Source: Thermoanaerobacterales bacterium | GTDB lineage: Bacteria; Bacillota; Desulfotomaculia; Desulfotomaculales; JASEER01 | DNA: 34,690 bases | Assembly (NCBI GenBank): GCA_030019475.1 | Contig: JASEER010000023.1 | Location: 1-34,690 of the forward strand | Direction of reading: 5' to 3' | Part shown: positions 1-34,690 of the stretch, piece by piece | Layout: each line of letters starts with the position of its first letter | How positions within the stretch are numbered: position 1 is the stretch's first letter | Notes under the pieces: model-generated | The model's input: the letters and a program-made list of their open reading frames with translations, nothing else | Told to the model about the DNA's origin: nothing | Databases searched by the model: none | Made by a program: the position numbers and the translations under genes

Positions 1-105
1 CCGGGGGCCTTACGGTAGCGAACGGGCGGAACTGGAGAAATAATCCCGCATACCCCGCCCCGATCTCCGGAAAGCTAGGGCTAAACGATCTAAGGAGGTT
101 AACAT

Positions 106-387
106 ATGCCCCAGGAGATCTATTGCAGCGTCAACTCCTGCCACTACTGGGGGCAGGGCAACAGGTGCGAGGCGAACAAGATCATGGTCACCTCGGACTC
201 CGCCGCCGATAACCTGCCCGACAATATCGACGCCCCAAAGCACCAGAGCATCCAGGCCACCCCGGCCAACACCTGTATGGAAACGTGCTGCAAGACCTTC
301 GTTCCCAAGGGCTCCGGCAAGGTCCGCGTCGACGGCGTCACAAAGGGCGGCGCCCAGATGAAGGCGGGCGGCCCACAGGCCACTTGA
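106..387 (+). CDS. DUF1540 domain protein
   Basis: Small Cys-rich protein (93 aa) of the DUF1540 family, which is common in spore-forming Firmicutes and has no firmly known function; metal binding is a reasonable guess from the cysteines. Visible Cys residues are C7, C12, C21, C57, C61 and C62, within the patterns YCSVNSCHYW, GNRCEANKIMV and TCMETCCKTFV. The ATG is preceded by a strong Shine-Dalgarno (AAGGAGG, 7-8 bases upstream). It is a single gene facing yraN. Oddly, the same frame continues with coding-like codons for 23 more codons after its TGA, up to a TAG at 457-459, so the natural end may have been lost or extended (see findings). Family assignment is good; role unknown. Confidence 0.85.
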   Translation: MPQEIYCSVNSCHYWGQGNRCEANKIMVTSDSAADNLPDNIDAPKHQSIQATPANTCMETCCKTFVPKGSGKVRVDGVTKGGAQMKAGGPQAT

Positions 388-472
388 AGGTATACCGGCG
401 GGGCGACCGATACCATCGTCGAAGGCATCATCAACGACGAGACGGGTCCCGTACGTTAGCTTTCACGGCTAT

Positions 473-502
473 GGCAGGCCGGGGCGATCGCCCCGGCCTG
501 CC
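473..502. terminator. 30-bp perfect palindrome between convergent genes
   Basis: The stem GGCAGGCCGGGGC pairs perfectly with GCCCCGGCCTGCC around a GATC loop, a 13-bp stem. It lies between the DUF1540 gene and yraN, which converge on it, so a two-way transcription stop is the simplest reading. There is no T-run on either side, which is unusual for an intrinsic terminator. A second, shorter palindrome (CGGAACCCGGGTTCCG, 526-541) follows. I see no convincing gene in the rest of 388-678; a minus-strand open stretch at 551-715 lacks a ribosome binding site. Confidence 0.55.
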
Positions 503-678
503 GCCATAACGCAAAAACGAGACTCCGGAACCCGGGTTCCGAGGTTCTCTTCATCCAGGGCCGGGCAGTAGCAGCTTTTCCGCCAGGGTCGGTTCCGGCG
601 CTTGGATCAAGATGAACCCTCCATCCGGCCACGCCCGAACGTCACCGCGCCCCGCGAAGTACTCACGCCCACCCGGGG

Positions 679-1047
679 TTACCGGAAGGCATCCTTGATA
701 TGCTCGATGTGGCATGCGCGGCCGATCCCGTCCAGGACCACGCCGACGACGTCGAAGCGGCAGAAAGCCTCGGGCTGCCCGGTCGCCAGCAGGTAACACT
801 GGGCGGCGCGGCGCAGGCGCTGCTGTTTCCGCCGCGCGACGCTTTCCTCCGGCAAGCCGAAACCGGTTGAGGCGCGCGAGCGCACCTCAACAAATACCAA
901 CTCGTTACCATCCAGCGCGACAAGGTCCAGTTCCCCCATCCGGCAGCGGAAATTGCGGGCAAGGATCCGGTAGCCCTGACGCCTCAGGTATGCCTCCACC
1001 GTTGCCTCGCTCTGTATCCCCCGTTCCTTCCGCTCCAAACGCCCCAC
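679..1047 (-). CDS. yraN: YraN/UPF0102 family endonuclease-like protein
   Basis: YraN (UPF0102) family, 122 aa, the usual length. The family has a restriction-endonuclease/Holliday-junction-resolvase-like fold; its cellular role is not settled. Visible hallmarks are an N-terminal G.Q.E....YL..QGY.IL..N.R stretch, the GELDLVALDG segment and VFVEVRSR, which carry the predicted D-(D/E)-x-K-like active site (here R replaces the more usual K in EVKxR). It lies 12 bases after rnhB, the common Firmicutes pairing. The start is uncertain: GTG at 1047, or TTG three codons later, both behind a G-rich stretch. Confidence 0.9.
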   Translation of the reverse strand: MGRLERKERGIQSEATVEAYLRRQGYRILARNFRCRMGELDLVALDGNELVFVEVRSRASTGFGLPEESVARRKQQRLRRAAQCYLLATGQPEAFCRFDVVGVVLDGIGRACHIEHIKDAFR

Positions 1048-1059
1048 CCCCCGCGTCGG

Positions 1060-1848
1060 TCAGCTCATATCTGGGAAAAGGCTGGGCGCAGGCAGGAAAG
1101 CCCGCCGGTGCAGCGGGCAGGGACCCCACCTGGCAAGGGCCCGGTAGTGGGCCTTGGTAGCGTAGCCTTTGTGTGCCGCGAACCCGTACGCCGGGTACTG
1201 CAGGTCCGCCTCTTCCATCAGGCGGTCGCGGAAGACCTTGGCCAGGACCGAGGCCGCAGCCACCGAAGCGCTCGTAGCGTCACCCCCGACAAGAGGGCGT
1301 TGCGGCCAGGGCAGGTCGGCGATAGGCGTGCTGCCGTCGACCAGAACCCACTGGGGTGCCGTCCCCATCACCGCCAGGGCCCGGCGCATGGCTAAGAGGC
1401 TCGCCCGCAGGATGTTGATGTCGTCGATCTCCTCCACGCTGGCAAGACCGATCCCCCAGGCCGACGCCTGCCGGAGCACATCGGCGGCCACCCGTTCCCG
1501 CACAGGCGCCGCGAGGCGCTTGGAATCGTCAAGCCCGGGGATTATCGCCGGTACGGGTAGGATCACCGCCGCCGCCACCACCGGCCCGGCCAGCGGCCCC
1601 CGCCCGGCTTCGTCCACCCCGGCGATGTACTCGTAGCCGCGCCGAACAAGCGCGAATTCCTCGCGGAAAAGGCTCTCCACCCGGCCCGCTTCTGAAGCGG
1701 CCCGCTCCAGGCGGCGGGCCTGGAGCCGGTAAATCTCCCGCGCGCCGGCCCGCGGGTCGCGCGCAAGGGCCTCCAGCAGAGCCGCATCAGGATCCTTCTC
1801 CGCCAGCAAGCGCCTGATCTCGGCAAGCTTTAACCGGGAAAGGTCCAA
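1060..1848 (-). CDS. rnhB: Ribonuclease HII
   Basis: RNase HII cuts the RNA strand of RNA-DNA hybrids and removes single ribonucleotides from DNA. At 262 aa it has the Bacillus-type N-terminal extension of about 75 residues before the catalytic domain. Signature motifs are GVDEAGRGPLAGPVVAAAV (first Asp-Glu pair), DSKRL, VDGSTPI and GDATSASVAAASVLAKVFRD. The TTG start is chosen because a GGGGGG stretch lies 7 bases upstream and the extension matches the family. It follows rbgA and precedes yraN, the standard end of this operon. Confidence 0.95.
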   Translation of the reverse strand: MDLSRLKLAEIRRLLAEKDPDAALLEALARDPRAGAREIYRLQARRLERAASEAGRVESLFREEFALVRRGYEYIAGVDEAGRGPLAGPVVAAAVILPVPAIIPGLDDSKRLAAPVRERVAADVLRQASAWGIGLASVEEIDDINILRASLLAMRRALAVMGTAPQWVLVDGSTPIADLPWPQRPLVGGDATSASVAAASVLAKVFRDRLMEEADLQYPAYGFAAHKGYATKAHYRALARWGPCPLHRRAFLPAPSLFPDMS

Positions 1849-1891
1849 GTCATAACCCCCCGAACCAGCACTTTAAGGCGAGGGGGAAGGC

Positions 1892-2764
1892 TCAAACCCC
1901 GGGGCCGGGTGTCCCGCTTTCCTCCGGACGCCAGGCCGGAGGCGCATCGAGCGTGTAACGGCCCAGACGGCCCTCGCGGAACTCCTTCAGCAGAGCCACG
2001 GCGGCCTTCTCCACATCGGGCCTCCCACCGTGCATGACCAGGCCCCGCCGGATGGCTATAAGGGGCAAAAGCTCGGCCCCGTCGCGGGGGAGGGCCGGCA
2101 GCCTGAACCGCCGCCGCAGGGCGGCTGCGCTGTTGGCCAGGAACCAGCCCAGGAGCCATTCCGCGGCTTCGACGACCGAGAAGGCATCGTCCCTTATGGC
2201 GCCGCAGACAGCCAGCCGCATGCCGGTTTCCGGGTCTTCGAACTTCGGCCAGAGGATACCGGGCATATCCAGCAGTTCAATGTCCCGGGCAATGCGGATC
2301 CACTGCGGGCCGCGGGTGAGACCCGCCTGCCTGCCCGTCCGTGCCGCCCGCTGCCCCACAAGGCGGTTGATGAAGGACGATTTGCCCACATTCGGGATGC
2401 CTACGGCCATTACGCGCAGGGGGCGGAGGAGCCGGGCGGGAAGCCGGCCGGGGGGGATGGAGTGCAGGGCGCGGGCCACGCTGCCGATCCCCGCTCCGCG
2501 AACCGCATCGACCTTGAGCGTTGGATAACCGACGGCGGTAAGGGCTGCGATCCAGGCCCGGGTCGCGGAGGGGTCGGCCAGGTCGGCTTTGTTCAACACA
2601 ATCACCCGCGGCTTATCCCCCAGGAGCTGGTCCAGGAGCGGGTTGGCACTCGAGCGGGGGATCCGGGCGTCGCGGAGTTCGAACACGGCATCGCACAGCC
2701 TTAGCTTCTCACGGACCTGACGCCCCGCTTTGGCCATATGGCCCGGAAACCACTGGACCGGCAT
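1892..2764 (-). CDS. rbgA: Ribosome biogenesis GTPase RbgA (YlqF)
   Basis: Circularly permuted GTPase needed for late assembly of the 50S subunit. The permuted order is visible: the G4 motif NKADLAD comes first, then the P-loop GIPNVGKSSFINRL, then G3 DMPGILWPK. The N-terminus WFPGHMAKAGRQVREKL is typical of RbgA. Length (290 aa) fits the family. ATG with a GGGGGTGA Shine-Dalgarno 4 bases upstream. It lies between lepB and rnhB, as in Bacillus. Confidence 0.95.
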   Translation of the reverse strand: MPVQWFPGHMAKAGRQVREKLRLCDAVFELRDARIPRSSANPLLDQLLGDKPRVIVLNKADLADPSATRAWIAALTAVGYPTLKVDAVRGAGIGSVARALHSIPPGRLPARLLRPLRVMAVGIPNVGKSSFINRLVGQRAARTGRQAGLTRGPQWIRIARDIELLDMPGILWPKFEDPETGMRLAVCGAIRDDAFSVVEAAEWLLGWFLANSAAALRRRFRLPALPRDGAELLPLIAIRRGLVMHGGRPDVEKAAVALLKEFREGRLGRYTLDAPPAWRPEESGTPGPGV

Positions 2765-2806
2765 CGGCTCACCCCCTCAGACCGCACAAAGACTGCTGCG
2801 AACGGT

Positions 2807-3337
2807 CTACCGCACCACCTTCAAATGTCCGAGCGGCCAGTAGACAACCACGGCCTTGCCGATCAGGTTCTTGCGGGGCATGAAGCCCCAAACCCGGCTG
2901 TCGTCGCTGAGGTTGCGGTTGTCGCCCAGGCAGAACAAGCTGTCCGGGGGTACCTTGACCGGGCCGAAATCGGCGAACTCGAGACCCGCCGGCAGATACG
3001 GCTCCGGCACGGGCCGCCCGTTGATCAGGAGGCGGCTGTCCTTCAATTCCACGGTCTCGCCGGGAAGGCCGATGACCCTCTTCACAAAGGCCTTTCTTTC
3101 ATCGCGCGGGTAGCGGAAGACGATGACGTCCGCCCGCCGCGGCTCGTGGAAATAATAACCCAGCTTGGAGACGAGGATCCTGTCACCGGTCATCAAGGTG
3201 GGCTCCATAGAGCCGGAGGGGATAAAAAACGGCTGAAAGATAAAAAGGCGAATAAGAACGGCCAGGATAACGGCAATCGCCAGGGACTCGAACAACTCGC
3301 CAAGGACCGATCCTCGTTCGCGGCCAATCGCAGGCAA
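2807..3337 (-). CDS. lepB: Signal peptidase I
   Basis: Type I signal peptidase, which removes signal peptides from exported proteins at the outer face of the membrane. One N-terminal transmembrane segment (AIAVILAVLIRLFIF) leads into FIPSGSMEPTL, whose Ser is the nucleophile; the general-base Lys lies in KRVIGLPGE, and the GDNRNLSDDSRVWG box follows. I chose the TTG at 3337 because GGGGGGAGAG lies about 5 bases upstream; this gives 176 aa, close to Bacillus SipS. An upstream TTG at 3370 abuts the rplS hairpin and has no Shine-Dalgarno. Together with ffh and ftsY it makes this region rich in export functions. Confidence 0.93.
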   Translation of the reverse strand: MPAIGRERGSVLGELFESLAIAVILAVLIRLFIFQPFFIPSGSMEPTLMTGDRILVSKLGYYFHEPRRADVIVFRYPRDERKAFVKRVIGLPGETVELKDSRLLINGRPVPEPYLPAGLEFADFGPVKVPPDSLFCLGDNRNLSDDSRVWGFMPRKNLIGKAVVVYWPLGHLKVVR

Positions 3338-3371
3338 GAAGACTCTCCCCCCAAACGCCGAAAAGTGCAAT

Positions 3372-3394
3372 AAGGGACTGCCCCGCAGTCCCTT
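3372..3394 (-). terminator. Hairpin between rplS and lepB
   Basis: A perfect 10-bp stem (AAGGGACTGC / GCAGTCCCTT) with a 3-base loop starts 8 bases after the rplS stop. The downstream tail on the minus strand (ATTGCACTTTT) is only weakly T-rich, so it may act as a partial terminator or attenuator that lowers lepB expression relative to ribosomal protein L19. Confidence 0.55.
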
Positions 3395-3402
3395 TCTCTA
3401 AG

Positions 3403-3744
3403 CTATCTTCTCTCCCGGATGCGCGCCGCCTTGCCGCGCAGGCCCCGGAGGTAATAGAGCCGCGCCCGGCGAACCCGCCCGCGGCGCACAACCTCGATCC
3501 GCTCGACTCGCGGCGAGTGCAGGGGGAAAGTGCGCTCGACACCCACGCCGTAAGAGACGCGGCGGACGGTAAAGGTCTCGTCCAGCGCTCCGCCGCGACG
3601 CCGGATAACGACCCCCTCGAAGACCTGGGTCCGCTTGCGGTTCCCCTCGACCACGCTGACGTGGACGCGGACCGTATCCCCGGGTCTAAACTCGGGGATG
3701 TCATTCTTCATCTGTTCCTCTGCTACGGAACGTATAAGGCTCAT
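3403..3744 (-). CDS. rplS: 50S ribosomal protein L19
   Basis: Ribosomal protein L19 at the 30S-50S interface, 113 aa. The typical N-terminus ([15 protein letters not shown][11 protein letters not shown]) and [18 protein letters not shown] are visible. The ATG has a GGAGGAGG stretch 10 bases upstream. Gene order trmD-rplS is conserved across bacteria. Confidence 0.97.
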
Positions 3745-3837
3745 CCTCAGGATGCCTCCTCCGATTTCCTAGTCACAACCAACGGGTATTGTACCACAAA
3801 CTTCCGTCCGGGAGCAATAAAGGCAGCCCGGCCCCCT

Positions 3838-4593
3838 TCACAGCCCGAGTTCCCCCAGGGCCCGCTTCAGGCGGGCCAGGAAAGCCCGGTCGGCCTCGGT
3901 TAATGCCGATTTTTCCAAGAGGTCCGGACGCCGGACGAGGGTGCGCAACAGCGCCTCTTCACGGCGCCACGAGGTAATGGCCCCGTGGTGCCCGCTCACC
4001 AGGATCGCCGGCACCTCCCGCCCCTCGTAGACCCGGGGGCGCGTATACTGCGGGTATTCCAGCAGGCCGCCGGCGTAGGAGTCGTCCTCGGCGCCGCCGG
4101 GCTCGCCGAGCACCCCGGGCAGAAGCCGTACCACGGCGTCGACCACCACCATGGCCGCCAGTTCCCCTCCGGTGAGGACAAAATCGCCGAGTGACAGTTC
4201 GTCGTCCGCCACCAGCTCGCGCACCCGTTCGTCGATCCCCTCGTAATGACCGCAAACCAGGACCAGGGAACGGTAACCGGCATATTCCCGGGCGACGTCC
4301 TGCGTAAACCGGCGCCCCTGGGGGCAGAGCAGGACCACCGGGCCCTCCCGGTCCCCGGCAGGGGACTCCCTGGTGGATTGCACGGCCCGGTGAATCGCCT
4401 CGGGGCCCATAATCATCCCGCCGCCGCCGCCGAAGGGCGTGTCGTCGACTGTGCGGTGGCGGTTGGTTGAAAAGTCCCGGATGTTTACCAGGTTGATTTC
4501 CACCAGCCCCCGCTCCCGCGCCCGTCGAATGATGCTGACATCGAAGGGGCCGGCGAACATCTCCGGAAACAGGGTCAATATGTCAATGATCAT
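3838..4593 (-). CDS. trmD: tRNA (guanine37-N1)-methyltransferase
   Basis: TrmD methylates G37 next to the anticodon of several tRNAs, using SAM, and prevents +1 frameshifts. 251 aa. SPOUT-family features include the N-terminus ILTLFPEMF, the [14 protein letters not shown] motif, [11 protein letters not shown] and the [13 protein letters not shown] knot region. Its ATG overlaps the rimM TGA by four bases (ATGA), indicating translational coupling. It makes SAH, a substrate of the recycling cluster further along this window. Confidence 0.97.
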
Positions 4594-5102
4594 TCCCGTA
4601 AACCCTCCGGCAGGTCGACCACCATCCGTGACGCGTCGGGGTTGATCTCCGCGACAACGCTCTTCAGCGCCGGGATGAGCAGTTCCCGGCCCGCTTCGCC
4701 GCGCACCACATAGACGTCGTTGGCGCCGGTCCGCAGTACATCCACCACGGTACCCAGCGGTTCGCCGTCCGCAGTGAAAACCTGCAAGCCGATGATTTCA
4801 AACAGGTAGTAGCGTCCCTCAGGCAACGGGTAGGCCTGCTCCCGCGGTATCTGGAGGACCGCGCCCCGTAGACGCTCCGCGGCGTGCATGTCAGGAACCT
4901 CCCGCAAGCTCAGGATGACGAACCTCTTCTGGAAGGCCACCCGCTCGATGTGCATCGTTACGCGTTCGCCGTCCCGGGTCAGAATGACCTCTTTCAAGTC
5001 CTGAAACCGCTCCGGGAAGTCGGTCAGGGGCAGCACGCGGACCGCGCCCCGGTGACCGTGGGTGTTAACCACCTCTCCGATTGTGATGAAGTCCGGGTTC
5101 AT
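4590..5102 (-). CDS. rimM: 16S rRNA processing protein RimM
   Basis: RimM assists maturation of the 30S head by binding S19. 170 aa, with an N-terminal RimM barrel ([20 protein letters not shown]) and a C-terminal PRC-barrel ([19 protein letters not shown] through VVDLPEGL). Start and stop overlap the neighbours ylqD and trmD by ATGA, so the three are translationally coupled. Confidence 0.95.
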
Positions 5103-5533
5103 TCCTCTTCCGCCGGGGATGGCATGCCCGGCGATCCTTCACGGATGGCCACCACCCGGCCGTTTTCCACTAGGATCTCAACCATCGCCAGCTTGCGCCA
5201 GTCGTCGCCGACGCGGACCTCAACCATGCTTTCAACGCGCCCGGCCACCAACTCGGTGCCGTCGGCGACTTCGCGCGCGGCCTGCATCTGCTCAGCCAGT
5301 TTCTGTTTACTGTCCAGACGCTTGCGCCGCTCCGCGTCGTACTGGTGGCGGACCGTATACTCCTGCCCGGGGCCGGCCTCGGCCAGGGCCCTCTTCATAT
5401 CGAAGTCCAGCCGCTTCAACTCCATGTCCAGGCGCGCCGCCATGCGCTCACACTGGTCCAGGAGTTCCTTCCGGTAGGAATCCGTCATCAGGACCTTGAC
5501 GGTCACCGGCCTGGTTACGGTAATGCTCTCCAT
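5099..5533 (-). CDS. ylqD: YlqD family protein
   Basis: YlqD-like protein of unknown function, found in Firmicutes between khpA and rimM. It has a short N-terminal beta segment ([14 protein letters not shown]), a long charged helical stretch (about residues 20-90) likely to form a coiled coil, and a C-terminal beta region ([23 protein letters not shown]). The ATG at 5533 is preferred over the GTG at 5548 because GAGGGGG lies 7 bases before it; this gives 144 aa. Identification rests on position and shape more than on a catalytic motif. Confidence 0.85.
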
Positions 5534-5544
5534 GGCGATCCCCC

Positions 5545-5772
5545 TCACACGATCTCCACGGTCACCCTCTTATGCTGCCGGGTGGCCGAGGCCTTGACGA
5601 GGGTGCGGATGGCCCGGGCCGTGCGGCCCTGTTTGCCGATAACCTTCCCCATGTCGTCCGGCGCCACACGCAGTTCCAGAATGACGCCGTTCTCGTCCTC
5701 TATTTCGGTGACACTGACCTCTTCGGGACGATCCACCAGGGCCCGGGCCAGGATCTCGACCAGCTCCTTCAT
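5545..5772 (-). CDS. khpA: KH domain RNA-binding protein KhpA
   Basis: A 75-aa single KH-domain protein (YlqC/KhpA), which in other Firmicutes partners with KhpB/Jag and affects cell division and RNA biology. The GxxG loop is visible in [18 protein letters not shown], preceded by VAPDDMG. It starts 3 bases after rpsP and is followed directly by ylqD, the standard order. Confidence 0.95.
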
Positions 5773-5775
5773 AGC

Positions 5776-6054
5776 TTATCCCCTTTCCCCGGCGCTTGCC
5801 TGGGCCGACCGGGAGAGCAGACCCGCCTTCTTAAAAAGAGACTTAACGGTTTGGGTGAGTTCGGCACCGCGGGCCATCCAGGCAAACGCCTTATCCTCGT
5901 CGATTCTCAACTGCGCCTGCCGCCCCAGGGGATCGTAGAACCCGATCTCCTCGATGAAGCGGCCGTCGCGGGGCGAACGGGAGTCGGCCACCACGATACG
6001 GTAAAAAGGCTCTTTCCTCGCCCCCATCCTCTTGAGCCGGATCTTAACCGCCAT
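5776..6054 (-). CDS. rpsP: 30S ribosomal protein S16
   Basis: Ribosomal protein S16, 92 aa, recognised by [20 protein letters not shown] and [17 protein letters not shown]. The ATG at 6054 is favoured over the GTG at 6063, since AGGGAGG sits 8-9 bases upstream of the ATG and S16 normally begins MAVKIRL. It lies between ffh and khpA. Confidence 0.97.
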
Positions 6055-6105
6055 CCATGTCACCTCCCTTCCAACTGCAAAAGGTAGCCTGATTCCTGCC
6101 TATCT

Positions 6106-7467
6106 CTAAATGAACGGGAATTTCGGTAAACGGATCTTGCCCTTGCCCTTCCCCTTGGCCGCCTTCTGCATCTCGGTGAACTGGCGGAACATCTTCTTCG
6201 TCTGCTCGAACTGCTTCAGCAGGCGGTTGACGTCCTGGACACTGGTGCCGCTGCCCCGCGCCACGCGCCGTCTCCGGCTGCCGTCGATCCTCTCGGGGTG
6301 ACCGCGCTCCCAGGGGGTCATGGAGCTTATGATCGCCTCGGCCTGCGCGAGGTCCTTCTCGTCGAACTGCAGCTGGTCCCGGAGCTTCTTGTTCATGCCG
6401 GAGAAGCCGGGAATCATCGATAGGATCTCCTCGATGGGCCCCAGCTTCTTAAACTGGCGCAGGTGCTCCAAGAAGTCGTCCAGGTTGAAGTCGGCGCTCT
6501 TCAGCTTCTGCTGCAGGCGCGCCGCTTCCTCGGCGTTGATCGAGGCCTGGGCCTTTTCAATCAGTGTCATCACGTCGCCCATCCCGAGGATGCGGTCCGC
6601 CATCCGCTCGGGGTGGAAGGGCTCCAGGGCGTCCAGCTTCTCGCCGACCCCGGCGAACTTGATCGGCCGCCCGGTCACCGCACGGACCGACAGGGCCGCT
6701 CCGCCGCGGGTGTCGCCGTCAAGCTTGGTGAGGATGACGCCGTCCAAGCCCAGGCGCTGGTTGAAGGCCTCGGCCACCGTCACGGCGTCCTGCCCGGTCA
6801 TGGCGTCGACGACCAGCAGGATTTCATGGGGCTGAACAGCCGCCTTCACGTCGGCCAACTCCTGCATGAGTCCCTCGTTGATGTGCAACCGCCCGGCGGT
6901 ATCGATCACCACGACGTCATTCCCGCCCTTGCGGGCCTGTTCCACGGCGGCCCGGGCGATGTCCGGGGCGCTGGAGCCGCCCAGGCTGAAGACCGGGACG
7001 TCAAGCTTCTCGCCCAGCACCTGTAACTGCTTAATGGCCGCCGGCCGGTAGATATCACAGGCCACCAGCATGCAGCGCCGGCCCTGCTTCTTCAGCAGGT
7101 TGGCCAGCTTGGCACAGGTCGTCGTCTTGCCGGAGCCCTGCAGGCCGACGAGCATGACGACCGTCGGCGGCCGGGAGGCCAGGTTCAGCCTGACGTTCTC
7201 CCCGCCCATCAGGCGCGCCAGCTCGTCGTGCACGATCTTGATCACGTGTTGCACCGGAGTGAGGCTGGACATCACGTCATGCCCGATGGCCTCCTGGCGC
7301 ACTGTGTTCACGAAGTCGCGGACCACCTTGAAGTTAACGTCGGCCTCCAGAAGGGCCATGCGTACTTCGCGCAAGGCCTCGTTAACGTCGGCCTCGGTAA
7401 GTCTCCCCTTACCCCGTAATTTCTTAAAGGTTTCCTGAAGTCTGTCGGATAGGTTGGCAAAAACCAT
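6106..7467 (-). CDS. ffh: Signal recognition particle protein Ffh
   Basis: SRP54 GTPase, which binds signal sequences on nascent chains and brings ribosomes to FtsY at the membrane. The N domain (residues 1-90) is followed by the G domain with P-loop GLQGSGKTTTCAKLA, DTAGR and TKLDGDTRGG, then the Met-rich M domain with the RNA-binding helix RRRRVARGSGTSVQDVNRLL. The ATG at 7467 is used because GAGGTGAG lies just upstream; 453 aa is normal. Its receptor ftsY is also in this window, about 9 kb upstream in the direction of transcription, with an accessory block between them. Confidence 0.97.
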   Translation of the reverse strand: MVFANLSDRLQETFKKLRGKGRLTEADVNEALREVRMALLEADVNFKVVRDFVNTVRQEAIGHDVMSSLTPVQHVIKIVHDELARLMGGENVRLNLASRPPTVVMLVGLQGSGKTTTCAKLANLLKKQGRRCMLVACDIYRPAAIKQLQVLGEKLDVPVFSLGGSSAPDIARAAVEQARKGGNDVVVIDTAGRLHINEGLMQELADVKAAVQPHEILLVVDAMTGQDAVTVAEAFNQRLGLDGVILTKLDGDTRGGAALSVRAVTGRPIKFAGVGEKLDALEPFHPERMADRILGMGDVMTLIEKAQASINAEEAARLQQKLKSADFNLDDFLEHLRQFKKLGPIEEILSMIPGFSGMNKKLRDQLQFDEKDLAQAEAIISSMTPWERGHPERIDGSRRRRVARGSGTSVQDVNRLLKQFEQTKKMFRQFTEMQKAAKGKGKGKIRLPKFPFI

Positions 7468-7500
7468 CGGGCTCACCTCGCCCCGCAGTAATCCTCGGTC

Positions 7501-7851
7501 CTAACCCTCGTATCCCAAAAGCTCCCGCAGCATGTTACGGATGCGTTCGGTCTCGGGACCGGTCATCCTCTCCAGATCCGCCCGCAGCCGCTCCAGTCGC
7601 TCACGCTGGGCCAGGTGCCGGTTCACCAGCCCCAGTTTCTCCTCATACCTCTCGAGGGCCTCGCCGGCCCGCTTCAAACCGTCGTGCACCCCCTGGCGCG
7701 TGATGCCGCACTGGTCGGCGATTTCCCCCAGGGACAGGTCCTGTTCGTAATAAAGCTCCATCAAGGTCCGTTGCCGATCCGTTAACAGCGGGCCGTAGAA
7801 ATCATAGAGGAGGTTGATAAGCGGGCGTTTCTCCAGCATGGCACCTATCAA
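7501..7851 (-). CDS. ylxM: YlxM helix-turn-helix protein
   Basis: YlxM/UPF0122 family, 116 aa, a sigma-factor-region-4-like helix-turn-helix protein that is regularly the first gene of the ffh operon and in streptococci stimulates SRP activity. The motif LLTDRQRTLMELYYEQDLSL followed by GEIADQCGITRQGVHDGLKR is clear. The TTG at 7851 has AGGGGAGA 4 bases upstream, while the inner ATG (7839) has none. It is the first gene behind the promoter at 7875-7903. Confidence 0.93.
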   Translation of the reverse strand: MIGAMLEKRPLINLLYDFYGPLLTDRQRTLMELYYEQDLSLGEIADQCGITRQGVHDGLKRAGEALERYEEKLGLVNRHLAQRERLERLRADLERMTGPETERIRNMLRELLGYEG

Positions 7852-7874
7852 GTATCTCCCCTTTACACCTTGCT

Positions 7875-7903
7875 ATTCTATGCGCCAAGGCGGCGGCTGT
7901 CAA
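7875..7903 (-). promoter_or_regulatory. Sigma-A promoter of the ylxM-ffh operon
   Basis: On the minus strand TTGACA (-35, 6 of 6), a 17-base spacer and TAGAAT (-10, 5 of 6) lie about 24 bases before the TTG of ylxM. Spacing and match are near ideal for the housekeeping sigma factor. It should drive ylxM, ffh, rpsP and the genes behind them. Confidence 0.8.
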
Positions 7904-7931
7904 GCCCCGGATCCGGACCCGGCCGTTTGCA

Positions 7932-7960
7932 TTGCCTCGGCCCGCCCTTGGGTGTAAGAT
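7932..7960 (+). promoter_or_regulatory. Possible sigma-A promoter of the aminotransferase gene
   Basis: TTGCCT, a 17-base spacer and TAAGAT match the consensus at 4 of 6 bases each, about 45 bases before the aminotransferase ATG. It lies back to back with the ylxM promoter in a 153-base divergent gap. Confidence 0.45.
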
Positions 7961-8004
7961 ACAGTTAGTCCAGGTATTGTCCATAACCCAGAAAGGATGG
8001 GATT

Positions 8005-9399
8005 ATGAAACGCCCAACGAACTTAATCGGCCTTGAGCAGGCGTTGCAGATGGACCGCGCGGAGGTTGTCGAGACATGGAAAACCTACCTCAGCACACCC
8101 GTGGCCGCGACCCAGGCGATGTTGAAGTTTGACCGCCAGTACGTCCGCGCCGCGGGAGCCAGCCTCTGGGACGCAGAAGGCAACGAGTACCTGGATTTTG
8201 TCGGCGGCTACGGCGCCGTCAACTTGGGCCACAACCACCCGCGCCTCCTGGAGGCCATCCGCCGCGTCGAGCAGTACCCTAAAATCATGCAGACCGCCGT
8301 GCAGCACCTCCCGGCCGTTTTGGCCGCGAACCTGGCGCGCCTCGCGCCGGGGGACCTGACCCGGGTCTTCTTCTGCAACAGCGGCGCCGAAGCGGTGGAG
8401 GGCGCCCTGAAGCTGGCGCGCGCCGCCACCGGCCGCACGCGGTTCATCTACTGCGAGAACTCCTTCCATGGCAAGACCTTCGGCGCCCTCTCGGTCACCG
8501 GACGGAGCAAATACCAGAAACCTTTCGCCCCGCTCCTGCCGGACTGCACGGCCGTGCCCTTCGGTAACCTGGAGGCCCTGGAAAAGGAACTGGCCACCGG
8601 AAAGGCGGCCGCCTTCATCGTCGAGCCCATCCAGGGGGAGGCCGGGATCATCCTGCCGCCGCCCGGTTACCTTGCCGAAGCGCACCGCCTCTGCACCAAG
8701 CACGGTGCCCTGTTCATCGCCGACGAGGTGCAGACCGGTTTCGGGCGTACGGGAACCGTCTTCGCCTGCGAGGCGGAGAACGTGGTCCCCGACGTCCTCT
8801 GCCTGGCAAAGTCCCTGGGCGGCGGGATCATCCCGGCGGGCGCCTACATCACTACCGATGATCTCTGGAAGAAGGCCTACGGCACCCTGGATAAGGCCTT
8901 GCTCCACACCTCGACCTTCGGCGGATATTGGGGCAACGGGCTGGCCTGCGCCGTGGGTATCGCCACCCTGGAGGTCCTGCTGGAGGAAGACCTGGCGGGC
9001 CAGGCATGCGAGAAGGGCGCCTACTTCCTTAACAAACTGCAGGCCCTGAAAGAGAAGTACCCGCTCGTAAAGGACGTCCGCGGCAGGGGCCTCTTGATCG
9101 GCCTGGAACTGGCCGACACCGGCGGGGGATTGATGAAAAAACTGTCCTTCGGCGCCCTGGACAAGCTGGCGGACGAATATCTGGGCACCCTGGTGGCCAT
9201 GGAACTGGTGCTCAAGCACCGTGTAGTCACGATTTACACACTCAACAACCCGAACGTCATCCGCCTGGAGCCGCCGCTGGTAGTAACCCGGCAGCAGCTT
9301 GACTACGCGGTCGAGGCGCTGGAAAGCGTCCTTTCCAAGCACAGGAGCTTCCTCGGCGTGGCCGCCGCCGGGCTGGGCGCCGTCCTGCGGCGCAGCTAG
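8005..9399 (+). CDS. Class III aminotransferase, putrescine aminotransferase-like
   Basis: PLP-dependent class III aminotransferase of 464 aa, most like putrescine aminotransferase (YgjG/PatA), which moves an amino group from putrescine to 2-oxoglutarate; ornithine or other omega-amino acids are possible substrates. Visible motifs are FCNSGAEAVEGALKLAR (phosphate loop), SFHGKTFGALS, VEPIQGEAGIILPPPGYL, ADEVQTGFGRTG and the PLP-lysine motif LCLAKSLGGGI; RLEPPLVVT near the end also matches the YgjG type. A good Shine-Dalgarno (AAAGGATGGG) precedes the ATG. It is the only plus-strand gene in a 24-kb minus-strand run. Its TAG stop overlaps that of the convergent lysE-like gene. Substrate is inferred from likeness, not proven. 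Confidence 0.8.
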   Translation: MKRPTNLIGLEQALQMDRAEVVETWKTYLSTPVAATQAMLKFDRQYVRAAGASLWDAEGNEYLDFVGGYGAVNLGHNHPRLLEAIRRVEQYPKIMQTAVQHLPAVLAANLARLAPGDLTRVFFCNSGAEAVEGALKLARAATGRTRFIYCENSFHGKTFGALSVTGRSKYQKPFAPLLPDCTAVPFGNLEALEKELATGKAAAFIVEPIQGEAGIILPPPGYLAEAHRLCTKHGALFIADEVQTGFGRTGTVFACEAENVVPDVLCLAKSLGGGIIPAGAYITTDDLWKKAYGTLDKALLHTSTFGGYWGNGLACAVGIATLEVLLEEDLAGQACEKGAYFLNKLQALKEKYPLVKDVRGRGLLIGLELADTGGGLMKKLSFGALDKLADEYLGTLVAMELVLKHRVVTIYTLNNPNVIRLEPPLVVTRQQLDYAVEALESVLSKHRSFLGVAAAGLGAVLRRS

Positions 9400-10013
9400 C
9401 CCGCCAGTTGCCGGCCGATGTAGAGGGCGGAACCCCACATAATGACGGCTGAGACCCGGTTCACCGCCGTTAAGAGGCGCCCGGACCGATCCAGCCGCCC
9501 CACCAGCCTCCCTGCCAGGGCCAGGGAAAAGAACCAGACCCAGGAGACCAGGACGGCGGCGGCTGTAAAGGCGGCCCTGGGCTCCCCGCTGTAGCTCAAG
9601 GAACTGGTCCCGATCACCGCCACGGTATCGAGGATGGCGTGCGGGTTCAACAGGGATACCGAAACCGCGAACACCACCTGCCTGGCAAAACCCATGGACG
9701 GCGCCGCATCATCCTGCCCGGGCGCGGCAGGGCGGGTATGCCAGATGACCCACCCCATGTAGAGCAGAAAGAGGGTGCCGGCCCCCAGAAGCAGGCCCTT
9801 GATAACTGACGAACCCAGGACGAGCACTGAAACACCGAGGACCGCCAGGAGGATCAGCAGGGTGTCGCAAAGGGCGGCCGTGACCACCACGGGAAGCGCG
9901 CGGACGTAGCGCCCCTGTATGGCCCCCTGGTTAAAGACGAAGGTGTTTTGCGCTCCCAGGGGAAGAATCAGCCCGAAGGCCAGGATCAGTCCATGAACGA
10001 AGGCGCCAAACAA
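9396..10013 (-). CDS. LysE/ArgO-family amino-acid exporter
   Basis: Membrane protein of the LysE/ArgO family, which exports basic amino acids such as lysine and arginine. About 205 aa with six hydrophobic segments. The N-terminal motif LPLGAQNTFVFNQGAIQG matches the ArgO/LysE hallmark GAQNxFVLxQG, and SLLNPHAILDTV is the second conserved repeat-like motif with the NPxA-type Pro. The start is uncertain: TTG at 10013 gives the family length and has GGGAGG about 15 bases upstream; the frame is open to a GTG at 10058 inside rlmI. It follows rlmI closely and ends head-on against the aminotransferase gene. The pairing suggests an amine or amino-acid overflow function, which is inference. Confidence 0.85.
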   Translation of the reverse strand: MFGAFVHGLILAFGLILPLGAQNTFVFNQGAIQGRYVRALPVVVTAALCDTLLILLAVLGVSVLVLGSSVIKGLLLGAGTLFLLYMGWVIWHTRPAAPGQDDAAPSMGFARQVVFAVSVSLLNPHAILDTVAVIGTSSLSYSGEPRAAFTAAAVLVSWVWFFSLALAGRLVGRLDRSGRLLTAVNRVSAVIMWGSALYIGRQLAG

Positions 10014-10035
10014 GGGGATTACGGTTGTCCCTCCC

Positions 10036-11214
10036 TCACCAGACTTGCAGGATGGCACATTTCAGGTAATAAGTCTCGGGGGAAGCGAGAAGCATCGGAT
10101 GGTCCTTCGCCTGGCGACGCAACTCGACGAGGCGCAGGACGCGCCCGGCGTCCCGCGCGGCCTGGGCGATAACGTCCAGGAAGAGGCCCTCGGTGACGTG
10201 GTAGGAACAGGAACAGGAGACCAGGTAACCGCCGGGGGGCAGGAGCTTCATCCCGCGGAGGTTGATTTCTTTGTAGCCCCGCAGCGCCCCCGGCACGGCC
10301 TCCTTCGATTTCGTAAAGGACGGCGGATCAAGGATAACGACGTCGAAGCGCTCCCCGGCGCCCACCATCTCACGCAGCACGTCGAAGCCGTTTCCCTCAC
10401 GCAGCACGAGGCGGTCGGCCACGCCGTTCAACTCGGCGTTGCGGCGCGCCAGGGCCAGGGCCGCCCCGGAGATGTCCACGGCGACGACCTCCCGCGCCCC
10501 GAAGCAAGCGGCGTTGACCGCAAATCCCCCGGCGTAGCAGAAGCAGTCCAGGACACGGGCGCCGCCCACCAGGGACCGGACAGCGGCGCGGTTCTCGCGC
10601 TGGTCAAGGAAGAAGCCCGTCTTCTGCCCCTCGGCCAGGTCGATCTCCAGCCGTATACCGTTCTCCTCAACGGTTACGGGACCTTCGTAGCGGCCGCGCA
10701 GGAGCCCTATCCGCAGGGGGAGCCCCTCCAGCTCGCGCACGGTCGCGTCGTTGCGCTCGTAAATGCCGGCCGGGGCGAAGAGTTCCTCCAGGATGTCGGC
10801 GACCAGTTCCTTGTGGCGGTCGATGCCCAGGGTCAGCGTCTGCAGGACCAGGTGGTCGCCGTAACGGTCGACGATCAGGCCGGGCAGGAAATCGGCCTCG
10901 GCGTTCACCAGGCGGTAGGCCGTGGTGTCCCGCACGAAGAGCCGCCGGTAAGCGGCGGCGGTCTCGAGCCGCCGGCGAAAGAACGCGCGGTCAATCTCCT
11001 CATCCTGCCGCCTGGTCAGGAGGCGGACGAAGATCTGTGAAGCCGGGTTGGCATAGCCGCGGCCGATGAAACGCCCGTGGATGTCGACGACATCCACGAT
11101 GTCCCCCGGGGCCAGCTTCCCGTCCACCCTCAGGATCTCGCCGCGGTAGATCCAGGGATGTCCCAGGAGCACACGGCGGTTCTTCCCCGGGGAAAGAGCC
11201 AGGATGGTCCTCAA
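10036..11214 (-). CDS. rlmI: RlmI-like 23S rRNA (cytosine-C5)-methyltransferase
   Basis: Class I SAM-dependent RNA methyltransferase of the RlmI type, 392 aa. An N-terminal PUA domain (RRVLLGHPWIYRGEI through RGYANPASQIFVRLL) is followed by the Rossmann domain with RVLDCFCYAGGFAVNAA (SAM loop), VDISGAALALARRNAELNG, LDPPSFTKSK and the Cys pair VSCSCSYHV. In E. coli RlmI methylates C1962 of 23S rRNA. I chose the TTG at 11214, which gives the family length; the open frame runs further upstream but without family likeness. Its position at the end of the SAM-by-product cluster fits an enzyme that produces SAH, though this may be chance. Confidence 0.9.
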   Translation of the reverse strand: MRTILALSPGKNRRVLLGHPWIYRGEILRVDGKLAPGDIVDVVDIHGRFIGRGYANPASQIFVRLLTRRQDEEIDRAFFRRRLETAAAYRRLFVRDTTAYRLVNAEADFLPGLIVDRYGDHLVLQTLTLGIDRHKELVADILEELFAPAGIYERNDATVRELEGLPLRIGLLRGRYEGPVTVEENGIRLEIDLAEGQKTGFFLDQRENRAAVRSLVGGARVLDCFCYAGGFAVNAACFGAREVVAVDISGAALALARRNAELNGVADRLVLREGNGFDVLREMVGAGERFDVVILDPPSFTKSKEAVPGALRGYKEINLRGMKLLPPGGYLVSCSCSYHVTEGLFLDVIAQAARDAGRVLRLVELRRQAKDHPMLLASPETYYLKCAILQVW

Positions 11215-11306
11215 TCGCTCGCCGTTCTCCCTTCCCGGGCCCAAGCCCGTTTTCCGTTTTGCTGTCGCCTGTCCGTCAGCGTCCACCGGACGCTCTGCGC
11301 TCAACC

Positions 11307-11384
11307 TCAGCCGCCCTTGCCGCGCAGCATTAGGAAAAGCACCGCGGCCACGACAACGATAACCAGGATCTCGGCTATACCCAT
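11307..11384 (-). CDS. Tiny single-pass membrane ORF (25 aa)
   Basis: Starts ATG GGT ATA GCC GAG 18 bases after the mtaD stop and ends TGA. The peptide is one hydrophobic helix (EILVIVVVAAVLFLMLR) with a basic tail RGKGG, a plausible single-pass membrane peptide. A G-rich stretch (AAGGCGGGG) lies 7-8 bases upstream. The 190-base gap between mtaD and rlmI is otherwise empty. No function is recognised; it could be chance. Confidence 0.45.
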   Translation of the reverse strand: MGIAEILVIVVVAAVLFLMLRGKGG

Positions 11385-11402
11385 GACGACACCCCGCCTT
11401 CT

Positions 11403-12698
11403 CTACTTCCCGATCAAACGCCTGGCGCAACGGCCGGCCTCGGCGATGACCTTTTCCTCGTCCATCGTCAGCAGGACCCGGTCACGCATGACGACCCGCC
11501 CGTCGATGATCACTGTCCGGACATCGCTCCCCTTGGCGGCGTAGACGAGGTGGGCGTACGTGTCATGCGGCGGGTTGAGGTGCGCGGCGCGCCAGTCCCA
11601 CAGGACGATATCCGCGCGCTTGCCCGCCTCCAGGGTGCCGATGCATTCATCAAGGCCCACCGCCCGCGCCCCGCCCAGGGTCGCCAGGGCCGCCGCCCGG
11701 GGCGCGGGTAGGACCGTCGGGTCCTCGCACGCCACCTTCTGCAGAAAGGACGCCGTGCGGGTTTCCTCGATCATGTCCAGGTCGTTATTGCTCGAGGCAC
11801 CGTCGGTGCCGATTCCCACCCGCGCCCCGGCTTCCAGCAGCCGCGTAACCGGGGCGATGCCGCTCGCCAGCTTCATATTGCTCTGCGGACAGTGGGCGAT
11901 CCCCACCCCGCAGCGGGCCAGGGTTTCGATGTCGCCGTCGTCCAGGTGCACGCAGTGCGCCGCCAGCGTCGGCCGGTCAAAAAGGCCCAGGCTGTCAAGG
12001 TGGGCGACCGGCGACCTGCCGTAGCGCTTCCGGACCTCATCGTCCTCGGCGCGCGTCTCGGCGACATGAATGTGCAGGCCGACGCCGAGGGCGGCCGCCT
12101 TCTCCATTACCTTCCGCAGGTAGTCCGGCGGGCAGGTGTAGGGGGCATGCGGCCCGAGGGCGCACGTTATCCGGCCGTCCCCCCCTCCGTGCCAGGCGCG
12201 GACGAAGGCGATGTTCTCGGCCAGGGCCTCTTCGCCGTTGGGGGCCGAGCCGATCAGGCCGCGCGACAGGAAGGCGCGCATCCCGCTCTCGGCCACGGCG
12301 CGCGCCACGTCATCCATAAAGAAGTACATGTCGGCGAAGGTGGTGGTGCCCCCGCGGATCATCTCCGCGCAAGCCAGGAGGGTTCCCCAGTAAACATCCT
12401 CGCCGGTCAACCGCGCCTCGGCGGGCCAGATCTTCTCCGTGAGCCAGGGCATCAGCGGCATGTCGTCCGCATAGCCCCGGAACAGGACCATCGCCGCATG
12501 TGTATGCGCATTAACGAGGCCTGGGGTGGCCAACATCCCGGCGGCCTCGATGACCTCGTCCGGTACGAAGCCGGCGGGTGAGGAACCCGCAGGACCCACG
12601 GCCAGGATCTCCCCACCGGCGATGGCGATCTCACCCCCATAGATCACGTTCCCGTCAGCCGACGGGAGAATCGTCATTCCCCGTAGCAAAAGGTTCAT
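11403..12698 (-). CDS. mtaD: 5-methylthioadenosine/S-adenosylhomocysteine deaminase
   Basis: Amidohydrolase of the MtaD/DadD family (431 aa), which deaminates methylthioadenosine, S-adenosylhomocysteine and, in some members, 5'-deoxyadenosine to their inosine forms. Metal and catalytic residues are visible: H65 and H67 (NAHTHAAM), H184 (GPHAPYTC), H211 and E214 (HIHVAET), H248 (AAHCVHLDD) and D299 (GTDGASSNN). The C-terminal GTLEAGKRADIVLWD closes the composite domain. Its ATG overlaps the aldolase stop by ATGA, so it is co-translated with the aldolase and ahcY. In this context it would supply inosine-type nucleosides to the neighbouring phosphorylase and hydrolase. Confidence 0.92.
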   Translation of the reverse strand: MNLLLRGMTILPSADGNVIYGGEIAIAGGEILAVGPAGSSPAGFVPDEVIEAAGMLATPGLVNAHTHAAMVLFRGYADDMPLMPWLTEKIWPAEARLTGEDVYWGTLLACAEMIRGGTTTFADMYFFMDDVARAVAESGMRAFLSRGLIGSAPNGEEALAENIAFVRAWHGGGDGRITCALGPHAPYTCPPDYLRKVMEKAAALGVGLHIHVAETRAEDDEVRKRYGRSPVAHLDSLGLFDRPTLAAHCVHLDDGDIETLARCGVGIAHCPQSNMKLASGIAPVTRLLEAGARVGIGTDGASSNNDLDMIEETRTASFLQKVACEDPTVLPAPRAAALATLGGARAVGLDECIGTLEAGKRADIVLWDWRAAHLNPPHDTYAHLVYAAKGSDVRTVIIDGRVVMRDRVLLTMDEEKVIAEAGRCARRLIGK

Positions 12699-13369
12699 GC
12701 TCTACCCGTCCTCCCATCCTGCTGTCCATAGGCGGTGATATAAAAATGTCGCAGGGACTCGGTCTCCCGCGGCCCCAGAACGACGGGCCCGCCCACCAGC
12801 CGCGCCATAAGGTAGACGCCGGCCGCCCGCTCCACCACACGACACACCTGCAGGGCCTCGGAGACACTACGCCCCACGCCGACAACTCCGTGGTTGGCGA
12901 GCAGGACGGCATTGACCCCCGCCAGGGCGCGCACCGCACTCTGGGCCAGCGCCTCGCTCCCCGCCGGGGCGTAATCCGCCACGGCCACCGGCCCGCCCAC
13001 CACCTGGGCCACTTCCTCCAGGATCACCGGTAACGGAACGCGCGCCACGGCCAGGGCGCAGGCGTTCGGTGAATGGGTGTGGACGATGGCCTCCACGTCG
13101 GGGCGCGCACGGTAGATACCCAGATGCATGGGCAGCTCCGTGGACGGCTTAAGGTCGCCCTCGATCACTCTCCCGTCCATGCCTACCACGACCATGTCTT
13201 GCGGGCGCAGGCGGGCGTAGTCCAGGCCGCTCGGGGTTATGACCAGGACGTCGTCCTTAGGTACGCGGGCGGAGATGTTGCCCCAGGAGCCGGTGACAAG
13301 CCCGCCGTCCAGCATCTGCTTCCCCGCGCGCGCGACCTGTTCCCGGGCCTTTTCGATCAGCAGGCTCAC
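12695..13369 (-). CDS. Class II aldolase (FucA/Ald2 family)
   Basis: Zinc-dependent class II aldolase of 224 aa, like L-fuculose-1-phosphate aldolase. The E. coli FucA zinc and base residues are all found at a constant offset: E78 (STELPMH), H97 and H99 (VHTHS) and H160 (LLANHGVVG); GSWGNISAR and ITPSGLDY bind phosphate. The context (mtnP-like, mtnA, mtaD) suggests it splits 5-methylthioribulose-1-phosphate or 5-deoxyribulose-1-phosphate into dihydroxyacetone phosphate and methylthioacetaldehyde or acetaldehyde, the DHAP shunt. The related dehydratase MtnB is the main alternative, but none of the other Met-salvage genes (mtnC, mtnD, mtnW, mtnX) is present. Its GTG overlaps the ahcY TGA. Confidence 0.85.
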   Translation of the reverse strand: MSLLIEKAREQVARAGKQMLDGGLVTGSWGNISARVPKDDVLVITPSGLDYARLRPQDMVVVGMDGRVIEGDLKPSTELPMHLGIYRARPDVEAIVHTHSPNACALAVARVPLPVILEEVAQVVGGPVAVADYAPAGSEALAQSAVRALAGVNAVLLANHGVVGVGRSVSEALQVCRVVERAAGVYLMARLVGGPVVLGPRETESLRHFYITAYGQQDGRTGRA

Positions 13370-14631
13370 GCCTCGCCGTCCTCCCCGCCCCCGCTGCCGC
13401 GGAGGTAGGCCTCCTGCTCGTCGCTCAGCCGGTCAATGGTTATCCCCAGGGCGGATAGCTTCATCTCGGCCACGCGCCGGTCGAAGTCCGCCGGGACGCG
13501 GTAGACCCGCCTTTCCATTTCCCGGTGGTGCTCGCGGATGTGGACCGCGGACAGGACCTGAAGGGCGAAGGACAGGTCCATTATCTCGGCCGGGTGACCG
13601 TCCCCGGCGGCCAGGTTCACGAGACGGCCCTCGGCCAGGACGTAGATCCGCCGTCCGTCGGCCAGGGTGAACTCCTCGATATTCTGCCTTACGGTCCGCC
13701 TGGTCACGCTGAGGGCCTCCAGGTCCGGCAGGCTGATCTCGACGTTGAAATGGCCGGCGTTGGCCAGGATCGCCCGGTCTTTCATGGCCAGGAAATGTTC
13801 CCGGCGCAGGACGTCCCGGCAGCCGGTGGCGGTCACGAAGATGTCTCCTTCGCCGGCGGCCTGCTCGCCGGACATCACCCGGTAGCCGTCCATGTGCGCC
13901 TCGATGGCGCGTATCGGGTCGACCTCGGTGACAATGACGTTTGCCCCGAGCCCGCGGGCGCGCAAGGCGATACCCCGCCCGACCCAGCCATAGCCGTGGA
14001 CAACGACGGTCTTGCCGGCCACCAGCAGGTTAGTGGTACGCATAATGCCGGACCAGGCCGATTCCCCGGTACCGTAACGGTTATCAAAGAGGAACTTGCA
14101 GTAGGCGTCGTTCACGGCCAGCATGGGAAAAAGCAGCCGCCCCTCCCGCTCCAGAGCGCGCAGGCGGAGGACGCCAGTCGTCGTCTCCTCGGCTCCCCCC
14201 CAGACACCGGAGGCAAGGTCCCTGCGGGTGGTGTGCAGCAAATGGACCAGGTCGCCGCCGTCGTCAATTACGATCTGGGGCCCGAAGTCCAGGGCGCCTT
14301 CCAGGTGCCGGCGATACTCGTCGGGGGTGGCGTTGTGCCAGGCGTACACGCTGATACCGGCCGCCACCAGGGCCGCAGCTATATCGTCCTGGGTGGAGAG
14401 GGGGTTGGAACCGGTGACCGCCATATCCGCCCCGGCCGTCGCCAGGACTTCGGCCAGGTAGGCCGTCTTGGCCTCCAGGTGGATACTCAGCGAAACACGG
14501 ACCCCCGCCAGCGGCCGCGTCCGGGCGAACTCGGCGTGGATCGCCCTCAGAACCGGCATGTGCTCCCGCACCCAGTCGATCTTTTGCCGCCCGGAATCCG
14601 CCAGGGCGGGGTCACGGATTTCATACTTCAA
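13366..14631 (-). CDS. ahcY: Adenosylhomocysteinase-family hydrolase, possibly S-inosylhomocysteine hydrolase
   Basis: NAD-dependent SAH-hydrolase family, 421 aa. It has the NAD loop GYGWVGRG (213-220), IDDGGDL, AEETTTGV, K179 and D183 in NDAYCKFLFDN, and NAGHFNVE. It lacks the C-terminal PxHYRY tail of eukaryotic and most bacterial enzymes, as do archaeal and Thermotoga forms. The substrate-reading segment is HLEAKT (51-56) where classical enzymes have HMTVET, so the Glu that accepts the adenine amino group is replaced by Lys (K55). With mtaD next door it may act on S-inosylhomocysteine, as shown for the M. jannaschii enzyme. TTG start, with AAGGAGG about 11 bases upstream. Family certain, substrate inferred. 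Confidence 0.9.
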   Translation of the reverse strand: MKYEIRDPALADSGRQKIDWVREHMPVLRAIHAEFARTRPLAGVRVSLSIHLEAKTAYLAEVLATAGADMAVTGSNPLSTQDDIAAALVAAGISVYAWHNATPDEYRRHLEGALDFGPQIVIDDGGDLVHLLHTTRRDLASGVWGGAEETTTGVLRLRALEREGRLLFPMLAVNDAYCKFLFDNRYGTGESAWSGIMRTTNLLVAGKTVVVHGYGWVGRGIALRARGLGANVIVTEVDPIRAIEAHMDGYRVMSGEQAAGEGDIFVTATGCRDVLRREHFLAMKDRAILANAGHFNVEISLPDLEALSVTRRTVRQNIEEFTLADGRRIYVLAEGRLVNLAAGDGHPAEIMDLSFALQVLSAVHIREHHREMERRVYRVPADFDRRVAEMKLSALGITIDRLSDEQEAYLRGSGGGEDGEA

Positions 14632-14662
14632 AACCGGGAAAGCCTCCTTATTCGCTTCTTAT

Positions 14663-14709
14663 CGCCGGCCATCCGGCACTTGTGGAAAGGGAGCCGGCCA
14701 GAGCCGGCG
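14663..14709. repeat. Nested inverted repeats before ahcY
   Basis: CGCCGGC (14663-14669) pairs with GCCGGCG (14703-14709), and inside them CCGGC (14673-14677) pairs with GCCGG (14693-14697). They fill the 85-base gap between mtnA and ahcY, just before the ahcY Shine-Dalgarno, so the RNA leader could fold. It does not resemble any SAM or SAH riboswitch I know. Confidence 0.4.
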
Positions 14710-14716
14710 CCTGCTG

Positions 14717-15760
14717 TCAGGAACCTCTATTCCCGGAACATACCCGGGCCAGGTTTGCGGTATAGGGCGGGTAGATAACCCCGGCCTCGGTAATGATCGC
14801 CGTGATCAGCCCGTGGGGAGTGACGTCAAAGGCCGGGTTCCAGACCTTGACCCCTTCGGGGGCGATCCGCCGCCCCTGGAAGTGGGTCAGCTCGGCCTGG
14901 TCACGCTCCTCGATGGGGATGGCCGCCCCGTCCGAAATGGAAAAGTCGACGGTCGATACGGGGGCGGCGACATAGAAGGGCACCTTGTGCGCCCGGGCCA
15001 GCACGGCCACCCCGTATGTGCCGATCTTGTTGGCCGTGTCCCCGTTGGCGGCGATGCGGTCAGCGCCTACGACCACCAGGTCGATCCCCTCGCGGGCCAT
15101 CAGGTAGCCGGCCATGCTGTCGGCGATAAGGACCACGGGAATGCCGTCCGCCATCAGTTCCAGGCTGGTCAGCCGGGCCCCCTGCAGGAAGGGGCGGGTC
15201 TCGTCGGCGAACACCGTCACCTTCTTGCCGGCCTCGTATGCCGCCCGGATCACTCCGAGAGCGGTCCCGTAACCCGCCGTGGCCAGCGCGCCGGCGTTGC
15301 AGTGGGTCAGGATGCGCGCCCCGTCCGGAACCAGAACCTGCCCGTGGGCCCCGATCCGCCGGTTGATTTCAACGTCCTCATGAAGGACGGCATGGGCCTC
15401 TTCGAGAAGAGCCCGCCGCAGGGCCGGCACATCTCCCGGCTCACGCACCGCGCGGTCAATCAAGCGGTCCACCGCCCAGCGCAGGTTGACGGCGGTCGGG
15501 CGGCTGGCGGTCAGCAACCGGCCGACATCCCGCAGGCCCGCCAGGAAGGTTTCCCGGTCGGCGGCATCGAGGCCGTTCGCCCCGAGCGCCATCCCGTAGG
15601 CCGAGGCCGCCCCGATGGCCGGCGCACCCCGGACCTTCATCTCGCTGATGGCCCGCGCCACATCCTCCGCCGTGGCGCAGGCGACATATTCAACCTCGGC
15701 GGGCAGGCGCGTCTGGTCCAGCAGGTATAGCCGGCCGTCCCGCCAGTACATCGTTTCCAC
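14717..15760 (-). CDS. mtnA: 5-methylthioribose-1-phosphate isomerase
   Basis: MtnA converts 5-methylthioribose-1-phosphate (and 5-deoxyribose-1-phosphate) to the ribulose-1-phosphate form. About 347 aa. Motifs are VRGAPAIGAA, THCNAGALATAGYGTALGV with catalytic C154, and VGADRIAANGDTANKIGTY with catalytic D234, both matching B. subtilis MtnA at a constant offset; the fold is that of eIF2B-alpha. The start is GTG at 15760 or ATG three codons later; longer upstream reading has no family likeness. It follows the phosphorylase by about 60 bases and feeds the aldolase two genes on. Confidence 0.93.
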   Translation of the reverse strand: METMYWRDGRLYLLDQTRLPAEVEYVACATAEDVARAISEMKVRGAPAIGAASAYGMALGANGLDAADRETFLAGLRDVGRLLTASRPTAVNLRWAVDRLIDRAVREPGDVPALRRALLEEAHAVLHEDVEINRRIGAHGQVLVPDGARILTHCNAGALATAGYGTALGVIRAAYEAGKKVTVFADETRPFLQGARLTSLELMADGIPVVLIADSMAGYLMAREGIDLVVVGADRIAANGDTANKIGTYGVAVLARAHKVPFYVAAPVSTVDFSISDGAAIPIEERDQAELTHFQGRRIAPEGVKVWNPAFDVTPHGLITAIITEAGVIYPPYTANLARVCSGNRGS

Positions 15761-15821
15761 CGTTGAACCCACTCTCCCCGTCTTTGCCCCGTTCAGCCCG
15801 CGGCCCTTTGCCGGGCCATCC

Positions 15822-16619
15822 CTACTTCTCCCCGCCCACCGGGCCGCTGACCGCCCACTGGCAGGCGCAGGTGTGATCATCCTTGATCCAGACGACCGCC
15901 TGCATGATCAGCTTGCGGAGGTTCTCGGCGTTCAGGGCCATAACCTCCACGACCTCCTGGTGGGTCAGGCGTGCGGGGGCAATGCCGGCGGCGAAGTTGG
16001 TGACCATGGCGACCGTGGCGTAGCATATTTCGGCTTCGCGCGCCAGCACGACCTCCGGCACGCCGGTCATCCCCACCAGGTCACCGCCCAGCTGCCGGAT
16101 CATGTTGATCTCGGCCGGCGTTTCAAAGCGCGGCCCCTCGGTGCAGGCGTACGTCCCCCCGGAATGGGCCGGCAGGCGAAGGTGCCAGGCCGCGCGGCCC
16201 AGTATCTCACGCAGTTCCGGGCAGTAGGGCTCCGTCATGTCGATGTGTACAACGCCGTTGTCCCCGCCGTCAAAAAAGGTCGCCTTGCGGCACTTGGTGA
16301 AATCAAGGAACTGGTTCACAAACACAAACTCCCCGGGCTTCATGGCCGGGTTAAGGGAGCCCACGGCGGCGGTGGCGATAACGCAGCGCACCCCCAGCCG
16401 GCGCAGGGCGTCGATGTTCGCCCGGTAATTGACACGGTGCGGCGGCACCGAGTGCCCGCTCCCGTGCCGGGCCAGGAAGGCCACCTCGCGGTCGCGGTAG
16501 CGCCCTACCTTAAGCCCGACGTCCCCGTAAGGGGTGGTAACCGTTTCGTCGTGGGCCTCGCTAAGAATATCGGGGTTGTAGACCCCGGTCCCTCCAATGA
16601 TGGCGATCTTGGGTGCCAA
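15822..16619 (-). CDS. mtnP: Purine-nucleoside phosphorylase of the MTAP family with 6-oxopurine signature
   Basis: MTAP/PNP family phosphorylase, 265 aa from the TTG at 16619 (GGAAGGAGG 7 bases upstream). Family motifs are IGGTGVY, RHGSGHSVPPHRVNYRANI and EFVFVNQFLDFT. The base-binding residues are not those of adenine-specific MTA phosphorylase: E166 (GPRFETPAE) replaces the usual Ser, and N208 (VTNFAAG) replaces the Asp of TDYDCW. Both changes are those of inosine-using enzymes (PNP and methylthioinosine phosphorylase). A CAC motif near the C-terminus (C251, C253) recalls the CXC disulfide motif of hyperthermophile members. Likely substrates are methylthioinosine, 5'-deoxyinosine or inosine, the products of the mtaD deaminase downstream. 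Gene name by family only. Confidence 0.9.
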   Translation of the reverse strand: MAPKIAIIGGTGVYNPDILSEAHDETVTTPYGDVGLKVGRYRDREVAFLARHGSGHSVPPHRVNYRANIDALRRLGVRCVIATAAVGSLNPAMKPGEFVFVNQFLDFTKCRKATFFDGGDNGVVHIDMTEPYCPELREILGRAAWHLRLPAHSGGTYACTEGPRFETPAEINMIRQLGGDLVGMTGVPEVVLAREAEICYATVAMVTNFAAGIAPARLTHQEVVEVMALNAENLRKLIMQAVVWIKDDHTCACQWAVSGPVGGEK

Positions 16620-16725
16620 GGTGCGGCCTCCTTCCAGGTTACGGTTAGAATGTAGCCCCTCCTCTGCTGGTATTCGTCCTCTTGCCCGATATTTCCTTTG
16701 CCCGGCAGCCAAAAGGGATCGGCGC

Positions 16726-16751
16726 AAAAAGGCCCGGGAGTGCACCCGGGC
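16726..16751 (-). terminator. Intrinsic terminator after ftsY
   Basis: On the minus strand GCCCGGG, loop TGCACT, CCCGGGC and then C and TTTTT lie about 30 bases after the ftsY stop. This ends the fab-rnc-ftsY transcription unit, so the mtnP cluster needs its own promoter in 16620-16725. I see no convincing -35/-10 pair there. Confidence 0.8.
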
Positions 16752-16783
16752 GGCCTGTACCAATTCACTGCTGAAAGCGCCGG

Positions 16784-17698
16784 CTATTCAAACAGGGCCT
16801 CGACGAACTCGCGCGGATCGAACTCCGCCAGATCCTCGATCCGCTCCCCGGTACCGACCAGCTTCACGGGGATGCCCAGGCCGCGCTTGATGGCCACGAC
16901 TATCCCGCCCTTGGCCGTCCCGTCCAGCTTGGTCAGCACGATCCCGGTTACGCCCACGGCCTGGCCGAACATCTCGGCCTGGTTTACGGCGTTGTGGCCG
17001 GTTGTGGCGTCAAGCACCAACAGCACCTCTTGAGGCTGGTCCGGAAGCTCGCGGTCCACGACACGGCGAACCTTCTTCAGTTCATCCATGAGGTTGACCT
17101 TGGTGTGCAGCCGCCCTGCCGTGTCGACGATCACGACATCGTACTTGCGCGCCTTCGCAGCCTGGACGGCGTCGTAAACGACGGCGGCGGGGTCGGCCCC
17201 CTCCCGGTGTTTGACGACCTCCACCCCGGCCCGCCGGCCCCAGACCTCCAGCTGTTCGATGGCCGCCGCCCGAAAGGTGTCGGCGGCCGCCAGGAGCACC
17301 TTGTGACCGTCCAGCTTCAACTTGTAGGCCAGCTTGCCGATGGTGGTCGTCTTGCCCGTCCCGTTGACCCCGACGACCATGATTACGGTTGGCGGCGGAC
17401 CGCCGAGGTTGAGGGCCGCCGGCCCCTCCCCGCCCAAAAGGGCTCCGATCTGTTCTTTGAGCAGGGGGCGAACTTTCGTCGGGTCGTCTGAACGGCGCTC
17501 CTTCATCGCCTGCCGCAGGTTTTCAACAAGTTCCAGCGCCGTGGACACTCCCACGTCCGACTGGATAAGGACATCCTCCAGCTCTTCGTAAAAACTCTCG
17601 TCGACGGTCGTGCGGCCGTAGACGACACCCTCGACCTTTTCGGTCAGGGCCTGGCGGGTCTTGGTCAGGGTCTGTTTCAAGCGGTTAAAGAGACCCAC
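16784..17698 (-). CDS. ftsY: SRP receptor GTPase FtsY
   Basis: FtsY docks the SRP-ribosome complex at the membrane. 304 aa, with the short N-terminal lipid-binding helix (MGLFNRLKQTLTKTRQALTE), the N domain, and the G domain with P-loop GVNGTGKTTTIGKLA, DTFRAAA, DTAGR and TKLDGTAKGG. It lacks a long acidic A domain, as is usual in Firmicutes. GTG start with AAGGAGA upstream. It lies 29 bases after rnc; smc, which normally stands between them, is absent. Confidence 0.96.
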   Translation of the reverse strand: MGLFNRLKQTLTKTRQALTEKVEGVVYGRTTVDESFYEELEDVLIQSDVGVSTALELVENLRQAMKERRSDDPTKVRPLLKEQIGALLGGEGPAALNLGGPPPTVIMVVGVNGTGKTTTIGKLAYKLKLDGHKVLLAAADTFRAAAIEQLEVWGRRAGVEVVKHREGADPAAVVYDAVQAAKARKYDVVIVDTAGRLHTKVNLMDELKKVRRVVDRELPDQPQEVLLVLDATTGHNAVNQAEMFGQAVGVTGIVLTKLDGTAKGGIVVAIKRGLGIPVKLVGTGERIEDLAEFDPREFVEALFE

Positions 17699-17727
17699 GG
17701 CACATTCTCCTTCAACGCGGAATCTTC

Positions 17728-18414
17728 TTAATGATGTAACAGCTGTTGGAGGGCCTGACGGGCAGCGTACTGCTCGGCTTCCTTTTTGGTCCGTCCGCTG
17801 CCCTCACCCAGGATCCGGCCCCGGTAAAGGACGCCGGCGGTAAAGACCTTATTGTGGTCCGGCCCTTCCTCACGCACAATCACGTAGCGGATGGGATCGG
17901 GCGACTGGCGCTGCAAGTATTCCTGCAGCTGTGTCTTGTAGTCGTTCTCCGCCTTCCCCGCGACAGCGTCGCCCACCAGGGGTCCCAGGTAGTGCAACAC
18001 GAACTGGCGCGTTACCTCCAGCCCCCGATCAAGGTACATCGCCCCGAGGAAGGCCTCGAACGCGTCGGCCAGGACTGAGGCGCGTTCCCTGCCGCCGGAC
18101 AGTTCCTCCCCGCGCCCCATGCGTAACGCCTCCCCCAGCCCCAGCCGCCGAGCCACCCGAGCCAAAGCGGGCTCACAAACCACGGCCGCGCGGAGCTTGG
18201 TAAGCTCTCCTTCGCTGCTCCGGGGGAGCAAACGGAAAAGGTGTTCGCTGATGATGATCTCCAGCACGGCGTCCCCGAGGAATTCAAGGCGCTGGTTATG
18301 GGGCGCTTCGGGGTGTTCAAAGCTATAGGAGCTGTGGGTCAGCGCCTCCCCCAACAGCTCCCGGTTGTTCCAGAAGATCCCTATACTCGCCTGAAGGGTG
18401 TCCAGGTCGAGCAC
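17728..18414 (-). CDS. rnc: Ribonuclease III
   Basis: RNase III cuts double-stranded RNA, including rRNA precursors. 228 aa. The nuclease signature NQRLEFLGDAVLE and the second acidic site in LADAFEAFLGAMYLD are visible, followed by a C-terminal dsRNA-binding domain (DYKTQLQEYLQ through RTKKEAEQYAARQAL). GTG start, coupled to fabF by a TGAGTG junction. Confidence 0.96.
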   Translation of the reverse strand: MLDLDTLQASIGIFWNNRELLGEALTHSSYSFEHPEAPHNQRLEFLGDAVLEIIISEHLFRLLPRSSEGELTKLRAAVVCEPALARVARRLGLGEALRMGRGEELSGGRERASVLADAFEAFLGAMYLDRGLEVTRQFVLHYLGPLVGDAVAGKAENDYKTQLQEYLQRQSPDPIRYVIVREEGPDHNKVFTAGVLYRGRILGEGSGRTKKEAEQYAARQALQQLLHH

Positions 18415-19674
18415 TCATCCTTCACGCTCCTCGGTATCCTCAAAACGCCTGAAACAGAGAGTCGCGTTATGTCCGCCGAAACCGAACCCGTTGGAAAGGG
18501 CGACCCGCACATCCGCCTTTCGCGCCGTGTTCGGCACATAGTCCAGGTCGCATTCCGGGTCGGAGTTTTCATAATTGATGGTCGGAGGAATAATGCCGTG
18601 GCGGATCGCCTGGGCGCAAACCACCGCCTCCAGCGCCCCCGCCGCGCCCAGCAGGTGCCCGGTCATGGACTTCGTCGAGCTTATGGCCACGCGGGATGCC
18701 GCCGCCCCGAAGGCGCGTTTAATACCTACCGTTTCGGCGATGTCGCCCAGCGGGGTTGAAGTTCCGTGGGCGTTTATGTAGTCCACCTCGTCGGGCGCCA
18801 CCCCGGCGTCGGCCATAGCCCGCAGCATCGCCAACGCCGCCCCACGGCCCTCGGGTTCGGGAGCCGTCATATGATAGGCGTCGCAACTCAGGCCGTAACC
18901 GGCGACCTCGGCATAGATACGCGCCCCCCGGCGCCGGGCGTGTTCCTCGCTCTCCAGAATAAGGATGGCCGCGCCCTCGGCCATGACAAAGCCGTCCCGC
19001 CCGGCGTCGAACGGACGGGAAGCCCGGGCGGGCTCCTCGTTACGGGTGGAAAGGGCCTTCATTGAACAGAAGCCGGCGAGGGCCAGGGGCGTGATGGCCG
19101 CCTCGGCCCCTCCGGTAATGACTACGTCGACCTCACCGTACATGATGGCCCGCATGGCGTCGCCGATCGCGTTGTTGCTGGAGGCGCAGGCGGTGACCAG
19201 GGTGACGTTGGGCCCGTACAAACCGTGGGCCAGGGCGATCTGGCCGGCGGCCATGTTCCCGATCATCATCGGCACGAAGAAGGGGCTGACGCGCCCCGGC
19301 CCCTTCTCGTATAACACGCGGGCCTGTTCCTCCAGGGTCGCGATACCACCGATCCCCGAGCCGAGGATCACCCCCACGCGCTCCCGGTCCTCCTCGTCCA
19401 GGTCGAGGCCGGCGTCGGCCATCGCCAGCGACGTGGCGCCCAACGCGAACTGTGTAAAACGGTCCATGCGCCGGGCTTCTTTCCGGTCCATGTAAAGGGT
19501 CGGGTCGAAATCAGGCACCTCTCCGGCGATCTGGGTGCGGAATCCTGAGGCATCGAAGCGCGTAATGCGGCGAATACCCGATTCCCCCCGGACAAGAGCG
19601 GACCAGAAGCCATCCAGTTCATTGCCCAGGGGCGAGATAACGCCCACTCCCGTAATGACGACCCGTCCCCCCAT
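18415..19674 (-). CDS. fabF: 3-oxoacyl-ACP synthase II
   Basis: FabF elongates acyl-ACP with malonyl-ACP in fatty-acid synthesis. 419 aa from the ATG at 19674, which has GGGAGG 5-6 bases upstream. The Cys-His-His triad is visible: C163 in TACASSNNAIGDA, His in NAHGTSTPLGD and His in KSMTGHLLGAAGALE. The open frame extends upstream over acpP, which is not coding. It lies directly after acpP, as is usual. Confidence 0.96.
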   Translation of the reverse strand: MGGRVVITGVGVISPLGNELDGFWSALVRGESGIRRITRFDASGFRTQIAGEVPDFDPTLYMDRKEARRMDRFTQFALGATSLAMADAGLDLDEEDRERVGVILGSGIGGIATLEEQARVLYEKGPGRVSPFFVPMMIGNMAAGQIALAHGLYGPNVTLVTACASSNNAIGDAMRAIMYGEVDVVITGGAEAAITPLALAGFCSMKALSTRNEEPARASRPFDAGRDGFVMAEGAAILILESEEHARRRGARIYAEVAGYGLSCDAYHMTAPEPEGRGAALAMLRAMADAGVAPDEVDYINAHGTSTPLGDIAETVGIKRAFGAAASRVAISSTKSMTGHLLGAAGALEAVVCAQAIRHGIIPPTINYENSDPECDLDYVPNTARKADVRVALSNGFGFGGHNATLCFRRFEDTEEREG

Positions 19675-19693
19675 GTCTACCTCCCGGCCTGCT

Positions 19694-19924
19694 TTACTGG
19701 CGTTCTTGAATATACTTAATGGCGTCCCCAACGGTACGGATCTTCTCGGCGTCGTCGTCCGGGATCTCCATGTCGAAGGCCTCCTCAAACGCCATCACCA
19801 GTTCCACAAGATCGAGCGAGTCGGCCCCGAGGTCGTCAACAAAAGAAGCTTCCATCGTTACCTCGTCTTCATCGACGCCCAATTGTTCGACAATGATTCC
19901 TTTTACTTTGTCAAAAGTGGACAT
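19694..19924 (-). CDS. acpP: Acyl carrier protein
   Basis: Acidic 76-aa carrier protein; the phosphopantetheine is attached to the Ser of [18 protein letters not shown]-terminus [19 protein letters not shown] is typical. It carries the growing acyl chain for the Fab enzymes encoded around it and for PlsX. Confidence 0.97.
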
Positions 19925-19951
19925 TACCGTTTCACCCCCCGGTTTACAAGC

Positions 19952-20695
19952 TTATATAGCCATGCCGCCGTCAACGGCAATGACTTGCCCTGTGATATAA
20001 CCGGCACCCTCGCTCGCCAGAAAGGTCACCAGTGACGCCACGTCCTCGGGCTTGCCGAAACGGCCGAGCGGGATCTCGCGCAACATCCGCTCCCGCACCT
20101 CGGGCCCCAGACTCTCAGTCATATCGGTGACGATGAACCCCGGAGCCACGGCGTTAACCGTGATGTTCCGGGAGCCCAGCTCCTTCGCCAGGGACTTGGT
20201 GAGACCGATCAGGCCCGCCTTCGCGGCGGCGTAATTGGCCTGCCCGGCGTTCCCCCGCAGGCCGATGACCGAACTGATATTAATGATGCGGCCGGCACGC
20301 GCCTTCAAAAAGTAGCGCAGGCTCGCCTTGACCATATTGAAGGCTCCCGTCAGGTTTACCGCCAGGACGCGCTCCCAGTCCTCATCCTTCATCCGTAAAA
20401 GGAGGTTATCACGCGTAATGCCGGCATTATTCACCAGGACATCCAGGCGTCCGAAGGCCTGCACGGCCGCTTCCACCAGGCCGGTCGCCGCGGCGGAGTC
20501 GCTGATGTCGGCCTGGTGCATGAGCGCCCGCCGCCCCGCGGCGCGCACCGCATCGGCCACCTCTCCGGCCGTCTCCGGTCGGCTGGCGTAGTTGACGACC
20601 ACATCAGCCCCCTGCGCCGCCAAAGCCAGGGCGATGGCGCGTCCAATGCCGCGCGAAGCCCCGGTGACAATGGCAACCCTGCCGTCAAGCAACAT
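19952..20695 (-). CDS. fabG: 3-oxoacyl-ACP reductase
   Basis: NADPH-dependent short-chain reductase, second step of each fatty-acid elongation cycle. TGASRGIGRAIA binds the cofactor, NNAG follows, and the catalytic set is Ser in ISSVIGLRGN with YAAAK. The ATG at 20695 (247 aa) is preferred: GGGGAGG lies 9 bases upstream within the end of fabD, whereas the upstream TTG touches that site. Confidence 0.96.
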   Translation of the reverse strand: MLLDGRVAIVTGASRGIGRAIALALAAQGADVVVNYASRPETAGEVADAVRAAGRRALMHQADISDSAAATGLVEAAVQAFGRLDVLVNNAGITRDNLLLRMKDEDWERVLAVNLTGAFNMVKASLRYFLKARAGRIINISSVIGLRGNAGQANYAAAKAGLIGLTKSLAKELGSRNITVNAVAPGFIVTDMTESLGPEVRERMLREIPLGRFGKPEDVASLVTFLASEGAGYITGQVIAVDGGMAI

Positions 20696-20696
20696 T

Positions 20697-21638
20697 TTAG
20701 CCAACCTCCCCTAGGCGCGCAACCACTTTTTCCAGCGACTCCTCGTCCTCGACGTTCAGCGCGACCACCTCGCGGTCGGCGATCTTCTTCAACAGCCCGG
20801 TCAGGACACGCCCGGGCCCGACCTCGACAAAGACCCGCGCCCCGTCGCTGAGAAGCCTCCGGATGCCGTCCTCCCATAGGACCGGGCTGTACACCTGCCG
20901 CACCAGGGCGGCGCGCACCGCCTCGGCGGTCTCCAGGTAGTCGGCGCTGACGTTGCCCACCACCGGCAGGGACGGAGCGTTGAGCCGGACCTGCTGCAAC
21001 ACCTGGGCCAGCTTTTCCCCGGCCGGGCGCATCAGGGAGGAATGGAACGGTCCCGAAACAGCCAGCATTACGCTGCGGCGCGCCCCGGCCTGTCTCGCCA
21101 GGGCGACCGCCTGTTCCAGGGCCGTGGTCTGGCCCGCGAGGACCACCTGGCCGGGGCAATTGAAGTTCGCCACCTCAATCACCCCGTGGGCCGATGCGGC
21201 CCGGACGACCTCCGCCACCTGTTCCCGGTCCAGCCCGAGGACGGCCAGCATGCCCCCGCTGCCCAGGGGAACCGCTTCCTGCATATACTGCCCGCGCCGG
21301 CGGACAAGTTGTACCGCATCCGTGAAAGACAGGGCCCGTGCCGCCACCAGTGCGGCATACTCCCCGAGACTGTGCCCGGCGACAGCGTCGGGCCGTACGC
21401 CCCGCGCCTCCAGGGCGCGCAGGCAGGCGATGCTGCTCGTCAAGACAGCCGGCTGGGTATTGACCGTCTTGTTCAGCTCTTCCCGCGGCCCGTTAAAGCA
21501 AAGTTCGGAAATAGGCATCCCCAGAGCGGCATCCGCGGCAGCGAAGACGGCCCGCGCTTCCGGAACGGCTTGGGCGAGCCCCTTGCCCATGCCGACGAAC
21601 TGCGACCCCTGGCCGGGGAACAAAAAGACGGCCTTCAT
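20697..21638 (-). CDS. fabD: Malonyl-CoA:ACP transacylase
   Basis: FabD loads malonate onto ACP. 313 aa. FPGQGSQFVGMG at the N-terminus, the nucleophile S90 in AGHSLGEYAAL, and the catalytic His in SGPFHSSLM are visible. Its ATG overlaps the fabK stop by ATGA, so translation is coupled. Confidence 0.96.
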   Translation of the reverse strand: MKAVFLFPGQGSQFVGMGKGLAQAVPEARAVFAAADAALGMPISELCFNGPREELNKTVNTQPAVLTSSIACLRALEARGVRPDAVAGHSLGEYAALVAARALSFTDAVQLVRRRGQYMQEAVPLGSGGMLAVLGLDREQVAEVVRAASAHGVIEVANFNCPGQVVLAGQTTALEQAVALARQAGARRSVMLAVSGPFHSSLMRPAGEKLAQVLQQVRLNAPSLPVVGNVSADYLETAEAVRAALVRQVYSPVLWEDGIRRLLSDGARVFVEVGPGRVLTGLLKKIADREVVALNVEDEESLEKVVARLGEVG

Positions 21639-22588
21639 CGTTCTTCCCCGCCGTACCGCCCAAGGCGCCGCATAACCTCCGCGGCCTCGGCGATGATGTC
21701 ACGAATGATATCCTTCGCCGGTTTCACTTCCGTTACAAGCCCGGCGATCTGCCCGGACATTACGGAACCGTACTCCACGTCGCCCTCCACCATGGCCGCC
21801 CGCAGCCGCCCGGTGCCGAGCTTCTCCAACTCCTCCGGGGGAGCGCAGCTCGCTTCCAGCGCTTCAAACTGCCGGGTGAGCTTGTTATACAGGCAGCGGA
21901 CGGGATGGCCGGTGGGACGGCCGGTGACCACCGTGTCCCGGTCCCGCGCCTTGACAATGGCCGCCTTTACGTTCGGGTGCACGGTGCACTCTTCGGCGCA
22001 CACAAACCGGGTACCCATTTGCACGCCGACCGCCCCGAGGGCGAAGGCGGCCGCCATCCCACGCCCGTCGCCGATGCCGCCGGCGGCGATCACCGGGATG
22101 GATACGGCGTTTACCACCTGGGGCACCAGCGCCATGGTCGTGACTTCCCCTATATGCCCCCCGGACTCCATCCCTTCAGCGATCAGGGCATCGACGCCGG
22201 TGCGCTCCAGCCTTTTCGCCAGCGCCACCGACGCCACCACAGGGATGACGCGGGTCCCGGCCGCCTGCAGCGCCGGGACATGCTTCCCGGGGTTACCGGC
22301 GCCGGTAGTGACCACGGCTACGCGTTCCTCCAAAACGACGCGCAGTACGTCCTCGGCGAAAGGCGAGAGCAGCATGACATTTACGCCGAAGGGCTTGTCC
22401 GTTAGTGACTTCGCCAGGCGGATCTGTTCCCTCGCCCAATCCGGAGGGGCGTTGCCGGTCCCGATGATGCCCAGACCGCCCGCCTCGGAGACGGCGGCCG
22501 CCAGCCGTGCCTCGGAAACCCACGCCATGCCTCCTTGCAGGATGGGGTATTCGATGCCCAGCAACTCACACAGTCTGGTCCGGATCAA
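21635..22588 (-). CDS. fabK: Enoyl-ACP reductase II (FMN-dependent)
   Basis: FabK is the flavin enoyl-ACP reductase that replaces FabI in many Clostridia and streptococci; such organisms are usually insensitive to triclosan. 317 aa. PILQGGMAWVS, EAGGLGIIGTGN, AEGMESGGHIG and AAGGIGDGRGMAAAFALGA (FMN phosphate site) are typical of the nitronate monooxygenase/FabK fold. TTG start with GGAGGGG 7 bases upstream; both lie inside the 3' end of fabH. Confidence 0.94.
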   Translation of the reverse strand: MIRTRLCELLGIEYPILQGGMAWVSEARLAAAVSEAGGLGIIGTGNAPPDWAREQIRLAKSLTDKPFGVNVMLLSPFAEDVLRVVLEERVAVVTTGAGNPGKHVPALQAAGTRVIPVVASVALAKRLERTGVDALIAEGMESGGHIGEVTTMALVPQVVNAVSIPVIAAGGIGDGRGMAAAFALGAVGVQMGTRFVCAEECTVHPNVKAAIVKARDRDTVVTGRPTGHPVRCLYNKLTRQFEALEASCAPPEELEKLGTGRLRAAMVEGDVEYGSVMSGQIAGLVTEVKPAKDIIRDIIAEAAEVMRRLGRYGGEER

Positions 22589-23615
22589 ACCGGCCCCCTC
22601 CTTCCGTTCCTGTTTCTTTCCCCGTACCGGTCCATTCCATGGCTATGGCGGCCCAGGTCAGGCCGGCGCCGAAGGCGACCATTACCACCAGGTCACCCGG
22701 GCTGACGCGTCCGTCCCTGACGGCCTCCTCAAGGGCCAGGGGAATGGACGCGGCGGAGGTATTGCCGTAACGGTCGACATTGACCACGACCTGCTCCGGG
22801 GCGAGACCCAGACGCTTGGCGGCCGCCTCAATGATCCGTACGTTGGCCTGATGGGGGATCAGAATATCGAGCTCTCCTTCCGACCGTCCCGCCGCGGCCA
22901 GCACCTCCCGCGTCGCCTCGGGAATGACGCGCACGGCGAACTTGAAGACATCCCGGCCGTTCATCTGAAGGTAGTGCAACCCCCGTTCAACGCTCTCCAG
23001 GCTGGCCGGGAGCCGCGACCCGCCGGCGGGTAGCTGCAAAAGGCCGGCGCCCGCGCCGTCGGCGCCCAGCCGCGCCGCAAGGAGCCCTCCCCGGGCCACC
23101 GGGGCGACGACGGCCGCCCCGGCGCCGTCCCCAAAGAGGACACAAGTGCTGCGATCCTTCCAATTGGTGATGCGGGAAAGTGTTTCCGAACCGACGACCA
23201 GTACCCGGTCACAGGAGCCGGCAGCCACGAATTCCCGGGCTACCGCCAGGCCGTAGATGAAGCCCGAACAGCCGGCGGCCAGGTCGAAGGCCCCGGCCCG
23301 TTTCGCCCCGAGGCGGTCCTGGGTCAGGCAGGCGGTCGCCGGGAAAATGGTGTCGGGGGTAGCGGTCGCGACGATAACGAGATCGATATCCGCCGCCGCG
23401 AGCCCGGCGTCCGCAAGGGCCCGCCGGGCGGCCTCCAGACCGAGGTCCGAGGTCGCCTCATCGGGGGCCGCGATACGCCTCTCGACGATGCCGGTCCGTT
23501 CCCGGATCCACTCGTCGCTGGTATCCACCATCCGTTCCAGGTCGTGGTTGGTCAATACGCGTGCCGGGGCGTATGTCCCCAGGCCGATAATCCCCGCGCG
23601 CCGCACCTCAGGCAT
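22566..23615 (-). CDS. fabH: 3-oxoacyl-ACP synthase III
   Basis: FabH starts fatty-acid chains from acyl-CoA and malonyl-ACP. 349 aa from the ATG at 23615. The Cys-His-Asn triad is visible: AAGCSGFIYGL, PHQANVRI and RYGNTSAAS. The C-terminus runs about 20 residues beyond the usual end (AAIAMEW) and overlaps the start of fabK by 23 bases. The start overlaps the end of plsX by 8 bases. Confidence 0.95.
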   Translation of the reverse strand: MPEVRRAGIIGLGTYAPARVLTNHDLERMVDTSDEWIRERTGIVERRIAAPDEATSDLGLEAARRALADAGLAAADIDLVIVATATPDTIFPATACLTQDRLGAKRAGAFDLAAGCSGFIYGLAVAREFVAAGSCDRVLVVGSETLSRITNWKDRSTCVLFGDGAGAAVVAPVARGGLLAARLGADGAGAGLLQLPAGGSRLPASLESVERGLHYLQMNGRDVFKFAVRVIPEATREVLAAAGRSEGELDILIPHQANVRIIEAAAKRLGLAPEQVVVNVDRYGNTSAASIPLALEEAVRDGRVSPGDLVVMVAFGAGLTWAAIAMEWTGTGKETGTEGGGRFDPDQTV

Positions 23616-24618
23616 GGGCGTTGATCGCCCCCTCAGCCTCGATATCGGCCAGCCCGGCGGCGATGGCACTGACCAGTCCGTTCTCGGCGGCCTCCTTGGC
23701 GACCCGGACGGCGTTGGTAATCGCCTTCGCCCGTGAACTGCCATGGGCGACGATGGCTACACCGTTCACCCCCAGGAGGGGAACGCCGCCGTACTCATTG
23801 TAGTCAAACTGCTGCCGCAATTCCTTTAGCGTCGTCAGAGCGGCAAGGGTCGTGACCTTGGCCAGCAGGTTTTTTTCAACGTGCCTCTGTAGAAAACGTT
23901 CCAGGAACATGGCCAGACCCTCACCGGTCTTCAGGACCACGTTCCCGATAAAGCCGTCACAGACCACGACATCGACACCGCCGTGGAAGAAATCCCGGCC
24001 CTCAACGTTGCCGATGAAGTTCAGGGGAGCGGACTCCAGGAGTGGGTACGCGGCCAGCGTCAATTCGTTGCCCTTCGTACGCTCCTCGCCGATGCTTAGG
24101 AGCCCGACCCGGGGCTTTTTGATTCCCAGGAGCTTCTCCGCGTAGGCGGCACCCATAACCGCAAACTGCACCAGGTGGTGAGGTTTGCAGTCCACGTTCG
24201 CCCCCACGTCGAGGATTACCGTGCGCCCCCGGTCGTTCGGGAAAAGGCTGACCAGCGCCGGGCGTTCGATCCCGGCCACCCGGCCGAGGCCAAGAAGAGC
24301 GGCCGCCATCAAGGCCCCGGTGTTCCCCGCCGAGACCACGGCGTCCGCCTGCCCGTCCCGCACCAATTCCACGGCGCGCACGACCGAGGCGTCCCGTTTG
24401 CGGCGCACGGCCTGTGCCGGGTGCTCACCCATCTCGATGACCTGGCCGGCCTGCACGATGCGCACCGTACCGCCCTGTCCGCTCAGGGCGCGCTTAATCC
24501 TTGTTTCGTCCCCTACCAGGGTCACGTCCACACCGAACTCTTTCGCCGCCGCCTCGGCGCCGGCGACTATTTCGCCCGGGGCATAGTCCCCTCCCATGGC
24601 ATCCAGGGCAATGCGCAA
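23608..24618 (-). CDS. plsX: Phosphate acyltransferase PlsX
   Basis: PlsX makes acyl-phosphate from acyl-ACP for phospholipid synthesis. 336 aa. IALDAMGGDYAPGEIV, SAGNTGALMAAALLGLGR and DGFIGNVVLKTGEGLA are the family motifs. TTG start with AGGAGG 8 bases upstream. It is the first gene of the fab unit, behind the promoter at 24663-24691. The regulator fapR, which stands next to plsX in Bacillus, is not here. Confidence 0.96.
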   Translation of the reverse strand: MRIALDAMGGDYAPGEIVAGAEAAAKEFGVDVTLVGDETRIKRALSGQGGTVRIVQAGQVIEMGEHPAQAVRRKRDASVVRAVELVRDGQADAVVSAGNTGALMAAALLGLGRVAGIERPALVSLFPNDRGRTVILDVGANVDCKPHHLVQFAVMGAAYAEKLLGIKKPRVGLLSIGEERTKGNELTLAAYPLLESAPLNFIGNVEGRDFFHGGVDVVVCDGFIGNVVLKTGEGLAMFLERFLQRHVEKNLLAKVTTLAALTTLKELRQQFDYNEYGGVPLLGVNGVAIVAHGSSRAKAITNAVRVAKEAAENGLVSAIAAGLADIEAEGAINAHA

Positions 24619-24662
24619 CTATGGAACCTCCTGTGGTAAAAGCTCAAAAAATTCTAACTGAG

Positions 24663-24691
24663 AGTATAACCGAGCTGGTAGAGAAATGCAA
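24663..24691 (-). promoter_or_regulatory. Sigma-A promoter of the plsX-fab operon
   Basis: Minus-strand TTGCAT (4 of 6), 17-base spacer, TATACT (5 of 6), about 45 bases before the plsX start and just after the rpmF terminator. No FapR-box-like palindrome is evident nearby. Confidence 0.7.
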
Positions 24692-24698
24692 CAAGGAC

Positions 24699-24735
24699 AA
24701 AAAAATAAGCTTTTGGCGAGCCAAAAGCTTATTTT
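24699..24735 (-). terminator. Strong intrinsic terminator after rpmF
   Basis: A 15-bp perfect stem (core AAGCTTTTGG / CCAAAAGCTT, loop CTCG) followed by seven T on the minus strand. It begins within the rpmF stop codon and separates yceD-rpmF from plsX. The left arm also has A-rich sequence, so it could work weakly in the other direction. Confidence 0.92.
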
Positions 24736-24911
24736 CCATCATTTATCACTTTTTTCGCCTTATAATACCCACATTCGGGGCAAGCGTGATGGGGCATTAT
24801 CAGGGCCCGGCACTGCGGGCAATGTATCATGCTCGGTGCGGCGAGCCGCATCACCTGCGCACGGCGCAACCGCTTACGTTGCTTCGAGGTCCGCCTCTTT
24901 GGGACACCCAT
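24729..24911 (-). CDS. rpmF: 50S ribosomal protein L32
   Basis: L32, 60 aa, zinc-binding form. N-terminus GVPKRRTSKQRKRLRRAQ and the CPQC...CPEC knuckle are visible. Having all four Cys marks it as the zinc-requiring version. ATG with GGGGGTG 6 bases upstream, directly after yceD, the usual pair. Confidence 0.97.
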   Translation of the reverse strand: MGVPKRRTSKQRKRLRRAQVMRLAAPSMIHCPQCRALIMPHHACPECGYYKAKKVINDGK

Positions 24912-24914
24912 TCA

Positions 24915-25439
24915 TTACACCCCCTTTTCTGCGTTTTTTAAAACCGCAGCCAATTTCGCCAGGCGGGGGTCGATATCCTCCCCCGGGCAGGCGCAGGGTC
25001 CTTCATTAAGGAGTTTGCCGCACTTCGGGCAGAGCCCCCGGCAATCCTCGCGGCATAGGGGCCGCATCGGCAGGGCCAGGAGCACCGCCTCCCGCAGCCT
25101 CTCATCCAGCACCAGCCGTTCGCCGTCCGGCAGGGTTTCCTCGTCGGCATCCTTTGCCGTCCCCTGGCGGTATTTTTCGACTAAGGCGGCGCGGAAGGGG
25201 TGGCGGAATTTACCCAGGCAGCGTCCACAGCGGAGTACGGCCTCGCCATCCACGGTACCCTCCAGCCAATAGACGCCTCCAAGGTACGTGACCTGCAAAT
25301 CCACCCGTACCGGGTCCGGAACCAGTGGTTCTTCCTCGCCCTCGTCCGGGTGACGCAGAGATTCCAGTATCCCCGTCATCGTCAAATGAAGCGGTTGACC
25401 CGGGTGCTCACGCAGGGCAGACAGATCGACCTGGAACAC
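24915..25439 (-). CDS. yceD: YceD/DUF177 family protein
   Basis: DUF177 (YceD/YlbN) protein, linked in E. coli and plants to 23S rRNA accumulation and regularly encoded before rpmF. Two Cys pairs are visible, CGRCLGKF and the C-terminal CREDCRGLCPKCGKLLNEG. I chose the GTG at 25439 (174 aa): it has GGGGTGG 4 bases upstream and starts MFQVDLSALREHPG like the family, and the promoter would start RNA close to 25459, making the ATG at 25460 nearly untranscribed. Confidence 0.88.
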   Translation of the reverse strand: MFQVDLSALREHPGQPLHLTMTGILESLRHPDEGEEEPLVPDPVRVDLQVTYLGGVYWLEGTVDGEAVLRCGRCLGKFRHPFRAALVEKYRQGTAKDADEETLPDGERLVLDERLREAVLLALPMRPLCREDCRGLCPKCGKLLNEGPCACPGEDIDPRLAKLAAVLKNAEKGV

Positions 25440-25465
25440 AAACCCACCCCGATTCAACATTTGTC

Positions 25466-25494
25466 ATTATAGCCGGCGGGCCGGCCGCTGTCAA
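25466..25494 (-). promoter_or_regulatory. Perfect-consensus sigma-A promoter for yceD-rpmF
   Basis: Minus strand TTGACA, exactly 17 bases, TATAAT: all 12 bases match. The spacer is itself GC-rich and dyad-symmetric (GCCGGCCCGCCGGC). It lies just before yceD. Confidence 0.9.
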
Positions 25495-25503
25495 CAAGGC
25501 CTA

Positions 25504-25534
25504 GGTCTAAAAGCCCCGCCACGGCTAATACACT
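25504..25534 (+). promoter_or_regulatory. Possible sigma-E promoter of ylbJ
   Basis: GGTCTAAA, 15 bases, AATACACT. The downstream box resembles the sigma-E -10 (CATACAnT); the upstream box is a weaker match. ylbJ is sigma-E-controlled in B. subtilis, which favours this reading. Confidence 0.35.
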
Positions 25535-25566
25535 GATCATAAACCAAGAAAAGGACAAGGGGTTTA

Positions 25567-26745
25567 ATGCGCTTCGCAGGACGGACGCTTTTTGCCTTCG
25601 GCGCCCTCGTCTTCGTATCGGCCATGGTTCTGAGCCCCCGGACCGTCTTCGAGGGAGCCACCCTCGGGCTTCAAACCTGGTGGAATATTGTTTTTCCGTC
25701 CCTGCTGCCGTTCTTTATCATCTCCGAGCTGTTACTCGGCCTCGGGGTGGTGCGCCTGCTCGGCGTCCTGCTCGAGCCGGTCATGCGGCCTCTTTTCCAC
25801 CTGCCGGGGGCGGCGTCTTTCGCCGTCGCCGTCGGCTACAGCTCCGGCTACCCCATCGGCGGCGCGGTAACCGCCCGCCTTCGGGCGGAGGGGCTCGTGA
25901 CACGGGCGGAAGCGGAACACCTGGTGGCCTTCACAAACAACGCCAGCCCGCTGTTCGTGCTGGTCGCCGTGGCCGTGGGGATGTTCAATCAACCCGCCGT
26001 CGGTCCCTTCATCCTCAGTGTCCATTACCTGACAAACCTGTTGCTCGGCCTTCTTCTGCGCTTCTACGCCCCGGCGGGGCGAAGCCGGGTCGCCTTCGCC
26101 CGCGGCATTTGGCGCCATGCCTGGCGGGGCTTCCTCGAAACAGAAGGGTGTCCGCCGGGACAAATCCTGGGAGAGGCCGTTCGCAGTTCGGTGCAGAAGC
26201 TTATGGTTATCGGCGGCTACATTATCTTCTTCGCCGTCGCCATCCGCCTCCTGGCCCATTACGGAGTCCTTGGGCTCCTGGCCCGCCTCCTGGGCACGGC
26301 TCTGGCCCCCTTCGGCCTGGACCCGGGACTCTTTGAGCCGATCGTCGCCGGTTGCCTGGAAATGACGCTGGGCACGAAGCTGGCGGCCGAGGCGCCGGTT
26401 CCCCTGCTCCATAAGCTGGTGGCCGTCCAGCTCATCCTGGCCTGGAGCGGCCTGTCCATCCAGGCCCAGATGGCGGCCTTTACCGCCGGCACCGATATCC
26501 GCCTGCGCCTCTACCTTGTCAGCCGCATCGGTCACGCCGCGCTGGCCGCCCTGGTCACCTGCCTGCTCTTCCCCCTGTGGGAGCCGGTGGCTCCCGCAGC
26601 CGTCGTCCCAGCAGCCGGTCCTCATCTTCCGTCCTGGGCAGAACTCCTATGGGTCTCAACGGCGCACGCCCTCATCCAGCCCCTCTTTCTGGCCAGCCTC
26701 GGCCTGGCCACCGCCTGCCTGCGGCGGTTACTGCATGGCCTTTAG
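25567..26745 (+). CDS. ylbJ: Sporulation integral membrane protein YlbJ
   Basis: Polytopic membrane protein of 392 aa required for spore cortex formation in B. subtilis, expressed in the mother cell. Family features are WWNIVFPSLLPFFIISELL, the nucleoside-transporter-like gate segment GYSSGYPIGG, FTNNASPLF and a repeat of the topology in the C-terminal half (CLEMTLGTKLA). ATG with AAGGGG 4 bases upstream. The 3' end overlaps the convergent coiled-coil gene by 18 bases. Confidence 0.92.
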   Translation: MRFAGRTLFAFGALVFVSAMVLSPRTVFEGATLGLQTWWNIVFPSLLPFFIISELLLGLGVVRLLGVLLEPVMRPLFHLPGAASFAVAVGYSSGYPIGGAVTARLRAEGLVTRAEAEHLVAFTNNASPLFVLVAVAVGMFNQPAVGPFILSVHYLTNLLLGLLLRFYAPAGRSRVAFARGIWRHAWRGFLETEGCPPGQILGEAVRSSVQKLMVIGGYIIFFAVAIRLLAHYGVLGLLARLLGTALAPFGLDPGLFEPIVAGCLEMTLGTKLAAEAPVPLLHKLVAVQLILAWSGLSIQAQMAAFTAGTDIRLRLYLVSRIGHAALAALVTCLLFPLWEPVAPAAVVPAAGPHLPSWAELLWVSTAHALIQPLFLASLGLATACLRRLLHGL

Positions 26746-27174
26746 CTCGTTCCGCCCGGCCTCGACTTCCTTAAGAAGCCTGTCCAGCCTGGACTCGAGC
26801 TTGGCAAGGATATCATCCGCGTAATCCCTTGCGCCCAGGCGCATCTCACGGGCCATCTGCTCCGCCTTCTTTAAAAGATCGTCCGCCATCTCCTTCGCCT
26901 CGCGCACGATCTCACTCTCCTCGGCCTGGCGGGTGATCTCCTTCCGGGCCTCTTCCAAAAGTCTTTCGGCCTCCTGCCTGGACTCGGCAAGCACCTTCTC
27001 GCGCTCCTGGACGACCCATTTCGCCTTCCGTACCTCGTCGGGCAGCAAGGTGCGTATACGGTCCAGGAAATCCAGAACCTTCTCCTCGTCCACGAGCACC
27101 TTCTTGGTCATGGGTACGCGGGAACAGCTTTGGATAAACTCCTCCAGTTCATTCAGGACCGACAGCAGCTCCAT
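26728..27174 (-). CDS. Coiled-coil protein encoded next to coaD
   Basis: A 148-aa protein, mostly one long charged helix from about residue 50 (KAKWVVQEREKVLAESRQ through KEVEAGRNELKAMQ), rich in Glu, Lys, Arg and Ala, as in ATP-synthase b-subunit-like or DivIVA-like proteins. The N-terminus (MELLSVLNELEEFIQSC) resembles small Clostridia proteins always found beside coaD and often labelled ATPase, without evidence of ATP binding. No Walker motif or membrane segment is visible. The ATG at 27174 overlaps nothing and lies one base after the coaD stop. Function unknown. Confidence 0.8.
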   Translation of the reverse strand: MELLSVLNELEEFIQSCSRVPMTKKVLVDEEKVLDFLDRIRTLLPDEVRKAKWVVQEREKVLAESRQEAERLLEEARKEITRQAEESEIVREAKEMADDLLKKAEQMAREMRLGARDYADDILAKLESRLDRLLKEVEAGRNELKAMQ

Positions 27175-27175
27175 C

Positions 27176-27682
27176 CTAATAACCCCCTTGTTCGGTATAT
27201 GCGGCAAACTTCGCGCGCAACAGTTTCTCAACCAGCGGCGGCACCATGTCGTCCAGGCGTCCGCCGTAGGAAGCCACTTCTTTAACGGCGCTGGAGCTGA
27301 TAAACGAGTACCTGGCCTCCGTCATTAAGAAAACAGTCTCTATCTCGGGCGCCAGTTTTTTGTTGGTCAGGGCCATGGTAAACTCGTTTTCAAAATCAGA
27401 CACGGCCCGCAGGCCCCTGATAATGGCCCGTGCCCCGTGGGCGCGGGCGTACCGGACCGTCAGGTCCCGATAGGAATCGACCGTAACGTTGTCCCATCCG
27501 GCCAGAACCTGCCGGAGCATCTCCAGCCGCTCGGCCACCGTAAAACACGCGACCTTCGCCCGGTTCTCGGAGACGGCCACGATCAAATGGTCGAAGAGCT
27601 GCGCCGCCCGCTGCACGATATCGAGATGGCCGCATGTCACGGGATCGAAACTCCCCGGGTACACCGCAATGCGCAATGTCAA
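27176..27682 (-). CDS. coaD: Phosphopantetheine adenylyltransferase
   Basis: CoaD makes dephospho-CoA from phosphopantetheine and ATP. 168 aa. YPGSFDPVTCGHLDIVQRA holds the TxGH nucleotidyl-transfer motif; IIRGLRAVSDFENEF and the C-terminal YSFISSSAVKEVA motif follow. TTG start with GGAAGGGG 4 bases upstream, overlapping the rsmD stop (TTGA). Confidence 0.97.
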   Translation of the reverse strand: MTLRIAVYPGSFDPVTCGHLDIVQRAAQLFDHLIVAVSENRAKVACFTVAERLEMLRQVLAGWDNVTVDSYRDLTVRYARAHGARAIIRGLRAVSDFENEFTMALTNKKLAPEIETVFLMTEARYSFISSSAVKEVASYGGRLDDMVPPLVEKLLRAKFAAYTEQGGY

Positions 27683-28260
27683 TGAACCCCTTCCTCTCCG
27701 CTGTTCTCGAGACGGCGGTAAAACGAGAGTGTCGTATCCCCGTAACGCTCACGCCGCCAGAGGGCAAGGCCCGCGATTTCGGCGGGCGGCAGGTGGGTGC
27801 GGTCAGACTCGGCCACCGCCATCCCCCCGGGAGCCAACAGGTTATATTGACAGAGAGCCCGTAAGGCGGCGTCTTCAAGCCCCCGGCGATAGGGCGGATC
27901 GATGAAGACCAGGTCAAAAGATTCGCCCCCGGCGGCCAGATCGGCCAGCGCACGCTCGAAGGAGTTCCGGTAGACCTCCGCTTTCGGGCCGAGGCCGGTT
28001 GCGGACAGGTTGGCCTGCAACACCGCCGCCACGCGGGGGTTCGCTTCCACAAAAACGGCCCGCGCCGCGCCCCGGCTTAAGGCCTCCAATCCCACCGCGC
28101 CCGACCCGGCGAACAGGTCCAGAAAACGGCTGCCGGGCACCCACGGAGCCAGGATATTGAAAAGGGCTTCCCGAACGCGGTCGGAAGTGGGCCTTGCGCT
28201 GCCTTCCGGCGGCCCCTTCAGCCGCCGTCCTCGTGCCGAACCGCCGATAATCCGCAGCAA
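27679..28260 (-). CDS. rsmD: 16S rRNA (guanine966-N2)-methyltransferase
   Basis: RsmD, 193 aa from the TTG at 28260 (GAGGTG just upstream, and the family start LRIIGGSARGRRL). SAM loop LDLFAGSGAVGLEALSRGA and catalytic FIDPPYRRG are visible. It pairs with coaD in most Firmicutes. The upstream open frame to 28311 has no family likeness. Confidence 0.95.
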   Translation of the reverse strand: MLRIIGGSARGRRLKGPPEGSARPTSDRVREALFNILAPWVPGSRFLDLFAGSGAVGLEALSRGAARAVFVEANPRVAAVLQANLSATGLGPKAEVYRNSFERALADLAAGGESFDLVFIDPPYRRGLEDAALRALCQYNLLAPGGMAVAESDRTHLPPAEIAGLALWRRERYGDTTLSFYRRLENSGEEGVH

Positions 28261-28369
28261 TGCCACCTCACTACGCAAATTTAAAATTATTATAGCAGGC
28301 TTGTGCGGCAAAGAATAGCGCTACAGCCGGTATTAGCATCTTTATCCCCTAATTTCCGTCACCTGGACG

Positions 28370-28399
28370 GTATATCCCACAGCAGGAGGAACAATGCTA
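28370..28399 (+). promoter_or_regulatory. Possible forespore (sigma-G/F) promoter of gpr
   Basis: GTATA, 18 bases, AATGCTA. It approximates the sigma-G pattern (GYATR, 17-18, CATnnTA) with one mismatch at the first -10 base, about 35 bases before the gpr start. gpr is a forespore gene in Bacillus. Confidence 0.35.
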
Positions 28400-28433
28400 G
28401 CAGTGGTTAACTCTATGCGGGAGGTCCAAGGGG

Positions 28434-29378
28434 TTGAAATTTTGTGGAGTAACCACAGATCTGGCGCTTGAGGCCCATGCCGCCTTGCGTGCCCAGACGG
28501 GGGGAGAAATCCCGGGTGTGGCCGTCCGGCAGGAATCTTTTCCGCACGGGCAGGTAACGGTCGTTCAGATCCTGGATGACCGGGGTGCGCAGGCGATGGG
28601 CAAGCCCGTAGGGACATACGTGACCCTTGAAGCGCCAGCCATCCGCGAGACGAATCCCCAGGCCCACGCGGCTGTTGTCGAAGTCCTGGCGAAGCACCTG
28701 GGAACCTTGATCGACGTGCCGGAGCAAGCGAGCGTGTTGATCGTCGGCCTCGGCAACTGGAATGCCACACCCGACGCCCTTGGACCGAAGGTTGTGAACT
28801 ACACCCTGGTGACCCGTCACCTTTTTGAGTTCGCCCCCCAGGCCGTACAGCCCGGGATGCGGCCCGTAAGCGCCATTGCTCCCGGGGTACTGGGCATAAC
28901 AGGCCTCGAAACGGCGGAAGTCGTTCAGGGGATCGTCGAGAAGATGAAGCCGGCGCTTGTTATTGTAATCGATGCCCTGGCCGCCGGTTCCGTCGAGCGC
29001 ATCGCTTCGTCCATTCAAGTGGCCAATACAGGTCTTAACCCGGGGTCGGGAATAGGCAATAAGCGCCGCGGCCTGACGAAGGAGACGCTGGGCGTTCCGG
29101 TGATTTCCATCGGCGTGCCGACGGTGGTGCACGCCGCCCTGATCGCCCGCGAGGCTATTAACCGGCTGTACCGGGCTTACCAGCGAGACGTGCCGGGGCA
29201 GGAGATCCTCGAGCCGATTATCAGCGACCTTTTGAAACCGTTCGGCGGGGCGCTCATGGTGACACCCAAGGAAATTGACGACCTGATCCGCAACTGCGCG
29301 AAGATCATCGCCGGAGCCCTGACGGCGGCCCTGCACCACGGGGTGACGGCCCGCCAGTATACGACTTATCTGCATTAA
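28434..29378 (+). CDS. gpr: Germination protease GPR
   Basis: GPR digests small acid-soluble proteins early in spore germination; it is made as a zymogen in the forespore. 314 aa. TDLALEA near the N-terminus, VGLGNWNATPDALGPKVV, PGVLGITGLETAEVV, IDALAAGSVERI, NPGSGIGNKRRGL and LMVTPKEIDDLI are family motifs. TTG start with GGGAGG 9 bases upstream; no other start fits, because a TAG lies 12 codons before it. Only seven residues precede TDLALEA, shorter than the Bacillus propeptide, and an internal insert of the Bacillus enzyme is missing. Its likely substrate, a SASP, is the next gene. Confidence 0.95.
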   Translation: MKFCGVTTDLALEAHAALRAQTGGEIPGVAVRQESFPHGQVTVVQILDDRGAQAMGKPVGTYVTLEAPAIRETNPQAHAAVVEVLAKHLGTLIDVPEQASVLIVGLGNWNATPDALGPKVVNYTLVTRHLFEFAPQAVQPGMRPVSAIAPGVLGITGLETAEVVQGIVEKMKPALVIVIDALAAGSVERIASSIQVANTGLNPGSGIGNKRRGLTKETLGVPVISIGVPTVVHAALIAREAINRLYRAYQRDVPGQEILEPIISDLLKPFGGALMVTPKEIDDLIRNCAKIIAGALTAALHHGVTARQYTTYLH

Positions 29379-29380
29379 AA

Positions 29381-29407
29381 GAGCAGACGGGCGGCCGCCG
29401 TCTGCTC
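29381..29407. terminator. Hairpin between gpr and the SASP gene
   Basis: GAGCAGACGG and CCGTCTGCTC form a 10-bp stem with a 7-base loop between two convergent genes. Four T follow on the minus strand, so it best serves the SASP transcript; on the plus strand no T-run follows. Confidence 0.7.
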
Positions 29408-29432
29408 AGTAAAGCCGGTATCTTGCTCTAAG

Positions 29433-29696
29433 TTACACACCCTGGGTATTGAACGGTTCGGGCGGGGCAGCCTGGGTGACCTGGCCGATGTTGCCGCTCT
29501 GCAGCGCCTGCTCGGCGAAGGCCACCATCTTGCGGACCATGTTCCCGCCCACCTTACCGTTAATCCGGGACGGGAGGTCGCCCTTGTCCAGCTGGGCGTA
29601 GTTGCCAAGACCGATCTCGGCCGCAACCTCGTACTTCATCTGGTCCAGAGCCCTTCCGGCACCCGGTTGAATGGGAACGTTGGTTTGTCTCGCCAT
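29433..29696 (-). CDS. Alpha/beta-type small acid-soluble spore protein
   Basis: DNA-binding spore protein of 87 aa that protects the spore chromosome from UV and heat. Both conserved blocks are visible: KYEVAAEIGLGNY, which holds the GPR cleavage pentapeptide (EVAAE, usually E-I/F-A-x-E), and LPSRINGKVGGNMVRKMV, the DNA-binding segment. ATG with AAAGGAGG upstream. It faces gpr and lies behind a sigma-G-like promoter. Confidence 0.95.
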   Translation of the reverse strand: MARQTNVPIQPGAGRALDQMKYEVAAEIGLGNYAQLDKGDLPSRINGKVGGNMVRKMVAFAEQALQSGNIGQVTQAAPPEPFNTQGV

Positions 29697-29741
29697 TTTT
29701 CCTTACAGCCTCCTTTGGTTTTTTAGTTTGTAGCCTAGTTG

Positions 29742-29770
29742 TAGTATGACCCCTATCCAACCCTTTATGT
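29742..29770 (-). promoter_or_regulatory. Sigma-G promoter of the SASP gene
   Basis: Minus strand ACATA, 17 bases, CATACTA. The -10 fits the sigma-G consensus CATnnTA exactly, and SASP genes are the classic sigma-G targets. It starts about 45 bases before the SASP ATG. Confidence 0.7.
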
Positions 29771-29940
29771 TAACACTTTTTAACGCCCTTTCGTCCCCTT
29801 ACCTTTGGATCGTTCCTCTGTAACTGCCTTAATCTCTCAAAGTCAAGGCCGCTTTCGTACCCAAGCTCATAGTGGCAGTCACCGCCGGCCGGCACTATTG
29901 AAACTTCACCTATGTTACTTTTTTTGCTTTTGTTCGCCAT
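29770..29940 (-). CDS. Unrecognised 56-aa protein, probably forespore-expressed
   Basis: A small gene between the SASP gene and recG. ATG with a perfect GGAGG 8 bases upstream, 56 codons, then TAA. The protein has a basic start (ANKSKKSN), a middle with GGDCHYELGYESGLDFERLR and a basic end (VRGRKGVKKC), with Cys at 22 and 56 and no membrane segment. Codons such as AGA, TTA and ATA are more AT-rich than those of the neighbours. A sigma-G-like promoter lies just upstream, and gpr and a SASP gene are next to it, so a role in the developing spore is inferred. I do not recognise the family. Confidence 0.7.
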   Translation of the reverse strand: MANKSKKSNIGEVSIVPAGGDCHYELGYESGLDFERLRQLQRNDPKVRGRKGVKKC

Positions 29941-29970
29941 TTTTCTGGCCTCCGTTTACGTTCTTCAATT

Positions 29971-29999
29971 TATTATGCATAAATAACGGCGACATAATG
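29971..29999 (-). promoter_or_regulatory. Sigma-G-like promoter of the 56-aa gene
   Basis: Minus strand CATTA, 17 bases, CATAATA, about 30 bases before the ATG. The -10 fits CATnnTA and the spacing equals that of the neighbouring SASP promoter. The -35 is weaker and overlaps the hairpin at 29988-30004. Confidence 0.5.
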
Positions 30000-30004
30000 T
30001 CGCC
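29988..30004 (-). terminator. Small hairpin after recG
   Basis: GGCGACA, loop TTA, TGTCGCC, then GTTATTTATG on the minus strand, about 50 bases after recG. A weak terminator is possible, or an operator-like palindrome over the next promoter. The surrounding 300 bases are clearly AT-richer than the rest of the window. Confidence 0.45.
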
Positions 30005-30051
30005 ATAAAATATTGCATTTTTGCGCCGTAAATGGTATATAGAGTAGAATC

Positions 30052-32136
30052 TTAACTTATGCCCAAACCTCGCAGAAACTCACCGAAACGGAGCTGCAGG
30101 GCGGTCCGCAGACCGGCGTGCACCGGGTCGGCCAGTTCCGGGTCGTGTTCCACCACCCACCGCGCCGCGGCCCTCATCCGCGCCGCCAGATCGAGGTCCC
30201 GCGGCAATTGGGCGGCCCGGAAAAGGGGCTGGCCGGATTGGCGCAGGCCGAGGAACTCACCCGGACCGCGAAGCTTCAGGTCGAATTCCGCGAGGGCGAA
30301 GCCGTCGGTTGTCCCGCAGACGGCTTCCAGGCGTGCGCGGGCCTCGGGGTTCCGGGCGCTGGATACCAGGAAGCACGAACCCGCCAGGCCCCCTCCCCGG
30401 CCCACCCGTCCGCGCAACTGGTGCAGTTGGGCCAGGCCGAAGCGCTCGGCGTCGTAGATGACGATCGTCGTGGCCCGAGGCACGTCGACGCCGACCTCAA
30501 TGACGCTGGTCGATACCAGGACCTGGATTTCCCCGCGCCTGAACAGCTCCATGACCGCTTCCTTCTCGGCCGGCCGCATCCGGCCGTGCAGCAGGCCGAC
30601 CCGCAAAGACCGCAAGGGACCGGCCGCCAATCGCCGTTCAAGGTCAACCGCCGCCTGGCTCTGCAGGTTTTCAGACTCTTCCACCAGGGGACAAACGACA
30701 TAGGCCTGGCGGCCTTCCCCCGCCTCGGCCAGGACATGCCGCCAGACCCGTCCGATATCCCGCGGCCGAACCACCTCGGTCTGCACCGGCTTCCGGCCGG
30801 GGGGCATTTCGTCGATCACCGACAGGTCCAGGTCGCCGTACAGGGTAAGGGCCAGGGTCCGCGGGATGGGCGTGGCCGTCATCACCAGCACGTCGGCGGC
30901 CAGTCCCTTCTCCTGCAACCGGGCCCGCTGACGAACCCCGAACCGGTGCTGCTCATCGATAACCGCGAGCCCGAGGCGGGCAAAGCCTACCCCTTCCTGG
31001 ATCAGGGCCTGGGTACCAACCACCACCCCGGCCTGCCCGCCGGCCACGGCCGCGAGCGCCGCGCGACGCTCGGCGGCCCTCATTCCGCCCGTCAGGAGAT
31101 GAACCTCAATCCCCAGCGGATCAAGCATCTCCCTCAGGCGAAGGTAGTGCTGTTCCGCCAGGATCTCGGTCGGCGCCATCAGGCCCCCCTGAAACCCGCC
31201 CTCGACGGCTTTGACCAGCGCCAGGGCGGCGATAACGGTTTTGCCCGACCCGACGTCGCCCTGCAGCAGCCGCCTCATCGGTGCCGCCCGCTGCATGTCC
31301 CCGGAGATCTCGCGCCAAACCCGCTGTTGGGCGCCCGTGAGGCGGTACGGCAGGTCGGCCAGGAGCGCCGCCACCAGAGGGCCGTCGGGCCCATGCGGGG
31401 CGGGTTTTGTGCGCTGGGTGGCGCCGCGCCGTATAATGGCCAGCGCCGCCTGAAGCAGGAACATCTCCTCGGCCGCGAGGCTGCGCCGCGCCTCTTCTTT
31501 CTCCTCCCAGGATGACGGGAAGTGAATGGCCGCCAGGGCTTCGGCAATGGGCAACAGGCGGTGTGCCCGGCGCAACGGCCCCGGGAGCAGGTCGGCCAGC
31601 AAAGGAGCCCATTCGTCAAGGGCGGTGCGCACCATCTGGCGGATGACTTTCTGGGCCAGGTTTTCGGTCGCCGGGTAAACGGGGACTATGCGGCCGCTGT
31701 GCAGCCCGTCCGCACCGTTCTCCACCGCCTCGTGTTCAAGCACGTTAATCTCGTAACGGCCGAAGGCACGTTTCAACCGTCCGACGACGAAAAGCCGCAT
31801 TCCGGGGCGGATCTGGCGCAGTATGTAGGGTTGGTTGAACCAGGTGGCGTAGAAGACGCCGTTCCCCCCGTCCAGGGCCAATTTGGTTATTATCAGGCCC
31901 CGGCGCGGCCGCAACTCCTGCCCACCGAGGACCACTCCGCCGGCGGTGACCGTCTCCCCTATGCGCTCCGGCACGAGGATGCCGGCGTGCGCCCGGCGGT
32001 CCTCGTAGCGCCGCGGGAGGTGGTAGAGGAGATCCCCCACCGAGGCGATCCCCAGGCGGGCCAGGAGTTCCGCCCGCCGCGGGCCCACGCCCTTGAGATA
32101 TTGCACCGGGTGTGCAAAGGGGTCCCGTGCCGCCAT
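30052..32136 (-). CDS. recG: ATP-dependent DNA helicase RecG
   Basis: RecG remodels stalled replication forks and Holliday junctions. 694 aa. An N-terminal HhH-like segment (YLKGVGPRRAELLARLGI) leads into the OB-fold wedge domain, then Walker A LLQGDVGSGKTVIAALAL, DEQHRFGV (motif II), MTATPIPRTLALTLYGDLD (motif III) and QLRGRVGRG (motif VI). The ATG at 32136 is chosen because AGGAGG lies 5 bases upstream; the open frame runs on but without likeness. Typical partner of rsmD and coaD, here separated by the spore genes. Confidence 0.96.
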   Translation of the reverse strand: MAARDPFAHPVQYLKGVGPRRAELLARLGIASVGDLLYHLPRRYEDRRAHAGILVPERIGETVTAGGVVLGGQELRPRRGLIITKLALDGGNGVFYATWFNQPYILRQIRPGMRLFVVGRLKRAFGRYEINVLEHEAVENGADGLHSGRIVPVYPATENLAQKVIRQMVRTALDEWAPLLADLLPGPLRRAHRLLPIAEALAAIHFPSSWEEKEEARRSLAAEEMFLLQAALAIIRRGATQRTKPAPHGPDGPLVAALLADLPYRLTGAQQRVWREISGDMQRAAPMRRLLQGDVGSGKTVIAALALVKAVEGGFQGGLMAPTEILAEQHYLRLREMLDPLGIEVHLLTGGMRAAERRAALAAVAGGQAGVVVGTQALIQEGVGFARLGLAVIDEQHRFGVRQRARLQEKGLAADVLVMTATPIPRTLALTLYGDLDLSVIDEMPPGRKPVQTEVVRPRDIGRVWRHVLAEAGEGRQAYVVCPLVEESENLQSQAAVDLERRLAAGPLRSLRVGLLHGRMRPAEKEAVMELFRRGEIQVLVSTSVIEVGVDVPRATTIVIYDAERFGLAQLHQLRGRVGRGGGLAGSCFLVSSARNPEARARLEAVCGTTDGFALAEFDLKLRGPGEFLGLRQSGQPLFRAAQLPRDLDLAARMRAAARWVVEHDPELADPVHAGLRTALQLRFGEFLRGLGIS

Positions 32137-32255
32137 CATAGCCTCCTGTCCGCGTGCCCGCCCCGCACCACCGGTACGGAACGGTTTATTCCTTGCTTCA
32201 AGTTTGACAGAGGAAACGCCCACCCCTGCCCGACATTACTTTATCAGGTAGAAAA

Positions 32256-32284
32256 TTGACTCCAAGTCCAGATTTTGCTAAGCT
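32256..32284 (+). promoter_or_regulatory. Possible promoter of the dehydratase-activase operon
   Basis: TTGACT (5 of 6), 17 bases, TAAGCT (3 of 6), about 90 bases before the next start. The leader between them is AT-rich without clear secondary structure. Confidence 0.35.
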
Positions 32285-32375
32285 ACCTTTAGGACCGGGA
32301 AAGGTATTGGTATCGGGGCTCTCCTGCGATGGATATAAATATAACCTAAGATCCTTCATCGAGGTGGGCGTATAA

Positions 32376-34556
32376 ATGCCGGCTGCAACCGTGGGACTGC
32401 CACGGGCAATGTCATACTACTATCTGTACCCCTATTTTAAGACCTTCTTCAAGCACCTCGACGTGGAGCTGGTCCTGTCTCCGCCGACAACGAAGAAGAC
32501 CCTGGAAAAAATGGAGTGCTGTCCTACCGACGAGCCCTGTCTCGCCGTCAAACTCCTTTTCGCTCATGCGCGCGAGTTGATCGATCGGGGCGTGAACCGC
32601 CTGCTGGTGCCCTGCCTGGTCAGCCTGGAGCCGAAGAACTTCTGCTGTCCGAAGTTCATCGGCATCCCGTACATGGTCAAGAACGCCTTTCAGGATAAGT
32701 CCGAGGTCATCATACCCGAGATCGACCGCTTCCAGGGCCGGCGTGACTGGCAGGAGAGCTTCGTGCGCATCGGCTCTTCCTTCGGGGCCGGGCGCCGGCA
32801 GGTGCTCAAGGCTCTACACCATGCCCGGCAGGTACAGGAGCAGTATGAGCGGGCCTGCGTCGGCCGCGGGCTGACCACCCCCGAGGCCTTCGCCCTGTTC
32901 GAGGGCCGCCGGCCGCAAGGCGCAACCCGGGCGATGGGTGACGCGCTTCCCACCGTCGGCGTAATCGGCCACCCCTACATTCTTTACGACGCCTTCAGTA
33001 TCGACATCCTTAAGCGGTTCCAGGAGTACGGACAGGTTCTCACGGCGGAAATGGTGCCCGCAGCCGAGGCCCGCCGCCAGGTCGCCCGGGTGGCGGAGGG
33101 CGAGCGGCTCTGGAGCTTCGAGGCCCAGATCCTCGGGGCCGCCCTTTATTACCTGGAACACCGGATGGTCGACAAGCTGGTCCTGGTGGGGTCCTTCGAA
33201 TGCGGACCGGAGTCGGTCATCGAGTCCTACGTGGAGGCCGAAGCCGCCCGCCGGGGGGTGCCTTTCCTTCTCCTGACCATTGATGAACATACGGGTGAAG
33301 CCGGCCTGGTAACCCGCATCGAGGCCTTCATGGACGTCCAGCCCCTGCCGGCGTCCAGGCGGCCCGCCGCCGAACAACGTCCTGCTTCCGAGTTGCCGGG
33401 GCCGCGGCGGGAGCCTTTCGTCATCGGGCTGCCGACCATGGGCCACCTCGACGTCGCCATCCGCTCCGCGCTGAACGAGTGCGGCGTCGAAACTCTGAAG
33501 ACACCCCATGCCAGCAAGGAAATCCTGGAACTGGGCAAAGTCCTCGCGCCGGAGTTCGTCTGCCTGCCCTTCACCATCACCCTCGGGCAGATGCGCTGGC
33601 TCTTGGACCACGGGGCGACAAACATCCTGATGGTGGGCGGCAAGGGCAAGTGCCGCCTGGGCTGGTACGCCCAGATCCAGGACCTTTTCCTGCGTCGCCT
33701 GGGCTACGATTTCAACATGCTCATCATCGACTCCCCCGTGCCCTTCCGCGAACGCTGGGCCGGGTTCCGGGAGGTCATCAAGCGCGCCACCAACGGCACC
33801 CCCTGGCTCAAGACCCTGCGCGCGCTCTATTTCGGCTATCACAAGATGGCGGCCATCGACGAGGCGGAACGGGTCCTGCACCGCCTGCGCGCCTTCGAGG
33901 CCGAACCGGGAACGGGCGACCGCCTCTTCAAGCAGTTTATCCGCAGAATCGAACAGGCTTCCCAGACCGCCGACGTCTGGCGGCTCAAGGATGATTTCCT
34001 CGCCGAGGCCGCCGCCGTACCGGTCGAAGAAACGGACCCGGTCCGGGTGCGGATCGTGGGCGAGATCTGGGTCGTCCTGGAGTCCTATGTCAACCTGCAC
34101 CTGGAAGAAATGCTGGGCAAATCCCGTGACCCCCGGGTGTGGGTGGACCGTGAGATTTCGGCCACCACCTGGTTCCACCAGCACCTCTTCCCAACGCGGG
34201 AAGCGACCGAACGCAAGCAGCGCATTAAGGAGACCGCCGCCCGCTACCTGGGCGCCGAGGTCGGCGGCCACGGCCATGTCAGCGTGGGCCTGACGGCCCT
34301 GGCCCGGGAGGAGGGTATCGACGGCGTGGTGCACCTGATGCCCTTCACATGCATGCCCGAGATCGTCGCCCAGAACATCATGGTCCGTATTTCGCAGGAC
34401 TACGACCTTCCCGTGCTGACCTTCATCATCACCGATCAGACCGGCGAAGCCGGGTTCGAAACCCGGGTGGAGGCCTTCCTCGACATCCTCAAAGACCGCC
34501 GGACGGCCGATCACGGGGTAGGTACTTCCGCCCTGCCAAACCTCGCCTTGACCTAA
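32376..34556 (+). CDS. Fused acyl-CoA dehydratase activase-related protein (HgdB-like, two modules)
   Basis: 726 aa made of two related modules. Module 1 (about 1-325) starts VGLPRAMSYYYLYPYFKTFF, as in DUF2229 proteins, with Cys-rich MECCPTDEPC and KNFCCPKF. Module 2 (about 350-726) starts FVIGLPTMGHLDVAIRSAL and has VCLPF, GKGKCRLGW and FTCMPEI. Each ends in the same kind of motif: TGEAGLVTRIEAFMD and TGEAGFETRVEAFLD. A Pro/Ala/Arg-rich linker (about 325-350) marks the joint. These proteins accompany BadF/HgdC-type ATPases and are related to subunits of 2-hydroxyacyl-CoA dehydratases and benzoyl-CoA reductases; the Cys likely bind iron-sulfur clusters. In relatives the two modules are, as I recall, often separate genes. 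Substrate unknown. Confidence 0.82.
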   Translation: MPAATVGLPRAMSYYYLYPYFKTFFKHLDVELVLSPPTTKKTLEKMECCPTDEPCLAVKLLFAHARELIDRGVNRLLVPCLVSLEPKNFCCPKFIGIPYMVKNAFQDKSEVIIPEIDRFQGRRDWQESFVRIGSSFGAGRRQVLKALHHARQVQEQYERACVGRGLTTPEAFALFEGRRPQGATRAMGDALPTVGVIGHPYILYDAFSIDILKRFQEYGQVLTAEMVPAAEARRQVARVAEGERLWSFEAQILGAALYYLEHRMVDKLVLVGSFECGPESVIESYVEAEAARRGVPFLLLTIDEHTGEAGLVTRIEAFMDVQPLPASRRPAAEQRPASELPGPRREPFVIGLPTMGHLDVAIRSALNECGVETLKTPHASKEILELGKVLAPEFVCLPFTITLGQMRWLLDHGATNILMVGGKGKCRLGWYAQIQDLFLRRLGYDFNMLIIDSPVPFRERWAGFREVIKRATNGTPWLKTLRALYFGYHKMAAIDEAERVLHRLRAFEAEPGTGDRLFKQFIRRIEQASQTADVWRLKDDFLAEAAAVPVEETDPVRVRIVGEIWVVLESYVNLHLEEMLGKSRDPRVWVDREISATTWFHQHLFPTREATERKQRIKETAARYLGAEVGGHGHVSVGLTALAREEGIDGVVHLMPFTCMPEIVAQNIMVRISQDYDLPVLTFIITDQTGEAGFETRVEAFLDILKDRRTADHGVGTSALPNLALT

Positions 34557-34573
34557 GGAGGAGGCTTCAAAGA

Positions 34574-34690
34574 ATGCGCTATTACCTCGGTATTGACGTA
34601 GGCAGTGTCACCACCAAACTGGCCCTGATCGACAAGGACTTCAACCTTTATTTCAGTTCCTACATTCGGACCGAAGGGGGTCCGATCAAC
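34574..34690 (+). CDS. BadF/HgdC-type activase ATPase (5' end only)
   Basis: The first 39 codons of a gene running off the window. MRYYLGIDVGSVTTKLALID is the phosphate-1 motif of the ASKHA-fold ATPases that activate 2-hydroxyacyl-CoA dehydratases and benzoyl-CoA reductases by ATP-driven electron transfer. AAGGAGGAGG precedes the ATG by 9 bases, and it lies 17 bases after the fused gene, so the two form an operon. The Cys that bind the shared iron-sulfur cluster would lie outside the window. Confidence 0.85.
   Translation, partial: MRYYLGIDVGSVTTKLALIDKDFNLYFSSYIRTEGGPIN

Follow-up and report, generated by a model that had tools for sequence, protein, structure and literature searches.

Results

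A small open reading frame between a SASP gene and recG

In the window, that is, the whole stretch of 34,690 nucleotides analysed here, the minus strand carries an open reading frame (ORF) that runs from ATG through 56 codons to TAA at 29770–29940 and translates as MANKSKKSNIGEVSIVPAGGDCHYELGYESGLDFERLRQLQRNDPKVRGRKGVKKC. A ribosome-binding site, GGAGG (29949–29953, minus strand), stands 8 nt 5′ of the ATG. Downstream of the small ORF lies a gene for an alpha/beta-type SASP of 87 aa (29433–29696, minus strand; PF00269, E 3.2e-23), which is convergent with gpr, the gene for the germination protease (28434–29378, plus strand; TIGR01441, E 3.4e-112), and its upstream neighbour is recG (30052–32223, minus strand; RecG Pfam domains). 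Divergently from recG, 32376–34556 encodes a protein with DUF2229 and 2-hydroxyglutaryl-CoA dehydratase D-component domains. An earlier note on this DNA had claimed a hidden ORF of exactly this extent, the GGAGG ahead of it, a gap of 355 bases between the SASP gene and recG (29697–30051), and the identities of SASP, gpr and recG, and all of these hold, the last being borne out by Pfam and NCBIfam matches; the two cysteines (C22 and C56) and the basic ends that it described in the protein are likewise correct (pI 9.6). In dinucleotide-preserving shuffles of the 355-base gap, a 56-codon ORF behind GGAGG occurred in 0 of 3000, and an ATG ORF of that length, with the condition of a ribosome-binding site dropped, in 319 of 3000.

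The ORF is conserved at the same locus in relatives

Among 60 relatives searched, the best match was found in G014 (41% identity, E 9e-4), with weaker ones in G049 and G005, and all three lie next to gpr, with recG, or its expected place, on one side and the SASP gene on the other. A profile of these first homologues retrieved new members in G031 (E 8.5e-19), G058 (1.4e-13), G077 (7e-10) and G040 (1.6e-4), and three families of the order carry syntenic homologues. The window protein, as a single sequence, matched a family profile built without it at E 1.2e-8, a value equalled by 0 of 5000 shuffles. The dN/dS ratio was 0.12 for G005/G031 and 0.31 for G049/G058, the two pairs tested. Therefore, on the strength of the syntenic homologues and of dN/dS well under 1, the 56-codon ORF is a real gene, and the homology and purifying selection that the earlier note proposed to look for in relatives are both present. 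It had also named frameshifts in relatives as an argument against the gene; the reading frames are kept in the homologues, but in one genus (g21) the gene is decaying, with a shortened copy in G040 and decayed remnants in G020 and G078. On the basis of the ORF, the homologues at the same locus and the leave-one-out profile, we annotate 29770–29940 as a half-SASP-like gene, in the sense given below.

Several side observations and chance matches accompanied these searches. The g21 remnants are located at L065:1542–1655 and in L089 around 1190–1480, and the gene adjoining the remnant in G020 resembles the window gene at 32376–34556. Two f6 genera (L063–L066, L068, L089; G005, G031, G020, G040, G077, G078) seem to have lost recG, as the genome search returned no RecG-level match in these six genomes and one weaker helicase match in each, situated in a large ORF (probably Mfd). 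An apparent relation to HMG-CoA lyase (L048, 72% over 18 residues) was a chance match within a long gene, and the matches of the profiles to sigma factors and other long ORFs were also attributed to chance.

The core motif lies in register with the SASP cleavage helix

The 56-aa protein gave 0 matches in Pfam (E up to 10) and NCBIfam, nor does it appear among the PF00269 matches of its own genome (E up to 0.5). The claim that it fits no family is upheld to that extent, but profile comparison ties its GGDCHYELGYESG core to SASP-like half proteins. In the nine family sequences, the start Met, E25, G27, E29 and D33 are invariant, and in a diverse set of 18 alpha/beta SASPs from the order an E, A and E at the same spacing and one Gly are invariant. 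The family core, E-[LM]-G-[RY]-E, thus falls in register with E-x-A-x-E of the helix that GPR cuts in alpha/beta SASPs, and in the window protein, where the GPR-site-like core CHYELGYESGLD occupies residues 22–33, the site reads E-L-G-Y-E against E-[IVLTF]-A-x-E of the SASPs, with Gly instead of Ala. ‘EIA’ is the site at which GPR cuts SASPs (PMC8452069). In a profile-profile comparison the family and the alpha/beta SASPs aligned weakly, in the GPR-site register (P=2e-4, probability 46%). As judged from these alignments, the GGDCHYELGYESG core represents a divergent version of the helix at which GPR cleaves SASPs.

At P2′ the window subfamily has Gly in place of the Ala of SASPs, and it is without the hydrophobic residue three positions before the Glu; the Ala-to-Gly change is found in 9/9 members of the subfamily and in 6 of 42 other half-SASPs. 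Additionally, the second half of the SASP, GG-x-[MI]-[VT]-[KR], is missing in all 51 sequences examined, the window protein included. Conservation is limited to the protease-recognition motif, both ends being basic and variable, and the pI exceeds 9 in all nine family members. Structure prediction gave a pLDDT of 58 and no confident fold, which is to be expected for such a family, since SASPs are largely unfolded without DNA.

A wider group of half-SASPs at the gpr locus across the phylum

In two families, f3 and f11, the place of the SASP gene at the gpr locus is taken by another small ORF (FEVAQE-MG...LTKTDHGN). When 398 genomes of the phylum were searched with the profile of this ORF, the matches were ORFs of about 40–70 aa with a basic N-terminus, one [YF]-E-V-A-Q-E-[IM]-G site, a short tail and no GG-x-M half, which we call half-SASPs. 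An alignment of 15 of them (A6) matched the alpha/beta SASPs with P=7e-9 (probability 96%), and the window subfamily matched A6 with P=1e-6 (probability 91%, 28 columns), both in profile-profile comparison. A half-SASP is present at 27 of the best 30 A6 loci, in 27/27 cases with gpr and/or recG within 1.5 kb each side, and 10 of 13 further half-SASPs from lower ranks also lie beside gpr and/or recG. Because these matches were found by sequence alone, the fixed position, seen in 37 of 40 half-SASP ORFs in total, counts as independent evidence; a caveat is that the matches counted include the 15 sequences of A6 or relatives of theirs.

The window gene shows the features of this group (37–68 aa, basic, one E-x-[AG]-x-E core, no GG-x-M half), and its place between recG and SASP/gpr is the half-SASP position. 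The single window sequence matched the half-SASPs alone weakly (E 0.03), and the window protein is weak against SASP or half-SASP profiles that leave out its own subfamily, the link going via intermediates; several f11 members, reading E-V-G-Q-E, carry the same Ala-to-Gly change as the window subfamily. Strict YELGRE-type homologues were not found outside the order in the 398 phylum genomes, where only the wider half-SASP form occurs. Within the order, half-SASP-like ORFs were present at 19 of the 80 gpr loci surveyed, one remnant included, so the gene is patchy there. In most half-SASPs the first half matches PF00269 just under the cut-off (1 of 8 tested lay above it, on its first half only), and NCBIfam gives them no name. 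Half-SASPs of 37–68 aa are apparently a group so far undescribed, no description of such half proteins having been met in the limited set of open literature searched.

Two further short proteins were observed. The one that replaces the SASP in f3/f11 (L061, L062, L069, L071, L088, L240–L244, L255) has 60–68 aa and a highly conserved C-terminal TGADxLTKTDHGN(x)ARFNP. A second short SASP type (52–63 aa, SDALKYELA-E-MG...SRECG-FVK) occurs at other loci in nine genomes (L145–L153); it has a PF00269 match, and CG-x-FV takes the place of GG-x-M.

A sigma-G-like promoter precedes the small gene

A -10-like element of sigma-G type, CATAATA (29971–29977, minus strand), which starts at -37 from the ATG, and a -35-like element, GACATT (29996–30001, minus strand), 18 nt ahead of it, were located by position weight matrix scan. 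The letters CATTA-17-CATAATA, pointed out before this analysis, are present, and written with a hexamer they read GACATT-N18-CATAATA; the spacing, said to be the same as in the promoter of the SASP gene (AACATA-N17-CATACTA, 29742–29771, minus strand, with a -35 that touches the end of the half-SASP gene), is equal to within one base (N18 against N17). SASP genes are controlled by sigma-G (PMC3789822). The matrix was made from 17 SASP promoters (AACATA-type -35, CATA[AC]TA -10, spacer 17–18), that of the window's SASP gene being left out, and about 0.3% of shuffles scored as high as the site ahead of the window ORF. In 8/8 homologues the best sigma-G-like site falls 34–46 nt ahead of the start codon, whereas 1000 trials with shuffled sequence placed it there in no more than 5/8, and the eight scores summed were matched by 1 of 1000. 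Individually clear promoters belong to the window and G014 only, the other homologues being weak one by one. For 42 half-SASPs, the summed upstream promoter score was above all 300 shuffles, and 12 were individually at p<=0.02. Conservation of CATAATA in all homologues was not found, and it is the window and G014, together with the joint test, that make the case for the promoter.

The -35 element is overlapped by a stem-loop, GGCGACAT-T-ATGTCGCC (29986–30006, minus strand), located 3′ of recG, which is probably the recG terminator. It contains a perfect 17-base palindrome, GGCGACATWATGTCGCC (29988–30004), that is unique in the genome, which makes a terminator likelier than a regulator site.

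Discussion

We propose that the product of the small ORF is a minor SASP-like protein, made in the forespore and removed by GPR at germination, a reading that we hold to be rather probable, as conservation is confined to the protease motif, with variable basic ends on both sides, and structure prediction yields no confident fold. A sigma-G-type promoter of its own would drive transcription of the half-SASP gene in the forespore, and the protein would be packed into the spore core, keeping the first alpha/beta SASP helix with a variant GPR site, Y-E|L-G-Y-E, between basic unstructured ends, and missing the second, GG-x-M helix. At germination it would be bound and cleaved by GPR, the product of the adjacent gpr, and the peptides so released might serve for amino-acid supply, as with those of SASPs. 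We infer in this way the forespore expression, the spore-core location, the cleavage by GPR and a nutrient or weak DNA-binding role. A role as amino-acid store could be attractive, since gamma-type SASPs have been reported absent from clostridia and clostridia-like spore formers (PMC3533761, PMC8452069).

A different relation to the protease, which we regard as unlikely, is that half-SASPs, above all the E-x-G-x-E subfamily, are dedicated GPR partners encoded beside gpr across the phylum, acting as pseudosubstrates or decoys, in which the E-x-G-x-E helix would occupy the protease, be poorly cut and so restrain GPR until germination. The fixed position beside gpr, the GPR-type site as the sole conserved part of the protein, and the Ala-to-Gly change at P2′ throughout the subfamily are all in its favour, and weak or no cleavage of the window subfamily has to be considered because of that Gly and because a hydrophobic residue is lost ahead of the site. 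However, the E-V/I-A-x-E site is of the normal form in most half-SASPs, for which ordinary cleavage is to be expected, and GPR is held as a zymogen, so that an inhibitor would be superfluous. If half-SASPs did serve as such brakes, they would set the timing of the stripping of the spore DNA coat.

The string ELGREIGIDFPRL also resembles the A-x-E-L-G pattern of helix-turn-helix (HTH) helices, and HTH_28 matches one homologue below threshold (E 0.044), a chance match having also come from a similar string in a sigma factor; a small HTH DNA-binding regulator is nevertheless improbable, given that the hallmark Gly varies (G, Q, N or A) while both Glu are invariant, the protein leaves scant room for a three-helix fold and has no confident structure, and its N-terminal part is unconserved. 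That the ORF, directly upstream of the SASP gene and lost to remnants in one genus, is only a translated or non-translated leader of that gene, or is in decay and has no role as a protein, is very improbable indeed, as dN/dS is far under 1, the SASP gene has its own promoter 3′ of the small ORF, and f3/f11 and other families have a half-SASP without a downstream SASP.

The lists of minor SASPs derive mostly from Bacillus. Half-SASPs constitute a conserved, mostly unannotated kind of small protein, with the germination-protease site only, tied to the gpr locus phylum-wide, and thus offer a tangible candidate for a minor spore protein so far missed, or for a GPR regulator, for which cultivable carriers exist.

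Compared with the alpha/beta-type SASPs (PF00269; B. subtilis SspC, PDB 2Z3X), the window protein likewise is small and basic with a GPR-site helix in register, and its gene likewise has a sigma-G-type promoter and adjoins the SASP gene and gpr. However, it is without the GG-x-M-V second helix, has the Ala of the EIA site replaced by Gly and is unrecognised by PF00269. The gamma-type SASP (SspE) is similar in being a GPR substrate without the alpha/beta DNA-binding domain and is thought to be an amino-acid store, GPR cleavage being presumed for the window protein, but no family match to the window protein was returned and, as cited above, this type is reported absent from clostridia. The closest counterparts are the phylum half-SASPs at the gpr-recG locus, which the window gene resembles in length, basic ends, the one GPR-type site, the missing second half and the locus itself, while most of them read F-K-[YF]-E-V-A-Q-E-[MI]-G where the window subfamily reads Y-E-L-G-R-E-x-x-I-D-F.
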